DNA of 64,000 nt. It comes from Synechococcus sp. SynAce01. GTDB lineage: Bacteria > Cyanobacteriota > Cyanobacteriia > PCC-6307 > Cyanobiaceae. The DNA lies in contig NZ_CP018091.1 in NCBI RefSeq assembly GCF_001885215.1, positions 1,426,001 through 1,490,000 of the forward strand, written 5' to 3'. Each line of letters opens with the position of its first letter. Within the stretch, counting starts at the first letter, position 1. Shown here piece by piece: positions 1-64,000 of the stretch. Under the pieces are notes generated by a model. That model was not told the origin of the DNA, made no database searches, and was given only the letters and a program-made list of their open reading frames with translations. A program made the position numbers and the translations under genes.

Positions 1-199
1 GCCAGAAATAGTAGGAGATGCAGGGATCCTGCTCCCGCCAGATGATTTGGAGAGGTGGGTTCACGCTCTGGAATCGGTGGTGTCTGAAACCGAAAAGCGC
101 ATCAGCCTTAAGGAAGAAGCTCTAAAACGCTCAACCAGCTTCCAATGGGAACAAAGTATTATGCAGACTTTGAGTCTATACGAAAAAGCAACAAGGTGA
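1..199 (+). CDS. Glycosyltransferase family 4, C-terminal fragment (truncated by window edge)
   Basis: An open frame runs from base 2 to a TGA at 197-199 with no start inside the window. It begins PEIVGDAGILLPP and then has a helical tail containing SFQWEQS, ending LSLYEKATR. PEVVGDAG-type motifs followed by an FSWE-type tail are typical of the C-terminus of GT4 (group 1) glycosyltransferases, which move sugars from nucleotide-sugar donors. It points toward the large glycosyltransferase on the other strand (convergent, about 110 bases apart) and is AT-rich like the rest of the left island. It probably belongs to the same surface-glycan locus. The exact sugar cannot be read. Confidence 0.72.
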   Translation, partial: PEIVGDAGILLPPDDLERWVHALESVVSETEKRISLKEEALKRSTSFQWEQSIMQTLSLYEKATR

Positions 200-297
200 T
201 ATCCTCCTCAAGCCCAAGTGTAGATGACCAAGACTCAACGGATGGCCAAGAATATCTAGGGACTCCTAAAAAAGGAGCGTCTACCTACCTACCATGT

Positions 298-314
298 AAC
301 CTTCCAGAAAGGTT
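298..314. repeat. Short inverted repeat at the end of the glycosyltransferase gene
   Basis: AACCTT and AAGGTT pair around a 5-base loop, overlapping the stop codon of the minus-strand glycosyltransferase. A second small hairpin (CTCCT/AGGAG around five A) lies at 263-277. Neither is followed by a clear T-run, so they are weak candidates for a terminator between the two convergent glycosyltransferase genes. Confidence 0.3.
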
Positions 315-3300
315 AGCTAGAAAATGGGACAGGCTTTGTTGATGTCCGAAAGGGAAAAGACTCCTCGCATTGAAGGAGCATAGTAAGAAGCCGCTTTGAG
401 CAGGAAGACAAGTCCAACTCCACGGCTACAGAGGTGTCGTCAGATGCAAGATCAATATATTCGATCATAAGCGTATGAGACTGGATACTTTTTCTGCCCT
501 TAATCCAGTCAAGCAGCCCATCCGCTACTTTTCTAGAAATGCATATCGCGCCATAGTCTTTAACAACTACCTCAAGCCAATTCGCGAAGCTATCGGCCAA
601 AGGAGGAGGGCAGTGATAATAATGCTCAACCAAGAGCAGATCATGGATAAAAAACTTCACCTTCAAGCCCCGGCAGCGAAGATACTGATAATAATCCGCA
701 TAATTAGACTGAAATTCAGGGCGTAGATCCATAGCAAAGAAAATATCGCCTGATGCGAAGTCTATAGGATCATCATTCAACCCCTCATTCTGCACATCAA
801 GGAAAGTAGTAGTGAATTTACGAGCATATCTGTATGACTGATCCAATGTGGCGTAAACAGGTTCAATGCGCCAGCCGACAGGAGGATTTAACAACCACTC
901 TCTCAATATGTACCTAACGTCTTGCGCAATCCCGGTAACTACTTGGTTGTTGATCAGGCCTGAGACATCTACGAGTAACTGCATTTGCGCCTGCGGTGGC
1001 GGGAATGTCAAGGCAATCGCTTGAGCAATCGACAATAAATCATCATCAGATGGCTCTTCGGAAGAAAGTGCCGCAATAGAGGGAATCAAGGTTTTAGGCA
1101 TGAATCGTCTAGTAGAATAAAAATGCTCAACTGCATTCATATAGCGCTCAGCACATCGTAAAGGATCATGCGTTGTACGTATTTCGTTCAAGGCATTAGT
1201 ACCAAGTTGTTGGCGCTTTTCGCAATCACGCCAAAGAGCCTCCAAAGCTTCAATAAGATCTTGGTCTGTAAAATCATCTGGCAACATCAAAACATTATCG
1301 TTGGCCAAGTCGGCCATGCTGCCATTGGCATTAACGATCGTGGGGTGGCCATAGTTCATGCAGTCAAGAACGGCTGCCGAAGTTTCACCACGCGTGAGTG
1401 ATCGCAACTGAATCGTCAAGTCTGCAGCAGCCAGATATAGACGATAAACCTCCTGCTCTAACCAGCCAGTGATGCAGACTCTTGAACCGCCGGGGTGGCG
1501 AGTGATGGATGAGAGAAGTTGTGATCCGTAGTCACCAGGTAAGCATTCACCGACAAACATTAAGCGACAACTACTTGCCTCCGCCAGATCAGAACTTTGC
1601 CATGCTTGCAACAAGCGGTGGTTGAGCTTTGTGGGTGCAATGATCCCGAAGGAGCAAACCACAAAATCAGTAGGAGACAATCCGAGCGCAATACGCGCTT
1701 CAGGCTTATCAAATTGCAATACGGGCGCACGCAGAAGTGGAATCACCGTCAAACTATGCTCGTCAAGCCCATACCACTTCTCGGCGAGTTTGAGCGCATG
1801 ATCTGAGTGAACAACTGTGCCCAAGCCATCTTCAATCACCTCCCTACTACAAGGATACTTCAATACTACTTCTGTAGCATCCTTGCATTGGGCTTTGTCA
1901 ACAAGGCCAAGGTATCCGTGAGAACGATAAATGCTTCGATTAAAGTAGCCAAAAGCATATCCATGCATATCTATATGATGAAGTATGCCAGAAAGAAAAA
2001 AGTCATGTAACACAACAACACCTGGAACCACTTTCAGCAATCCGAACATGTGTTCATGAAATGTGGAGTTACCAAAGTGGTAAAGAACACGGTCAAAACG
2101 GTCAGCGTTGGCGACAAACCATTCAAGAGTGCGGATTGGGCAGTTGGCCATTATCCAAGGATCCGTAACATTCGCTTGAGCAACTACAACTTCAATCTCG
2201 TAATATTTCGACAATGCAGGCAGCAATGCGGCGCTGTAGTCGGAAATTCCCGAGCGCTCCGGCGGAAGTGGAGAAAGATAAGCAAGGAGAGGCCGAGTAA
2301 GATCGCTAATATTAAGCTTTTGTTCTGCATCGCGCTCGGCATATTTACGTTCCATTGCAGATATTGAACGCCGTGCGCTTTCGTTCCACGAAAATCTTGC
2401 CGCCTGTTGAGTGCCATGCGAGATAAGATGCTCGCGGAATGCAGCATCGGCAAGAGCACGTTCCATTGCGTTAGCTATGGCAAAATCGGAATATGGATCA
2501 AACACGGCTTCTGATAGATCAACAACTTCCGGCAGGCTTGATGTATTCGCTGCAATCACCGGTGCCCCGCAGCGCATGGCCTCCAGTGCAGGCAAACCAA
2601 AACCTTCATGCAATGATGGAAAAACAAATAATGCACACAAGTTGTAGAGAGATATCAGATCTTGTTCAGGGACGAAGCCGGTCAGGATAAGTTCATCTGC
2701 TCCGAGCCCTTGTTCCATCGCCAGTTTCACCAGAAGGCGTCGGCTCTCCGGTTGCACTGAACACACTATGGCCAATTGATGGTTTGTTCTCAGTTGAGTT
2801 TCCAGCCGAGCAAATGCGCGAATAAGGCCTTCTATGTTTTTGCGATGATCAATACCGCCGGTATACATCACAAATTTGCGAGTAAGGCCATACTTTATCC
2901 GTAAACTTTTCTGAGCATCAGGAGATATCGTAATTTTCTTGAAGCAACTGTCCGCGTCTGATGAAATATTTATGCAGCGCTCAGACGGCAGGTCTAGATG
3001 ATGACAGCCTTCTTGTCGGGAAGACTCAGAGATCGCTAACCATAAATCAGCTCGACGCAGATATTGGGCCTTCTCAAAGTACCAGCCCTTGACTAGCGGA
3101 TTATTCAGATACGATTTTGAATGTATGAGCGGGATAAGGTCGTATAGGATAACCACATATATAATGTCTGTCGAAAAGTGCTTGATGCTGGTCACAGCAT
3201 CGTCAACCAACCCTTCGAAGAGGCTACTGACAAGAACTATATCTGGTTTAAGGCTTACGAGAAAAGCCTCTCGGATCAGCTCACTGGCTTGACACCGCCA

Positions 3301-3555
3301 ATAGTTGGCAGCATCCTTTCTAGCCGTAGACCTAGGAGAATTCCAGATACGAATACATTCCGGTTGTAATAAACTTACGAAATGAGCGCGCACACGAGCA
3401 ATAGAGTCTGGGAATGCGCCATTCAATACAAGAATAACTTCATGAGATCCGCGGTTGCTAACGATCGCAGAGGCAAGTGACATTGTATAGCGTCCAATCC
3501 CACGATTCCATGAGCCTGTAGATTGAGCGCCTTGCATATCGATAACGATCCGCAT
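313..3555 (-). CDS. Large multi-domain family-4 glycosyltransferase, third domain truncated
   Basis: 1080 aa. Domain 1 (about 1-410) starts MRIVIDMQGAQ and carries the GT4 donor motif FPSLHEGFGLPALEAM. Domain 2 (about 430-840) begins LAYLSPLPPERSGISDYS and ends in a second GT4 C-lobe. From about 890 a third GT-like N-lobe starts (LLVDVSGLINNQVVTGI), but the protein stops about 190 residues later, before any donor-binding lobe. The architecture resembles WbdA-type mannosyltransferases that build O-antigen repeats (family knowledge). It is the last gene of the six-gene minus-strand glycan operon. Its ATG overlaps the FkbM-gene stop by one base (TGATG). The linkage and sugar made are unknown. 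Confidence 0.85.
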   Translation of the reverse strand: MRIVIDMQGAQSTGSWNRGIGRYTMSLASAIVSNRGSHEVILVLNGAFPDSIARVRAHFVSLLQPECIRIWNSPRSTARKDAANYWRCQASELIREAFLVSLKPDIVLVSSLFEGLVDDAVTSIKHFSTDIIYVVILYDLIPLIHSKSYLNNPLVKGWYFEKAQYLRRADLWLAISESSRQEGCHHLDLPSERCINISSDADSCFKKITISPDAQKSLRIKYGLTRKFVMYTGGIDHRKNIEGLIRAFARLETQLRTNHQLAIVCSVQPESRRLLVKLAMEQGLGADELILTGFVPEQDLISLYNLCALFVFPSLHEGFGLPALEAMRCGAPVIAANTSSLPEVVDLSEAVFDPYSDFAIANAMERALADAAFREHLISHGTQQAARFSWNESARRSISAMERKYAERDAEQKLNISDLTRPLLAYLSPLPPERSGISDYSAALLPALSKYYEIEVVVAQANVTDPWIMANCPIRTLEWFVANADRFDRVLYHFGNSTFHEHMFGLLKVVPGVVVLHDFFLSGILHHIDMHGYAFGYFNRSIYRSHGYLGLVDKAQCKDATEVVLKYPCSREVIEDGLGTVVHSDHALKLAEKWYGLDEHSLTVIPLLRAPVLQFDKPEARIALGLSPTDFVVCSFGIIAPTKLNHRLLQAWQSSDLAEASSCRLMFVGECLPGDYGSQLLSSITRHPGGSRVCITGWLEQEVYRLYLAAADLTIQLRSLTRGETSAAVLDCMNYGHPTIVNANGSMADLANDNVLMLPDDFTDQDLIEALEALWRDCEKRQQLGTNALNEIRTTHDPLRCAERYMNAVEHFYSTRRFMPKTLIPSIAALSSEEPSDDDLLSIAQAIALTFPPPQAQMQLLVDVSGLINNQVVTGIAQDVRYILREWLLNPPVGWRIEPVYATLDQSYRYARKFTTTFLDVQNEGLNDDPIDFASGDIFFAMDLRPEFQSNYADYYQYLRCRGLKVKFFIHDLLLVEHYYHCPPPLADSFANWLEVVVKDYGAICISRKVADGLLDWIKGRKSIQSHTLMIEYIDLASDDTSVAVELDLSSCSKRLLTMLLQCEESFPFRTSTKPVPFSS

Positions 3556-4733
3556 CAGCGTTGCCCTTCCTGATGAACTTTAATCGCGCCCTTTAGATCA
3601 GCATAGATCTGTCTAGCTCGAGGGCTTAACTGGTTAAGATCCTCAGGCGCTTTAGGTAAAAAATGCTGGAATCCAACAGGGTGAACTTGCCAAGCGAAAT
3701 ACAACTCTCCCAATTTGTTAGCAGCGCCAAGCCTTGAGGCCGAAGTGATGACGGCGCGTTTTAGACGTGGGTGATTATTGACAACCCGGATCGCCCGGAA
3801 CAGCATACGTTTAGAAACCTCCTTCACCTTTACCTGAACACGAAGTCTCCTCATTCTGTGAATGAAGTCCATCGACCAACGCAGTGGCTTGGTTAGGTGC
3901 CAAGAGGTGCTTGCAAGAACAGCAGCAAGTTGAGCATGGTATTGATCTGCAGTGGCTAGAACTCGCAGGGCTTTGCTCTCAGCTTGCTGGGCTTTGTTCT
4001 CGGCTTGCTGGACTTTGTTCTCGACAAACCTGCAGAAAGGGTGCGAGGCACTCCCACTCAAGACAAAACCATCAAATACATTTGGCGGAGAACTAAATGA
4101 ACTCACAAGTTCAAAATGTCTATGGGAAACATAGAAACGATTCAACCCATCGAAATATACAAACTTATAGCCCTTGCGTAGGAGTAGTTGCTCCCACTCG
4201 TTATAGCTTTTGTCTTGCGTCAAAGGGCGAGTACTCTCTATCACTAACACCCAAGGGAGCATCAACTCGCTCTGCCAACTCTCCAAAACAGGCCCCTCCG
4301 ACTCTTCGACATCAATCTTCATCCAATGAATATCCTGAACACCAATACGGTCAAACAACATGTCAAGTGATATCACTGGGACCAATGTTTCATGATACCG
4401 AAAGCCTTCTTCTTGGTGCCTCAGAGCGAGATCAGTGACGGCGGTAGAAAGACCGGTGTCTGCAAACTCATAGAATTTTAAGGTGCCCGATTGGTTGCCA
4501 ATAGCCACCTGCATTACAATTTCATCTGGGCGAGCCAGCTTTAAAAGCTCTGAGTATTGCTGCGTCGGCTCGACATTTACACCCCGCCAGCCATGCTCAT
4601 AAAATGCAAGGCTTACAGAATCAACAAGCGGGTCTTGCGCACCGATATCAACATAAAATCCCTTCTCGACATGCTTAAGCGCACGCCAAAGCATAACGTC
4701 CTCAAAGTTCTGAGCATATGAAGTAATACCCAT
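3555..4733 (-). CDS. FkbM-family methyltransferase with C-terminal coiled-coil extension
   Basis: 392 aa. The N-terminal 215 residues form a SAM-dependent FkbM-type methyltransferase: YAQNFEDVMLWRAL at the start, motif I YVDIGAQDP (27-35), then WRGVNVEP and WMKIDVEESEGPVLE. Residues about 240-275 form heptads (ENKVQQA, ENKAQQA, ESKALRV). These are followed by STSWHLTKPLRW, a tail often seen at the end of polysaccharide-cluster methyltransferases and glycosyltransferases. It probably O-methylates a sugar of the exported glycan (inference). The start ATG overlaps the upstream gene's stop (TAATG), and its stop overlaps the next gene's start, so translation is likely coupled. Confidence 0.85.
   Translation of the reverse strand: MGITSYAQNFEDVMLWRALKHVEKGFYVDIGAQDPLVDSVSLAFYEHGWRGVNVEPTQQYSELLKLARPDEIVMQVAIGNQSGTLKFYEFADTGLSTAVTDLALRHQEEGFRYHETLVPVISLDMLFDRIGVQDIHWMKIDVEESEGPVLESWQSELMLPWVLVIESTRPLTQDKSYNEWEQLLLRKGYKFVYFDGLNRFYVSHRHFELVSSFSSPPNVFDGFVLSGSASHPFCRFVENKVQQAENKAQQAESKALRVLATADQYHAQLAAVLASTSWHLTKPLRWSMDFIHRMRRLRVQVKVKEVSKRMLFRAIRVVNNHPRLKRAVITSASRLGAANKLGELYFAWQVHPVGFQHFLPKAPEDLNQLSPRARQIYADLKGAIKVHQEGQR
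3968..4030. repeat. Three tandem 21-bp repeats encoding coiled-coil heptads
   Basis: Three consecutive 21-base units start at 3968, 3989 and 4010. The first two are nearly identical and the third diverges in its last bases. On the minus strand each encodes one heptad of the FkbM protein (EN/SKxxxA type). Such units can expand or contract by slippage without changing the frame, which would change the length of the coiled coil. Confidence 0.7.
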
Positions 4734-5614
4734 TAGATTTCTTTTCGAATGATGATCAGCATAGAGGTACTGACATACTCGCCAATCATCAGCTTTACAT
4801 GCTGACGACCATGGGTATAGTAAGGAGGGTAATCAAACGCAATATCATGTTGTTCCGATCCTGCATCAAAATCCAGTGCCTCGATAGCACAGCCAAGCTT
4901 TCGTAAGCGATAATCAAAAGCTTCAATATCTCCCTTGCGATAAATCACGCTTTCACCCACTTCAATGGTATCCTGGTTTGAAGATACGTTAAACTCTGTA
5001 GTGTGGACTGCTATCCCACCGGGCTTAAGGCAGTCCAAAGAATTTATCAGAAATTGCAAGCCAGCTTCCAAGCTGCCTAAGTGTTCGAAAGAGCAGGAGC
5101 TCCAACTGAAATCATACATCTCACTTGGAATACGACTCAGATCGCGCATGTCGATGTTTTGATAACTTACTCTGGCATCAAAGTCGCAAAAACTGAGAAT
5201 GCCGGGCCAATGAATACTAGCGAGTGAGTCTCCAAGCTGGCCTGTTTCCTCCCAGCTGGAATCATCAGTTTCGCCATGAAAATCTGACGCGATCAATTGA
5301 ACACCGCGTTCAGCAAAGAGTGAGGCCAATGGCTCCATTCCTACCACAAAACCAATGCCTTTATGATCCGGAACCAGCAGGCCGCGTTCTTCCAGCACTT
5401 GTGCAATAGCACACCATTCCCAGAGTTTTCGGTGCATCGTCTTCTCGTTATTCATACCGTCCCATACAACGCCCCAAATGGCTTTCCTCTCGAGCTCTAG
5501 TAGCGGGGCTCCTTTGGCAATACGTTGCCTCCAGATCTGGTACCAAGAGGATGCGAAATGTTCTTGCCGGCATAACATAGAACGAATAACAGGTAAACTA
5601 AATTGCTTAGGCAT
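4733..5614 (-). CDS. SAM-dependent methyltransferase-like protein of the glycan operon
   Basis: 293 aa. A Rossmann-type core starts at about residue 86 (GIGFVVGMEPLASLFAERG, then LIASDF). It is followed by YDFSWSSCSFEHLGSLEAGLQFL and LKPGGIAVHTTEF, which match the order of class I methyltransferase motifs I, IV and post-motif. The motif I glycine pattern is unusual (VVGME rather than ExGxGxG). The target is unknown; a sugar hydroxyl or phosphate of the exported polysaccharide is likely from context. It overlaps the upstream methyltransferase gene by 8 bases and the downstream FkbM gene by one base. Confidence 0.72.
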   Translation of the reverse strand: MPKQFSLPVIRSMLCRQEHFASSWYQIWRQRIAKGAPLLELERKAIWGVVWDGMNNEKTMHRKLWEWCAIAQVLEERGLLVPDHKGIGFVVGMEPLASLFAERGVQLIASDFHGETDDSSWEETGQLGDSLASIHWPGILSFCDFDARVSYQNIDMRDLSRIPSEMYDFSWSSCSFEHLGSLEAGLQFLINSLDCLKPGGIAVHTTEFNVSSNQDTIEVGESVIYRKGDIEAFDYRLRKLGCAIEALDFDAGSEQHDIAFDYPPYYTHGRQHVKLMIGEYVSTSMLIIIRKEI

Positions 5615-6542
5615 GACACTCGCCCTGTCGCGACGACTTCATGACACGACAGATAAAGTCTCCATCGACAATATCCTCCACAAGCTGTAGATTAGCCAGT
5701 TGCATCAAGAGATCTTTTGATTTTCCGGTGAAGAAGTGCAAGTGAAACCTCGTGTACTCATAGAGGTATTCAAAACATGGTGTTGCGTGTGCCATGCTCC
5801 CCCCTTCATGTAGCAAGCGTTCCATTCGTTGCAACTCCTGAACAGGATGCCTAAAGTGCTCCAAGACATTGTTCGAAAAGATTCCGTCAAAGCGCATAAG
5901 TTGTAATTGCTCTGAAGAGCAAACACACCAATCTTGAGCTAAGCTGTGAGTGGCAGAGATATGAGGCTCATAGGCATAGACAATCCATCCTTGAGCTCGT
6001 AATTCCTGAACAGTGCGGGACCAACCACCTGCCCCATAATTCAGATAAACACCGCGTTTGTCTGGATTGAGTGCAAAAAACGCCCGTAGCTCACGCTCAG
6101 TCGAGTCTCCTTCTTGATAGACTTGATAATGCCATTCATAGTCCTCGGCGAGTCCAGCCTCAGTTAAAGCAAACATCTTGTCTGGCCCATAGATTACTTC
6201 GCATGCAGGGCAAATATGTCTCAGTAAATCACCACCACCAAAGATACAGTGAGACCTTAGTTTGCTAAATTGGTTGTCTGACGCCTTAAATCCGCATAAC
6301 GGACAGCCTCTTGTTGACGTCTCCTCTAAGTTCTTCCTGAAAACGAAATCAACAATACTCCACTTGGCAGCTATCTGACTGCGTAGGAGCGTGCTCTGGA
6401 TTTCCTTCAACAACGCATCAACACCGGCTAAGCCTAGCGAATTGGATGTCTCGCCAACAGGCAAGTTTCTGATAGCACTACGTGGCGCAATTACCATGCC
6501 AGTAGGGCCTAATATGTTATTAATTACTTGTAGAAGACTCAC
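5607..6542 (-). CDS. Zinc-ribbon SAM-dependent methyltransferase of the glycan operon
   Basis: 311 aa if read from the GTG at 6542, which forms a GTGA overlap with the wzt stop. An in-frame extension up to 6596 exists but lies inside wzt and is unlikely. Residues 80-114 hold two CxxC pairs (C80/C83, C111/C114), a probable zinc ribbon. They are followed by a class I methyltransferase core: YLNYGAGGW (167-174), VYAYEP, FDGIFSNNVLEHFRHP, and LLHEGG. Methyltransferases beside wzm/wzt often cap the glycan chain; that role here is inference. Its stop overlaps the next gene by 8 bases. Confidence 0.75.
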   Translation of the reverse strand: MSLLQVINNILGPTGMVIAPRSAIRNLPVGETSNSLGLAGVDALLKEIQSTLLRSQIAAKWSIVDFVFRKNLEETSTRGCPLCGFKASDNQFSKLRSHCIFGGGDLLRHICPACEVIYGPDKMFALTEAGLAEDYEWHYQVYQEGDSTERELRAFFALNPDKRGVYLNYGAGGWSRTVQELRAQGWIVYAYEPHISATHSLAQDWCVCSSEQLQLMRFDGIFSNNVLEHFRHPVQELQRMERLLHEGGSMAHATPCFEYLYEYTRFHLHFFTGKSKDLLMQLANLQLVEDIVDGDFICRVMKSSRQGECHA

Positions 6543-7780
6543 GGGTGCTCCACTTGCTGTGAATGAACAACAAATCGTGCATCTAGCCAAGTACACCCTG
6601 CAAAAAGGGGTTTTCCAACATTAATGACACTAAAGTGCAATGCTTGCTCACGCCATTCATGGTTGTCAACAAAGTGTGTGCCTGAACTGGTAAGCGCCGT
6701 GTGAATAGAGTAAGTACCAGGTCCAAGAAGCATTAAAAAGCTGATTTCGAAGTAAACGATGCCATCGGGTGATATGCTTTCAACAGCTTGACCTTGTAAA
6801 TCAGTATTGGTTCCGTAGATCATTAGCCCGAGTCTGTCTTTGATACCAAAGCCTAGAACTAAGCGCTCATTGTATTGCCGAACCTGCACTGCAATGCGAA
6901 GTAAGACCGGCTGTCCGACGCGAACTACGTCAACTCGCAAGCCCTCACTGTCGAACAATGCAATATCCGTAACTTCAGCCTTGCCGGTCCCCGAAATGAT
7001 TTGTATCTTGTTATCTTTCCCAGCCTGCTGGGAAATTTTGGCGGCTGACTCAACGCTGAGCAGCAAGGCATTATAGTAATCCATGACTTCTTCCGGCTCC
7101 CCTTCCCTGACCAATCTACCAGAATTGAGTAGTATAGCTCGGTCACAAATAGCCTGAATAGCTCCTTTATCGTGACTGACAAGTAACAAGGTCGTGCCCC
7201 GCTCACGGAACTCACGAATGCGGGCAAAACTCTTATGTTGGAAATAGGCATCTCCCACTGACAGCGCTTCGTCGACGATCAACACATCAGGGCGATGGGC
7301 TGTGGCGACACTGAAGGCCAAGCGCATTTGCATACCGCTGGAGTAAACGCGCACCGGCTGGTCGATGTAGTCTCCGATTTCGGCAAAGGCCTCAATTTCC
7401 GGCATCAGATGGGCGATCTCATCGACCCCGTAGCCAAGGAGCTGGCCCGCCATGAAGGCATTCTGACGGCCGGTGAAATCGGGATGGAAGCCCATGCCGA
7501 GCTCAAGCATCGCCGCAACACGACCGGTAATGTGCACTCCGCCAGTGGTGGGCTGGGTGGTACCAGTGATCATCTTGAGCAGGGTGCTTTTCCCCGCGCC
7601 GTTGATGCCGATGATCCCCACCGCCTCGCCGGGATTCACTGTGAAGTCAATGTCTTGCAACACCCAGTGCAGGTGGTGGCGACGCTGATGGAATGGACTG
7701 ATCCACTCGGCCAGCCGAGCCCAGCGGCTGGGATACTTCTTGTAGGCCTTGCCTAGATGGGAAACTGTGATCGTGCCCAT
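6539..7780 (-). CDS. wzt: O-antigen/polysaccharide ABC exporter, ATP-binding subunit (Wzt-like) with C-terminal glycan-binding domain
   Basis: 413 aa, the usual size of Wzt proteins with a C-terminal carbohydrate-binding domain. Walker A is GINGAGKST (58-66), the signature region YSSGMQMR (146-153), Walker B LIVDEA (167-172), and the switch SHD follows. Residues about 250-413 form a beta-rich domain like those that recognise the capped end of the chain before export. With Wzm it should move lipid-linked polysaccharide across the inner membrane. The start overlaps the wzm stop by one base (TAATG). By eye, the ATPase half is much richer in G and C than the C-terminal half, suggesting a mosaic gene. 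Confidence 0.92.
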   Translation of the reverse strand: MGTITVSHLGKAYKKYPSRWARLAEWISPFHQRRHHLHWVLQDIDFTVNPGEAVGIIGINGAGKSTLLKMITGTTQPTTGGVHITGRVAAMLELGMGFHPDFTGRQNAFMAGQLLGYGVDEIAHLMPEIEAFAEIGDYIDQPVRVYSSGMQMRLAFSVATAHRPDVLIVDEALSVGDAYFQHKSFARIREFRERGTTLLLVSHDKGAIQAICDRAILLNSGRLVREGEPEEVMDYYNALLLSVESAAKISQQAGKDNKIQIISGTGKAEVTDIALFDSEGLRVDVVRVGQPVLLRIAVQVRQYNERLVLGFGIKDRLGLMIYGTNTDLQGQAVESISPDGIVYFEISFLMLLGPGTYSIHTALTSSGTHFVDNHEWREQALHFSVINVGKPLFAGCTWLDARFVVHSQQVEHP

Positions 7781-8571
7781 TACAGTTCATCCACCATTTC
7801 ACCCGAGTGTCTGCGGAACAGGCGTAAGCCGACAGCACACAGTGCAAACGCGCATATCGTCATATAGGTCAGGCTGCTCCAAGCCGGCCATGTTCCCCTC
7901 ACCAACACACCCTGAACCGCGCCAATGAAGGCGGCCAATGGATTGAACGCCATCAATGACTGCGTCCACGGCGGCAAGATGGTGGGAGAATAAACGATCG
8001 GCGTCAGCCAGAACCAGAACGTGACAATGATACCGAAGGCCTGGCCGACATCCCGGAAAAAGACGTTGAGCACCCCCAGCACCATGCCCAAGCCTGTCGA
8101 AAAAGCGACCAGCAGAACCAGCAGCGGAAACAATGCCAAGTAGGCCGAACCAGGAAAACTGCCGCTGATTAACAGAAAAACGGTGAACAACGAAAAAATA
8201 ATGGTAAAATTTAGCAAAGCATTAGCAACCACCACGGCTGGTAAGCAGATGCGCGGAAATCTCAGCTTCTTCAGAAGATTCGCATGTTCGATGAACATCG
8301 TTTGCGACCGGCTCGTGATCTCGGCAAACAAGCCCCAGGAGAGAACGCCGGCGCAAAGGAAGATGCTATAGCCAAATGTATTGTCAACTCCTGGGAGCCT
8401 GGTACGCATGATTTGAGCAAAAATCACAGTATAAACAAGGATCGTGGCCAAAGGATTGACCACGTTCCACGCAAAGCCAAAGATCGAATTCTTGTATTTG
8501 CTCTCAAACTCTCGCTTCACACTGCTGGAGATGAATCCGCGGTAGGCCCAGAGTTCCCGGATCAATCGCAT
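7780..8571 (-). CDS. wzm: O-antigen/polysaccharide ABC exporter permease (Wzm-like)
   Basis: 263 aa ABC-2 type membrane protein. It has the typical N-terminus with SSVKREFESKYKNSIFGFAWNVVNPLATILVY, about six hydrophobic segments, and conserved FFRDVGQAF and WLTPIVYSP in the second half. It forms the channel for the Wzt ATPase and heads the six-gene glycan operon. The promoter should lie in the roughly 280 bases between this gene and the ISAs1 element, so the insertion may have altered upstream control. Confidence 0.92.
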   Translation of the reverse strand: MRLIRELWAYRGFISSSVKREFESKYKNSIFGFAWNVVNPLATILVYTVIFAQIMRTRLPGVDNTFGYSIFLCAGVLSWGLFAEITSRSQTMFIEHANLLKKLRFPRICLPAVVVANALLNFTIIFSLFTVFLLISGSFPGSAYLALFPLLVLLVAFSTGLGMVLGVLNVFFRDVGQAFGIIVTFWFWLTPIVYSPTILPPWTQSLMAFNPLAAFIGAVQGVLVRGTWPAWSSLTYMTICAFALCAVGLRLFRRHSGEMVDEL

Positions 8572-8848
8572 CAGTCAAAAACCTCCGATAGCACATGGGT
8601 AGATGATGGTCGCAAGACGTCTCATTGTTACGAAGGAACGAATGCAGTGCTTGAGTGCAAACTAATTTAAGCAAAAGGGCGAGCGGTACTAACATTCTCC
8701 ATAGGAAGCAGTATCGACAATCTAGGTCATTGGATTGTCTTGATCCACACACCCTTAATCATACAATAACTCCCTTGGCCCCGGGCGTCACAAAGAAGCA
8801 TCCTTGTGAATCGAAAGGCCTTGATGCTCGGTCTGATCGGAACGAGCC
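8572..8848. other. Non-coding stretch upstream of wzm, ending in the ISAs1 target site
   Basis: No convincing gene is visible. On the minus strand a TATGAT hexamer (8758-8763) in an AT-rich context is a possible -10 element for the glycan operon, but no good -35 is at normal spacing. The last ten bases (8839-8848) are the left copy of the ISAs1 target duplication. Confidence 0.35.
8839..8848. repeat. ISAs1 target-site duplication, left copy
   Basis: The ten bases GGAACGAGCC directly abut the left inverted repeat and are identical to 10091-10100. Confidence 0.9.
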
Positions 8849-10090
8849 CAGGGCTGATTGAAAGTCTGATCAAGTCGCCCATCCTGGCCTGATCCCAGCC
8901 ATTGTGAGCAGCTTGGCGATGTCGTGGGCCACCTCAGCCAGCCCAGCTCTCACCGAGTAGTGGCCGTGCAGCCCGAGCAGGTTGAGGGCCAGGGTCCTCA
9001 GCGTGGCCAGCACGGCAGCGCCGGGGCCGCCATAACGGTGTTCATCTTCATGGAGCTGGGTATCGCGGATCCAGTGCCAGCTTTCAATGCACCAGCGGTC
9101 CCTCACCAGTTGCAGCAGGGCTTTTGGCGTGGTGCGCAGGCTGGTGAGAAAAAGGTGCCGCTGGAGGGAGGGCTTGCCATGACGCTTGCCACTGACGACA
9201 AGTTCAACAATCCAGCTACTGCCGGGCCAGGCCTCGTTGATGAAGTCAGGAGCCTGTTTGGCCCTGAGTATCCAGGTGGTGTCGCGTCCATGGCTGCGTT
9301 CAGAAACCATTGCTGTGAGAGGGATCTTGCGGGAGTAGAGGAACTGCTCGCCGATCTGGCGATGCAGGGTCCTTTGGTTTGCTTTCACTGTGAGGAGGAA
9401 GTCGGCCCCCTGCTCCGTGAGCTGCCGAAAAACGGTTTCTGGGTATGAAGCGCGTCGGCCTGGATCAAGACGCCGTCGAGATCCATCGTGGCCAACAGCT
9501 CCCGCAGTACGGCACGCTCGTGAGATTCACGGGTGTCGTAGGTGGCCTGGGCAATGGCCACACCCAGGGTCTTGGAGTAGAGCGTCACCTGAGAAATGAA
9601 CGCACCGCCGCCACCGTCGGTCTGGACAATCGAGCCGCGGAGTGTCTTGCCGTCGCACACGAGCTGATCAAGACCCATCGCACCACCTGGGATCTGGGCG
9701 AGCATCCACCCCTGCAGCTGCCGGCAGATCTCGGCCACATCAACCTGCAGGAACAGATAGCGGAAGGTGGAATCAGTGGGTGGCCGCCTGAGCTCAAGAC
9801 CCAACGCCTGGTTCAGCGCAGCGTGATGGCGGAGGGCAAAGCGCTCCAGATCCCGCAGGCTCTGGCAGCCACTCAAGATCCCGAGGACCGCCACCAGGAG
9901 CAGAAACCACTGGGGGAAGCGCACCCCACGACGCATCCGTCCCTCTGGGATCGCCTGCAGAAAGCTGATCAGGTCGGCAGAGGCATTAGCAGGAGAGGGT
10001 TCTGGCAAAGAAGGGATCCATTCCCGCCGACCAAACCCAATGCTCGCAGCAACGCCAAGCTCGCTTGTGACAGACTTTCAATCAGCCCTG
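8849..10090. mobile_element. ISAs1-family insertion sequence, structurally complete ends
   Basis: 1242 bp bounded by perfect 20-bp inverted repeats (CAGGGCTGATTGAAAGTCTG at 8849-8868 and its complement at 10071-10090). Both sides carry the 10-base direct repeat GGAACGAGCC (8839-8848 and 10091-10100), a normal target duplication length for this family. The single transposase gene on the minus strand is frameshifted. Intact ends and target duplication imply recent insertion; the transposase break followed or accompanied it. Confidence 0.93.
8870..10008 (-). pseudogene. ISAs1-family transposase, frameshifted
   Basis: The first part (ATG at 10008) reads MPEPSPANASADL, then FRYLF, CDGKTLRGS and ADALHTQKPFF, standard for ISAs1 DDE transposases. 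It then runs into a TGA at 9385. The remaining part (KANQRTLHRQI, RDRWCIESWHWIRD, RTLALNLL) continues in another frame to a stop at 8870. The switch point is a run of five A on the plus strand (9428-9432, T on the coding strand). Restoring one base gives a continuous FRQLTEQGADFLLTVKANQ. A single-base loss is the simplest reading. Programmed -1 shifting on the T-run cannot be excluded but is not usual for this family. Confidence 0.85.
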
Positions 10091-10100
10091 GGAACGAGCC
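10091..10100. repeat. ISAs1 target-site duplication, right copy
   Basis: The ten bases GGAACGAGCC directly abut the right inverted repeat and match 8839-8848, showing that the flanking DNA was contiguous before insertion. Confidence 0.9.
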
Positions 10101-10130
10101 AGAATAGATTCAACTCAATTACAATTAGCA

Positions 10131-11853
10131 GTAAGTAGGGCTGTAGCCATTCAGTGGTCGTGACAGCGAACATCGCTACGGCTGACCCTGACGGCGGCCT
10201 GATTGCCGGTTGTGTCTCATGTAGAGACTGCCTGAGACGAGAGCCCCTCCTGCCGGGATTTCAGAAGCGGACTGGTTGGCATGGCCGGCCAGTGCCCGTT
10301 TTCTGATCCTGCATCAACAGCAGGAGATTCAAGTGCTGCGCCAAGAGAACGAACAGCTCCGAGCTGAACTCACCGCCCTGGCGACGGAACTGGCCAGCCT
10401 GCGCGACCGGATCGGGCGAACGTCTCGCAACTCTTCCAAACCACCCTCCAGCGACGGGTAGGGTTTTAAGCCGTCTGAACGCCGTAAAGGCAGTGGCCGC
10501 AAGCGGGCTGGCCAGCCGGGCCATCCCGGATCCGGGCCGGAGCTGCTGCCGATCGAGCGGGTGGATGAAGTGCTGGAGTACCACCCCCAGGCCTGCCGCC
10601 GTTGCGGGCAGCTGCTGGACGGTGTGGGTCCAGATCCGCTGCGCCATCAAGTGATCGAGATCCCGCCGATCACACCGCTTGTGATCGAGCACCGGCTGCA
10701 CCGGCTGGTCTGCCCCTACTGCTCGACCAGCACCTGTGCCACCCTGCCGGCGCATGTTGGGGGCAGCCGTTATAGGCCAAGGCTGAGTGCTCTGGTGGGC
10801 CTGTTTGGCAGTGCTTTCCCGTTGAGTTTCAGCAAGACCCAGGCGCTGCTCCATCAGCTGCTGGGGGTGGTGATCAGCCGCGCAGGGATTGCTGGGATCC
10901 GCCAGCGGCTGAGCCCAACCCTGGCCCCACCGGTGGCAGAAGCGCTGGCAGCTGCTCGGCAGCAGCCGGTGGCCTACGTCGATGAAACCGGCGCCCCCAC
11001 AGGCAATGCCGACGGCCGCAATCCCGATGGCCGCAGAGGTTGGCAGTGGGTCATGGTCACCCCGGTGGCAACGGTGTTCCTGCAGGGCCTGAGCCGCTCG
11101 GCTGCAGCGGCCACGGAGCTGTTGGGGGACTCTTTTGGCGGAATCGTGGTGAGTGATCGGTTCTCTGCCTACAACCATCTGCCACTGGGGCAACGCCAGC
11201 TGTGCTGGGCGCACCTAATCCGTGATCTCACCGCTATCGCCGAACGCACAGGCGCCAGCGGTGAGATCGGAGCGGAGCTGCTAAGCCTGCAGCAGCAGCT
11301 GTTTGGGCAGTGGCACCGCTGGAAGGACGCCGCGATCGACTGGCCGCAACTCCAAAAGAACTGCCGGCCAATCCGACAGGCATTTGAGGCCACGCTGCAG
11401 CAGGTGGTGGAGCTGGGATACCAACGCGGCGAGCGAACGCCATGGGCCCAGACCGTTCGCACCTGCCAGCAACTGCTGCAACGCAGCGATGCCCTCTGGA
11501 CCTTCCTGGAGCACCCTGGCGTGGAACCCACCAACAACGCCGCCGAAAGGGCCCTACGCCAGTCGGTGATTCAGCGCAAAATCAGTCACGGTGTCCAGTC
11601 GACCAGCGGCGCCATCTGCCGCAGCCGATTGCTCACGGTGACCACCACTCTGCGCCAGCAAGGCCGTGATGTCTGGCAGTTTCTGGAGCAGGCCTGGATT
11701 GCCCACCACCGCGGCGGACTAATGCCATCACTCCTGCCCAATACCTGAGCCGCTCAGCTCACAGCCTCAAGTCCTTGGTTGCTCAGCGCTGCGGGATCAG
11801 GACGATTGGCGCCATCGGCTTCCCGACCCCTGAATCGGTACTTGAAGTCTTAC
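10131..11853. mobile_element. IS66-family insertion sequence (single-transposase type)
   Basis: The left end begins GTAAG at 10131 and the complement of the right end begins GTAAG at 11853. The two ends align imperfectly over about 38 bases, sharing GTA, ATTCAG and GGTCG blocks, as expected for IS66 terminal repeats. Length is 1723 bp. Only the large transposase is present; the tnpA and tnpB accessory genes are absent, as in the compact subgroup. The 8 bases outside each end do not match (AATTAGCA and TAAAAGCC), so no target duplication remains. It sits 30 bases from the ISAs1 duplication and 28 bases from the ribH stop. Confidence 0.8.
10276..11748 (+). pseudogene. IS66-family transposase interrupted by an in-frame TAG
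   Basis: Reading from a TTG at 10276 gives a leucine-zipper-like N-terminus, then SRNSSKPPSSDG and a TAG codon at 10459-10461. The same frame continues GFKPSERRKGSGRKRAGQPG, a zinc-binding CRRCGQLLD...CPYC region, the YVDETGAP catalytic strand, GIVVSDRFSAYN, CWAHLIRDL, and the terminal NNAAERALR motif, to a TGA at 11746. All IS66 hallmarks are present, so one nonsense codon (probably CAG to TAG) splits an otherwise complete protein of about 490 aa. It is probably inactive unless the stop is suppressed. Confidence 0.87.
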
Positions 11854-11881
11854 TAAAAGCCAAGTGAGGCACTGGCGCCTG

Positions 11882-12361
11882 TTAGCCCGGCAACACCCCC
11901 ATCAAACTCCCCATCTCCAGCGCCTGCAGCGCGTAGCTCCAGCCCATGTTGCTCTTGATGCCGGCCCGCTCCAGTGCCTGCTGCATGGTGTCGGTGGTCA
12001 GAACGCCGAAGATCACCGGCACGCCCGTGTCGCGGGCCACGCTCGCCACTCCCTTGCTCACCTCGGCGCAGACGTAGTCGAAGTGGGGGGTGTCGCCTCG
12101 GATCACGGCCCCCAGGGTGATCAGCACCTGATAGCGGCCAGTGGCAGCGAGGCGCTGGGCGACCAGGGGAATCTCAAAGCTGCCGGGTACCCAGGCCAGG
12201 TCGAGCTGGCTGCTGCTGGGAGTCACATCGATCCCGTGCCGCGAGAGGGCATCCAGGCAGGCGCTCAAAAGCTTGCCTGTGACCAGGTCGTTGAAACGAC
12301 CAACAACCACGGCAATCTGAAGGTCACTGACCTCGGTGAACCGTCCTTCAAAAACCGCCAA
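11882..12361 (-). CDS. ribH: 6,7-dimethyl-8-ribityllumazine synthase
   Basis: 159 aa, normal length. It condenses 3,4-dihydroxy-2-butanone 4-phosphate with the ribitylamino-uracil intermediate in riboflavin synthesis and assembles into large hollow shells. Family signatures are [45 protein letters not shown] and [20 protein letters not shown]. It lies 6 bases after psbZ on the same strand, so the two are probably co-transcribed. This is the first core gene after the insertion-sequence border. Confidence 0.97.
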
Positions 12362-12367
12362 TGGAAC

Positions 12368-12556
12368 TCAGACCACGAAGTAGCTCATGCCCCAGTTGAG
12401 CAGAACGAGGACCAGCCAGGTTGCTCCTCCGAGCAGGATCAGGCGGTTGGAGCGGCCGCTGTCGTCGGTGCTGGCGTAGAGCACGGGCACGGCCACCACC
12501 AGGGCGAACGACATCACCACCAGGGCCAGAACGGTGAGGGTGTTGAGAATCTGCAT
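12368..12556 (-). CDS. psbZ: Photosystem II protein PsbZ
   Basis: 62 aa, exactly the usual PsbZ length, from the ATG at 12556. A longer in-frame reading from 12598 adds 14 residues without family support. The sequence MQILNTLTVLALVVMSFALVV, a hydrophilic loop with STDDSGRSNR, and a second helix ending NWGMSYFVV give the two-helix PSII subunit. It sits at the edge of the PSII core near CP43 and affects supercomplex stability. It leads ribH in a two-gene unit. Confidence 0.96.
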   Translation of the reverse strand: MQILNTLTVLALVVMSFALVVAVPVLYASTDDSGRSNRLILLGGATWLVLVLLNWGMSYFVV

Positions 12557-12697
12557 GGAATCTGCGGGGCCTGGGCGGGCAGAAATGGATTGTCCCACGG
12601 CGTCTCTGGCTGCCTGGAAGGCGCCCTTGGATCCTTCACAACTTGTCGGGAGGTGACCCTCGTCTTACGATTGCCTCATCGATAACTTTGTTGTGGA

Positions 12698-12901
12698 ATG
12701 GCGACGACGACAGTCTCTTCCAAGTTCCAGGTGGTGTTGCCCAAGGCGGTGCGTCAGCTCTACGACCTGAAACCAGGCCAGGTGCTTCAGCTGATCTGTC
12801 TGCCCGATCGCATTGAGCTCCTGCCCCTGCAGGCTGCCTCGGCCCTGCGCGGCTTCCTCAAGGGGGCGAACAGCTTTGAGCGGGAGCCCGATCGGCTGTG
12901 A
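12698..12901 (+). CDS. vapB: AbrB/MazE-type antitoxin (VapB-like)
   Basis: 67 aa. The N-terminal swapped-hairpin motif TTVSSKFQVVLPKAVRQLYDLKPGQVLQL is typical of AbrB/SpoVT-type antitoxins that bind their own promoter and neutralise a PIN-domain toxin. The C-terminal tail ([18 protein letters not shown]) should wrap the toxin. Its TGA overlaps the toxin's GTG start by 4 bases, the normal type II toxin-antitoxin layout. It is divergent from psbZ. Confidence 0.9.
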   Translation: MATTTVSSKFQVVLPKAVRQLYDLKPGQVLQLICLPDRIELLPLQAASALRGFLKGANSFEREPDRL

Positions 12902-13287
12902 GTGAAAGGCTCGTGGTGGATTCCTCAGGCTGGATCGAGTTCTTCACGGATGGCCCCAACGCTGACCCCTTCGCCGAAGCCATCGAGCAGCCGGAGCGCT
13001 TGGTGGTGCCCACCATCAGCCTGTTTGAGGTGTTCAAGTGGATCCTGCGTGAGCATGGCGAAGGCCCAGCCCTGCAGGCCATCGCTTTGATGCAGGGCGC
13101 TGAGGTGGTGGGCTTGAGCCCCGAAATCGCCCTCCATGGGGCCCAACTGAGCCTGGAGCTCAAGTTGCCCATGGCCGACAGCCTGATGCTTGCCACCGCA
13201 CAGGCCTTTGGCGCCCTCTTGATCACCCAAGACTCGGATTTTCAGGGGCTTGCCGGGGTGCGCTGGCTGCCCAAGGTCGCGGGCTGA
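12898..13287 (+). CDS. vapC: PIN-domain ribonuclease toxin (VapC-like)
   Basis: 129 aa starting at GTG within the GTGA overlap. The PIN acidic residues are visible: D8 in VVDSSGW, E44 in SLFEVFKW, D94 in [10 protein letters not shown], and D112/D114 in LITQDSDF. Such toxins cleave RNA, often tRNA, when freed from the antitoxin. The pair lies between psbZ and mutS in core sequence with core-like base composition. Confidence 0.92.
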
Positions 13288-13322
13288 GCCTCCTACGATC
13301 GGGGACGTGCTGCAGGGGAAGC

Positions 13323-16178
13323 GTGGCGGGGGAAGCCCAGGAACAGCTTTCGCTGATGGCCGCCCCGACGCTGCAGGGATGTCTGTTCGGCCCTGCCGAT
13401 GCCTCCACGGATCGATCACCCCAAGCTCCTGCCGGGGCCGATCCAGGAGAAGCTGATCCAGATGAAACCGGGCTCGACGACACAGCCCTGATCTCCCAGG
13501 CTGCCGCCAGGCCCCGTCAGCGCCAGGTCAGGCCCGAGGCGAGCCCAACGGAAACCAGCGCCGCCGATGGATCCGAACTGCCCCGTTGGCACCACCACAG
13601 CCTGTTGGATCCGGCGGCCCTGCCGCCGATGCTGCGCCACTACGTATCGCTCAAGGCGGCCCACCCCGATCGGGTGCTGCTCTACCGCCTGGGGGATTTC
13701 TTTGAGTTCTTTTTCGAGGACGCCCTGCTGCTCTCGCGCCTGCTGGAGCTGACCCTCACCGGCAAGGAGGCGGGCAAGGGGATCGGCCGCGTGCCGATGG
13801 CCGGCATCCCTCACCACGCCGCCGAGCGCTATTGCACCGAGCTGGTGCGCCATGGCCTGAGCATCGCCCTCTGCGACCAACTCGAAGCGGTGGCCGCCAA
13901 GGGCAGCCTGCTCAAGCGGGACATCACCCGGGTGATCACCCCCGGCACCGTGCTGGAGGAGGGCATGCTGGCCGCCCGTCGCAACAACTGGCTGGCGGCG
14001 GCGGTGGTCGAGCAGGGCCACTGGGGCCTGGCGATCGCCGATGTCAGCACCGGCGAATTCAGGGTCAGCGAGCGGGTGGGCAGCGACAGCCTCTACCAGG
14101 AGCTGCTGCAGCTGGAGGCCGCTGAGCTGCTCTGGCCGGCCGTAGAAGCGGCCTCTCCCAGCTGGTGCCCTGACGCTCTCCACCTCACCCGCCTGCCGCT
14201 CACGCCGTTTTCAGCGCCGGAGGCCCGCCGCACCCTGCTGGAGCGCTTTGAGCTGGCCAGTCTCGATGGCCTGGGCCTGGGCGAAGCGCCACTGGCGCTG
14301 CGGGCGGCCGGCGGTTTGCTTCGCTACCTCGATGACACCCAGCCAGGCCAGGGTGGCGAGCCGGGCGAAAGAGCGGATCGGGCTGATGGCCGCCGCGCCG
14401 TGGTGGTGCCGCTTGATCCCCCCACGCTCACGTTTGCTGGCGATCAGCTGGTGCTCGATGCCCAGACCCGCCGCAACCTGGAGCTCACCCGCACCCAGCG
14501 GGACGGCCAGCTGCAGGGCTCCCTGCTCTGGTCGTTGGATCGCACCATGACCGCCATGGGCGGGCGGGCCCTGCGCCGCTGGATCGAGCAGCCGCTGCGG
14601 GCTTTGGAGCCGATCCGTGCCCGCCAGGAGGCCGTCTCTGCCCTGGTGGCCCAGCGTCCCCTGCGTCAGGCCCTGCGCCGCCTGCTGCGGCCGATGGGGG
14701 ATCTGGAGCGGCTGGCAGGCCGTGCCGGGGCGGGCAGCGCCTCAGCCCGGGATCTGGTGGCCCTGGCCGATGGCCTGGAGCGGCTGCCCCAGCTGGGCTC
14801 GCTGCTGGAAGCGGCGGACAGCCCCCCGCTGCGGGCGCTCCACCAAGCGGCCCCCGAGCTGGCTGAACTGGCCGCCAGCCTGCGCCATAGCCTCCAGGAT
14901 CCGGCGCCGCTAAGCCTCTCGGAGGGTGGCCTGATCCATGACGGCGTCGACCAGACGCTCGATGGCCTGCGCAACCGCCTCGACGATCACCAGGCCTGGC
15001 TGGCTGAGCAGGAGGCCCAGGAGCGCCTGGCCAGCGGCATCCCCTCCCTGCGCCTGCAGTTCCACCGCACCTTCGGCACGTTCCTTTCGGTGAGCCGGGC
15101 CAAGGCCGCCACCGTTCCCGGCCACTGGATCCGGCGCCAGACGCTGGCCAACGAGGAGCGCTTCATCACGCCCGAGCTCAAGGCCCGCGAAGCGAAGATC
15201 CTGCAGCTGCGCGCCCGCGCCGCCGGCCGTGAATACGAGCTGTTCACCCAGTTGCGGGCGCTGGTGGGCGAGCAGGCCGCCCCGATCCGGGCCTGTGCCC
15301 GCCGGGTCGCGGCCCTCGATGCGCTCGCCTCACTGGCCGAGGTGGCGGCCCTCGGCGGCTACTGCTGCCCCGAGCTCAGTGATGACCGCGGCCTGTTCAT
15401 TGAGGCCGGTCGCCACCCGGTGGTGGAGCAGCTGCTGGTGGCCGAGCCCTTCGCCGCCAACGACATCCATCTCGGTACGCCCGGCCAGCCCGACCTGATG
15501 GTGCTCACGGGGCCGAACGCCAGTGGCAAGAGCTGCTATCTGCGCCAGACGGGCCTGCTGCAGCTGATGGCCCAGATCGGCAGCTGGATTCCGGCCCGCT
15601 CCGCCCGGCTGGGTCTCTGCGACCGGATCTTCACCCGGGTGGGTGCCGTCGATGATCTGGCCGCCGGCCAGTCCACCTTCATGGTGGAAATGGCTGAAAC
15701 GGCCAACATCCTGCACCACGCCTCCGACCGCTCCCTGGTGCTGCTCGATGAGATCGGCCGCGGCACCGCCACCTTCGATGGCCTCTCGATCGCCTGGGCG
15801 GTGGCCGAACACCTGGCTGAGGGCTTGCGGGCCCGGGCGGTGTTCGCCACCCACTACCACGAACTCAATGAGCTGGCCTCCCTGCTCCCCAACGTGGCCA
15901 ATTTCCAGGTGATTGTGGAGGAAACCGGCGACAGGCTGGTGTTCCTGCACCAGGTGCGCCCCGGCGGGGCCAGCCGCAGTTATGGCATCGAAGCCGCCCG
16001 CCTGGCCGGGGTGCCGGCGCCGGTGGTGCGCCGTGCCCGCCAGGTGCTCGGCCGGATCGAGGCCAACAGCCATGTGGCCGTGGGCCTGCAGAGCGCGGCT
16101 GAACCCTCAATGGCCGAGGTTGAGCCCCTTAAGCCGAACGATCCAGATCCAGCCAGGCTCGCCGCAGCAGGGCATTGA
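13323..16178 (+). CDS. mutS: DNA mismatch repair protein MutS
   Basis: 951 aa from a GTG. It is longer than E. coli MutS because of a low-complexity N-terminal extension of about 90 residues rich in Ala, Pro and Asp. The mismatch-reading FxE motif is F126-F-E128 in [12 protein letters not shown]. The Walker A motif GPNASGKS lies near residue 730, and [12 protein letters not shown] near 808, followed by ATHYHELN. The clamp, core and ATPase domains are all present, so this is a MutS1-type mismatch sensor. The last 50 bases overlap the end of cobH on the other strand. Confidence 0.96.
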
Positions 16179-16758
16179 CGGCCGCAGCAGCGAGGCCGGC
16201 GCCGCCCCTGCTGCCCTCCAGCCGGATCTGGCTCAGGCCGCTCTCGGCCAGGTGACGCTTGCTGCGCTCCACCCCCACGAACCCCACCGGCATGCCGATC
16301 ACCAGGGGCGGAACTGCCTCCCCCCTGGCGGCAGGCCCGGCGATCAGCTGCAGCAAGCGCTCCAGGGCGGTGGGGGCGCTGCCGATCAGCACCACCGCCC
16401 GTGGATGTGCAGCCAGCGCCGCCGCCATGCCCTCGGCGCTGCGGGTGCCCCCCTCCGGCGCCAGGGCGGGGGCCCAGTCGAGGATGGAGTGCACGGGGTT
16501 GGCGAAGGTGCGCCCGGCCATCGGCCTCACGGCCGCCGCTGCCATGGCGGTGTCGGTGAGGATCACGGCCCCGGCCGCCAGGGCGTCCATGCCCGCCTCA
16601 CACGCACCGGGGCTGAAGCGCAGCGCTGGGCCAAGGGTCAGGTCGCCGCTGCTGTGCACCAGCCGCTCCAGCACGTCCTGGTGCACCCCATCGAGGCCGG
16701 TCGGCCCCAGGCATTGGCGGATGTGCCGCACGCTTTCGGTGAAGATCGGGTGATCCAC
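16129..16758 (-). CDS. cobH: Precorrin-8X methylmutase (cobH/cbiC)
   Basis: 209 aa, normal length, from a GTG at 16758. It moves a methyl group from C-11 to C-12 of the corrin ring in cobalamin-type cofactor synthesis. The catalytic histidine is H35 in RLVHSSGDL. Other signatures are [17 protein letters not shown] and [20 protein letters not shown]. It overlaps mutS tail-to-tail by 50 bases and is divergent from holA with only 11 bases between the start codons. With cbiD at 50 kb it shows the organism makes a corrinoid. Confidence 0.95.
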
Positions 16759-16769
16759 GGCCTGCCCTG

Positions 16770-17738
16770 ATGCCGATCCATCTCTACTGGGGAGACGACG
16801 AGGCCGGCCGGCAGCGGGCCGTCGACGCCCTGATCACGGCGGTGGTGGAATCCAGCTGGCAGAGCATCAACCTGACCAGGCTCGATGGCAACGATGGGGC
16901 CCAGGCGGCGCAGGCCCTCAGTGAGGCGCGCACGCCGCCCCTCGGTGGCGGTCACCGGGTGGTGGTGCTGCAGCGCAGTCCCTTCTGCAGCGCCTGCCCT
17001 GCCGATCTGGCTGGCCCCCTGGAGGAAAGCCTGGGGCTGATCCCCGAGCACACCCATCTGGTGCTGGTCAGCCCGGGCAAACCGGATGCCCGGCTGCGCA
17101 CCACCAAGAGCCTGCGGGCCGTGGCCGAGGAGCAGAGTTTTGCCCTGCCGGCGGTCTGGGATGGCAGTGGCCAGCTGGACCTGGTGCGGCGCACGGCCCA
17201 GGGCCTCGGCCATGCCCTCACCCCCGAGGCGTTGGAGGCCCTGGCTGAGGCGATCGGCAGTGACAGTGCCCGCCTCGCCAGCGAGCTGGAGAAGCTGGCG
17301 CTCTATTGCTGCCAGCGGCCGATTGATGGCGCCGCCGTGGCGGCTCTGGTGGGCAGCCAGGCCACAACCAGCCTGCAACTGGGCGATGCCCTGCTGCGCG
17401 GCGATCTCGGCGAAGCGATCGCCCTGCTCGATCACCTGGTGACGGCCGGGGAGCCCCCCCTGCGGATCGTTGCGGCGCTCACCAGCCAGATCCGCGGCTG
17501 GCTCTGGGTGAGCCTGCTGGAGGCCCAGGGGGAGCAGGACGTGGCTGTGATCGCCCGGGCCGCCGGCATCGGCAACCCGAAGCGGATCTACGTGATGCGC
17601 AAACAGATCCGCGGCCGGCCCGCCCAGCTTTTTCTGGCCCTGCTGGGCCAGTTGCTGGAGATTGAGGCGTCGCTGAAGCTGGGAGCCAAACCTGGCGACG
17701 CCTTCCGCGATGGGCTGTTGGCGGCAGCCCCCCGATAA
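16770..17738 (+). CDS. holA: DNA polymerase III delta subunit
   Basis: 322 aa. This clamp-loader subunit opens the sliding clamp. Features are an N-terminal HLYWGDDEAGRQRAVDALI (in place of a true P-loop), HTHLVLVSPGKPDARLRTTKSLR in the AAA+ core, SELEKLALY in the lid, and a C-terminal helical collar with LLDHLVTAGEPPLRIVAALTSQIR. It is read away from cobH and lies 35 bases before lysC. Confidence 0.9.
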   Translation: MPIHLYWGDDEAGRQRAVDALITAVVESSWQSINLTRLDGNDGAQAAQALSEARTPPLGGGHRVVVLQRSPFCSACPADLAGPLEESLGLIPEHTHLVLVSPGKPDARLRTTKSLRAVAEEQSFALPAVWDGSGQLDLVRRTAQGLGHALTPEALEALAEAIGSDSARLASELEKLALYCCQRPIDGAAVAALVGSQATTSLQLGDALLRGDLGEAIALLDHLVTAGEPPLRIVAALTSQIRGWLWVSLLEAQGEQDVAVIARAAGIGNPKRIYVMRKQIRGRPAQLFLALLGQLLEIEASLKLGAKPGDAFRDGLLAAAPR

Positions 17739-17773
17739 TCAGCTCCTCACGACAGCGTTGCGCGCAGACCGGG

Positions 17774-19576
17774 ATGGCCCTGCTGGTTCAGAAGTTCGGG
17801 GGGACCTCCCTCGGCAGCATCGAGCGAATCCAGGCCGTGGCCGGGCGCATTGCCGCCAGCCGCGAGCAGGGTTACGACCTGCTGATTGTCGTCTCGGCGA
17901 TGGGCCACACCACCGATGAGCTCACCGGCCTGGCGCACGCCATCCATGCCGATCCACCCCAGCGGGAGCTCGACATGCTGCTGGCCACCGGCGAGCAGGT
18001 CTCGATTGCCCTACTGGCGATGGCCCTCCACGCCCTGGGGGTGCCGGCGGTCTCGATGACCGGCACCCAGGTCGGGATTGTCACCGAGTCGGCCCACGGC
18101 CGCGCCCGCATCCTTGAAGTCCGCACCGATCGGCTCAGGAAACTGCTCGACGATGGCTGCGTCGTGGTGGTAGCCGGCTTCCAGGGCACCAGCTGCGGCA
18201 GTGCAGGCACCCCGGAGATCACCACCCTGGGCCGGGGGGGATCGGACACCTCGGCCGTGGCCCTGGCGGCGGCGATGGGGGCGGAGGCCTGCGAGATCTA
18301 CACCGATGTGGCCGGGGTGCTCAGCACCGATCCCCGCCAGGTGGCCGGGGCCCAGCTGATGGAGACGGTCAGCTGCAACGAGATGCTGGAGTTGGCCAGC
18401 CTCGGGGCGGCCGTTCTCCATCCCCGCGCCGTGGAGATCGCTCGCAACTACGGCGTGCCGCTGGTGGTGCGCTCCAGCTGGAGTGAGGCCGCCGGCACCC
18501 GCCTGACCAGCGGCTCGCCGCGACCGATCGGCAGTGGGGGTCTGGAACTGGGCAAGCCGGTGGATGGGGCTGAACTCGAGGATCACCAGGCCGTGGTCGC
18601 CCTCACCTACGTGCCCGATCGCCCCGGCGTGGCGGCCCTGCTGTTCGAAGCCCTCTCAAACGCCGGTCTGAACGTCGATTTGATCGTCCAGGCCACCCAC
18701 TCAGGCGCCACCAATGACATCGCCTTCACCGTCAGTGAAGACCAGCTGGAGGCGGCCACAGCCGTTTGCCGCAGCTTGCTGGCAGAGCTGGGGGCCGATC
18801 AGACGGCCCTGACCAGCCAGGCTGGGCTGGCCAAGCTGAGCATCTCCGGGGCAGGAATCATGGGACGGCCTGGTGTCGCCGCCCGCCTGTTCGACACCCT
18901 GGCCCGCTACGGGATCAACCTGCGCCTGATCGCCACCAGCGAAGTGAAGGTGAGTTGTGTGCTGGAGGGCAGCCAGGCCTTCAAGGCCCTGCGGGCCACC
19001 GCCGAGGTGTTTGAGCTGCAGGATCAGCAGCTCCGCCAGAACCCGGTCCCCTGCAACCTCGGTGATCCCGCCGTGCGCGGTGTCGCCCTCGACCGCCACC
19101 AGGCCCAGGTGGTCGTGCGCCAGGTGCCCGATCGCCCCGGCAGTGCCGCCGCCGTCTGCCGCGCCCTGGCCGATGCCGGCATCAGCCTTGACACGATCGT
19201 GCAGTCGGAGCGCACCCACAGTTGTGAGACCGGCCCGGCCCTGCGCCGCGACATGAGCTTCACCCTGCGCCGCGACGACCTCGGCAGAGCCAGCCTGGCG
19301 CTGCAGCCGCTGCTGATGCAGTGGCCTGCCGCCAGCTTTGAGGAGGGGATCGCCATTGCCAGGGTGAGTGCGGTCGGTGCCGGCATGCCCTGCACTCCTG
19401 GCACCGCCGCGCGCATGTTCCGCGCCCTGGCTGAAGCGGGGGTGAACATCGAGATGATCGCCACCAGCGAGATCCGCACCAGCTGTGTGGTGGGCGAGGC
19501 CGATGGGGTTCGCGCCCTGCAGGCCGTGCACGCCTGCTTCGGTTTGGATGCGGCCTGCGTTGAGGCGGCCTGTTAG
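17774..19576 (+). CDS. lysC: Aspartate kinase with four ACT domains
   Basis: 600 aa. It phosphorylates aspartate in the first step to lysine, threonine and methionine. The kinase part begins MALLVQKFGGTSLG and includes TTLGRGGSDTSAVALAAAM and CEIYTDVAGVLSTDPR. From about residue 270 there are two tandem ACT pairs (VPDRPGVAALLFEALSNAGLNVDLI and VPDRPGSAAAVCRALADAGISL are the two first halves). Aspartate kinases of this length with duplicated ACT pairs are typical of cyanobacteria and suggest feedback control by end products. The next gene's ATG follows the TAG with no spacer. Confidence 0.95.
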   Translation: MALLVQKFGGTSLGSIERIQAVAGRIAASREQGYDLLIVVSAMGHTTDELTGLAHAIHADPPQRELDMLLATGEQVSIALLAMALHALGVPAVSMTGTQVGIVTESAHGRARILEVRTDRLRKLLDDGCVVVVAGFQGTSCGSAGTPEITTLGRGGSDTSAVALAAAMGAEACEIYTDVAGVLSTDPRQVAGAQLMETVSCNEMLELASLGAAVLHPRAVEIARNYGVPLVVRSSWSEAAGTRLTSGSPRPIGSGGLELGKPVDGAELEDHQAVVALTYVPDRPGVAALLFEALSNAGLNVDLIVQATHSGATNDIAFTVSEDQLEAATAVCRSLLAELGADQTALTSQAGLAKLSISGAGIMGRPGVAARLFDTLARYGINLRLIATSEVKVSCVLEGSQAFKALRATAEVFELQDQQLRQNPVPCNLGDPAVRGVALDRHQAQVVVRQVPDRPGSAAAVCRALADAGISLDTIVQSERTHSCETGPALRRDMSFTLRRDDLGRASLALQPLLMQWPAASFEEGIAIARVSAVGAGMPCTPGTAARMFRALAEAGVNIEMIATSEIRTSCVVGEADGVRALQAVHACFGLDAACVEAAC

Positions 19577-20911
19577 ATGCACTGGCTGCGCCACCGCCGC
19601 TTGCTCGCCCTGGCCGCGAGTCTCGACGCCCTCGGGGTCAGCCTGTTGGCCGTTTGGATCGATCGGGCCCGCAGCGGCCAGATCGAACAACAACTTGGCC
19701 TGCTGCTGCTGATCGTGGCGATCTATTGGACCCTGGGCTGGTTGCTCGGCTCTTACACCCTGCTCAAGCAGGCCCGGCTGCGCTGGAGTCAGCTTGTGAT
19801 CAGGGTGGGGATAGCCTGCCTCGGCACGGTGCTGGCGGCGGCAGTGCTGGGCTGGTTGCTCCAGGCCCCGCCTGCGATCACCCTGTTGCATCGGGGCAGC
19901 CTGATCCCCTTGTTCGCCTTAGCCGGCCTCTGGAGCGCCGGGGTGAGGCTGTGGATTCGGCGGCTGTCGCAGACCAACGGCGATGGGTCCTGGCTTGTGC
20001 TGGCCCTGGCGGAGGAGAAGGCCCCGGTTGGCTGCGAATGGCGGCGCCTCGGCCCCCAGCCACTGCCATTGATCGAAAGCCTGCCGGCCTCCCTGTCGAT
20101 GCCAGAGGCCCTGGCAGGCCAGGGCCGGGTTCCGGCCGGAGTGGCCTTCAGCCCGGGGGTGCTCGCCCAGGCGAATCTCCAGGCCGATGTGGAGGCATTG
20201 GTGGGGCGCGGATGGTCGGTCACCACACTGGCCCAGCTGGCTGAGCGGGAGCTGCAACGCATCCCTCCCCAGTGGGTGGGTTCCCAGTGGCTGCTGTTCG
20301 CTGCTCGGATCGAAGCCAGCCGCTTCGGCTTTGAGCACCAGCTCAAGCGCTACGCCGATGTGTTGATCAGCCTGCTGTTGCTGCTGTTCAGCGCACCGTT
20401 GTTGGTTGTGGCGGCCCTGCTGATCAAGCTCGGGGATGGGGGCCCGATCCTTTATCGCCAGTGCCGCAGCGGCTTCCTCGGACAGCCCTTCATGGTGATC
20501 AAACTGCGCACGATGATCTCGGATGCGGAAGTTGCCCAGGCCGTCTGGTCGCAGCCCAACGATCAGCGCATCACAGCGGTGGGCAGCTGGCTGCGACGCA
20601 CCCGCCTCGATGAACTGCCCCAACTTCTCAACGTGTTGCGCGGCGAGATGAGCCTGATCGGGCCGCGGCCGGAGCGCCCGGAACTGGAGGAGGAACTGGA
20701 GCGTCGCATCCCCCATTACCGGCTGCGGCACTGGGCCCTGCCTGGGCTGAGCGGCTGGGCTCAGGTGAACATGCCTTACACATCCTCAGTGGAAGATGCC
20801 GCCCTGAAACTCAGCTATGACCTCTTCTATCTGCGCAACAGCAACATCTGGCTGGATCTGTTGATCCTGTTCAAAACAATCAAGATCGTACTTAAAGCTG
20901 CGGGCCGTTAG
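19577..20911 (+). CDS. Polyprenyl-phosphate sugar-1-phosphate transferase (bacterial sugar transferase family)
   Basis: 444 aa. There are four to five N-terminal hydrophobic segments, then a soluble loop. The C-terminal catalytic domain contains KRYADVLISLLLLLFSAPLLVV, GGPILYRQCRSGFLGQPFMVIKLRTM, RRTRLDELPQLLNVLRGEMSLIGPRPERPE and LPGLSGWAQV, all hallmarks of WcaJ/WbaP-type enzymes that place the first sugar on undecaprenyl phosphate. It probably starts an exopolysaccharide or O-antigen unit. It begins immediately after the lysC stop. Confidence 0.9.
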   Translation: MHWLRHRRLLALAASLDALGVSLLAVWIDRARSGQIEQQLGLLLLIVAIYWTLGWLLGSYTLLKQARLRWSQLVIRVGIACLGTVLAAAVLGWLLQAPPAITLLHRGSLIPLFALAGLWSAGVRLWIRRLSQTNGDGSWLVLALAEEKAPVGCEWRRLGPQPLPLIESLPASLSMPEALAGQGRVPAGVAFSPGVLAQANLQADVEALVGRGWSVTTLAQLAERELQRIPPQWVGSQWLLFAARIEASRFGFEHQLKRYADVLISLLLLLFSAPLLVVAALLIKLGDGGPILYRQCRSGFLGQPFMVIKLRTMISDAEVAQAVWSQPNDQRITAVGSWLRRTRLDELPQLLNVLRGEMSLIGPRPERPELEEELERRIPHYRLRHWALPGLSGWAQVNMPYTSSVEDAALKLSYDLFYLRNSNIWLDLLILFKTIKIVLKAAGR

Positions 20912-20944
20912 GCATTGCTTGCACTGCTCTTCTGAGTGATCACT

Positions 20945-22951
20945 TCAGTGACGGCCCACCAGCTTCTGGCGCAGTTTCTTGATGCGGTCACGCAGGTTGC
21001 CGGCCTCTTCAAATTCAAGATTCTTGGCCGCCACTTTCATCTTGTCTTCGAGCTCGAGGATCACTTCCGGTAAGGCGTCGAGGGGCACATCCCTGTACAA
21101 GGCCCAATCGTCAACCACCTCCGGGATGTCATCGTTGAGCCGGCGGCTGAACTCAAGAGAGGAGAGGATCGAGTTGCCGGCCCGCTTGCCGGCCGGAGAG
21201 GGGGTGATTCCGTGCGTTTCGTTATATGTTTGCTGGATGACCCGGCGCCGTTCCGTTTCGGAGATGGCTTTGGCCATCGAGTCCGTGAGGTTGTCGGCGT
21301 AGAGCAGGGCTCTGCCATCCACATGGCGGGCGGCCCGGCCGATCGTCTGAATCAAGGAGCGCTCGGCCCGCAGGAATCCTTCCTTGTCCGCATCGAGAAT
21401 GGCCACCAGAGAAACCTCCGGCAGGTCGAGGCCTTCGCGTAGCAGGTTGACACCAATAAGGGCATCAAAGAGGCCATTGCGGAGATCCTGAATGATTTCA
21501 ATCCGCTCGATCGAGTGGATCTCCGAGTGCAAATAGCGGACTCGCACCCCATTCTCGGCCAGGTAATCGGTGAGATCCTCGGCCATCCGCTTGGTGAGGG
21601 TGGTGATCAAGCAGCGTTCCTGGCGCTCGGCCCGAACCCGGATCTCCCCGAGCAGGTCGTCGACCTGGCCCGCACTGGGGCGCACCTCCACAACCGGATC
21701 GAGCACGCCCGTCGGACGGATCACCTGCTGGGCCACCTGGCCAACACTCTGCTCCAGCTCCCAGGTGCCTGGGGTGGCCGAGACGAAGATCGTCTGGTGG
21801 GCTTTTTCCCAGAATTCCTCGGCCTTGAGCGGCCGGTTGTCGGCGGCGCTGGGCAGCCGGAAGCCGTGGTCGATCAGCACCTTCTTGCGGGCCTGGTCGC
21901 CGTTGTACATGGCGTGCAACTGGGAACAGGTGACGTGGCTTTCGTCCACCACCAGCAGCCAGTCATCGGGGAAGTAGTCGATCAGGCATTCCGGCGGAGT
22001 TCCCGCTTGGCGGCCGGCCAGGTGGCGGGCATAGTTCTCAACCCCGTTGCAGTAGCCCACCTCCTTGAGCATCTCCAGGTCGTAGGCGGTGCGCTGCTCC
22101 AGCCGCTGGGCTTCAAGCAGCTGGCCCTGGCTGTTGAGGACGTCGAGTCGTTGCTTCAGTTCTTCCCGGATAGCGGCGATGGCGCCTTCCAGTCGGTCTT
22201 TGGGTGTAACGAAGTGTTTGGCCGGATAGATGTTCACCGTCTCCAGGCTCTGGAGAATCTCACCGGTGGTGGGATCCACATAACGGATCGCCTCCACCTC
22301 ATCACCGAACAGTTCGATTCGCACCAATCGGTCTTCATAGGCGGGGCCGATCTCGAGCACATCGCCCTTGATACGGAAGCGACCTCGGCTCACGTCGATA
22401 TCATTGCGCGAATACTGGTTATTCACCAACTCCCGCAGGGAGCCGCGCAGATCGAGGCTCTCGCCCACCTGAAACTTGACGGCGGCCTTGAGGTATTCCG
22501 AGGGGATGCCGAGCCCGTAGATGCAGCTGATCGAGGCCACCACAATCACGTCCCGCCGCTCGAACAGGGAGCGGGTGGCCGAGTGACGCAGCATGTCGAT
22601 CTCTTCGTTGATCGAGGCCGTCTTGGCGATGTAGGTGTCCGAGACCGGCACATAGGCCTCGGGCTGGTAATAGTCGTAGTAGGAGATGAAATATTCGACG
22701 GCGTTGTTCGGGAAGAATTCCCGCAGCTCGTTACAGAGCTGGGCCGCCAGTGTTTTGTTATGGGCGAGAACCAGAGCTGGCCGCCCCGTGCGCTCGATCA
22801 CATTGGCGATCGAAAAGGTCTTGCCGGTGCCGGTGGCACCCAACAAGGTCTGGAAGCGCTCCCCACCATCCACTCCCTTGGTGAGAGCGGCGATGGCGGA
22901 GGGTTGGTCGCCTTTCGGTACGTAGGGCGCCTGAAGATCGAATCGGGCCAT
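20945..22951 (-). CDS. uvrB: Excinuclease ABC subunit B
   Basis: 668 aa, normal length. It is the DNA-damage verification helicase of nucleotide excision repair. Walker A is GATGTGKT (38-45), followed by the beta-hairpin [16 protein letters not shown] and helicase motifs such as VDESHVT, FVSATPG and [19 protein letters not shown]. The C-terminal UVR domain ([24 protein letters not shown]) contacts UvrC. It is convergent with the sugar transferase, with 33 bases between stops. Confidence 0.98.
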
Positions 22952-23006
22952 GCCCGTGGGAAATCAGGCGGAGCCTGGAGAATGGGGCAATCAGTCTACG
23001 GAGGGT

Positions 23007-23432
23007 TCAGGCCACACCGCCGCTCACCAGGGTCATGGCCCGGGTCAGGCCCACATCCAAACCGAGCAGTCGCAGGATCAGAGCGCTCAGAACGCTGTAC
23101 ACCAGGGCACCGAGAATGGCGCTGACCAGCCCGTTCTTGAGCTGGAAGCCCTTGATCAGCCAGGCCGCCAGGGCGAACAACACGATGGTGATTAGCCAGT
23201 TGAACAACAGCGACACCGGGCTGATCAGGCCACCGAGCGACGTGACAGCCCAGATCGGCCCGAGCAGGAGCCGCAGCGGAAAGATCAGCAACGTGCCCAG
23301 CAGGCCGATCACGACCGCCGAGAGCAACGCCGTGCCGAAGTTCGCCATGACCACGCCGAGGGGCAGGGCCGCGACGATCAACAGCACCACGGCCCGGATC
23401 GGCCATTGCAGCAGCCAGATGAAAGCACCCAT
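23007..23432 (-). CDS. Small four-helix membrane protein, phage-holin-4 family-like
   Basis: 141 aa, almost entirely hydrophobic with about four transmembrane segments. GLISPVSLLFNWLITIVLFALAAWLIKGFQLKNGLVSAILGALVYSVLSALI resembles the family annotated as phage holin family 4, which is widespread in cyanobacterial chromosomes and not linked to prophage. No phage genes are nearby, so a housekeeping membrane role is more likely than lysis. It follows uvrB's start region on the same strand. Confidence 0.75.
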   Translation of the reverse strand: MGAFIWLLQWPIRAVVLLIVAALPLGVVMANFGTALLSAVVIGLLGTLLIFPLRLLLGPIWAVTSLGGLISPVSLLFNWLITIVLFALAAWLIKGFQLKNGLVSAILGALVYSVLSALILRLLGLDVGLTRAMTLVSGGVA

Positions 23433-23520
23433 GGATCAGGGAAAGCAACGCTGTAACCGTAGGCAGCGAAGGGCCATGGCGCCAGAACCAGGCGGTCCAC
23501 TGCCATGGACTGTTACTGGA

Positions 23521-24297
23521 TCAAGAAGCGATCCCAACCGCCAGCGGTGCGCCCAGGGCTTCGCGCAGGCTGCGCACCGCGGCTATCATGGCCGGCTCAT
23601 CATCGAGGCGGCTCACCGCTGAGCCGACGCCCACACCGCTGGCCCCTGCGGCGATCGCCAGCGGCAGGGTCACCGCTGAGAGGCCCGAGGCGCAGAGCAC
23701 CGGCAGCGGCGCCTCCAGTGATTGCAGGGCCCGGCTGATCGCATGGGCTGCGGCCAGGGTCGGAGCCGCCTTCTCGATCAGCCCCAGGGTGCCGGCGCTG
23801 AACGGACGGGCTGCGGTTCCCCCCTCGGTCTGGATCAGGTCGGCACCAGCCGCCGCCAGATCGATCGCCAGCTGCTCCTGTTGATCCAGGGGAAGGATGT
23901 GGGGAACGGTGACCGAAAGCACCACGCTTGGAAGCAGCCGACGGGTCCGGCGGGTCAAGGAGAGCACCTCGTCGGCGCCGAAGCGGCGGCCCAGGGGGTA
24001 AAAAGCATCGAAGTTGCCGATCTCCACGATCGTCGCTCCGGCGGCCACAGCCGCCGGAAACAGGTCAGGATCCACCGCTGATGCGCAGATCGGCAGCCCG
24101 GAAACCTTGGCTGCCAGCTGAACCAAAGCGGGGTCGCAGGCCACATCGATCAGATCGGCGCCCCCACCGCCGGCGGCCCGGCTGATGCGCTCCACCGCCA
24201 GCGGATCGCGATTGGTGAGCCCCGTGATCACCTTCAACAGACGCCGTGACACCAGCGCCGCATGGAGTTCGGCGGGCAGGCTGGAGAGACGCGACAT
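23521..24297 (-). CDS. ycf23: Ycf23/DUF561 family protein
   Basis: 258 aa from the ATG at 24297; an upstream in-frame extension overlaps tilS and lacks family support. Characteristic stretches are LLKVITGLTNRD, GADLIDVACDP, LPICASAVDP, TIVEIGNFDAFYPLG, LSVTVPHILPLDQQ and DLIQTEGG, matching the plastid Ycf23 family, a predicted TIM-barrel protein of unknown biochemical role present in cyanobacteria and red algae. The C-terminal VGVGSAVSRLDDEP looks like a phosphate-binding glycine loop. It is divergent from tilS. Confidence 0.88.
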   Translation of the reverse strand: MSRLSSLPAELHAALVSRRLLKVITGLTNRDPLAVERISRAAGGGGADLIDVACDPALVQLAAKVSGLPICASAVDPDLFPAAVAAGATIVEIGNFDAFYPLGRRFGADEVLSLTRRTRRLLPSVVLSVTVPHILPLDQQEQLAIDLAAAGADLIQTEGGTAARPFSAGTLGLIEKAAPTLAAAHAISRALQSLEAPLPVLCASGLSAVTLPLAIAAGASGVGVGSAVSRLDDEPAMIAAVRSLREALGAPLAVGIAS

Positions 24298-24312
24298 CGG
24301 CAGGGTCAGCAA

Positions 24313-25350
24313 GTGGCAGCCATTCTCCCACCTGAAAGCACACCAGCCCAGACCAGTCCCCGGCATCCAGGGCCGGGCTGGGGGCCCCTGCACCGGCGGC
24401 TGCATCGGCAGTTATTGGCAGACCCATTCCTCCTGCCCAGGGGAGAGCGGTTGCTGGTGGCTGTCTCCGGCGGCCAGGATTCGATGGCGCTGATCCGGCT
24501 GCTGCTTGATCTGCGCCGTCTGCACCACTGGGAGTTACGGCTCTGGCACGGGAACCATGGCTGGCGGCCGGAAGCCGCCGCCCAAGCGGAGGCCCTGGCT
24601 GACTGGGCTGGGTCGTTGGGCTTGCAGGTCCAGCAGGATCAGGCGCAGCCGCCACCGAGCAGCGAAGCCGCCGCCAGGGACTGGCGCTACGCCCAGCTTG
24701 AACATTGGGCAGCCGAGCTGGATTGTGGCCATGTGGTCACCGGTCACACCGCCAGCGACCGGGCCGAAACCGTGCTGCTGAATCTGGCCCGGGGCGCCGA
24801 TCGGCGTGGGCTCAGCAGCTTGCGCCGCCGTCGCCGTTTAGGGGAGAGCCGCTGGCTGGTCCGCCCGCTGCTGAGCCTGAGCCGCGAGGAGACGGCAGAC
24901 TTTTGTGCCGCCTGGGAGTTGCCGGTCTGGATCGATTCGAGCAACGCCAGCCCCCGCTTCAGCCGCAACCGCATCCGCCACGACGTGATGCCCGTGCTGG
25001 AGGCCCTCCATCGCGGCGCCAGCCGCAGGATCAGTGCCCTGGCCGAACGCCTTGAGCAGTACCCGGGCGAGGAACTACTGGGCCTGGCCCTGGTGCCGCT
25101 GCTGGATCCAGCCGAGCCGAGACGGTTGTGCCGCCAACCCCTGCAACGGCGTAGCCCGGCCTGCCAGGAGTTGCTGCTGCGCCATTGGCTGGAGCAGGAA
25201 ACTGGTAGGAGTCCGGCGTCGCGAACGCTGCTGGAGCTCTGCCGCAGCTTGCGCAGCTCTTGCGAGCCTGGCAGCCTCAACCTGGGCGGGGGCTGGCGGC
25301 TGGCGTGGCAGGCCCAACACCTTCTGCTTCTGGAGCCAACAGTCCGATGA
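24313..25350 (+). CDS. tilS: tRNA(Ile)-lysidine synthase
   Basis: About 345 aa from a GTG at 24313; an ATG at 24262 in the same frame is possible but lies inside ycf23. It converts C34 of tRNA-Ile(CAU) to lysidine so that it reads AUA. The PP-loop SGGQDSMAL is followed by LWHGNHGWR, TGHTASDRAETVLLNLARGA, RPLLSLSREE, and DSSNASPRFSRNRIRH, all conserved in TilS. Its TGA overlaps the next gene's ATG (ATGA). Confidence 0.93.
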   Translation: MAAILPPESTPAQTSPRHPGPGWGPLHRRLHRQLLADPFLLPRGERLLVAVSGGQDSMALIRLLLDLRRLHHWELRLWHGNHGWRPEAAAQAEALADWAGSLGLQVQQDQAQPPPSSEAAARDWRYAQLEHWAAELDCGHVVTGHTASDRAETVLLNLARGADRRGLSSLRRRRRLGESRWLVRPLLSLSREETADFCAAWELPVWIDSSNASPRFSRNRIRHDVMPVLEALHRGASRRISALAERLEQYPGEELLGLALVPLLDPAEPRRLCRQPLQRRSPACQELLLRHWLEQETGRSPASRTLLELCRSLRSSCEPGSLNLGGGWRLAWQAQHLLLLEPTVR

Positions 25351-25865
25351 CGTCAGACCGTTTCGATTCCGACGCGTTCGATCAGTCCTACAAGGAGGTG
25401 GAACTCGCCTACAGCGAGAGCCGTTTCCAGAAGGCCTTTCGCCAGGCTGATGCGTTGCTCAAGCAGCAAGCACCAGAGGAAGGAGACCCCAGGACCCAGC
25501 GCCTTCAACTAATCCTTGGCCATATCCACCTGCATGGACTGCAGGAGCCTGAGCTGGCCATTCCGCTTTACCAGACCGTTCTGGAAAGCGGAGACAGTGC
25601 CACTTACAAGGAGCTGGCCGAGCAGGGTCTGGCGTTGTGTCAGGAGGCCCTAGCCGCACGTGACATGAGTGAGAAACCCGATCTGCTCGCGGCTGACCAG
25701 GGCGTCGCTCCGGCTATGCCATGGCTGGATCAGCCAGAGGCGCTTGACCCGAGCCCGAAAGCCGACCTGAGGATCGAAGCGGTCAGCGTCGATGAACTCA
25801 GGCCGGTGGCGACGGCAGAGGAGAGCGAACTGGCCCAGGGCCTGTTGCGCGTGGTGTTGGGCTGA
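25347..25865 (+). CDS. TPR-like cyanobacterial hypothetical protein
   Basis: 172 aa from the ATG at 25347 in an ATGA overlap with tilS. Helical repeats (SYKEVELAYSESRFQKAFRQADALL; LILGHIHLHGLQEPELAIPLYQTVL; YKELAEQGLALCQEAL) suggest two or three TPR-type units in the first 100 residues. An acidic, Pro-rich tail follows. No catalytic motif is visible. Coupling to tilS suggests co-expression. It ends 4 bases before the convergent rnj gene. Confidence 0.75.
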   Translation: MTSDRFDSDAFDQSYKEVELAYSESRFQKAFRQADALLKQQAPEEGDPRTQRLQLILGHIHLHGLQEPELAIPLYQTVLESGDSATYKELAEQGLALCQEALAARDMSEKPDLLAADQGVAPAMPWLDQPEALDPSPKADLRIEAVSVDELRPVATAEESELAQGLLRVVLG

Positions 25866-25869
25866 GGCT

Positions 25870-27894
25870 TCAGCCGGCGGCGGTGGAGCGGCGGCGACGC
25901 ACCCGGTTGGCGGGCATCTCCGGCTCAGCTGGCACAGAGACCGCTGGGGCTGCTTTGACCACGGGGGTCACGGCTGCAGCCGGAGCTGCGGTAGCTGTTA
26001 CTGCTGCCGGGGCCGGCAGGGTGGCCACGGCTTGGCGCGCGCCAGCCGGAGCGGCTTCGCTGCGGGAGCCGACGTTGCGGATGATCTCCCGGCTGGTTTC
26101 CCGACCGCCCTGGCGACCACCCCGACCAGCCGGACGGCTGTCGGGCTCGGCATCGGCACGGCCCTTGTAGGCGGGCGTCCCGGCCGGTGCCGGTTGAACC
26201 AGGCAGATGATCAGAGGTTCCACCTGCAGCTCGCGGCGCAGGCGGCGCTGCAGGCCCACCTCGATTTCGCGTTGCACCCCCACCCAATCCACATCGGGGG
26301 CGGTGCCACCGGTGTGGCGGCAGAGCTGGTTCCAGCGGTTCTCGAGCACCCATGTGATTTCCCTCTCTGCCCAGATCGAGAGTTTGCGGGCATCGGCGGT
26401 TGTGACCACGCCCCGCAGGTTGACCCGTGGCGGTGCACCCATGGCCCCGTCGGTGCTGATCACGGTCAGCAGGGTGATCACGCCGTCTTCGGCGAGTTGC
26501 TGGCGTTCTTTCAGCACGCGGGCATCAACAATGCCGTTGCGGGACGCATCGAGCAGTTCGATGCCGGCCTTGACCGGATCACCCTTACGGATGGAATCGG
26601 GGGTCAGTTCGACCACGTCGCCGTTGTCGATGATCAACATGTGATCGGCCGGCACACCCATCGATTGGGCGGTCTTGGAGTGAGCCACCAGCATGCGGTG
26701 CTCACCGTGAACCGGAACGAAGTACTTGGGCCGGGTGAGGGCAATCATCAGCTTGTGGTCTTCCTGGGAGCCGTGCCCGGACACGTGGATGCCCTCGCCC
26801 TTGCCGTAAACAACCTTGGCGCCCAGCATCATCAGCCGGTCAATGGTGTTGACCACGGAGATGGTGTTGCCCGGAATCGGGCTGGCCGAGAAGATGATCG
26901 TGTCGCTGGCTTTGACCTGCACCTGGGGGTGCTCGCAACGGGAGATGCGGCTCAGGGCAGCCAGCTCCTCGCCCTGGCTGCCAGTCATCAGCAGCAGGGT
27001 TTCACGGTCGGGTAGATCACGGATCTGCTTGATCGGCACGAACAGTTCATCAGGGCAGCGGATGTAACCGAGTTCCCGGGCCTTGGCGATCACGTTGAGC
27101 ATGGAGCGGCCGAGCAGGCCCACCTTGCGGCCATGCTTCATGGCCAGTTCGAGAATCATCGAAACCCGGTGCACCGAGCTGGCGAAGGTGGTGACGATCA
27201 CCCGACCTTCGGCCTTGGCGAAGTTGCGATCCAGGTTCGGGAACACGGCCCGCTCCGGGAGCGTCGAGCCGGGAAGCTCGGCGTTGGTGGAATCACTGAA
27301 CAGGCAGAGCACGCCTTGTTCGCCGTAATGGGCCATCCGCTGGATGTCGAAGTATTCGCCATCCACGGGCGTGTGATCGAACTTGAAGTCGCCGGTGAAG
27401 ACAATCACACCCACTGGAGTGGTGATCGCCAGGCTGAAGCTGTCGGCGATGGAGTGGGTGTTGCGGATGAACTCCACTTGAAAGTGCTGGCCCACCTTGA
27501 CGATGTCGCGGGGGCTCACCGTCTGGATGATGGTGCGATCGGTGACCGCCGCTTCCTCCATCTTCCCTTGCAGCATCGACATGGCCAGGCGTGGGCCATA
27601 GATCACCGGAATGCTGAAGTTCTTGAGGTGATGCGGGATGCCGCCGATGTGATCTTCGTGGCCGTGGGTCACGATCATGCCGCGGATGCGCTTCTGGTTT
27701 TCGCGCAGATAGCTGGTGTCGGGCAGCACCACATTGACGCCGTGCATGCCATCACTGGGGAAGGCCAAGCCGGCATCGACGAGCATCAGCTCATCGCCGT
27801 ACTCGAACACGCAGGTGTTCTTGCCGATTTCATGGAGGCCGCCGAGGGGAATCACCCGCAGGGTGGGCTTGTTGCCGTTGGTGCTTGTGGGCAT
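25870..27894 (-). CDS. rnj: Ribonuclease J
   Basis: About 674 aa from the ATG at 27894 (in-frame codons extend to 27972 but are Pro/Ser-rich and lack family support). The metallo-beta-lactamase motif THGHEDHIGG is at residues 76-85. Other signatures are GDFKFDHTPVDG, FSDSTNAE, VTTFASSVHRV (beta-CASP), PVHGEHRML, and IDNGDVVEL. The enzyme has endo- and 5'-exoribonuclease activity in RNA turnover. The C-terminal 80 residues are Ala/Pro/Arg-rich and end in a basic RVRRRRSTAAG tail. It lies downstream of asd-dapA on the same strand. Confidence 0.95.
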   Translation of the reverse strand: MPTSTNGNKPTLRVIPLGGLHEIGKNTCVFEYGDELMLVDAGLAFPSDGMHGVNVVLPDTSYLRENQKRIRGMIVTHGHEDHIGGIPHHLKNFSIPVIYGPRLAMSMLQGKMEEAAVTDRTIIQTVSPRDIVKVGQHFQVEFIRNTHSIADSFSLAITTPVGVIVFTGDFKFDHTPVDGEYFDIQRMAHYGEQGVLCLFSDSTNAELPGSTLPERAVFPNLDRNFAKAEGRVIVTTFASSVHRVSMILELAMKHGRKVGLLGRSMLNVIAKARELGYIRCPDELFVPIKQIRDLPDRETLLLMTGSQGEELAALSRISRCEHPQVQVKASDTIIFSASPIPGNTISVVNTIDRLMMLGAKVVYGKGEGIHVSGHGSQEDHKLMIALTRPKYFVPVHGEHRMLVAHSKTAQSMGVPADHMLIIDNGDVVELTPDSIRKGDPVKAGIELLDASRNGIVDARVLKERQQLAEDGVITLLTVISTDGAMGAPPRVNLRGVVTTADARKLSIWAEREITWVLENRWNQLCRHTGGTAPDVDWVGVQREIEVGLQRRLRRELQVEPLIICLVQPAPAGTPAYKGRADAEPDSRPAGRGGRQGGRETSREIIRNVGSRSEAAPAGARQAVATLPAPAAVTATAAPAAAVTPVVKAAPAVSVPAEPEMPANRVRRRRSTAAG

Positions 27895-27990
27895 GGGTTG
27901 GGAATCCGGGGTGGTCCCGGGAGAGGGAAAACTTGGGGGTGCTGAAGCTGAAATCACCGGGCCAGGCTGCACCGGAGAGAAGCCATCGCG

Positions 27991-28896
27991 TCAGGTAGGA
28001 CGCAGGGCAGCCAGGGCGGTGGTCAGGCGGTCGCGCACGTCGCTGTCAGCGGAAACAAGGGGAAGCCGGGGGGCGCCGACGGCCCAGCCCTCAAGCTCCA
28101 GGGCGGCCTTGACGGGAATCGGATTGGTGCAGGAGAACAGGGCCCGGCAGAGGGGCAGCAGCTGATCGTGAATGGCCAGGGCGCCGGGATGGTCACCGCC
28201 CAGGAAGGTCTGGATCATCTGCTGGATCTGGCGCCCGACCAGATGGCTGGCCACGCTGACCACACCAACGGCTCCGACGGCCAGCATCGGCAGGGTGAGG
28301 GCGTCATCACCGCTGTAGACCGCCAGACGGGAGCCGCAATGCTGGCGCAGGCGGCTCACCTCATCGGTGCTGCCGCTGGCCGCCTTGAAGCTGACCACGT
28401 TGGGCAGGTCCATGAGGCGGGCGGCGGTTTCCGGCGCCAGGCTGCAGCCGGTCCGACCGGGGATGTTGTAGAGCATCACCGGCAAGGCTGGCGCCGCGGT
28501 GGCGATCGCCCGGAAATGGGCTTCGAGGCCGTCCTGGGGAGGCTTGTTGTAATAAGGAACCACCACCAGCGCCCCATCCGCCCCGTGGGCCTGGGCCTGG
28601 CGGATCGCCTCCACCGCTTCGCTGGTGCAGTTGCTGCCAGTGCCGGCGATCACATGGGCCCGATCAGCGACGGCGCGCTTGACGGTGGCAAGCAGTTGAT
28701 GCTGCTCCTGCCAGCTGAGGGTGGGCGATTCACCCGTGGTGCCGGCGACCACCAGACCATCGGAGCCATGGCTCACCAGGTGTTCGGCCAGCCTGGCCGC
28801 CTGGGGCAGATCCACGGAACCATCGCTGGCGAAGGGGGTCACCATGGCGGTGATCACGCGCCCGAATGGAGCGGTGCTGGCGGCTATGGCACTCAA
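27991..28896 (-). CDS. dapA: 4-hydroxy-tetrahydrodipicolinate synthase
   Basis: 301 aa. It condenses pyruvate with aspartate semialdehyde in lysine/diaminopimelate synthesis. The Schiff-base lysine is K171 in [10 protein letters not shown], the catalytic tyrosine Y143 in LYNIPGRTG, and the GTTGE motif is at 52-56. Its start overlaps the asd stop by 4 bases, so the two consecutive pathway enzymes are translationally coupled. rnj follows on the same strand. Confidence 0.98.
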
Positions 28897-29981
28897 AGCA
28901 CACCTCCGGCTACGGCTGAGTGGGCTGGGTGAGCGGCCTGGGCGGCTGGATGGAGCAACAGCTCGGCGATCTGGATCGCGTTGAGGGCAGCGCCCTTGCG
29001 GATCTGATCGCCGCAGAGCCAGAGCTCAAGGGCGTTGGGGTCGCTGAGGTCCTGACGGATCCTGCCGACCGCCACCGGGTCCCGCCCGGTGACATCGGTG
29101 GGCATCGGGAAGCGGTTGGTTTCAAAATCTTCGATCAGCTCGACGCCGGCCGCCGCCGCCAGGGCCGCGCGCGCCTCCTCCAAAGGGAAGGGCTCGGTGA
29201 AGGCGATGTTCACCGATTCGGAGTGGGCCCGCAACACCGGAACCCGAACGCAGGTGGCGGACAGCCGCAAGCCCGGCAAGCCGAGGATTTTGCGGGTTTC
29301 ATGGAGCATTTTCAGCTCCTCCTCGCAGTAGCCGCTGGGCTGAAGCGGTGAGTTGTGCAAGAAGAGGTTGAACGCCAGGGAGTGGGGCAGCACGGTGCTC
29401 ACCGCTTCGCCGCCATCAAGCACGGTGCGGCTGAGCTGGCGCAGCTCCTCCATGGCGCGGGCGCCGGCCCCACTCGCGGATTGATACGTGCTCACCACCA
29501 CCCGCTCGATCGCCCGGTGGGCCTGCAGCGGAGCCAGGGCCAGGCAGAGCAGGATCGTGGTGCAATTCGGGTTGGCGATCAGGCCCCGATGGCGGATGGC
29601 AGCCAGCGGATTCACTTCCGGCACCACCAGCGGAACGTCTGGATCGAGGCGAAAGGCGCTGGAGTTGTCGATCACGATCGCCCCAGCGGCCATGGCCACA
29701 GCAGCCCATTCCCTGGAGATCGAACCGCCAGCCGAAGCCAGTACCAGATCGACACCGATGAACGATGCGGCGCTGACCGCCTGCACCGTCAGGGTCTCCC
29801 CGTTCCAGCAGATGGTTTGGCCAGCCGAGCGGGGCGAGGCCAGCAAACGCAGTTCGCGGATTGGAAAGTGGCGCTCGGCCAGCAGCTCCAGCAACTCCTG
29901 ACCAACGGCGCCGGTGGCACCGAGGATCGCCACGGTCAGGGGACGGTCGGGGAGTTGGGAGGGAGGTGCGGCGGTGGTCAA
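28893..29981 (-). CDS. asd: Aspartate-semialdehyde dehydrogenase
   Basis: 362 aa. It reduces aspartyl phosphate to the semialdehyde with NADPH. The N-terminal [14 protein letters not shown] binds the nucleotide. The catalytic cysteine is C140 in IANPNCTTI, and the substrate-binding [10 protein letters not shown] follows. The product feeds dapA, directly downstream. A short Ala/Pro-rich tail extends past the usual end. Confidence 0.97.
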
Positions 29982-30546
29982 GGGCAGCGGGGAATCGGTA
30001 CGGAGGAGGGAGAAATCAGTGGGCTAGGGCCAGGCTGAGGGTTGCTGTTCGCGTCGCTCTGGTGCGTCAAGACCATGGACTCAACCAGGTTTGTGGCCCG
30101 ATGCTTCCGCCTGATGAAGGGGGAATGGGGCTGGGAAGCCTGAGTTGAAAATCGAGAATGGCCGAAGCGCTGGTCGGTGGCTGAGCGGAGAAAAGGCTGT
30201 AAATTGAAGGTTGCGTTAGGTGCTGAGAAATGAAAAGAAAAAGCTGATCAACTGAGCGAGCATCCGATGAATCACAGGGCACTGACAGGCCTCTATGAAT
30301 TCAGGCTTATTCAATCAAGCCTGCCCAGATCTGTCCCAGATCCGTGAAAAACCTTGCCGGTTTCAGTCACGTCGTCGTTCTTTAACCATAGTACCCAGAA
30401 CTGCTTCTCTGTTGTCAAGATTCTGGGTTGTCAAGCCGCTGAGCGGTTGCCCGGCACGCCGATGGCAGAGCCCGGTTTGCAGAGCCTGTTGCATGGGTTT
30501 CTAGGATCAAAGGCTGTCCTGCATTGCCGGTCCGGCCGGTTCAGCC
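29982..30546. other. Long non-coding region between asd and tig
   Basis: 565 bases, the largest gene-free gap in the core part of the window, between divergent asd and tig. Small open frames are present but none looks like a protein. An 8-bp inverted repeat (ACCCAGAA at 30393-30400, TTCTGGGT at 30421-30428) surrounds a 20-base loop. The composition is visibly less G/C-rich than the genes on both sides. It should hold the promoters for asd-dapA-rnj and tig-clpP-clpX, and could contain a small RNA. Confidence 0.5.
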
Positions 30547-31926
30547 ATGAGCTCCGCCCTGAAGGTCAAGACCAGCCCCCGTCCCGGCAGCCGCTTGGCG
30601 CTGGAGGTGGAGATCCCGGGCGGCCGCTCCAAGGCCAGCTACGAAGCAGCGGTGACCAAGCTCAGCCGCAGCGTGCGTCTGCCGGGCTTTCGCCAGGGCA
30701 AGGTGCCCCGTCCGGTGTTGCTGCAGCAGATCGGCCCCCTGCGCATCCGCGCCACGGCCCTCGAGGACCTGGTCGATAGCGTCTGGCGCGATGCCCTCGA
30801 GCAGGCAGCCATCGCTCCGCTCAGCCAGCCTGAATTGAGCGAGGGATTCGAGGCCCTGCTGGCCCGCTTCAGCCCCGGAGAGGAACTGACCCTCACCCTC
30901 GAACTCGACATCCAGCCCTCCCCCAGCCTGCGCACCACCAAGGGCCTGGTGGCGGAGGCCGAAGCTGTGGCCTACGACCCGGCCCGGATCGAGGAATTGA
31001 TTGAACAGTCGCGGAAGCAGTTGGCCGCGCTGGTTCCTGTGGAAGATCGCCCCGCCGGCCGTGGTGACCAGGCCGTGGTCAGCTTCAGCGGCACCTATGT
31101 CGACAGCGGCGAAGCGATCGAAGGTGGCAGCGCCGACGACCTCGAAGTGGAACTCGAAGAGGGCCGGATGATCCCGGGTTTTGTCGAAGGGATCCTCGGG
31201 ATGGCCCTGGGCGAGAACCGTGAGGTCAGCTGCCGCTTCCCCGACGACTACCCCCAGGAAGACGCGCGCGGCCGGGAAGCCTGTTTTGCCATGACCCTGA
31301 AGGATCTCAAGGCTCGCGAGCTGCCCGAGCTCGATGATGCCTTCGCCCAGCAGGCCAGCGAAAAGGCGACCCTCGCTGAGATGCGGGCCGATCTGGAACA
31401 GCGCCTTCGCGATGATTCCGAGCGCCGTTCGCGCAACAACCGCCACGAGGCCCTGCTCGCCGCCCTGGTGGAAGAGCTGGAGGTGGAGCTGCCGGAAACC
31501 CTGATCCAGCAGGAGATCCGTGCCTTGATCGAGCAGACCGCCAGTCAGGTGGCCCAGCAGGGCATGGACATCAAGAGCCTGTTCACCCCGGAGCTGGTCC
31601 GCAGCCTGATGGAAAGCTCGCGCCCGGAGGCCGAGCTGCGCCTGAAGCGCAACCTGGCGCTTGAGGCTCTGGCGACGGCAGAGCAGATCGAGGTCGAGGC
31701 CGGGGCGATCGACGCCAAGCTCAAGGAGGTCAGCAGTGGCCTCAAGCAGCAGGAAAGCATCGATCCGGCCCGGCTGCGCGCAGCCCTGGCTGAAGATCTG
31801 CTCCGCAACAAGCTGCTCGACTGGCTGGAGGAACACAGCACGGTTACGGAGAAAGCACCTGACCAGGCCGCTGACCAGGCCGCCGATGGGCCCGATGACG
31901 GTCAACCCGCCAGCGGCGAGGGCTGA
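30547..31926 (+). CDS. tig: Trigger factor
   Basis: 459 aa. It is a ribosome-bound chaperone and prolyl isomerase that meets nascent chains. The ribosome-binding signature is GFRQGKVPR at about 57-65. The FKBP domain (about 160-245) includes [12 protein letters not shown] and [17 protein letters not shown] long helical C-terminal domain follows, with an acidic tail. It is followed by clpP and clpX, the usual bacterial order. Confidence 0.97.
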
Positions 31927-31973
31927 GTCGGCCATAGATTGCAGCCTCCACCCGTTCCATTCGTGCCTGCCGC

Positions 31974-32696
31974 GTGATCAACGCCTCTCGCCCCCATCCG
32001 ATCCGTAGCCAGTGGCAGGGACCCTTCCCTGCGGCGGTTTCAGGGGCTGCCCGCCCGCTTGCTCCCCAGGGCGCTCCCGGTGTGTTGCCCACCGTGGTGG
32101 AGCAGTCGGGCCGGGGAGAGCGGGCTTTTGATATTTATTCCCGGCTGTTGCGGGAGCGAATCATCTTCCTGGGTACTGGCATCGACGACGCCGTTGCCGA
32201 TTCCCTGGTGGCGCAGCTCCTCTTTCTCGAAGCCGAAGACCCAGACAAGGACATTCAGATCTACATCAACTCACCGGGAGGTTCGGTCACCTCGGGTCTG
32301 GCCATCTACGACACCATGCAGCAAGTGGCCCCTGATGTGGTCACGATCTGCTATGGCCTGGCCGCCAGCATGGGGGCCTTCCTGCTGACCGGTGGAGCCA
32401 AGGGCAAGCGCCTGGCCCTTCCCAGCGCGCGGATCATGATCCACCAGCCGATGGGTGGTGCCCAGGGCCAGGCCGTCGATCTCGAAATCCAGGCCAGGGA
32501 AATCCTCTACCTCAAGGACACCTTGAACAGCCTGATGGCTGAACACACCGGCCAGCCACTGGCCAAGATTGCCGAAGACACCGATCGCGATTACTTTCTT
32601 TCTCCACCTGAAGCCGTCGCCTACGGCCTGATCGATCGTGTCGTGGATGACGAGACTCCAGCCGATGCCGAACAGGTGGGAGCCAGCCTGGCCTGA
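31974..32696 (+). CDS. clpP: ATP-dependent Clp protease proteolytic subunit
   Basis: 240 aa from a GTG. The catalytic triad is visible: S132 in [11 protein letters not shown]157 in IMIHQPMGG and D202 in EDTDRD. The N-terminal 45 residues are a Pro/Ala-rich extension before [18 protein letters not shown]. Being next to clpX suggests it forms the ClpXP protease; cyanobacteria carry several clpP copies and this one is of the clpX-linked type. Confidence 0.96.
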
Positions 32697-32777
32697 GCTC
32701 TACCGTTGCATCGACGCGATCGACATTCCCCCGCGCTTTCGCCGCAGCTTTCCCCTTCGCTCTGAAGCCTCCGCCTG

Positions 32778-34124
<1,347 letters not shown>

Positions 34125-34142
34125 GGCCGGAAGGACGCCGCC

Positions 34143-34820
34143 ATGGCCGCCGCTGACCATCTGCAGGTGCCTCGCCAGCATGGTCTGTTCGACCATCACG
34201 GCATCGACCTGGGCGACGGCACTGTCGTCCACTACCTCGAAGGCAGCCAGATCCTGCGCAGTCCGCTCGAGCAGTTCCGCCGCGGCGAAGACGCCACCGT
34301 GGTGTCCTACGACCCGGCCGCCATCTCCCCTTCGGGCGTGACCCTCAGGCGGGCCATGGGCCGGCTCGGCGAGCAGCGCTACAACCTGGTGTTCAACAAC
34401 TGCGAACACTTCGCGATCTGGTGCAAGACCGGCCACCACCGCAGCACCCAGGTGGAGGACTGGCTGCGCAACGGCAGCTTCGGCGCCCTCGCCATCGGCC
34501 AGTTCGTCCCAGCGGCCCTGCTGGTGGCCGTTCGTCTGCTCCTGCGCCAGGGCCTCTCGCTCGATAACGGCCGCGACCTGGCCCTGAAGAGCCTGGAGCA
34601 GCTCGATGGCCTGCGCCAGCGCCTGCAGCAGCGGCTTGAGCAGGAACTGGAGCAGGCGGAGCTGTGGTGGTCGAGCAAGAAAAGCGCCGACCAGTTCGGC
34701 AGGCTGCAGCTGCAGGCCCAGAACCTGGCCGACCAGCTCGCCACGGTGGAGGAGCTGGAAGGAAGGCTGCAGAAGCTGATCGGAGAGGGGACATCCGGCC
34801 CGGGACCCACCGCCCCATGA
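34143..34820 (+). CDS. LRAT/NlpC-P60-superfamily protein with C-terminal helical tail
   Basis: 225 aa. The first 110 residues match the lecithin:retinol acyltransferase (NC) domain. They contain DHHGIDLGDGTVVHY, with H18 and H30 spaced 12 apart as in LRAT, and NNCEHFAIWC, with C87 as the probable nucleophile. A hydrophobic segment (about 115-135) and a long Gln/Glu/Leu-rich coiled helix (about 140-215) follow. Proteins of this superfamily are thiol acyltransferases or hydrolases, some acting on phospholipids. The substrate here is unknown. Its TGA overlaps the dnaX ATG (ATGA), and clpX ends 18 bases upstream, so it appears embedded in the clpX-dnaX unit. Confidence 0.82.
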   Translation: MAAADHLQVPRQHGLFDHHGIDLGDGTVVHYLEGSQILRSPLEQFRRGEDATVVSYDPAAISPSGVTLRRAMGRLGEQRYNLVFNNCEHFAIWCKTGHHRSTQVEDWLRNGSFGALAIGQFVPAALLVAVRLLLRQGLSLDNGRDLALKSLEQLDGLRQRLQQRLEQELEQAELWWSSKKSADQFGRLQLQAQNLADQLATVEELEGRLQKLIGEGTSGPGPTAP

Positions 34821-36604
34821 GCGAGGCCCGCGCCTATGAACCGCTGCACCAGAAGTACCGGCCGCAGCGGTTCGACCAGCTGGTTGGCCAGGAGGCGATT
34901 GCGGCCACGCTGCGTAACGCCCTGCTGCAGAACCGGATCGCCCCCGCCTACCTGTTCAGTGGCCCGCGGGGCACCGGCAAGACCTCCAGTGCCCGGATCC
35001 TGGCCCGTTCGCTGAATTGTGGCGCCAGCGCCGCCCCCACCCCGGAACCCTGCGGGGTCTGTGAGATCTGCCACTCGATCACCGCAGGCAACGCCCTCGA
35101 TGTGATCGAGATCGACGCGGCCTCCAACACCGGCGTCGACAACATCCGCGAGCTGATCGAGCGTTCCCGTTTCGCACCGGTCCAGGCCCGCTGGAAGGTC
35201 TACGTGATCGACGAGTGCCACATGCTCTCGACCGCGGCCTTCAACGCCCTGCTCAAAACACTGGAGGAGCCGCCGCCCCGGGTGGTGTTCGTGCTGGCCA
35301 CCACGGATCCGCAGCGCGTCCTGCCGACGATCCTCTCCCGTTGCCAGCGCTTCGATTTTCGCCGCATCCCGCTGGCGGCCCTGGAGGGCCACCTGCGCTA
35401 CATCGCCGAGCAGGAGCAGATCGGCATCACCCCGGAGGCCCTGCAGGTGGTGGCGCAACGGGCCCAGGGAGGGCTGAGGGATGCGGAGAGCCTGCTCGAC
35501 CAGCTCAGCCTGTTGCCGGCTCCGATCGAAGTCGGGGCGATCTGGGAGCTGCTCGGGGCCGTGCCGGAGCAGGAACTGCTCAACCTGGGCATGGCTCTGG
35601 CTGCCTTTGAGCCCCTGGAGCTGATCGAGGCCTGCCGCCTGCTGCTTGACCGCGGCCGCGAACCTTCCGCGGTGCTCCAGGGGCTGGCCTCCCTGTTGCG
35701 CGATCTGGTGTTGGCCGTAGCCGCCCCGGATCGGCCCGAACTGAGCAGCCTTTCCCCCCAGTACCGGCCCCAGCTGCTTGAGCTGGCCCAGCGGCTCAGC
35801 AGTGATCGGTTGCTGCGCTGGCAGAGCCAACTGAGGGGCAGCGAACAACAATTGCGCCAGAGCATCCAGCCGCGGCTCTGGCTGGAGGTGTTGCTGTTGG
35901 GGTTGCTGGCCGAACCAGCAGCCGTTGCCATCGCCAAGCCGGTACACCCAGCTCCCTCAACCGCCCCTCGCGTTCAGGCCGCCCCTCTGCCCGTCCCCCG
36001 ATACGCCGCTCCTCCGCCCCTCGCCCCTGAACCCAGCCCTGATCCGCCGCCGCTTCCCGTTGGGGTGCCAGATGCGACCAGCCAGAACCTGGCTGAGTTG
36101 TGGCAGCAGATCCTTTCCTGCCTGGAGCTGCCTTCGACGCGCATGTTGTTGTCCCAGCAGGCGTCGCTGGCGCGGCTCGACAGCCAGCGGGCCGTGGTGC
36201 AGGTCAGCGGAAACTGGATCCCGATGGTGCAGAGCCGGTTACCCCTGCTGGAGAAAGCACTGCTGAGTGCGCTGGGCAGCCCGCGCCAGCTGCTGCTGGA
36301 AAGCCACCAGGGCCCTGCAGTCCAACCTGTGGCCCCGAGTCCAAGTGCTCCGGCTGTCCCAGCTGCGATCCCCAGGGCCCCAGCGGTTCAACCTGTGGCG
36401 CCCGTTGCAGCATCGCCTGCGCCCCAAGCCCCTAGTCCCGCTGCTGCTCTGGCTCCCACGGCCCCAGCTCCGACGGCCCCGGAACCCCAGCGGATCGCGC
36501 AACCGCTTGAAGAGCAGGCCCGCCGGCTGGCGGAGTTCTTCAACGGAGAGGTGGTCAGCCTGATCGAGGAACCTGGGAGTGAGGGCGAAACTCTTGCCGA
36601 GTAA
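34817..36604 (+). CDS. dnaX: DNA polymerase III subunits gamma/tau
   Basis: 595 aa from the ATG at 34817. It is the clamp-loader ATPase. Walker A is GPRGTGKTSSARILA, followed by the zinc motif with CGVCEIC, Walker B VIDECHMLS and the arginine-finger region LSRCQRFDFRRI. The C-terminal third is Pro/Ala-rich with a folded segment between linkers. No intein splits the gene, unlike in some other cyanobacteria, and no A-rich slippery site for a short gamma form is evident. Confidence 0.95.
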   Translation: MSEARAYEPLHQKYRPQRFDQLVGQEAIAATLRNALLQNRIAPAYLFSGPRGTGKTSSARILARSLNCGASAAPTPEPCGVCEICHSITAGNALDVIEIDAASNTGVDNIRELIERSRFAPVQARWKVYVIDECHMLSTAAFNALLKTLEEPPPRVVFVLATTDPQRVLPTILSRCQRFDFRRIPLAALEGHLRYIAEQEQIGITPEALQVVAQRAQGGLRDAESLLDQLSLLPAPIEVGAIWELLGAVPEQELLNLGMALAAFEPLELIEACRLLLDRGREPSAVLQGLASLLRDLVLAVAAPDRPELSSLSPQYRPQLLELAQRLSSDRLLRWQSQLRGSEQQLRQSIQPRLWLEVLLLGLLAEPAAVAIAKPVHPAPSTAPRVQAAPLPVPRYAAPPPLAPEPSPDPPPLPVGVPDATSQNLAELWQQILSCLELPSTRMLLSQQASLARLDSQRAVVQVSGNWIPMVQSRLPLLEKALLSALGSPRQLLLESHQGPAVQPVAPSPSAPAVPAAIPRAPAVQPVAPVAASPAPQAPSPAAALAPTAPAPTAPEPQRIAQPLEEQARRLAEFFNGEVVSLIEEPGSEGETLAE

Positions 36605-36616
36605 GTCAGCAGCCGA

Positions 36617-38011
36617 CTAGGACACCTGGGTGGTCAGATCGGGATCGCCGGGCAGGGCGTCGTCGTCGTCGGGATCGTCATGGAAGACGCCGAGATGGAG
36701 GGTCTTGGCCCAGACCAGTCGCTTCGGCAAGAGGGCCATGCGCAGCGCCACCCAGGGGATCACCACGAACCAGTGGGCCAGATAGCCCATGCCCAGGGCG
36801 ATGGAGAACGGGTTCATCGGCGGCAGGGCAGGCCCCTCGGCTGAACGGCGGCAACCGATCACCATGGCCCCGCCCGTCAGTCCTGATGCCACGAAGGTCA
36901 GGGGCCAGATGGCTGGCTGGGAGCGGGTCAGCAGGGCGGTGAACAGATCGAACGCTCCAATCACCGGCAAGGCGTACTGGATGAAAAAGAAGACACCGAG
37001 ATCCAAGCGCTTGCGCAGCGATAGGCGGGAGGAGGTAAGGCCTGGCCAGTAATCGAAGAAGCGCTGCAGCCCCCCTTCGGCCCAGCGCTGCCGTTGTCTC
37101 CAGAGCGAGGGCAGGGTCAGAACCGCCTCTTCCTCCACTGGCGGATTCCACAGCATTCCAACCGGATGCCCAGCCAGCAGCAGGCGGAAGCTGAGGTCAA
37201 GGTCATCGGTAACGGTCTCTTCGTTGAATCCACCGCAAGCCGCGAGCGCGTCACGGCGGAGCAGCTGGCCATTGCCGCGCAGCTCAGCGATTCCGCCGGC
37301 AAGCAAGCGCCCCTCCTGGATCCCAGCGTCGAGAGCCATTTCCATGGCCTGGCCCCGGGTGAGCAGGTTGCGCTCGGTGTTCACCACCGCCTTGCGCAAC
37401 TGAACCGCCGACCAACGGCCGGTTTCGGCATGGGCCACCAGCCGCTGGAGCAGATCGGCCTGCAGCCCGGCATCGGCATCGAGCACCAGCATCCAGCGGC
37501 CCTGAAGGCGGTCGAGAACGGTGTTGAGCGCCCCTGATTTGCCGCCGCCCGCCTCGCGGCTGCGCCGGATCACGGTGAGCTGGGGTGTCTGACGCTCAAG
37601 ATCGGCCAGCAGCCCTGCCGTGCGGTCTTCACTGCCGTCATCGACCACCCACAGCCTCAGGCAGTTGGGCGGATAGTCCAAACGGCAGACCCGCTGCACC
37701 AGCCGCACGATCACCGCTTCTTCGTCCCGGGCGGCCACCACCACATCCACCTCGGGCCAGACCTGATCACCACCAGGCCAGGGCGAGGGGGGATCCGGCG
37801 TCGTTGACGACGGACCGCGCCAGAGGGACTGAAAGACGGTGCGCGCCAGGTAGGTGGCCATCAGCAAGCTGACGCTGATCGCCGGCAGCAGCATGCGGGG
37901 TGGCTCAAGCCAGTGGGGAGCTACCCCGGCCCAGCCGCAGAGGATCACAAACACGGCCGCCTTGCCCCTTCGCCGCCCTGGGGCGGCCATGGCCTTCGCT
38001 GTGCCTGTCAC
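36617..38011 (-). CDS. mgdA: Beta-monoglucosyldiacylglycerol synthase (GT2)
   Basis: 464 aa membrane glycosyltransferase. GT2 motifs are VVVAARDEEAVI, VVDDGSEDRT, LVLDADAG (DxD), ETVTDDLDLSFRL, and RQRQRWAEGG (QxxRW). GGKSGALN, ELRGNGQLLRRDAL and the C-terminal PKRLVWAKTLH closely follow the cyanobacterial MgdA family. That enzyme makes monoglucosyldiacylglycerol, the precursor of the main thylakoid galactolipid. Two N-terminal and about three C-terminal membrane segments are visible. An acidic DDPDDDD run precedes the end. It is convergent with dnaX, 12 bases apart. Confidence 0.85.
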   Translation of the reverse strand: MTGTAKAMAAPGRRRGKAAVFVILCGWAGVAPHWLEPPRMLLPAISVSLLMATYLARTVFQSLWRGPSSTTPDPPSPWPGGDQVWPEVDVVVAARDEEAVIVRLVQRVCRLDYPPNCLRLWVVDDGSEDRTAGLLADLERQTPQLTVIRRSREAGGGKSGALNTVLDRLQGRWMLVLDADAGLQADLLQRLVAHAETGRWSAVQLRKAVVNTERNLLTRGQAMEMALDAGIQEGRLLAGGIAELRGNGQLLRRDALAACGGFNEETVTDDLDLSFRLLLAGHPVGMLWNPPVEEEAVLTLPSLWRQRQRWAEGGLQRFFDYWPGLTSSRLSLRKRLDLGVFFFIQYALPVIGAFDLFTALLTRSQPAIWPLTFVASGLTGGAMVIGCRRSAEGPALPPMNPFSIALGMGYLAHWFVVIPWVALRMALLPKRLVWAKTLHLGVFHDDPDDDDALPGDPDLTTQVS

Positions 38012-38099
38012 GACGACCTCTGCAGCTTCAAGACATCACCTTCAAGAACGTGCCCTCCAGGGCCTGGATCCGTGGACGTTGAACGGTGTGGTTTCAATT

Positions 38100-39659
38100 C
38101 TAGAGGTCACCGCCAAAGGAGCTGATCGGCCTTAGATCCGTGCCCGGGTAGTAGTGCTCGAGGATGCGCGTCAGGCTCCAGCCCCGTGCCGCCAGATCGA
38201 TGGCTCCAGCCTGGGACAACCCAGCCCCATGGCCAAAGCCGCCTCCGACGAATCGCCAGGCACCGGCACCATCAGGAACCAGCTCGAACAGGGTGCTGGG
38301 CAGTTGGCGGAAGGTGCGACGGATCGCATCGAGCCGCAGAACCCGCTCCCCGGCGCTGCCCTCGACGGCCAGTGCCACCACCCGCCCGCTCGGCCCCCGC
38401 TCCAAGACCTTGAGCCGCAGGGGGGTGCCAATGCTGGGGCCGCCGCTGCGAGCTAAATCCTGGCCAATCTGGGCGCCAGTGAGCCTTCGTTGCCAGCGGA
38501 AACGGGGGTGGTCGGCGCCATAGGCGCTGCCGCCCTGGCTCAGGAGTCCGGGCAGCAGGGTCGCTGGCAGAGGGACGGCGAAGCGTTGGGCAAAGGCGCT
38601 CGGCCCATCCGGACGGGCCTGCAGATAGGGGCGGGCCTCGCCGCTCCAGACCTCCTCGAACCCAGCGGAGATGCCGCCATTGGTGGCGTGATACACCGCG
38701 TGAATCGGTTCGTTCCCAAAGCTGAGTACCTGGCCCTGGGTGGCCTGAATGGCCCCACGCACGGCAGCGCCGGCCTGGCGGGGATCGGCATAGACCTGGC
38801 ACTGGGTGTCAGCGCAGAGGTGGTAGCCATCGGTGGCGAAGCGGTGGCGGTTGCGCAAGGCCCAGGTGCGTGCCAGCACCGCCTGGGCCGCCAGGGCCGC
38901 CGCTGGCGAGCGGGCGCCAATTTCGTGGGGAACCACCCCGAGCAGGTAGCGCTCGATCGGCACCTGCTCGATCAGGCTCCAGCCGCCGTAGGCGTTCGCC
39001 TGGAGGCGGAACGGTCCTTGGAACACCCCGCCGTCCCAGCGCAGCCCACCGGGAGCGCTGACCTGAATCGGACCCTCCAGCAGCGCGCCCGCCGGGGTTT
39101 CGAGCGTCAGACGGCTGTTCAGCACCTGCCTCTGCTCGCGGGCCGTGAACCCTTGCGGAGCGGTCGATCCCAGCGGTGCCCACACCTCAAATTCCCTGGG
39201 GAAGGCGACCTGGGCTGGCACACCGAGTGCTTGCCAGGCCGTGGCCGCCTGCTCGGCACTCTCGAAGCTGGCGAACGGCCCCAGCACACTGCGCTCCAGG
39301 GGCAGCGGTTCGGCGAGGGGCCGCTCCCGCCAGCGCAGGGTCAGGCTGGCCGCGCTGCTGCTCTGCCCGGAGGCATCGGTGAGGGTCACAGCTCCACTGG
39401 CCGCCTGCAGCACCAGCGGAGCTGCAGGGCCCAGCCTTGAGGCCAGACCAATCCAGAGCACGGGATTGTTTCCGTTCAGTGGCGGCGGCGGCTGGGTCGG
39501 CCAGTGCAGCGCCACTGGAGCGGACGCGGCACGGCACCCCGCCGCCATCGACAGCGAAGCACCGAGACCCAGCAAGGCGGCCGCTAGGCGTTGCTTGGAA
39601 AGGAAGTGCCTGGAAGGGCGGTGACTGGAGCGGGCCTGAAGCAGGGTCAGGTGAGGCAT
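38100..39659 (-). CDS. SpoIID/LytB-domain secreted protein
   Basis: About 519 aa from the ATG at 39659 (a TTG 12 bases upstream is possible). An N-terminal basic region plus [18 protein letters not shown] forms a signal peptide with a possible lipobox. The SpoIID core is clear: [61 protein letters not shown] and the terminal [19 protein letters not shown]. Members bind or cleave bare peptidoglycan glycan strands. The role in cyanobacteria is not established. It is divergent from rpmI. Confidence 0.9.
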
Positions 39660-39766
39660 GGGCGGCAGCAAGGCGGCAGGGGTTCAGAAAGGACAGGGAA
39701 GCAGGGGGGAGTTGGCGGAAGGCGCTTCCACGTCGTACTTTGGTTGTTTGTGGTTGGGCGGAAGAG

Positions 39767-39967
39767 ATGCCGAAACTCAAGACCCGCAGAGCTGCGGCCA
39801 AGCGCTTCAGGCTCAGCGGTAACGGGAAATTCATGCGCCGCCGCGCTTTCCACAATCACCTGCTTGATCACAAGAGCCCGAAACGCAAGCGCTATCTCGG
39901 CACGATGGCTGTCGTCGACGAGCGCGATGTGGACAACGTGAGGGGCATGCTCCCTTACGCCAACTGA
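39767..39967 (+). CDS. rpmI: 50S ribosomal protein L35
   Basis: 66 aa, normal length, beginning [15 protein letters not shown] and containing the typical [12 protein letters not shown] stretch. It is a basic protein of the large ribosomal subunit. It is followed after 32 bases by rplT, the usual partner. The preceding 107 bases, shared with the divergent SpoIID-like gene, should contain both promoters. Confidence 0.97.
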
Positions 39968-39999
39968 TCGACCACCCCATTCACTCCCGAAACTGATCC

Positions 40000-40347
40000 A
40001 TGGCTCGCGTCAAGAGGGGCAACGTTGCCCGCAAGCGCCGCATCAAGGTTTTAAGACTGGCCCGCGGCTTTCAGGGCAGCGGCAGCAAGTTGTTCCGTAC
40101 CGCCAACCAGCGGGTGATGAAGGCCCTGTGCAATGCCTACAGGGATCGCCGCCGCCGCAAGCGTGACTTCCGCCGCCTCTGGATTGCCCGCATCAATGCG
40201 GCGGCACGCCTGAATGGCCTCAGCTACAGCCGCCTGATCGGTGGGCTCAAGCGGGCCGATGTGCAGCTGAACCGCAAGATGTTGGCCCAGCTGGCTGTGG
40301 CCGATCCCGCCAGCTTCGCCAGTGTCGTTGGCGCAGCCAATCGCTGA
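40000..40347 (+). CDS. rplT: 50S ribosomal protein L20
   Basis: 115 aa. It has [24 protein letters not shown], the [21 protein letters not shown] block and [10 protein letters not shown]. It is an early-assembly protein of the large subunit. It lies between rpmI and a Ycf37-like gene. Confidence 0.98.
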
Positions 40348-40370
40348 TTCACCCTGAACCGGGAGGCCCC

Positions 40371-41030
40371 ATGGACATGCTCCTGCCTCAGGCTTACCTG
40401 ATTGGACTGATCGTCCTGTTGGGTGCCGCTGCTGTGCTGATCGGCTTCCAGTTGGTGCGGGTGCGCCGGGATGAAGCCACCCTCTCCCGGCTGGAAGGGA
40501 AAGGAAAGGAAGCGAGCCAGGATCCGGCCACTCTCTATGAACTGGCTTCGGTGCAACTGCGCAAGCGGATGTATGCCCAGGCCGTCGCCTCCTTGCAACT
40601 GGCCCTGAAGCGCTCAGCCGGTGAGCCCGATGAGGCCCAGGCCCTGATGCAGAACGCTCTGGGCTTCTCACTGGCCGCCCAGAACAACTTCAGTACGGCC
40701 ACCCGTCACTACAAGGCGGCCCTGCAGGCCAAGCCTGATTATCCCGTTGCGCTCAATAACCTGGGCTATGCCCTTGAGCGTCAGAGCAAACCGGACGAGG
40801 CGCGGCAGGCGTACCAGCAGGCTCTTGTTCTCGACCCCGGCAACAAAACAACGGCCAAACGACTCAAACTGCTTGATCGCCGCAACCCTCAGGACGCTGT
40901 CGATCCCGCTCCCAGCAGTGGGGCAGGCATGAAGAAGGCGTCGTCAGTTGTGAGCAAACCATCGCCATCCTCGGCGAAGAAACGCAAACCGCCTTCTGGA
41001 AAGCCGCCGTCTGGCAAGAAAGTGGCCTGA
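40371..41030 (+). CDS. Ycf37-like TPR membrane protein
   Basis: 219 aa. One N-terminal membrane helix (LIGLIVLLGAAAVLIGFQL) is followed by three TPR units: LYELASVQLRKRMYAQAVASLQ; NALGFSLAAQNNFSTATRHYKAAL; and ALNNLGYALERQSKPDEARQAYQQAL. A basic Pro/Ser/Lys-rich tail follows. One helix plus three TPRs resembles Ycf37, a thylakoid protein implicated in photosystem I assembly. Assignment rests on pattern recall, so a different TPR protein is possible. It is 23 bases after rplT. Confidence 0.65.
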   Translation: MDMLLPQAYLIGLIVLLGAAAVLIGFQLVRVRRDEATLSRLEGKGKEASQDPATLYELASVQLRKRMYAQAVASLQLALKRSAGEPDEAQALMQNALGFSLAAQNNFSTATRHYKAALQAKPDYPVALNNLGYALERQSKPDEARQAYQQALVLDPGNKTTAKRLKLLDRRNPQDAVDPAPSSGAGMKKASSVVSKPSPSSAKKRKPPSGKPPSGKKVA

Positions 41031-41085
41031 CGTCTTCAGGAATTGCCTGCGGATTCAGAAGAGCTCTGCGGAACCTTGCTTCGCC

Positions 41086-41709
41086 TCACCACAGACCTCG
41101 GATCGCTCCAGGAGATTGGTTGCCCAGCGGCGCTTGGTTGGCTGGTCCAGCCCCTTGCAGTGGTGACAGCACCAGCCGTCCGCCGGGATTGGTCAGCCTG
41201 GGTGCATTCCAGCCGCTCAAGCTCAACCCCTCCAGGCCGAGAAAGTCACCACCGGGCTCCAGGCCGGTGCTGAGATTGTCGATCAGGGGCAGCAGCTCAA
41301 ATTGATCCGACTTGGCATTGAGATTGCCCTGCACGGCCGTCGTGACGGATCCGATCGTCATCGCGCCGCGCAGATCAACGATCTGCCCGATGGCGGTGAG
41401 CGTGTCGAGCCGCAGCTCCACCGGCACAGGGGTGGCCGAGCCGAAAGCCTGATAACTGCCCCCCCAGCGGCGGGGTAGTTGCTCAACCAGTTGCAGGGCG
41501 CGGAGGCTGGGATCGAAGGTTTCAACCGAGCCGAAGTCAGTTTGGAACGATTCGACCGTGTTGGGATTCGGCGGGTTGAAGGGCACCATCGAGCCGATCG
41601 GAACCGGCGTGGCGGCGAGCAGCAGCGGAAGGACCAGGGACAAGGGGCTGACCAAGCTTTGATCAAGATTAAGGGCCAGCGCCAAGGTCAGCTGCGCTGA
41701 TGAAGCCAC
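41086..41709 (-). CDS. Hypothetical exported protein next to thiG
   Basis: About 207 aa from a GTG at 41709. The same frame stays open further upstream, but that part is antisense to thiG. The N-terminus has a long hydrophobic run ([20 protein letters not shown]) suggesting a signal peptide or anchor. The mature part has [39 protein letters not shown] and [23 protein letters not shown]. This looks like a small beta-rich domain of a cyanobacterial family, but no function is recognised. It is divergent from thiG. Confidence 0.65.
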
Positions 41710-41752
41710 GCGCTGCCGGAGCAGCTGCCTGAGGCCCGGTGGCCTGATCCCG

Positions 41753-42697
41753 ATGGACCCCGCCCACGCCTGCGACCTTAAAGTTGCTGATTCATCCGCA
41801 GCGGCAACCGTGGCCGAATCGGAAATCCTGGCTAGACGCGAAGCAGTTGCTGTGCCGGAAACAGTGTCTGCAACGGATCCAGCCGCATGCGACAGCCTGA
41901 TGATCGGTGGCCGGCGCTTCGGCAGCCGGCTGATGACCGGAACCGGCAAGTACCCCAGCCTCAGCGTCATGCGGGCCAGCCTGGCGGCGAGCCGCTGCGA
42001 GATCGTCACCGTGGCGGTGCGCCGGGTGCAGAGCTCAGCTCCGGGCCATGGCGGCTTGATCGAGGCCATCGACTGGAGTGCGATCTGGATGTTGCCCAAC
42101 ACCGCAGGCTGTGCCACCGCCGAAGAGGCCGTGCGGGTGGCGCGGCTCGGCCGGGAGCTGGCCAGGCTGGTCGGTCAGGAAGATAACAACTTTGTGAAGC
42201 TGGAGGTGATCCCGGAGGGGCGCCACTTGCTCCCCGATCCCTTCGGCACGCTCCAGGCGGCCGAGCAGCTTGTGGCCGAGGGCTTCACCGTGCTCCCGTA
42301 CATCAATGCCGATCCGCTTCTGGCCAAACGGCTTGAAGAGGCCGGTTGTGCCACGGTCATGCCGCTGGCCTCACCGATCGGCTCCGCCCAGGGGATCCGC
42401 AATGCCGCCAATATCGCCCTGATCATCGAAAGCGCCGGGGTTCCGGTGGTGGTGGATGCGGGCATCGGCGTTCCCAGCGAAGCGGCCCAGGCCATGGAGA
42501 TGGGTGCCGATGCCCTGTTGATCAACAGCGCCATCGCCCTGGCCGGTGACCCTGCCGCGATGGCTGAGGCCATGGCCATGGCCACAGAGGCTGGTCGGAT
42601 CGCCTGGCGGGCTGGCCGCTTGCCCTTGCGCCAGGAGGCTCGGGCCAGTTCTCCCGTTCAGGGGCTGGTCGGCCAGGCGGGCGGGCGGAGCGCATGA
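41753..42697 (+). CDS. thiG: Thiazole synthase
   Basis: 314 aa, longer than usual by about 47 N-terminal residues of low complexity. It builds the thiazole phosphate of thiamine from deoxyxylulose phosphate, dehydroglycine and the ThiS thiocarboxylate. The Schiff-base lysine is K149 in NNFVKLEVI. Other signatures are [33 protein letters not shown] and [31 protein letters not shown]. thiL at the right end of the window acts later in the same pathway. Confidence 0.97.
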
Positions 42698-42769
42698 ACT
42701 TCCCCCCGAGCATGCCGATCCGCCAACGACGCGTGCTTACTCTTGCCCTCTCTTCAGGGGGGTTCTGCG

Positions 42770-42937
42770 ATGTCGGTGACACGGGAAGACGGCGGCCGCC
42801 TGAATGCCTTTGCCAAGGAGCCCCCGATCCAGGTGGTGGTCCCCGGTGGTGGCCTCAGCCGCCCCACGCTCCTGTTGCTGATCGGTGGGTCCTTGCTGGT
42901 GCTGGCGATGCTGGCTGTGGCTGTGGGGATCAGCTGA
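42770..42937 (+). CDS. Small single-helix protein, Psb34-like
   Basis: 55 aa from the ATG at 42770; an in-frame start 27 bases upstream is less likely. The N-terminal EDGGRLNAFAKEPPIQVV is followed by one membrane helix near the C-terminus (TLLLLIGGSLLVLAMLAVAVGIS). A GGRLN-FA-EP motif plus one C-terminal helix matches my recollection of Psb34 (Ssl1498 type), a photosystem II assembly factor in cyanobacteria. It sits between thiG and sqdB. Family assignment is tentative; being a real small membrane protein is more certain. Confidence 0.6.
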   Translation: MSVTREDGGRLNAFAKEPPIQVVVPGGGLSRPTLLLLIGGSLLVLAMLAVAVGIS

Positions 42938-43021
42938 ACGGGCCGGGCCCCGGCGGAGGCGCTGAATGCCTGTAGTAGCTTGCCAACAGGGAGCATTCGC
43001 TCGTTCAGCAGGAGTTCAGAC

Positions 43022-44218
43022 GTGAAGGTTCTCGTTCTCGGTGGCGATGGCTTCTGCGGCTGGCCGTGCGCGGTGAATCTGGCCGATGGCGGCCACGAGG
43101 TGGTGATCGTCGACAATCTCAGCCGTCGCAAGATCGACATCGATCTCGGCGTTGAGTCGCTCACCCCGATCGCCAACCTGCAGGACCGCCTGCGGGCCTG
43201 GGAGGAAACCGGCGGCCAGCCCATTCGCTTTGTGCCGCTCGACATCGCCCAGAACTACGAGGGCCTGCTGGAGTTGCTGCGCCAGGAGCGGCCCGAAGCG
43301 GTGGTGCATTTCGCCGAGCAGCGCGCCGCGCCTTACTCGATGAAATCCAGCGCCACCAAGCGCTATACCGTCGACAACAACGTCAACGGCACCCACAACC
43401 TGCTCTGCGCCATCGTCGAGAGCGGCCTGGATGTGCACATTGTCCACCTCGGCACGATGGGGGTGTACGGCTACGGCTCCCACCGCGGCGCCACGATTCC
43501 CGAGGGCTACCTCACCGTTGAGGTTCCCCAGCCCGATGGCACCCGGTTCCGCGAGAAGATTCTCCACCCCACCGATCCGGGCAGCGTCTATCACATGACC
43601 AAGACGCTCGACCAATTGCTGTTCTTCTATTACAACAAGAACGACAACATCCGTGTCACCGATCTCCATCAGGGGATCGTCTGGGGCACCAATACCGATC
43701 TCACTGACCGCGATCCCCGGCTGGTCAACCGCTTCGATTACGACGGCGACTACGGCACGGTGCTCAACCGTTTCCTGATGCAGGCCGCGATCGGCTATCC
43801 GCTCACCGTCCACGGCACCGGTGGTCAGACCCGCGCCTTCATTCACATCCGCGATTCAGTCAAGTGTGTGGAGCTGGCCGTCGCCAACCCGCCCAAATCT
43901 GGCGAAAAGGTCCGGATCTACAACCAGATGACCGAAAGCCACAAGGTCAAGGATCTGGCCGAGAAGGTGGCCGCCGTCACCGGCGCCAAGGTGAGCCATC
44001 TGCCCAACCCACGCAAGGAAGCGATCGAGAACGATCTGATCGTCGATAACCGCTGCCTGATTGAGCTGGGCCTCAAACCCACCACCCTGGAAGATGGTCT
44101 GCTGGCCGAAGTGGTCGATGTGGCCCGCCGCTGGGCTGACCGCTGCGATCGCTCCCGAATCCCCTGCGTTTCCGCCTGGACCTCCTCCCAGGCGCTGGCC
44201 GTCGAGGCCAAGGTCTGA
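43022..44218 (+). CDS. sqdB: UDP-sulfoquinovose synthase
   Basis: 398 aa from a GTG at 43022. It forms UDP-sulfoquinovose from UDP-glucose and sulfite. The Rossmann motif is VLVLGGDGFCGWP. The catalytic region has HLGTMGVYGYGSH and GSVYHMTKTLDQ (Thr, Tyr and Lys of the SDR triad), followed by DLHQGIVWGTNT and GQTRAFIHIRD. It is followed 23 bases later by sqdX, the next enzyme of sulfolipid synthesis. Confidence 0.97.
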   Translation: MKVLVLGGDGFCGWPCAVNLADGGHEVVIVDNLSRRKIDIDLGVESLTPIANLQDRLRAWEETGGQPIRFVPLDIAQNYEGLLELLRQERPEAVVHFAEQRAAPYSMKSSATKRYTVDNNVNGTHNLLCAIVESGLDVHIVHLGTMGVYGYGSHRGATIPEGYLTVEVPQPDGTRFREKILHPTDPGSVYHMTKTLDQLLFFYYNKNDNIRVTDLHQGIVWGTNTDLTDRDPRLVNRFDYDGDYGTVLNRFLMQAAIGYPLTVHGTGGQTRAFIHIRDSVKCVELAVANPPKSGEKVRIYNQMTESHKVKDLAEKVAAVTGAKVSHLPNPRKEAIENDLIVDNRCLIELGLKPTTLEDGLLAEVVDVARRWADRCDRSRIPCVSAWTSSQALAVEAKV

Positions 44219-44241
44219 ACCCGCCAAGACCTCACCTGGAC

Positions 44242-45387
44242 ATGCGGCCCCCCTTGAAGATCGTCTTTTTCACCGAAACCTTCCTGCCCAAGGTCGACGG
44301 GATCGTCACCAGGCTCACCAAGACGGTCGAGCATCTGGTGGCGGCGGGCGAGGACGTGCTGGTGTTCTGCCCTGAAGGGGGTCCAGACACCTACATGGGC
44401 GCCCGGGTGATCGGCGTTCCGGCCATGCCCCTGCCGCTCTACCCCGAGCTCAAACTGGCGCTGCCACGGCCGGCGGTTGCCGAAGCCCTGGAGGCGTTCG
44501 CGCCGGATCTGGTCCATGTCGTCAATCCAGCCGTCCTCGGGCTGGGCGGCATCTGGCTGGCCAAGTCGCGCCAGATCCCTCTGGTGGCCAGCTATCACAC
44601 CCATCTGCCCAAGTACCTCGAGCACTACGGCGTCGGCCTGCTGGAGCCCTTGCTCTGGGAACTGCTCAAAGCCGCCCACAACCAGGCCGAGCTCAACCTC
44701 TGCACCTCCACGGCGATGGTTGAGGAGCTCAGCCAGCGGGGCATCCAGCACACCGCCCTCTGGCAGCGGGGCGTTGACACCGAACTGTTCCGGCCGGAGC
44801 TGCGCAATCCCGGCATGCGCCGCACCCTAATGGGGCAGCACGCCGACAGTGACAGCCTGCTGCTCTATGTCGGCCGACTCTCGGCCGAAAAACAGATCGA
44901 GCGGATTCGGCCCGTGCTCGATGCCATGCCCCAGGCCCGTCTGGCGCTAGTCGGTGACGGCCCCCATCGCCAACAGCTCGAAAAGGTGTTTGCCGGCAGC
45001 GCCACCACGTTCCTCGGCTACATGGCCGGTGAAGAGCTGGCCAGCGCCTATGCCAGTGCCGATGCTTTCCTGTTCCCCTCCAGCACCGAAACCCTGGGGC
45101 TGGTGCTGCTGGAGGCCATGGCGGCGGGTTGCCCGGTGGTGGGCGCCAACCGCGGCGGCATCCCGGACATCGTTACCGATGGGGTCAACGGTTGTCTCTA
45201 TGACCCCGATGAGCCCAGCAGCCTGGCGTCGGCAACAGCCCGCCTGCTGGCCAGCCCGCAGCGTCGCGAGGAATTGCGGCTGGCCGCCCGCTCAGAAGCG
45301 GAGCGCTGGGGCTGGGCGGCCGCCACCGACCAGCTGCGCGGCTTCTACCGGCAGGTTTCCAGGCCGAAGCTGCAGTTGGTGGGCTGA
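44242..45387 (+). CDS. sqdX: Sulfoquinovosyltransferase (SqdX)
   Basis: 381 aa GT4 enzyme that transfers sulfoquinovose to diacylglycerol, giving the thylakoid sulfolipid SQDG. It begins KIVFFTETFLPKVDGIVTRL. It has SYHTHLPKYLEHYG, LWQRGVDTELF, LYVGRLSAEKQIE, and the donor motif FPSSTETLGLVLLEAMAAGCPVVGA. The position directly after sqdB supports the assignment. It is convergent with mrdA, 16 bases apart. Confidence 0.95.
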   Translation: MRPPLKIVFFTETFLPKVDGIVTRLTKTVEHLVAAGEDVLVFCPEGGPDTYMGARVIGVPAMPLPLYPELKLALPRPAVAEALEAFAPDLVHVVNPAVLGLGGIWLAKSRQIPLVASYHTHLPKYLEHYGVGLLEPLLWELLKAAHNQAELNLCTSTAMVEELSQRGIQHTALWQRGVDTELFRPELRNPGMRRTLMGQHADSDSLLLYVGRLSAEKQIERIRPVLDAMPQARLALVGDGPHRQQLEKVFAGSATTFLGYMAGEELASAYASADAFLFPSSTETLGLVLLEAMAAGCPVVGANRGGIPDIVTDGVNGCLYDPDEPSSLASATARLLASPQRREELRLAARSEAERWGWAAATDQLRGFYRQVSRPKLQLVG

Positions 45388-45403
45388 TCGGCGGCTGGCC
45401 CGA

Positions 45404-47185
45404 TCAGTTGCTGGCAGGCGTTAGTGGGCGGATTTCGTTGCTGGGCGGTGTGGACTTGAACCAGGTGGTCATCAGGGCCTTGACCATCGGCGCCGCCACG
45501 GTGCCCCCGTAGCCCCCACTGTTTTCCCCGAAGGCAATGATCACCAGTTCGGGCTTGTCGGCCGGCGCATAGCCGCCGAACCAGGAGTGGTCCTGCCGGG
45601 GTGGGTCTTCGGCGGTGCCGGTTTTGCCTGCCACCGGCGGCAGGCCGGGGATGTTCAGCAGGGTGGCGGTGCCGCTGGTGACCACCTGACGCAGGCTTTG
45701 TCGCAGCACCTTCAAGGTGGAGGGCTTGAGCCCCAGGTTCTCGCGAGAGCTTGGACCCTCCACCAGATGGGGCGTGACCAGCCAGCCGCCGTTGGCGATC
45801 GCGGCGTAGAGACGGGCCATCTGCAACGGTGTCACCGAGACCGCGCCCTGGCCGATCGAGGAGGTGATCGTGTCAACGGAGGTCCACCTCTCCTTGAGCG
45901 TCTCCAGCTTCCAGGCGGGATCCCCCAGCAGGCCAGCGCTCTCCTCCTCATCGAGCTCGATCCCGGTGGGGCTGCCGAAGCCCAGCCGCCGGGCGGCCTT
46001 GAACAGGTCTTCGGCCCCCAGTTGCAGGCTGAGCCGGTAAAAGAAGCTGTTGCTGCTCACGGCCATGGCAAAGGCGAAGCCGATGCTGCCGTAACTACCG
46101 TGATCGGCATAGCACTGGCCGTCAAAGCAGAAAGACTTGGAGGTGAGAATCTTGGAGTCGGGGTGGAAGCGACCCGATTCCAGCGCGGCCAGGGCCGTGA
46201 TCACCTTGAAGGTGCTGGCGGGCGGAAAGGCCCGCAGCACCCGGTTCAGCATGGGCGCTTCGGGTCTGTTGAGTTCGTTCCACTCGGCGGTGGTCGGACC
46301 CTTCGAGAACATGTTGGGATCAAAGTTCGGGCGACTGGCCATCGCCAGGATGGCTCCGGTCTGGGGATCCATCGCCACGATCGCCCCCTTTTTCACCCCA
46401 TCGAGGGCCTTCTCCGCAGCCCGTTGCAGTTCCAGATCCAGGGTGAGATTGAGATCCTTCCCGGATCGGGCCTGCTTGTCGCCCAGCACCCGCTGCACCT
46501 CCCCTGCCGCATTCACCTCCAGCTGCTGACCGCCCCACTCACCACGCAGGTGGGACTCGAACACCCGCTCCAGGCCGCTGCGGCCGATGCGGTCCTGAAC
46601 CCGGTAGCCCTCGCGGGCCAGGCGGCCGTATTCCTCCTCGTTGATGCTGCTGGTGTAGCCGAGCAGATGGGACGCCAGCGTTCCATTCGGGTAGGAACGC
46701 AGGTAGTCGACGTCGATGTTGATGCCGTCGAAGGCGGTTCCCTGCTCCTTGAAACGCAGCACCTGGACGCTGCTGAGTGGTCCGGCCAGCGGAATTCGAT
46801 AGCCGTCGCCGCTACCGGCGTTGCGCCGCTTCTGCTCCAGCTCGCCGACGGACACATCCAGCACGGCGGCGAGCCGATCGCGCAGCGATAGCCAGCGTTC
46901 CTCGGTGACCACCCGGGGTAGGAGGTAGAGGTTGTAGCTGAGGAGGTTGGTGGCCAGCACCTCGCCGTTGCGATCCAGCAGGCGGCCCCGCATCGGGTGG
47001 CGGGGCAGCAGCCGGATCCGGTTCTGATCGGCCATCTCCCGGTTCTCCTGGCCGTGGACCAGCTGGAGCCAGGCCAAGCGGCCGCCGATCGCTGTGGCGA
47101 CCAGAAGAACCAGGCCCAGCAGCCAGGCCGGTTGGTGGCGCATCCCCGCCTGGCGTGACCCGCCAGCCAGCAAGCCGATGGCCAT
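45404..47185 (-). CDS. mrdA: Penicillin-binding protein 2 (transpeptidase)
   Basis: 593 aa class B PBP. One N-terminal membrane anchor (WLLGLVLLVATAIGGRLAWLQL) precedes the dimerisation domain (RGRLLDRNGEVLATN). The transpeptidase motifs are S324-TFK (active serine), S377-S-N and K521-TGT. It cross-links peptidoglycan during elongation. It lies 5 bases after a small gene of unknown function on the same strand. Confidence 0.95.
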   Translation of the reverse strand: MAIGLLAGGSRQAGMRHQPAWLLGLVLLVATAIGGRLAWLQLVHGQENREMADQNRIRLLPRHPMRGRLLDRNGEVLATNLLSYNLYLLPRVVTEERWLSLRDRLAAVLDVSVGELEQKRRNAGSGDGYRIPLAGPLSSVQVLRFKEQGTAFDGINIDVDYLRSYPNGTLASHLLGYTSSINEEEYGRLAREGYRVQDRIGRSGLERVFESHLRGEWGGQQLEVNAAGEVQRVLGDKQARSGKDLNLTLDLELQRAAEKALDGVKKGAIVAMDPQTGAILAMASRPNFDPNMFSKGPTTAEWNELNRPEAPMLNRVLRAFPPASTFKVITALAALESGRFHPDSKILTSKSFCFDGQCYADHGSYGSIGFAFAMAVSSNSFFYRLSLQLGAEDLFKAARRLGFGSPTGIELDEEESAGLLGDPAWKLETLKERWTSVDTITSSIGQGAVSVTPLQMARLYAAIANGGWLVTPHLVEGPSSRENLGLKPSTLKVLRQSLRQVVTSGTATLLNIPGLPPVAGKTGTAEDPPRQDHSWFGGYAPADKPELVIIAFGENSGGYGGTVAAPMVKALMTTWFKSTPPSNEIRPLTPASN

Positions 47186-47190
47186 GGCCT

Positions 47191-47580
47191 TCAGGCCTCA
47201 AGCCGTTGATCCAGCAAGGCCAGCCGTGCGGTGATCCCGGCCAGCGCCCCGTGCAGGGCTTCACGATCGGCGTTGAGGTCGCCCTCGCCCGGGCCGGCTG
47301 GGCTGGTGGTCACCGCTTCACTGACTGGGATGTCACGCACCTCCACCTTCATCACCGGATTTCCCAATCCCGGCTGGATCTGATCGAGGCTCTCGCGCAC
47401 GGCCTGTGCGGCGGGATCTCCCTCCTGTTTGAGCCGGGCGAGGGGATCGGTCGAACCGGTGAAGGCATCCACCACCTGGCGGGGGCCGCCACGGCGGGCC
47501 CGCTCGACGACAGCCATTCCCACCGGCAGCAGATCCTGCATCAAGGAGAGCCTCAGGGCATCGAGGGGATCAGTGGCCAT
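47191..47580 (-). CDS. Hypothetical protein upstream of mrdA
   Basis: 129 aa. It is soluble and acidic, with MATDPLDALRLSLMQDLLPVGMAVVERARRGG at the start and a C-terminal predicted helix (REALHGALAGITARLALLDQRLEA). There is no signal peptide or catalytic motif. The 5-base spacing to mrdA suggests an operon, so a cell-wall-related accessory role is possible but unproven. Confidence 0.7.
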   Translation of the reverse strand: MATDPLDALRLSLMQDLLPVGMAVVERARRGGPRQVVDAFTGSTDPLARLKQEGDPAAQAVRESLDQIQPGLGNPVMKVEVRDIPVSEAVTTSPAGPGEGDLNADREALHGALAGITARLALLDQRLEA

Positions 47581-47661
47581 GGCACGGGCAGCAGCGCGGC
47601 GCAGCAGGAAGAATGTCCTGTTGCAGATGTCCCAGTTTGCCGCCCTTCGGACCTGGGCTGC

Positions 47662-48279
47662 TCAGAGATTGCGTTCAATTCCTGGCTGGACCAGTCCGGG
47701 CCGGCAGAATTGCCTCGATCCCAGCCAGGATCCGGCCAGTGCCGAGAGCACCAGCAGGGTGGTGAGGGGCAGCAGGGCCTGGCGGGTTGTGTCCAGACCC
47801 AGCCATTCGCCCCAGCCACGCAACCAGCGCTCCCGATCAAAGCGACGCCGCTCCCTGCGTTCACCCTTGAGCCGTCGCCCCAAGGCCTTCTCCACCCAAC
47901 GCTCGAAGGAGCGCTTCTTGGTGACCGCCATCTTGCGCTCCACCTCGAGCAGATGGCCGGCACTCAGATCGGGGTTGAAGGTGCTGATCAGCTCGAGGGT
48001 CTTGAGAAACATCTCAACGGCCCCGTCCTTGAGTTGCCGTTCCTGATCGGACAACTCATCCCAGAGCAGTTCGGGGTAGAAACGGCTGCGGTTGGCCTGG
48101 ATCTGCTCCTCCGGGAGCTGACCTGGCTCGCGCAGCCAGCGGTCGGTATTGGCGTCGAAGCGCCTCCAATAGAGAAAGGGATTCAGGAAGATCGTCTTGG
48201 CGCCGAGCTGGATGCTGTCCTGCTGCAGGCGGCGCTGCAGCTGGGGATCCGGCTGGGTGGCGACGGTCACGGGAATCAC
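47662..48279 (-). CDS. Hypothetical protein with C-terminal membrane helix
   Basis: 205 aa. The N-terminal half has FLNPFLYWRRFDANTDRWLREPG and YPELLWDELSDQERQLKDGAVEMFLKTLELI. A strongly basic segment (KALGRRLKGERRERRRFDRERWLR) precedes one membrane helix (ALLPLTTLLVLSALAGSWLG) near the end. This is the layout of a tail-anchored cytoplasmic protein. No known family is recognised. It lies between guaA and the mrdA pair on the same strand. Confidence 0.75.
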   Translation of the reverse strand: MIPVTVATQPDPQLQRRLQQDSIQLGAKTIFLNPFLYWRRFDANTDRWLREPGQLPEEQIQANRSRFYPELLWDELSDQERQLKDGAVEMFLKTLELISTFNPDLSAGHLLEVERKMAVTKKRSFERWVEKALGRRLKGERRERRRFDRERWLRGWGEWLGLDTTRQALLPLTTLLVLSALAGSWLGSRQFCRPGLVQPGIERNL

Positions 48280-48351
48280 GCTGGTGCCCGATGGTATCGA
48301 AGCTGCCGGGGGCTTACCAGTGGAGAACGCGCGCTCTGGCGGCAGGTTTCC

Positions 48352-49950
48352 TCATTCCCACTCGATCGTGCCGGGCGGTTTGCTGGTGATGTCGAGCACC
48401 ACGCGGTTCACGCCCTTGACTTCGTTGACAATCCGGTTCGAGATCCGCTCCAGCAGGTCGTAGGGCAGCCTGGACCAGTCGGCAGTCATGCCGTCTTCGC
48501 TGGACACGCAACGCAGCACGATCGGATAGGCATAGGTGCGCTTGTCGCCCATCACCCCAACGCTGCGCACCGGCAGCAGCACGGCGAACGCCTGCCAGAT
48601 CTCGTGATATAACCCCGCCTCCTGCACTTCCTCACGCACGATCAGATCGGCGTCCCGCAGGAGGTTGAGTTTCTCAGCGCTCACCTCACCGAGGATGCGG
48701 ATCGCCAGGCCGGGGCCAGGGAAGGGATGTCGGCGGACGATCTCCTCGGGCAGGCCCAGGCTGCGGCCCACCTTGCGCACCTCATCTTTGAACAGGCGGC
48801 GCAGCGGCTCCACCAGCTTGAACTGCAGATCCTTGGGCAGGCCGCCCACGTTGTGGTGGCTCTTGATCTTCACCGCCACCCGTTCACCGGTGTTGGGGTC
48901 CACGCCCGTTCCAGCCGATTCGATCACATCGGGGTAAAGCGTGCCCTGGGCGAGGAAATCGAAGGGACCGAGGCGCTTGCTTTCCTCCTCGAACACCCGG
49001 ATGAATTCAGCGCCGATGATCTTGCGCTTGTCTTCGGGATCGCTGATGCCGTCGAGCTTGTCGAGGAAGCGATCGCGGGCGTTGATGTATTCGACGCGAA
49101 TGTGGAATTGATGGTCGAAGAACTCAGTGAGGAATTCAGGTTCCCCCTTGCGCATGAACCCCTGGTCGATGAACATGCAGGTGAGCTTGTCGCCGATGGC
49201 CTTGTGCAGCAGGAACGCCAGAGTGGATGAATCCACCCCTCCAGACAGGGCCAGCAGCACGCGCTTATCACCAACCCGTTCGCGAACATCGGCGAGGGCT
49301 TCATCGATGAAGGCTTCTGTGGTCCAATCAGGCTGGCAGCCACAGATCTCGTACACGAAGTTGCGGATCAGCGTCATGCCTCCGCTGGAGTGAATCACCT
49401 CCGGATGAAACTGAACGCCGTAAAGATGGCGCCGGTGATCAGCGATCACCGCCTCTGGCGTGTTGGCGGTGTGGGCCAGTCGCACGAAACCCGCGGGCAT
49501 GGTGGTGACCGAATCGCCATGGCTCATCCACATCGTGGAGCCATCGACCACGTTGCTGAGCAGACTGTTCGGATCGTCCACGAGCAGAGGCGCCTTGCCG
49601 TATTCGCCCCGTCCGGCTGCTTCCACAGCCCCACCGAAGTGCTGCACCATCAACTGCATGCCGTAGCAGACACCGAGGATCGGAATGCCGAGATCCCAGA
49701 GGCCGGGATCGCAGAGCGGTGCCCCCTCGGCATAGACGGAGTTGGGCCCACCGCTGAGGATGATTCCCTTCGGGGCAATTTGGCGTAATTCTTCAACGCT
49801 GGTGCTGTAGCCCATCACCAGCGAGTACACCTCCGTTTCCCGCACCCGGCGGGCAATCAGCTCGGAATACTGCGAGCCGAAGTCGAGGATGACGATGGCT
49901 GGATGGCGCTTGGATTCCGGTTGTTCAGAGGATTGTGAAGCGTTCGACAT
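48352..49950 (-). CDS. guaA: GMP synthase (glutamine-hydrolysing)
   Basis: 532 aa from the ATG at 49950 (a start 30 bases upstream is less likely). The glutaminase triad is C95 in GVCYGMQ, with H182 and E184 in FHPEV. The ATP-pyrophosphatase P-loop is LSGGVDSS (235-242), and the dimerisation domain has [13 protein letters not shown] and [13 protein letters not shown] at the end. It converts XMP to GMP. Confidence 0.98.
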
Positions 49951-49981
49951 ACGACCGTTGCGGCGGCCAGGCCCTTTCAAT

Positions 49982-51169
49982 TCACCCTAGAGGGTGCCCG
50001 AAAGCCTGCAGCAACCGCTTTCCCTCAGAGCCGCAGGCGCGCAGCTGGCGCGCCTGATCGAACAGCACCGCTCCGACACGCGTGTCGAAATCGCCGTAGC
50101 GGGCCAGGTAGGCCTGGCTGCGCTGCTCGATCGTGTCCGCCAGTCGCTGCTCCAGCCGTGCCGCCAGCTGGGGATCGAGCAATGCAAGTCCAGCGAGGGC
50201 TGCCTCCACCGTGGCGGCGCCATGGAGCTGGGCCAGGGGCTCGCCGCTCACCCCCTCCAGGGCCGCCAGGCTGGTGAGGATTTCGGCTCTGCCGTCGGCC
50301 AGATGGTGGTGGGTGTGGAAGATACCGCCAGCCAGCTTGATCAACTTGCCGTGGTACCCGAACAGGATCAGCTGCCGCACACCCGCCTCGCCCGCGGCCA
50401 CGATCACCGGCCCCAGCCAGTTGCCGGCCTTGAGCAACAGCTCCGCCGGCAGGCCCAGCCGCGGCGCCAGATCCAGGCCGTTCTCGCCGATCACCACCAC
50501 CAGATTTCCGCTGAAACCGGGTGCGGCGGCACGCTGACGCAGCTCGGCCAGGCAAGCCTCCAGCTGGTCGGGGGCGGCACTGCGCTGAACGATGGCCTGG
50601 GTGCCAATCAGGGCCAGGCCATCCACCACACCGAAGGCCGCGTTGCTGGTGCGCTCGGCGAGCCGGCGCCCCTGGGGAAAGATGATCCGCAGCCGCAGGC
50701 CCTCGCCGTCGGGCCAGAGCGGCCGCAGGTTCACGTCCAGCAGCTGACGGGCGTAGTTGGAGAGGCAAAGCTCGGAACTGCCTCCTTGGCCAGCCCCCCC
50801 ATCGATACTCCCCGCGTGCACACCGACGCCTTCGCCTGCCTCCAGCCGCAACCACTCGCCTGTGCCCTGCCGGGGGGGCGCTTCGCCGGCAGGCCAGGCG
50901 CTCGCCCACACCCAGATGGCCAGATCGCGGGTGAGATCAAGCCCCTCGCCGGGTTGGCAACGGCTGATGCCCAGGGCCGTTCCCCCTCCCAGGCGGGCGG
51001 CGGCTTCGACGGGCACAGGCCGCAATCCCGGCGGATCGAGCAATTCCAGCAGTGGAGCTGGATCCAGCGGACCGGCGGCCTGATCCGGGCCAGCCACCAG
51101 GGCCTGCACGGCGGCGCGCGCCGCTGCTGCCACCCAGACCGGCAGGGTGAAACCGCTGGGGGAGGTCAT
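49982..51169 (-). CDS. cbiD: Cobalt-precorrin-5B C1-methyltransferase
   Basis: About 395 aa from the ATG at 51169. It acts in the anaerobic, cobalt-early corrinoid pathway. Family features are [31 protein letters not shown], INPxG-type [31 protein letters not shown] and [26 protein letters not shown]. The HTHHH stretch is typical of CbiD. Together with cobH this shows synthesis of a B12-type cofactor. It is divergent from the aminotransferase gene. Confidence 0.93.
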
Positions 51170-51255
51170 CGCGGCGGCGCTGATCGGAGGGTCGCAAGGC
51201 CGTTTTTTAAGCTGGATGATCGCGCCGCCGCGCACCCACCTTCCGCGCCACTGCC

Positions 51256-52410
51256 ATGCAGGACAAGCTGACCCTGATGATCCCCGGTCCTACCCCGGTG
51301 CCGGAGAGCGTCCTGCTGGCGATGAGCCGCCATCCGATCGGCCACCGCAGCGCTGAGTTCCAGGCGATTGTCCAGCGCACCACCGCCCAGCTCAAGTGGT
51401 TGCATCAGACCGAAGCGGATGTGCTGGCGCTCACCGGCAGCGGCACGGCGGCGATGGAAGCCGGAATCATCAACGTGCTCAGCACGGGCGACAAGGTGCT
51501 CTGCGGGGACAACGGCAAGTTCGGCGAGCGCTGGGTGAAGGTGGCCAGGGCCTACGGGCTCGAGGTGGAGGTGATCGAGGCGGAGTGGGGCCAGCCCCTG
51601 GATCCTGAAGCCTTCCGCACCGCCCTTGAAGCTGACACCGACAAGCGGATCCGGGCCGTGATCCTCACCCATTCGGAAACCTCTACCGGCGTGATCAATG
51701 ATCTCGAAACGATCGCCCGCCACGTTCATGCCCATGGCCAGGCCTTGGTCGTTGCTGACTGTGTCACCAGCCTTGGCGCCTGCAACGTGCCGATGGACGC
51801 CTGGGGCCTTGATGTGGTGGGCTCCGGTTCCCAGAAGGGTTACATGATGCCGCCTGGCCTTGGCTTCGTGGCGATGAGCCAGCGGGCCTGGAAAGCCCAG
51901 GAACGCTCCAATCTGCCGAAGTTCTATTTCAACCTGGCCACTTATCGCAAAGCCGCGGCCAAAGACAGCAACCCCTTCACCCCTCCGGTGAATCTCTACT
52001 TCGCCCTGGAGGCAGCCCTGGAGATGATGCAGGCCGAAGGGCTTGAGGCCATTTTTGCCCGCCATGCCCGCCACCGCCGCGCTGCCCAGGCGGGCATGAA
52101 GGGGATCGGTCTGGCGCTCTATGCCGCCGACGGCCACGGCAGCCCCTCGATTACCGCCGTGGCACCGGAGGGGATCGATGCCGAAATCTTGCGCAAAGCC
52201 GTGAAGGAGCGGTTCGACATCCTGCTGGCCGGCGGACAGGATCACCTCAAGGGCAAGGTCTTCCGGATCGGCCACCTCGGTTTCGTCTGCGACCGCGATC
52301 TGCTCACCGCCGTGGCGGCCATTGAGGCCACCGTGGCGGCGCTGGGACTGGCCAAGGGAGCGGCTGGTGCGGGGGTGGCCGCTGCTGCCGTCGAGCTGGC
52401 CAAAGGCTGA
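51256..52410 (+). CDS. Alanine-glyoxylate / serine-pyruvate-type aminotransferase (class V)
   Basis: 384 aa PLP enzyme. It begins LMIPGPTPVPESVLLAMSRHPIGHRS. It has LTGSGTAAMEA, ADCVTSLGACNVPMDAWGLDVVGSGSQK with the PLP lysine K194, and a C-terminal FRIGHLGFVCDRDLL. Family members interconvert glyoxylate with glycine, or serine with hydroxypyruvate, in photorespiration. Some cyanobacterial homologues are mislabelled as a soluble hydrogenase subunit. Substrate preference is inference. Confidence 0.92.
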   Translation: MQDKLTLMIPGPTPVPESVLLAMSRHPIGHRSAEFQAIVQRTTAQLKWLHQTEADVLALTGSGTAAMEAGIINVLSTGDKVLCGDNGKFGERWVKVARAYGLEVEVIEAEWGQPLDPEAFRTALEADTDKRIRAVILTHSETSTGVINDLETIARHVHAHGQALVVADCVTSLGACNVPMDAWGLDVVGSGSQKGYMMPPGLGFVAMSQRAWKAQERSNLPKFYFNLATYRKAAAKDSNPFTPPVNLYFALEAALEMMQAEGLEAIFARHARHRRAAQAGMKGIGLALYAADGHGSPSITAVAPEGIDAEILRKAVKERFDILLAGGQDHLKGKVFRIGHLGFVCDRDLLTAVAAIEATVAALGLAKGAAGAGVAAAAVELAKG

Positions 52411-52459
52411 CACCCAGGGGCGGCGGTAAGTTCAGGCCGAACAAAACGCCCTGTCTGAC

Positions 52460-52933
52460 ATGCGCCGCTCCCTCGCGCTGGCTCTGGCTGTTGTCTCTCT
52501 CGCTGCGGCGGGCTGCCAGCAGGACACCGAGAAGACCGAAGCAGAGCTTGAGGCCAAGATCTGCAACAACCTGGCGGGCGTCGGCACGGCTCTTGAGGAG
52601 GTTGCGGCCCTCGAGCCAAGCTCCACGGTGGGGGAGGCCAAGGTGGCCAACCTGGCTCTCAGCTCTTCCCTGGCCAGCCTGAACCAGTCGGAAGCTTTGC
52701 TAGAGAAATATCGCCTGCGCGATTTCCGCGACCAGCTCAAGGCCTTCGACGCCGCAGCCACCCGGGTGACCACCAACAAGACCCTGACCCTCCAGGAAGC
52801 CGCCGGCGAGCTCAAGACCGAGGCTGCCCCCGTGATCGCTGCCCGCCGCAGGGTCTCGCAGCAGGTGAATTGTCCAGAGGAATCGGCAGAAGCCTCACCC
52901 ACCGCCCCGCCAGCGCCGGGCAACGGCACGTGA
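52460..52933 (+). CDS. Small predicted lipoprotein
   Basis: 157 aa. The signal peptide MRRSLALALAVVSLAAAGC ends in a lipobox (LAAAGC). The mature part is predicted helical, with two cysteines (KICNNL and VNCPEE) and a Pro/Ala-rich end. No known domain is recognised. It stands alone between the aminotransferase and tRNA-Gly. Confidence 0.8.
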   Translation: MRRSLALALAVVSLAAAGCQQDTEKTEAELEAKICNNLAGVGTALEEVAALEPSSTVGEAKVANLALSSSLASLNQSEALLEKYRLRDFRDQLKAFDAAATRVTTNKTLTLQEAAGELKTEAAPVIAARRRVSQQVNCPEESAEASPTAPPAPGNGT

Positions 52934-52976
52934 TGGGATGGCCCCGCGAGCAAGAGGTTTGCTACTTTGGGTGAGT

Positions 52977-53048
52977 GCGGGTGTAATTCAGTGGTAGAAT
53001 GTCAGCTTCCCAAGCTGAACGTCGCCGGTTCGAATCCGGTCACCCGCT
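52977..53048 (+). tRNA. tRNA-Gly, anticodon CCC
   Basis: A complete cloverleaf of 72 nt. The acceptor stem GCGGGTG pairs with CACCCGC. The D stem is ATTC/GAAT, the anticodon stem TCAGC/GCTGA with loop TTCCCAA (anticodon CCC, reading GGG), and the T arm GCCGG TTCGAAT CCGGT. T follows as discriminator. The 3' CCA is not encoded. Confidence 0.97.
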
Positions 53049-53222
53049 TGCTATTAACAGTTTAAAGCTTTTTCAGACAAAAGGCAAAAGCGCGGCCAAA
53101 AATTGAGTCAGTTCATCCAGCGAAACGTCGCGCGCGCAACCTCTTCCTGCTGGCCGCTGGGCTGGATGAAACAAAAATGGGTCTGTAACGCTTAACCCTG
53201 AATTGAGAAGCGTCTGGCTGGA

Positions 53223-53462
53223 TCAAGAACGGGGCTTGATCAATTGGAGCACCTGTGGGCCCAAGCCGCTGACGCGCCTCTCGCAATCAAGAATCTTGAG
53301 GATTCCACGGCCCGCCTTGCCCAGGTCTCCTTGGGCTGCTGCCTGCTGTGCTTCAGCTTCCAATCCTTCAAGCTCCAGCAGCAGGGCCGCCCGCTGCCCT
53401 TTTTGCTGGAGGCTGACGTTGCGCAGGGAATCGTTCAGATGAACAGCGTTCGTTTGCGTCAA
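53223..53462 (-). CDS. Small hypothetical protein (helical), start uncertain
   Basis: About 79 aa if read from a TTG at 53462; the frame stays open to 53570. The convincing part is SLQQKGQRAALLLELEGLEAEAQQAAAQGDLGKAGRGILKILDCERR, a charged helical region with alanine spacing, ending GLGPQVLQLI. No membrane segment or known motif is present. It could be a picocyanobacterial small protein; chance cannot be excluded. Confidence 0.45.
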   Translation of the reverse strand: MTQTNAVHLNDSLRNVSLQQKGQRAALLLELEGLEAEAQQAAAQGDLGKAGRGILKILDCERRVSGLGPQVLQLIKPRS

Positions 53463-53597
53463 AACAGACGTATTCCTCTGCGAAGTCCTCGGTGAATTGT
53501 CCTTTAAGATGGAGCGGGGCTTGCTTAAAAGTTGAAAAGGAGCCACAGAAAAATCAACTCTGATTGCCAAACCTCTGCAGATTACATTGCAGCGTTA

Positions 53598-53741
53598 TCA
53601 AGTGCCTGGTTCTTCCCCTTCTCCGCCGAGATCAGCAATCATGGAGCGGAGCTGATCAGCCCTCGAAAACTCCCCTTTGGCCATGGCGACAGCAAGGGAG
53701 AATTCAAGTTTTTCAAGCTGATGTCCTCCCTCGATGAACAC
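53598..53741 (-). CDS. Small UVR-motif-like protein, start uncertain
   Basis: About 47 aa from a GTG at 53741; the frame is open to 53891. The sequence LEKLEFSLAVAMAKGEFSRADQLRSMIADL has the spacing of a UVR motif, the helical hairpin found at the end of UvrB and in McsA/ClpC partners. The rest is a short acidic tail. A lone UVR-type hairpin could be an adaptor. Evidence is limited to this pattern. Confidence 0.4.
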   Translation of the reverse strand: MFIEGGHQLEKLEFSLAVAMAKGEFSRADQLRSMIADLGGEGEEPGT

Positions 53742-53887
53742 CGAAGCGGGCTGACGGGGTGAGCCTGACTTGTGCTGCTCTGCGCTGAGGGGACGGGGCA
53801 GAGGGCAGGCCGGAAACGAAGGCGCCATGGTTGCATTTCTTTTCATTTTGACATCCCAGGCCGTGTGATGCGATACGGGCTCAGTGC

Positions 53888-54241
53888 TCAAGCGGCGTTG
53901 GCGAAGCCTTCCGGTTTTTCGGCGGCCGTGGTCAGCGGCGTCGAGAACGGTTCCGGTCCCTGCACGGAGTTCTCAACGGAGTCCTGCAGGGAGTCCTGAA
54001 TGGGAGGATCGGAAGCCTCGGATGAGTCATCTAGAAGCAGCCGGCAATCACGGAGCAGCCCCTCCACATTCGTCAGAGCAGCCAGTTCGCCGGGATCGCC
54101 CTCCTGGCGATGATCCAAAGCCAGCTCCAGCGTCCCGAGCCGTTGTTCCAACTTCACCAGTCGGTGGGACAGGGCGCTCACCGTCTGGGCGAGGTCTTCG
54201 GCCGTGCGCGTGATCCGAAAGGAAACCGATTCAGGTGCCAT
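53888..54241 (-). CDS. Hypothetical coiled-coil protein
   Basis: 117 aa from the ATG at 54241. Residues 1-70 form a helical region with heptad-like leucines (TAEDLAQTVSALSHRLVKLEQRLGTLELAL), then NVEGLLRDCRLLLDD. The tail is acidic and Ser/Pro-rich. No known family is recognised. It is divergent from the AbrB-type membrane gene. Confidence 0.65.
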   Translation of the reverse strand: MAPESVSFRITRTAEDLAQTVSALSHRLVKLEQRLGTLELALDHRQEGDPGELAALTNVEGLLRDCRLLLDDSSEASDPPIQDSLQDSVENSVQGPEPFSTPLTTAAEKPEGFANAA

Positions 54242-54333
54242 CAAGGAGCGGCAGTAGAGCCGATGACAGCACAAAAACTCGCCGGACTCAAGTCAGCGTC
54301 CAGACTGCGGAAGCTCTGATCGACCACCCGGGC

Positions 54334-54855
54334 ATGGCCCTGACGAGTTCTTTGCTGCCCTACATGCTCTGCGGTCTGGTGGGTGGGCTTTTGGCACTGC
54401 GCACGGGGATTCCAGCGGCCCCCCTGGCTGGCGCCCTGCTCGGGGCTGGCCTGGTCAGCATGAGTGGCCGTCTTGAGGCCGCAGAGTGGCCGATGGGAAC
54501 GCGCACCCTGTTGGAAATCGGCATCGGCACGGTGATCGGTACCGGCCTGACCGGTTCGGCGCTGAGTGAACTTCGTCTGCTCTGGCGGCCGGCCATCTTG
54601 ATCACCGTGACGCTGGTGGCGGCCGGCCTGGTGGTCGGGCTCTGGTGCAGCCGGCTGCTCGGGGTTGATCCGGTGATCATGTTGCTCGGGGCCGCGCCGG
54701 GTGGGATCACCGGCATGAGCCTGGTGGGCGCGGAGTTCGGGGTTGGGGCCGCGGTGGCCACCCTTCATGTTGTGCGGCTGATCACCGTGCTGATCGTGCT
54801 GCCGCTGGCCGTGCGCTTGCTCGCTTCGACCACAACGGGTCATCCCTCCGGTTGA
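54334..54855 (+). CDS. AbrB-family membrane protein (single repeat)
   Basis: 173 aa from the ATG at 54334. It has about five membrane segments. RTGIPAAPLAGALLGAGL, GTVIGTGLTGSALSEL and LLGAAPGGITGMSLVGAEFGVGAAVATLHVVRLI are the signature of the AbrB-duplication membrane family (unrelated to the AbrB DNA-binding fold). Usual members have two repeats and about 350 aa, so this is a half-length form that may dimerise. The substrate is unknown. Confidence 0.8.
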   Translation: MALTSSLLPYMLCGLVGGLLALRTGIPAAPLAGALLGAGLVSMSGRLEAAEWPMGTRTLLEIGIGTVIGTGLTGSALSELRLLWRPAILITVTLVAAGLVVGLWCSRLLGVDPVIMLLGAAPGGITGMSLVGAEFGVGAAVATLHVVRLITVLIVLPLAVRLLASTTTGHPSG

Positions 54856-54935
54856 TCAAGACAGGCCCTGGCCCTCGACAGTTGGAAGTTGGCCGATACG
54901 TTGGGCCCATAGGTCCGGGTTCACCAACGCTTTCC

Positions 54936-55400
54936 ATGGTTGCTCTGCGTTCGCTTCGTCTCTCGCCGCTGCTGCGTCTTGGCGTCGTTCTGGCACCGGT
55001 GCTGGCTGCCTTGGTGCTGCCGGCACCGGTTCGCAGCCAGACCACGGTGGCTGCAGGCTCCGATCCTTCCTCCAAAGGGGCGGAGGTGTATTGCTTCATG
55101 CGCCAATCAGGCAATGACCATGAGGTCAGTTGGACGGCCGCCTATGCCTTGATCAAACGGCAGAGCGCCAGCCTGTTCAAGACATCGCCTCAGCACGGGG
55201 CGGTGATGATCACCGAGGCCGTGGTCAACAATCCCAGTGCCTTCCCCGATTGCGGCCGCTACCTGGGGGCTTTGTTCGGCTCGGAACAGGGAGCCTCCGC
55301 CCCGACCCAGCGGGGTACGGCGGACAACAGCGCTTTCGCTGAAGGCCCCATGGCCATTCCCAGTGGTGGGACCACCAGGGATGATCGCTACAACTATTGA
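54936..55400 (+). CDS. Hypothetical exported protein
   Basis: 154 aa from the ATG at 54936. The signal peptide LGVVLAPVLAALVLPAPVRSQ is followed by a mature part with VYCFMRQSGNDHEVSWTAAYALIKRQSASLFKTSP and AVVNNPSAFPDCGRYLGALFG, including two cysteines. The C-terminus is low complexity (TTRDDRYNY). No known function is recognised. The next gene starts close behind it on the same strand. Confidence 0.7.
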   Translation: MVALRSLRLSPLLRLGVVLAPVLAALVLPAPVRSQTTVAAGSDPSSKGAEVYCFMRQSGNDHEVSWTAAYALIKRQSASLFKTSPQHGAVMITEAVVNNPSAFPDCGRYLGALFGSEQGASAPTQRGTADNSAFAEGPMAIPSGGTTRDDRYNY

Positions 55401-55413
55401 GATCCGTTCTGCG

Positions 55414-55797
55414 GTGATCCGTTCCCTGCGGCTTTTGGTGATTGCTCTTGTCGGGGTCTGCCTGGGGGCCTGCCGGGCTTCGCCACCGCCGCTCGACCCC
55501 AATCGCCTCAGCCGTGACGACTGCCTGAAGGACGTCAGGGTGGACGCGCTGGAGAAGGCCTTGCTGGCCTGTGATCAGGTGGTAGCGCAGTTCCCCCAGG
55601 ATCCGCAGCCCTTGAACGATCGCTTCGTGCTTCATAGCCTCAACGAAGATCCCAAGGCAGCCTGCAGGGATATCGATCAAGCCGCCGCCCTGCTCGATAG
55701 CGGTGAGGTCGATGGGGATCCCCAGCTGGGCATTGATGTCCGCGTCCGCCAGGAAAGCTGCCGCGAGCGTGCCCCGCTGCCGCAGTCGTTGCGTTAA
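55414..55797 (+). CDS. Small predicted lipoprotein
   Basis: 127 aa from a GTG at 55414 (an ATG at 55381 would overlap the previous gene by 20 bases). The signal LLVIALVGVCLGAC gives a lipobox (CLGAC). The mature part, with RDDCLKDVRVDALEKALLACDQVVAQFP and LNEDPKAACRDIDQAAALLD, looks like a short TPR-like helical repeat with several cysteines. The function is unknown. Confidence 0.7.
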   Translation: MIRSLRLLVIALVGVCLGACRASPPPLDPNRLSRDDCLKDVRVDALEKALLACDQVVAQFPQDPQPLNDRFVLHSLNEDPKAACRDIDQAAALLDSGEVDGDPQLGIDVRVRQESCRERAPLPQSLR

Positions 55798-55818
55798 TCC
55801 GGCTGATCAGGCCCAGCT

Positions 55819-57372
55819 CTACCAGCCTTCGAGCAGCTCCCGAACCATGGCCGGCAGGGCCCGCCGCCGCAGGCTGGTCTGCCGCCCTTCAAGCAACAGG
55901 GCGATGCGTTCGGCCTTGCTGGTGATCAGGCCATCGACCAGCTGATCGGCAACGCCAAGTTGGAGCCAGTGGCTGGTCAGGGGGCCCGCCATGCCGATGC
56001 GATGGCAACGGTCTTCGGCCTGCTCGGCGTCGCCTGGGGTCCAGGGACGCTCGATCAGGATCACGTGGGCTGCGCGGTGCAGGTTGAAACCAATGCCGCC
56101 GCTGCCGAAGGTGGCGACCAGCAGTGAGGTTTCGCCGGCCTGAAAGCGATTCACCTCTCCCTGGCGTTCGGCGGGCTTCAAGCGGCCGGTAATCAAGGCA
56201 CCGCCCAAATGCTGCTGCAACAGCTCGGCGGCGGCCACGAACGCCGTGAACACGACCACGGCCTCCTGGCGCTGCAACAATTCCGCCACCAGCTCCCGGG
56301 CTGCGGGCAATTTGTACTGGGCCCCGATCTGGCGCAGGGCGGTGAGCATGGCCAGCGATTCGGCGCCGGGGCGCACCTCGCCGCGGGCCGCCCGACGGCG
56401 GTAGTCGTTCACCTTGGCCTGCAGCAGGTGTTGGAATCCCCTGCCTTCCGTTGTGCTCAGATCCACCGCCTGAAATCGGCGCCGTTTGGGGGGGAGTTCC
56501 AGGCAGTCCTGCTTGCGGCGATGCAGTAACAGGGGACGGGTCAGAGCCTGGAGCTCTTCGAGGCGTTCCGCACCGCTGGCCTGCCACTGACGCCGTTCGC
56601 CGATCTGACGCCAATGGCCCTGGCAGTAGCGCTGCTCAAAGGCCAGCTGATTGAGACCAAGTGGGTGGCCGATCGCCATCAGCAAGGGGAACAGCTGGGC
56701 TGGACGGCCGTTCTTCATCGGCGTGCCGGTGAGCAGCCAAATGGCGCGCAGACGGGGGTGACGCGCCAGGCGCAACAGGGCCTGGGTGCGGGCGGCGCCA
56801 AGATTCTGGGCATAGTGCGCCTCATCCACCAGCAAAACGGTTCCGGCTGGGGGCAGGCAGCGGGGAAGTCGGCCCCAGCTGATCAACTCCAACTGCAGTC
56901 CGAGTGCGATCGCTTCCTGGCGCCAGTGGGCATGGAGTCCGCCCGGGGCGATCACGGCGATGCGGCAGTCGGCCAGGCGGGCCATCGCCCGGGCGGCGGC
57001 CAGGGCGGTGAGGGTTTTGCCCAGGCCCATCGGATGGGCCAGCAGGGCGCCGCGGCGGGCCAGCAACCAGCGGACGGCTAACCGCTGATGGGCATACAGC
57101 CGGCGACCATCGGGCAGGCAGCGCTCAAGATCGGCGGCGGCAACAAGCTCGCGGTGGGCCGGCAAGGGCGGCAAGGGCTGCTCCAGCCAGTCCATCCACT
57201 CGCTCAGTTCGGCGTCGATGCGAAACTGTCTCCCCAGCAGCTGGCGCAGGGCCAGCGAGGCTTCCAAGGGAAACTCCCAGCAGTGCCGACGGGCCCGCCA
57301 CTCACCCCGGGGCCTGACGGCGCGCAACTGCGCCTGGGTGACGGGATCGAAGGGAGAGATCACCTCGATCAA
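55819..57372 (-). CDS. SNF2-family helicase, SMARCAL1/HARP-like
   Basis: 517 aa from a TTG at 57372. No ATG or GTG occurs in frame upstream before a stop, although the upstream codons look like more of the N-terminal domain. Residues 1-50 (VISPFDPVTQAQLRAVRPRGEW, HCWEFPLE) resemble the HARP domain of annealing helicases. The Walker A region is HPMGLGKTLTALAAA (113-127), the DEAH box VDEAHYAQN (182-190), then LLTGTPMKNG and a C-lobe with TFGSGGIGFNLHRA and QAEDRCHRIGM. It is likely a DNA-remodelling ATPase in repair. It is divergent from an HNH nuclease gene. Confidence 0.85.
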   Translation of the reverse strand: MIEVISPFDPVTQAQLRAVRPRGEWRARRHCWEFPLEASLALRQLLGRQFRIDAELSEWMDWLEQPLPPLPAHRELVAAADLERCLPDGRRLYAHQRLAVRWLLARRGALLAHPMGLGKTLTALAAARAMARLADCRIAVIAPGGLHAHWRQEAIALGLQLELISWGRLPRCLPPAGTVLLVDEAHYAQNLGAARTQALLRLARHPRLRAIWLLTGTPMKNGRPAQLFPLLMAIGHPLGLNQLAFEQRYCQGHWRQIGERRQWQASGAERLEELQALTRPLLLHRRKQDCLELPPKRRRFQAVDLSTTEGRGFQHLLQAKVNDYRRRAARGEVRPGAESLAMLTALRQIGAQYKLPAARELVAELLQRQEAVVVFTAFVAAAELLQQHLGGALITGRLKPAERQGEVNRFQAGETSLLVATFGSGGIGFNLHRAAHVILIERPWTPGDAEQAEDRCHRIGMAGPLTSHWLQLGVADQLVDGLITSKAERIALLLEGRQTSLRRRALPAMVRELLEGW

Positions 57373-57615
57373 TCCGGCCGGGCCCAGGGCAAGCCGGCAA
57401 CTGGCACCGCTGCTGCTGTTTGCTGCCGCAGCAGCGGTGGGGGCTCGGCTGACCGGAGCAGGAGGGGCGCCAGACAGAAACAGGCCGCGCAGCTCGGTTG
57501 GAATCTAAGCCAGCCCCCCGGAGGACAAGCCGGATGGCAAGCCGTTAAAATGCAGTGGTCGACACATTGACAGCAGAGCTTTCCGGTGCAAACTGGCCCA
57601 AATTGAATCAAGGAG

Positions 57616-58029
57616 ATGCACGCCAGAGATGCGGTCTTTCTTGAAGAACTCTGCCCCAAACTTAGGGTCAGACACTGGCGTCAATCTCTCCATAAATACA
57701 CCCATCACCGTTGCATTTATTGCGGTGATCGCTCCGAATCCATTGATCACCTCATGCCCCGTTGTCACGGTGGTCTGAGTGTGACCGCCAATTGCGTGCC
57801 GGCCTGCCTGGCCTGCAACGGCCACAAGAGCGATGCCGATGCCTTCGATTGGTACCGGCAGCAACGCTTTTACGATCCCCGGCGGGCCATGGCGATCCGC
57901 GCCTGGATGGACGGTGATCTGCGGCTGGCTGTGCGACTGCTGCAGTGGGCCACCCCAGAGCTTGCGGCTGCGACCCAACAGACCCCCACGGAGCAGGGCC
58001 CTGCCGGCATGGTCTGGCAGGCCGCCTGA
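57616..58029 (+). CDS. HNH endonuclease
   Basis: 137 aa. The core has C33-xx-C36 (CIYCG), ESIDHLMPRCHGG with D44-H45, N59, and C64-xx-C67 followed by NGHKSD with H70. This is a complete HNH fold with a four-cysteine zinc site. An AAGGAG directly abuts the ATG, which is unusually close for a ribosome-binding site. A TTAAAAT element about 70 bases upstream is a possible -10. DNA target and role are unknown. Confidence 0.9.
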   Translation: MHARDAVFLEELCPKLRVRHWRQSLHKYTHHRCIYCGDRSESIDHLMPRCHGGLSVTANCVPACLACNGHKSDADAFDWYRQQRFYDPRRAMAIRAWMDGDLRLAVRLLQWATPELAAATQQTPTEQGPAGMVWQAA

Positions 58030-58044
58030 ACCGGTGGCCCCAGG

Positions 58045-58305
58045 TCACCAGACCCGGCAGGCCGCAGGGTTCTGGTGACGCTGGCAGATCTGGCCATCAA
58101 CCCAGGGGCGCTCCGGTGCGATCACCACGGCGGCCGCCAGCAGAGCAAGGGCACAGGCGGCGGGCATGGCCCGTTGCCAGGCCTGGCTTGATCGCCGGCG
58201 CGCGGCCCGTTGTTGGCCGCTGGCGACGGGCCTGCGGGCAGCGACCACGGAGCGGACTGGGTCGCGGGATAGGGAGCTGGATGTAGAGAAACAGGAGGCC
58301 GCCAT
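58045..58305 (-). CDS. Small membrane-anchored hypothetical protein
   Basis: 86 aa. A basic N-terminus (residues 1-46) is followed by one hydrophobic segment (AACALALLAAAVVIA) and a short tail with two cysteines that ends CRVW. Its start is 34 bases from the divergent SDR gene, and its stop is 15 bases after the HNH gene on the other strand. The compact tail looks conserved-like, but no family name can be given. Confidence 0.5.
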   Translation of the reverse strand: MAASCFSTSSSLSRDPVRSVVAARRPVASGQQRAARRRSSQAWQRAMPAACALALLAAAVVIAPERPWVDGQICQRHQNPAACRVW

Positions 58306-58339
58306 CGGTCAACAGAACAACACTGATACAGGTGTACTC

Positions 58340-59251
58340 ATGCCATCGAGCGATGTCAAGGCCGCGGCCGCGAAGCTGCTGGTGATCGGCGGCGGCTACA
58401 GCGGTCTTCGTTTCGCTCGCGCCGCTGCGGCGCAGGGAATGGCTGTCACGCTCACCCGCCGCCAGGTGGCCGGGAGCGATGCGTCCCCTGGCCTCCGCTG
58501 GCTGGTCTGCGACCCTGACCGTGGCCTGGTGCCGCCGTTATCCGAGCTGGCAGGCACCACCGAGGTGTTGGTGACGGTGCCACCGGACCGGCAGGGACGT
58601 GACCCCGTGTTTGCCAGCCTGGCGCCGCTCCTCGCCCAACTGCCGCTGCAATGGCTGGGCTATCTCTCCACCACTGGGGTCTACGGGGATCAGGCCGGCG
58701 GCTGGGTTGGCGAGGGCGTGATCCCAAGGCCGGGTCTGCCGCGCAGCCAGGCCCGGCTCGCCTGCGAGCAGCTCTGGCTCGGAAGCGGCCTGCCGGTGCA
58801 GGTGTTCCGGCTGCCGGCGATCTATGGCCCCGGTCGTACTCCTTTTCAAAAGCTGCGTGATGGCAGCAGCCGCATGATCCACAAACCCGGCCAGGTGTTC
58901 AGCCGCATCCACGTCGATGACATCGCCTCCAGCCTGCTGTTCTGCCGCCAATTACCGGCAGCCCAGCGCCCGGAGTTGCTGAACCTGGCCGATGACGAGC
59001 CCTGTTCATCGAGCCAGACCCTGGGCTATGCCGCCCACCTGCTGGGCTGCAAGTTGCCATTGGTGGAGTCCTTCGACCAGCTGGCTGGCGAGCTCAGCCC
59101 GATGGCCCTGAGTTTCTGGGCCGAAAATCGCCGCGTCAGCAACCGCCGGCTATGCCGTGAGCTGGGCTACCAGCTGCGCTATCCGAGCTACCGCCAGGGC
59201 TATCGCGCCTGTCTTGCCGAGGAGCTCAGCGGTGTCGGTACACCAAAATGA
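58340..59251 (+). CDS. NAD(P)-binding SDR/epimerase-like protein
   Basis: 303 aa from the ATG at 58340. The N-terminal AKLLVIGGGYSGLRFARAAAAQGM is a Rossmann nucleotide site. YLSTTGVYGD contains the SDR serine/threonine region, but the usual YxxxK is replaced by GLPRSQARLACE, so catalysis is uncertain. FRLPAIYGPGR and FSRIHVDDIASSLLF are typical of extended SDRs of the YeeZ/NAD-dependent epimerase type. The substrate is unknown. Confidence 0.82.
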   Translation: MPSSDVKAAAAKLLVIGGGYSGLRFARAAAAQGMAVTLTRRQVAGSDASPGLRWLVCDPDRGLVPPLSELAGTTEVLVTVPPDRQGRDPVFASLAPLLAQLPLQWLGYLSTTGVYGDQAGGWVGEGVIPRPGLPRSQARLACEQLWLGSGLPVQVFRLPAIYGPGRTPFQKLRDGSSRMIHKPGQVFSRIHVDDIASSLLFCRQLPAAQRPELLNLADDEPCSSSQTLGYAAHLLGCKLPLVESFDQLAGELSPMALSFWAENRRVSNRRLCRELGYQLRYPSYRQGYRACLAEELSGVGTPK

Positions 59252-59260
59252 CGTGGAGGC

Positions 59261-59452
59261 TCATCGGCCGGCAGGAGTGGCCTGGCCGGAGACCACCGAA
59301 GGGCAGACCACAGGGGCTTCCGGTTGAAGACTGTTCAGGCTTGGCAAATTGGTATCCGCCAGGAAACGACACCAATCGATTGCCACCCAGCCCCGTCGCA
59401 GCCCCGTTCCCAGGCCGAAAAACATTGAACCAATCAGCAGCCAACGGATCAT
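59261..59452 (-). CDS. Small hypothetical protein divergent from pdxA
   Basis: 63 aa. MIRWLLIGSMFFGLGTGLRRGWVAIDWCRFLAD is a short hydrophobic N-terminus followed by an amphipathic stretch; the remainder is Pro/Ser-rich. Its ATG overlaps the pdxA ATG in a shared CATG. A GGAG lies upstream of its start. I think similar small proteins occur in other picocyanobacteria, but cannot confirm it. It fills the otherwise empty 200 bases between the SDR gene and pdxA. Confidence 0.45.
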   Translation of the reverse strand: MIRWLLIGSMFFGLGTGLRRGWVAIDWCRFLADTNLPSLNSLQPEAPVVCPSVVSGQATPAGR

Positions 59453-60467
59453 GAGCGAGGCGATCCCCAAACTCCAGGGTAGGCAGCGGCGCATCGCCCT
59501 CTCCCTCGGAGATCCCGCCGGCATCGGCGTCGAGGTGACCCTCAAGGCACTCGCCGAGCTGGAGGGCCGGGGCCTTGAGGTGGTTCTGGTCGGTTGCCGC
59601 CGCTGGTTGGAGCACAGCCATGCGGCCTTGCAGGGGGTCAGCGCAGTGCCCCTGGCCAATCCCGCCAACTATCCGATCCTCGATCTGCCCCTGGCCGAGG
59701 ACCTGCCGCCCGGCTGCGGCAGTGCGGCCAGCGGCCGGGCCAGCTTCGCCTGGCTGACGGCAGCAGCCGAGCTGGTGGAACGCGGCCAGTGCCATGCCCT
59801 CACCACCGCCCCGATCGCCAAACAGGCGTGGCACGCGGCCGGTCACGCCTACCCGGGCCAGACCGAGCGGCTGGCGGAACTCAGTGACAGCGCCGATCCC
59901 TCCATGCTGTTCACCGCCCGCTCCCCCCACGGAACCTGGCGACTCAACACCCTGTTGGCCACCACCCACATCCCCCTGGCAGCGGTGGCCCAGCAGCTCG
60001 GCCCCGCCCTGGTGGAGCGCAAGCTGGAGGTGCTGCTGGCCTTCTGCCGTCGCTTTGTCCCCAAACCCCGGCTCGTGGTCGCCGGGCTCAATCCCCATGC
60101 CGGCGAAAGCGGACTGCTCGGCTGCGAGGAGCAGGACTGGCTGATTCCAGTGCTGGAGCGCTGGCGGCGCTCCCATCCCGAGGTGGAACTCATCGGCCCC
60201 CTGCCACCCGACACCTGTTGGCTGGGTGCTGCCGCCGCCTGGCGCGGTGAGGCCCTTGGTCCGGATGGCTACCTGGCGCTGTACCACGACCAGGGCTTGA
60301 TCCCGGTCAAGTTGCTGGCCTTCGATGCCGCAGTGAACACCAGCCTGGGGCTGCCCTTCTTGCGCACCTCACCGGATCACGGCACCGGTTTCGACATCGC
60401 TGGCTTGGGGATCGCCCGATCGATGAGCATGCGGGCCGCCCTGGAAACCGCCTGGGAGCTGGGTTGA
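59451..60467 (+). CDS. pdxA: 4-hydroxythreonine-4-phosphate dehydrogenase
   Basis: 338 aa from the ATG at 59451. It oxidises 4-phosphohydroxy-L-threonine in pyridoxal phosphate synthesis. Features are RIALSLGDPAGIGVEVTLKAL, LTTAPIAKQAWHAAGHAYPGQTE, VAGLNPHAGESGLLGCEE and YHDQGLIPVKLLAFDAAVNTSLGLPFLRTSPDHGTGFDIAG, which hold the metal-binding histidines. It is convergent with accB, 13 bases apart. Confidence 0.97.
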   Translation: MSEAIPKLQGRQRRIALSLGDPAGIGVEVTLKALAELEGRGLEVVLVGCRRWLEHSHAALQGVSAVPLANPANYPILDLPLAEDLPPGCGSAASGRASFAWLTAAAELVERGQCHALTTAPIAKQAWHAAGHAYPGQTERLAELSDSADPSMLFTARSPHGTWRLNTLLATTHIPLAAVAQQLGPALVERKLEVLLAFCRRFVPKPRLVVAGLNPHAGESGLLGCEEQDWLIPVLERWRRSHPEVELIGPLPPDTCWLGAAAAWRGEALGPDGYLALYHDQGLIPVKLLAFDAAVNTSLGLPFLRTSPDHGTGFDIAGLGIARSMSMRAALETAWELG

Positions 60468-60480
60468 GCGGCGCCCCTGT

Positions 60481-60966
60481 TCAGCCTGGTTTGAGGCGCA
60501 CCAGCACCTGGCCATATTCCACCGGTGTGCCGTTTTCCACCAGGATTTCGACCACTTCGCCACTCACTTCAGCCTCGAGCTCGTTCATCAGCTTCATCGC
60601 TTCGAGGATGCAGACCGGCTGTCCAACCGTGATCCGGCTGCCGAGTTCAACAAACGGCGGATCATCCGGGCTCGCCGCCCGGTAGAAGGTGCCCACCATC
60701 GGCGCGGTGATCTCGACCAGATCGGCGCGCAGGGCAGGGGCAGCCGGTGGTGGGACCGAGGGGGCGGTGGCCTGGCTGCCGCTGACGGCCTGAGCCGGAG
60801 CTGTGACAGTGGCCGCAGGGGCCTGGGGCACGGCTAGGGCAGCCGGGGCAGGCAGATTGCGGCGCACTTCAAGCCGGAAGTCGTCCCCTTCGAGCTTGAA
60901 CTCCTGAATATCGCTCTGCTCAAGGACGGCGAGCAGACGATGGAGCTGGTCATGGTCGAGCTGCAT
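60481..60966 (-). CDS. accB: Biotin carboxyl carrier protein of acetyl-CoA carboxylase
   Basis: 161 aa. The N-terminal helix [20 protein letters not shown] is followed by an Ala/Pro linker (about 38-80). The biotinyl domain carries the biotin-attachment lysine K125 in LEAMKLMNE. It carries carboxybiotin for malonyl-CoA synthesis. It lies 6 bases after efp, a pairing common in cyanobacteria. Confidence 0.97.
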
Positions 60967-60972
60967 GGTGCC

Positions 60973-61533
60973 TCAGGACTCCCTGCCGAGATAGCTGTCG
61001 TTGCGCGTGTCGATCTTGATCTTCTCCCCAATCGTGATGAACAGGGGCACCATGATCTGGGCCCCGGTTTCGACGATGGCCGGTTTGGTGCCCCCCGTGG
61101 CGGTGTCACCCTTGACGCCGGGATCGGTCTGGGTGACCTCCAGGACGACGGAGTTGGGAAGTTCCACTTCCAGCGGCACGTCGTTCCACGACACCACATT
61201 CACCTCCATGCCCTCCTTGAGGTACTTGCGGCCGTCGCCGATCTGTTTGGCGGACAGGCGGGTTTCTTCAAAACTCGCCATGTCCATGAACACGAAGTCC
61301 TCGGCTTCCATGTAGGTCAGCTGAAGCGTCGATTTCTCGAGCACGGCCTGGGCAACGGTTTCACCGGCGCGAAAGGTCTTGTCGACAACGCTGCCGCTTT
61401 GAACGCCTTTCAGCTTGGTGCGCACGAAGGCCGAGCCCTTGCCCGGTTTGACATGAAGAAATTCGACGACTCTCCAGACCTGGCCATCGAGCTCGATCGT
61501 GGTACCGGTGCGAAAGTCGTTGCTGGAGATCAT
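60973..61533 (-). CDS. efp: Elongation factor P
   Basis: 186 aa from the ATG at 61533, the usual length (the frame stays open further upstream without family support). It relieves ribosome stalling at polyproline. It begins [17 protein letters not shown]. The loop [14 protein letters not shown] contains the lysine that some bacteria modify. The end is [18 protein letters not shown]. It is transcribed with accB and divergent from the cyclophilin gene. Confidence 0.98.
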
Positions 61534-61657
61534 TCCGGCGGAACGTTTGAGCGGGATTGTACGGCTGCCCTTCCTCGGCGGGTCTTCCGCTGCCGGGCTG
61601 GCTGTGGGGGGCTGGCCGGCTGGTTGTGCCAAAGTCCGCTGAGAGACTCAATCAGCC

Positions 61658-62754
61658 ATGAAAGGGATCCGGTTGGCTCTGAAGCAACGCCTGCTGGCCC
61701 CGGGGCTAGCCCTGCTGCTGGCGCTTGTCGTCAACCTCTTGGCGGTGCACCCCGCCGCCGCTGGCCTTCCCCCGGCAATGCGGTCAGCGATCCTTCCGCT
61801 CTGCTGCGCAATGCCCTGCCGATTCCAGAGACGGATCTGCAAGACCTCCAGCACCGCCTGGAGGGCACCAGTGACGACCTGCGTGCCAAGCGCTGGAGCT
61901 CCCTGAGCAACGCCGTGCGCCGCGGCCAGTCGTTGCTGACCAGTCGCCGCGCCAGGCTGATCAGCAACTTTCCCTCCGAGCAGCAGGCAACGGCCGAGAG
62001 CCTGCTCGACCAGCTGGAGCTGGATTGGCGGACGCTTGCTGAAGCAACCGAAGCCCGCGACCGCGACGCCTTTCTCACCAGCCGCCGGGCTGCCTTGAGC
62101 ACGATCGGCAGCGCGGAATCGTTGCTGGTGGGGCCGTTCCCCTTCGAGATCCCCGAAACGTTCGTGGCTCTGCCACGGCTGCTCGGCAGGGCCACGATCG
62201 AGCTGGCCACCACCAAGGGCACCCTTACCGCCGTGGTCGACGGCTACAACGCCCCCCTCACGGCCGGGGCCTTCGTTGATCTGGTTCAGCGCGGCTTCTA
62301 CGACGGCCTGCCGTTCGGCCGCGCCGAGGACTTCTATGTGCTCCAGACCGGAGATCCCATCGGCCCCGCCGATGGCTACATCGATCCCACCAGTCAGCAG
62401 CAACGCCGCGTTCCTCTGGAAATCATGGTGCCCGGCGAGGACCAGCCCTTCTACAACCAGACATTCGAGGATCTGGGGATCTTCAAGGCCACCCCCGTGC
62501 TTCCCTTCGCCACCAAGGGAACATTGGGCTGGGCCCACTCCGATGAGGCCCTCGACGATGGCTCGTCCCAGTTCTTTCTGTTCCTGTTTACGGCGGAACT
62601 CACCCCCGCTGGCCTCAACTTGATCGACGGCCGCTACGCCGCCTTCGGCTATGTGGTCGATGGCTTTGAGGTGCTCGAGGAGCTGACCGGGAGCGATGGG
62701 ATTGTTAAAGCCACCGTGCTGGAAGGGGCCGAGAACCTGCGGCCCCATGGCTGA
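61658..62754 (+). pseudogene. CYP38-type lumenal peptidyl-prolyl isomerase, apparent frameshift after the signal peptide
   Basis: From the ATG at 61658 the frame gives a signal peptide (LALLLALVVNLLAVHPAAAG) and LPP. It then leaves the family sequence and stops at 61906. Another frame, with no start codon nearby, continues GNAVSDPSALLRNALPIPETDLQDLQ. A helical domain follows, and then a cyclophilin domain with VDGYNAPLTAGAFVDLVQRGFYDGLPF and AEDFYVLQTGDP, ending at 62754. In cyanobacterial homologues LPPGNA is continuous. One extra C in the five-C run at 61769-61773 would restore it. The family (plant CYP38) helps photosystem II assembly. The break may be a sequencing error or real loss. Confidence 0.85.
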
Positions 62755-63760
62755 GGGCAGCGATCCGACCCTGGCTGACCTGGGCGAATCAGGGCTGCTG
62801 GAGCGGATCGCCGCTTTTGCGCCGCCCGGACAGCTCGATGATGATGCCGCCCTGCTGCAGGAACGCAGCGGAGGTGTGCTGGTGCTCAACACCGATGTCT
62901 TGGTGGAAGGCGTTCACTTCAGTGATGCCACCCTCGATCCCGAGGATCTGGGCTGGCGCGCCGCAGCCGCCAATCTCTCTGATCTGGCGGCGATGGGCTG
63001 CCAGGAGGTGATCGGACTCACCGTCGGCCTGGTGGCGCCACCCGCCACTCCGTGGAGCTGGGTGGCGGGGGTGTACCGGGGCCTGGGCCAGGCCCTCGAT
63101 CGCTATGGCGGCGATCTGTTGGGCGGCGATTGCAGCAGCGGCCAGCAGCGCCTGCTGGCGATCACCGCCCTGGGACGCCTGGGGCCGGCCGGGGCGATCC
63201 GGCGCCGCGATGGACGGCCCGGAGACCGGTTGATCAGCACCGGTCCCCATGGCCTGAGTCGGCTCGGTCTGGCGGTGCTTGGCCGGGAGCCGCTGCCGGC
63301 CTCCCTGCCCGCCAGCTTGCTGGAGCGGGGCCTGGCGGCCCACCGCCGCCCCCAACCCCGCTTCGACGCCGTGGACGCCTTGGTCGACGCCAGGCCCGCC
63401 GCTCAGCCCTGGCGGGTGGCCGGAGCCGACAGCAGTGATGGCCTGGCCGCCGCTGTCGCGGCGATTGCCCGCAGCAGCGGTTGCGATGCCCAGCTCGACC
63501 GCGGTGCCCTGCCGATGGCCGCCGGCATGGATGGTCTTGCCCAGGCCGAAGCCTGGTGTCTGGGGGGAGGTGAAGATTTCGAGTTGATCCTTGGCCTGGA
63601 TGCGGCCTGGGCCGAGGCCTTGCTCAAAGCCCTGCCTGGGGCCAGCCCGATCGGCCAGCTCTGCGCGGTTACCGGTTCAGAGGCAGGCGGACACCTGAGC
63701 TGGTGGCCCAGCGGCGAACCGCTGGATCGGCGGATGATGGGTTTCAGTCACTTTCACTGA
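62747..63760 (+). CDS. thiL: Thiamine-monophosphate kinase
   Basis: 337 aa from the ATG at 62747, overlapping the cyclophilin gene by 8 bases. It phosphorylates thiamine monophosphate to the active diphosphate. Features are LGESGLLERIAAF, DDDAALL, LNTDVLVEGVHF, AAANLSDLAAMG, GGDLLGGDCSSG, and GGGEDFELILG near the C-terminus, matching the PurM/ThiL fold. Confidence 0.95.
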   Translation: MAEGSDPTLADLGESGLLERIAAFAPPGQLDDDAALLQERSGGVLVLNTDVLVEGVHFSDATLDPEDLGWRAAAANLSDLAAMGCQEVIGLTVGLVAPPATPWSWVAGVYRGLGQALDRYGGDLLGGDCSSGQQRLLAITALGRLGPAGAIRRRDGRPGDRLISTGPHGLSRLGLAVLGREPLPASLPASLLERGLAAHRRPQPRFDAVDALVDARPAAQPWRVAGADSSDGLAAAVAAIARSSGCDAQLDRGALPMAAGMDGLAQAEAWCLGGGEDFELILGLDAAWAEALLKALPGASPIGQLCAVTGSEAGGHLSWWPSGEPLDRRMMGFSHFH

Positions 63761-63785
63761 AGGGCCTTGAAGTTGGCCCGGCAGG

Positions 63786-63803
63786 TCAGTCAGGCCTGAC
63801 TGA
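63786..63803. terminator. Palindrome between thiL and gap, possible shared terminator
   Basis: TCAGTCAGGCCTGACTGA is a perfect 18-bp palindrome in the 44 bases between the convergent thiL and gap stops. It can form a hairpin on either strand. There is no long T-run, so strength is uncertain. Confidence 0.5.
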
Positions 63804-63804
63804 A

Positions 63805-64000
63805 TCAGGCCCAGTTGCGGGCGACAATTTCGGCCAGGTCGACGACCCGCTGGCTGTAACCCCACTCGTTGTCGTACCAGGAGATCACTTTGACCATGTT
63901 GTCGCCCATCACCAGGGTGAGGTCAGCGTCAACGATGGCTGACTCATCGGTACCGGCGTGATCAGACGAAACCAGGGGCAGATCGCAGTACTTGATGATT
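63805..64000 (-). CDS. gap: Glyceraldehyde-3-phosphate dehydrogenase, C-terminal fragment (truncated by window edge)
   Basis: The complement of the right edge encodes about 64 residues ending in a TGA at 63805-63807. It includes [49 protein letters not shown] and the end [13 protein letters not shown] is the hallmark of GAPDH. In cyanobacteria this type (gap2) works in the Calvin cycle and gluconeogenesis with NADP(H) or NAD(H). The active-site cysteine and cofactor domain lie outside the window. Confidence 0.93.

Follow-up and report, generated by a model that had tools for sequence, protein, structure and literature searches.

The cyclophilin locus and its reading frames

The window, that is, the whole stretch of 64,000 nucleotides analysed here, lies on a single 2,750,634-base contig (bases 1426001-1490000) from Synechococcus sp. 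SynAce01 (genome G000 in our collection). Between two genes that we take to be efp-like and thiL-like, a CYP38-type cyclophilin is encoded in two pieces (Table 1). From the ATG at 61658 the frame reads MKGIRLALKQRLLAPGLALLLALVVNLLAVHPAAAGLPPAMRS... and ends at a stop codon at 61904-61906; the mature portion lies in the frame that begins at 61771, reads PGNAVSDPSALL... and ends at a stop codon at 62752-62754. The sequence-only reading had placed the signal peptide and the mature protein in different frames, joined at a run of five C; the open reading frames bear out the former point, and the letters, read directly, confirm both the coordinates and the C count of the run.

Table 1. Features of the cyclophilin locus, in positions of the window
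Feature	Positions	Strand	Basis and remarks
efp-like ORF (presumed), divergent neighbour	60973..61533	-	ATG inferred at 61533 within a 219-aa ORF (60973-61632)
Signal-peptide ORF, 82 aa	61658..61906	+	ORF list; signal peptide at about residues 1-35, then an out-of-frame tail
Five-C run, point where the frames diverge	61769..61773	+	Letters read directly
Mature CYP38/anaCyp40-type cyclophilin frame, 327 aa and stop	61771..62754	+	Translation; profile and structure-sequence searches
PsbQ-like domain PF21329	61789..62130	+	Mature-frame residues 7-120; profile positions 1-117 of 117; 84.9 bits (cut-off 27)
Cyclophilin domain PF00160	62197..62691	+	Mature-frame residues 143-307; 93.1 bits (cut-off 21.7)
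thiL-like ORF (presumed)	62747..63760	+	ATG overlaps the cyclophilin stop by 8 bases (62747-62754)

On the 5′ side of the mature start, the hydrophobic stretch of the window's genome is off-frame (best 15-residue Kyte-Doolittle mean 2.71), and the mature frame itself contains no such stretch there (best mean 0.77). A 3-periodic Markov HMM, in which frame changes were free and which was blind to the site, placed the change of frame at position 61768. The break is more than chance, because the mature frame matches both domains and the nearest relative, with one additional C, has both parts in one frame. No Pfam or NCBIfam entry matched the 82-aa ORF in the profile search. Upstream of the mature start, the mature frame also stays free of stops over at least 277 codons (ORF 60940-62754), mostly opposite efp; this extension is taken as a chance open frame, and automatic gene prediction may call a spurious ORF of 604 aa at 60940-62754.

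The identification of the mature frame as a CYP38-type cyclophilin, also made in the sequence-only reading, proved right: it carries both the PsbQ-like and the cyclophilin domains, and among its 26 matches to solved structures, PDB 7a73 ranks first and 3rfy second. On these matches, it is assigned to the CYP38/TLP40/anaCyp40 cyclophilins, and the gene as assembled is a broken copy. In members of this family the mature protein is continuous in frame with a signal or membrane stretch, a trait that the gene as assembled lacks. As a member, the product would be expected in the thylakoid, with a putative role in photosystem assembly. The second structure, Arabidopsis CYP38, aligned over mature-frame residues 2-324 (252.7 bits). 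CYP38 and its spinach counterpart TLP40 differ from the window's gene in being nuclear-encoded, with chloroplast targeting. The first structure, anaCyp40 (Alr5059) of Anabaena sp. PCC 7120, aligned over residues 2-323 of 327 (300.8 bits) and has the same arrangement of a PsbQ-like helical domain and a cyclophilin domain. According to its published description, the anaCyp40 gene has an N-terminal membrane or signal stretch (PMC8967839); in contrast to the window's gene, this stretch and the mature portion form one protein. That description rates the likelihood of the signal sequence as low and mentions an N-terminal peptide starting at residue 15, so that cleavage in anaCyp40 is unsettled; it also names TLP40 as the CYP38 orthologue (PMC8967839). 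Two further cyclophilin-domain matches are present elsewhere in the window's genome.

The flanking arrangement is shared, with efp-like and thiL-like genes on either side of the orthologue in all 19 named loci. L034, from the nearest relative, and L037-L041 show an equivalent overlap between thiL and the cyclophilin gene, and the Prochlorococcus loci L047-L052 a similar one; in L035 and L036 (G002 and G003) there is no overlap, and the aligned thiL start lies past the cyclophilin stop. Since the cyclophilin stop overlaps the thiL start, translational coupling of these two unrelated genes is possible.

Orthologues, the C tract and constraint

Sixty genomes, the window's own included, were searched for the cyclophilin. 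The gene is widely kept: 58 of them (own counted) gave a match, including all 43 with completeness of 90% or more and contamination of 5% or less. The search of the 60 genomes returned no match in G023 and G030, both incomplete genomes. In G051 and G022 the match runs through the cyclophilin part alone, as does the best match of G048. Two of these genomes, both 99% complete and of the same class, have no ordinary full-length orthologue: in G051 the match is limited to residues 123-324, and in G048 it covers residues 117-325, with a second, divergent match over residues 2-219. Both may be cyanobacteria without thylakoids.

For comparison of the N-terminal region, 29 best loci from other genomes were combined with 19 named loci from a second collection; three genomes are common to the two collections, so that these 48 loci represent 45 distinct ones, and the second collection may omit the window's own genome. 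Four genomes are of the same genus, the window's own among them, and the sample includes no second strain of the species. In a scripted test, the signal stretch was in the mature frame in all 48 relatives' loci (best 15-residue Kyte-Doolittle mean 1.69 to 3.23). The nearest relative is G001, the metagenome-assembled genome 'Cyanobacteria bacterium bin.51' (L005, identical to L034), with 89% amino-acid identity and the same neighbours. It has the same bases, GGCCTT, directly before the tract and differs from the window in having six C and one frame; the earlier reading of a one-base deficit is right. At the tract G002 has CCTCCC and G003 seven C, both in frame. Runs of at least five C are found at the tract in 9 of the 45 distinct relatives' loci and runs of at least six in 5, all in frame. 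The lesion is shared by none of the 48 other loci examined, which makes the frame-breaking five-C form derived and private within this sample. As expected, viral contigs yielded no hit for the tract, either as it stands or lengthened by one or two bases.

The remainder of the gene is intact. The mature frames of the window and G001 are both 981 bases long and align without an indel, and the alignment of their N-terminal DNA has one internal gap, located at the C tract. Between these two mature frames dN is 0.058, dS 0.453 and dN/dS 0.127, much like the dN/dS of 0.131 for the intact pair G002/G003. At sites where G002, G003 and G026 agree, private amino-acid changes number 5 in the window's genome and 9 in G001. 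Judged from these comparisons, nothing indicates relaxed constraint or a period without function; because the gene shows no other damage, the lesion is either very young or not real.

Frame breaks elsewhere in the assembly

The assembly was screened for further frame breaks over 1.264 Mb of its 2.75 Mb, with the draft genome G002 (1.582 Mb) as comparator. A frame-change HMM trained on each genome gave 15 events in G000 (11.9 per Mb), several of which look like overlapping or transposon genes, so that the figure is not a count of real breaks, and 14 events in G002 (8.9 per Mb), a raw count. Before the overlap filter the numbers were 33 and 38, and under a stricter penalty 4 and 5, for G000 and G002, respectively. 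Between these 1.264 Mb and the 1.582 Mb of G002, the HMM thus reveals no clear excess of frame changes in G000.

The assembly was also screened by orthologue alignment, extended from a smaller run of 153 and 161 genes. Comparison of 347 G002 genes with the 1.264 Mb of G000 yielded 12 candidate breaks in 11 genes, and the reverse comparison (376 G000 genes with the 1.582 Mb of G002) yielded 10 in 9 genes. On inspection, most candidates could be put down to neighboring or overlapping genes, or to chance open frame upstream; clear breaks by eye remained in two genes in G000 (of 347) and one in G002 (of 376). The screen needs more than 20 well-matched residues on each side of a break and misses the cyclophilin itself.

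G/C runs of six number 376 per Mb in G000 and 678 per Mb in G002, at G+C contents of 63.9% and 66.3%. Runs of 5, 6, 7, 8 and 9 number 2143, 475, 83, 18 and 3 in G000 and 4238, 1072, 234, 71 and 15 in G002; the fall-off in G000 is smooth, with no sharp cut.

Several individual genes in G000 stand out. At about 124.79-124.94 kb of contig C1 (L139), a gene that is presumably a RecD2-like helicase, with 93-95% protein identity to G002, carries one-base indels at three sites in a span of about 150 bases. Neither G002 nor either of two similar copies in G026 has these indels, and not all of them lie in homopolymers. Poor local consensus may explain the stretch, or it may be a real pseudogene in an accessory region; the latter is considered because a DNA search over the three-indel stretch found no match in G001 and G003. 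At about 437.87 kb (L174), a gene that we assume to be a sodium/glutamate symporter, 88-90% identical at the protein level to its G002 counterpart, has an 8-base deletion near codon 43. This looks like a real mutation, unlike a homopolymer miscount, and real fresh mutations therefore probably occur in the window's genome. The HMM also placed apparent frame changes at about 55.08 kb (L135) and 393.92 kb (L152), in what we take to be a DUF1254-like gene and an HsdM-like methylase gene. On this screen of 1.264 Mb, a wholesale homopolymer problem in the assembly is unlikely, but a single miscount may have occurred, and a real fresh deletion at the cyclophilin tract is quite possible.

Origin of the one-base deficit

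Taking the frames, the family, the intact relatives and the absence of other damage as established, we favor, by a slight preference and at little better than even confidence, an ordinary gene whose private one-base deficit is a consensus error. The locus would then hold a gene between efp and thiL for an exported, putative thylakoid cyclophilin of the CYP38/TLP40/anaCyp40 type; the frame break would be a private deficit of one base in a short C run, accompanied by no further decay nearby; the deficit would be a miscount in sequencing or assembly consensus, slightly likelier than a mutation in the cells; and the living organism would probably make the normal exported protein. Counted in favor of an error are the position of the lesion in a homopolymer, the widely kept gene with its in-frame relatives (48 of 48) and unrelaxed constraint, the three one-base indels in the presumed RecD2-like gene, and the lower number of long G/C runs per Mb in G000 than in G002, although the G+C content of G000 is lower as well. 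In addition, a real break might disturb thiL too, whose start overlaps the cyclophilin stop. Counted against an error are the lack of a clear general excess of frame changes, the smooth fall-off of the G/C runs, the 8-base deletion in the presumed symporter gene and the dispensability of the Anabaena orthologue under normal growth; the three-indel gene, too, may be a real accessory pseudogene. Long-read assemblies are known to contain errors that fragment genes (PMC12007338); the SynAce01 assembly may or may not be long-read. The present case resembles the ordinary one-base frameshifts, and the consensus errors that fragment genes, described for bacterial assemblies (PMC12007338 and PMC3711429), in that a one-base homopolymer deficit falls in a constrained gene. 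The earlier description of the cyclophilin as broken holds for the sequence as assembled; in the cell the gene may be intact.

The main competing explanation, to which we give a substantial chance somewhat short of even, is a real and very recent one-base deletion that would do away with the exported protein and might have been fixed in culture, for example, or during a clonal bloom. The absence of a clear frame-change excess in the assembly argues for it, as do the other broken genes (the 8-base deletion and the apparent breaks in the presumed DUF1254-like and HsdM-like genes). The lack of a second lesion or of any relaxation, and the restriction of the lesion to this one locus among 48 others, weigh on the opposite side, although both are compatible with a fresh mutation all the same. 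Also in its favor, the Anabaena orthologue is non-essential under normal growth, according to PMC8967839. An older pseudogene under decay would likewise account for the broken frame and is the least probable of the explanations; it is already contradicted by the lone lesion, one in about 1,100 bases at a dS of 0.45 from the sister species, and by the retained constraint, with the low dN/dS of the mature frame and fewer private changes than in the intact sister G001.

Two further explanations were considered. The sequence-only reading had raised a reversible switch between five and six C, that is, phase variation of cyclophilin export in a subpopulation, and the position of the tract, near the start of the gene and directly after the signal peptide, would suit switching. 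However, neither the length nor the codons of the tract are kept among relatives, the in-frame tracts of G001, G002 and G003 lend the switch no support, and a run of exactly five is nothing special among the 2143 such G/C runs in 1.264 Mb. With five or six bases, the run is also a short and weak substrate for switching. A switch is therefore very improbable, and we regard as equally doubtful its fuller form, in which real five-C cells would coexist with six-C cells and slips would toggle export and, through the overlap, lower thiL translation. Alternatively, the protein could be made from the sequence as it stands, by -1 ribosomal frameshifting, by polymerase slippage or from a start in the mature frame that would yield a cytosolic form. 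The far upstream extension of the open mature frame and a possible TTG start at 61624 speak for this; however, that TTG is the only in-frame ATG, GTG or TTG between the efp ATG and the run, and it would add 49 residues with no hydrophobic stretch. The first in-frame starts past the run (GTG at 61915 and TTG at 61933) fall within the PsbQ-like domain. None of the 48 relatives' loci has a frame transition, and the stretch of 100 bases that follows the run is no more stable when folded than its shuffled versions (-35.6 kcal/mol, z = -0.70, for one stretch and with pseudoknots outside the model). Programmed frameshifting was set aside on its lack of conservation and of an unusual fold in that stretch, and production from the sequence as it stands, by any of these routes, has only a very small probability.

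Should the favored consensus error be correct, it would show that one miscounted homopolymer is enough to give a widely kept photosynthesis gene the look of a lost one. A switch, if true, would give a heritable and reversible high-light phenotype, with export of the putative thylakoid cyclophilin turned on and off. With a real deletion, translation from the ATG at 61658 would yield 82 residues and no exported cyclophilin; the strain, lacking this protein, would tolerate high light and salt less well. By analogy with the Anabaena orthologue, such a natural loss would probably be tolerable, at a likely cost in strong light. Whether error or deletion, the lesion is an ordinary one and leaves knowledge of the family unchanged; if it is real, SynAce01 would be a natural null for a CYP38-type cyclophilin, in which the part played by the family in a picocyanobacterium could be tested.
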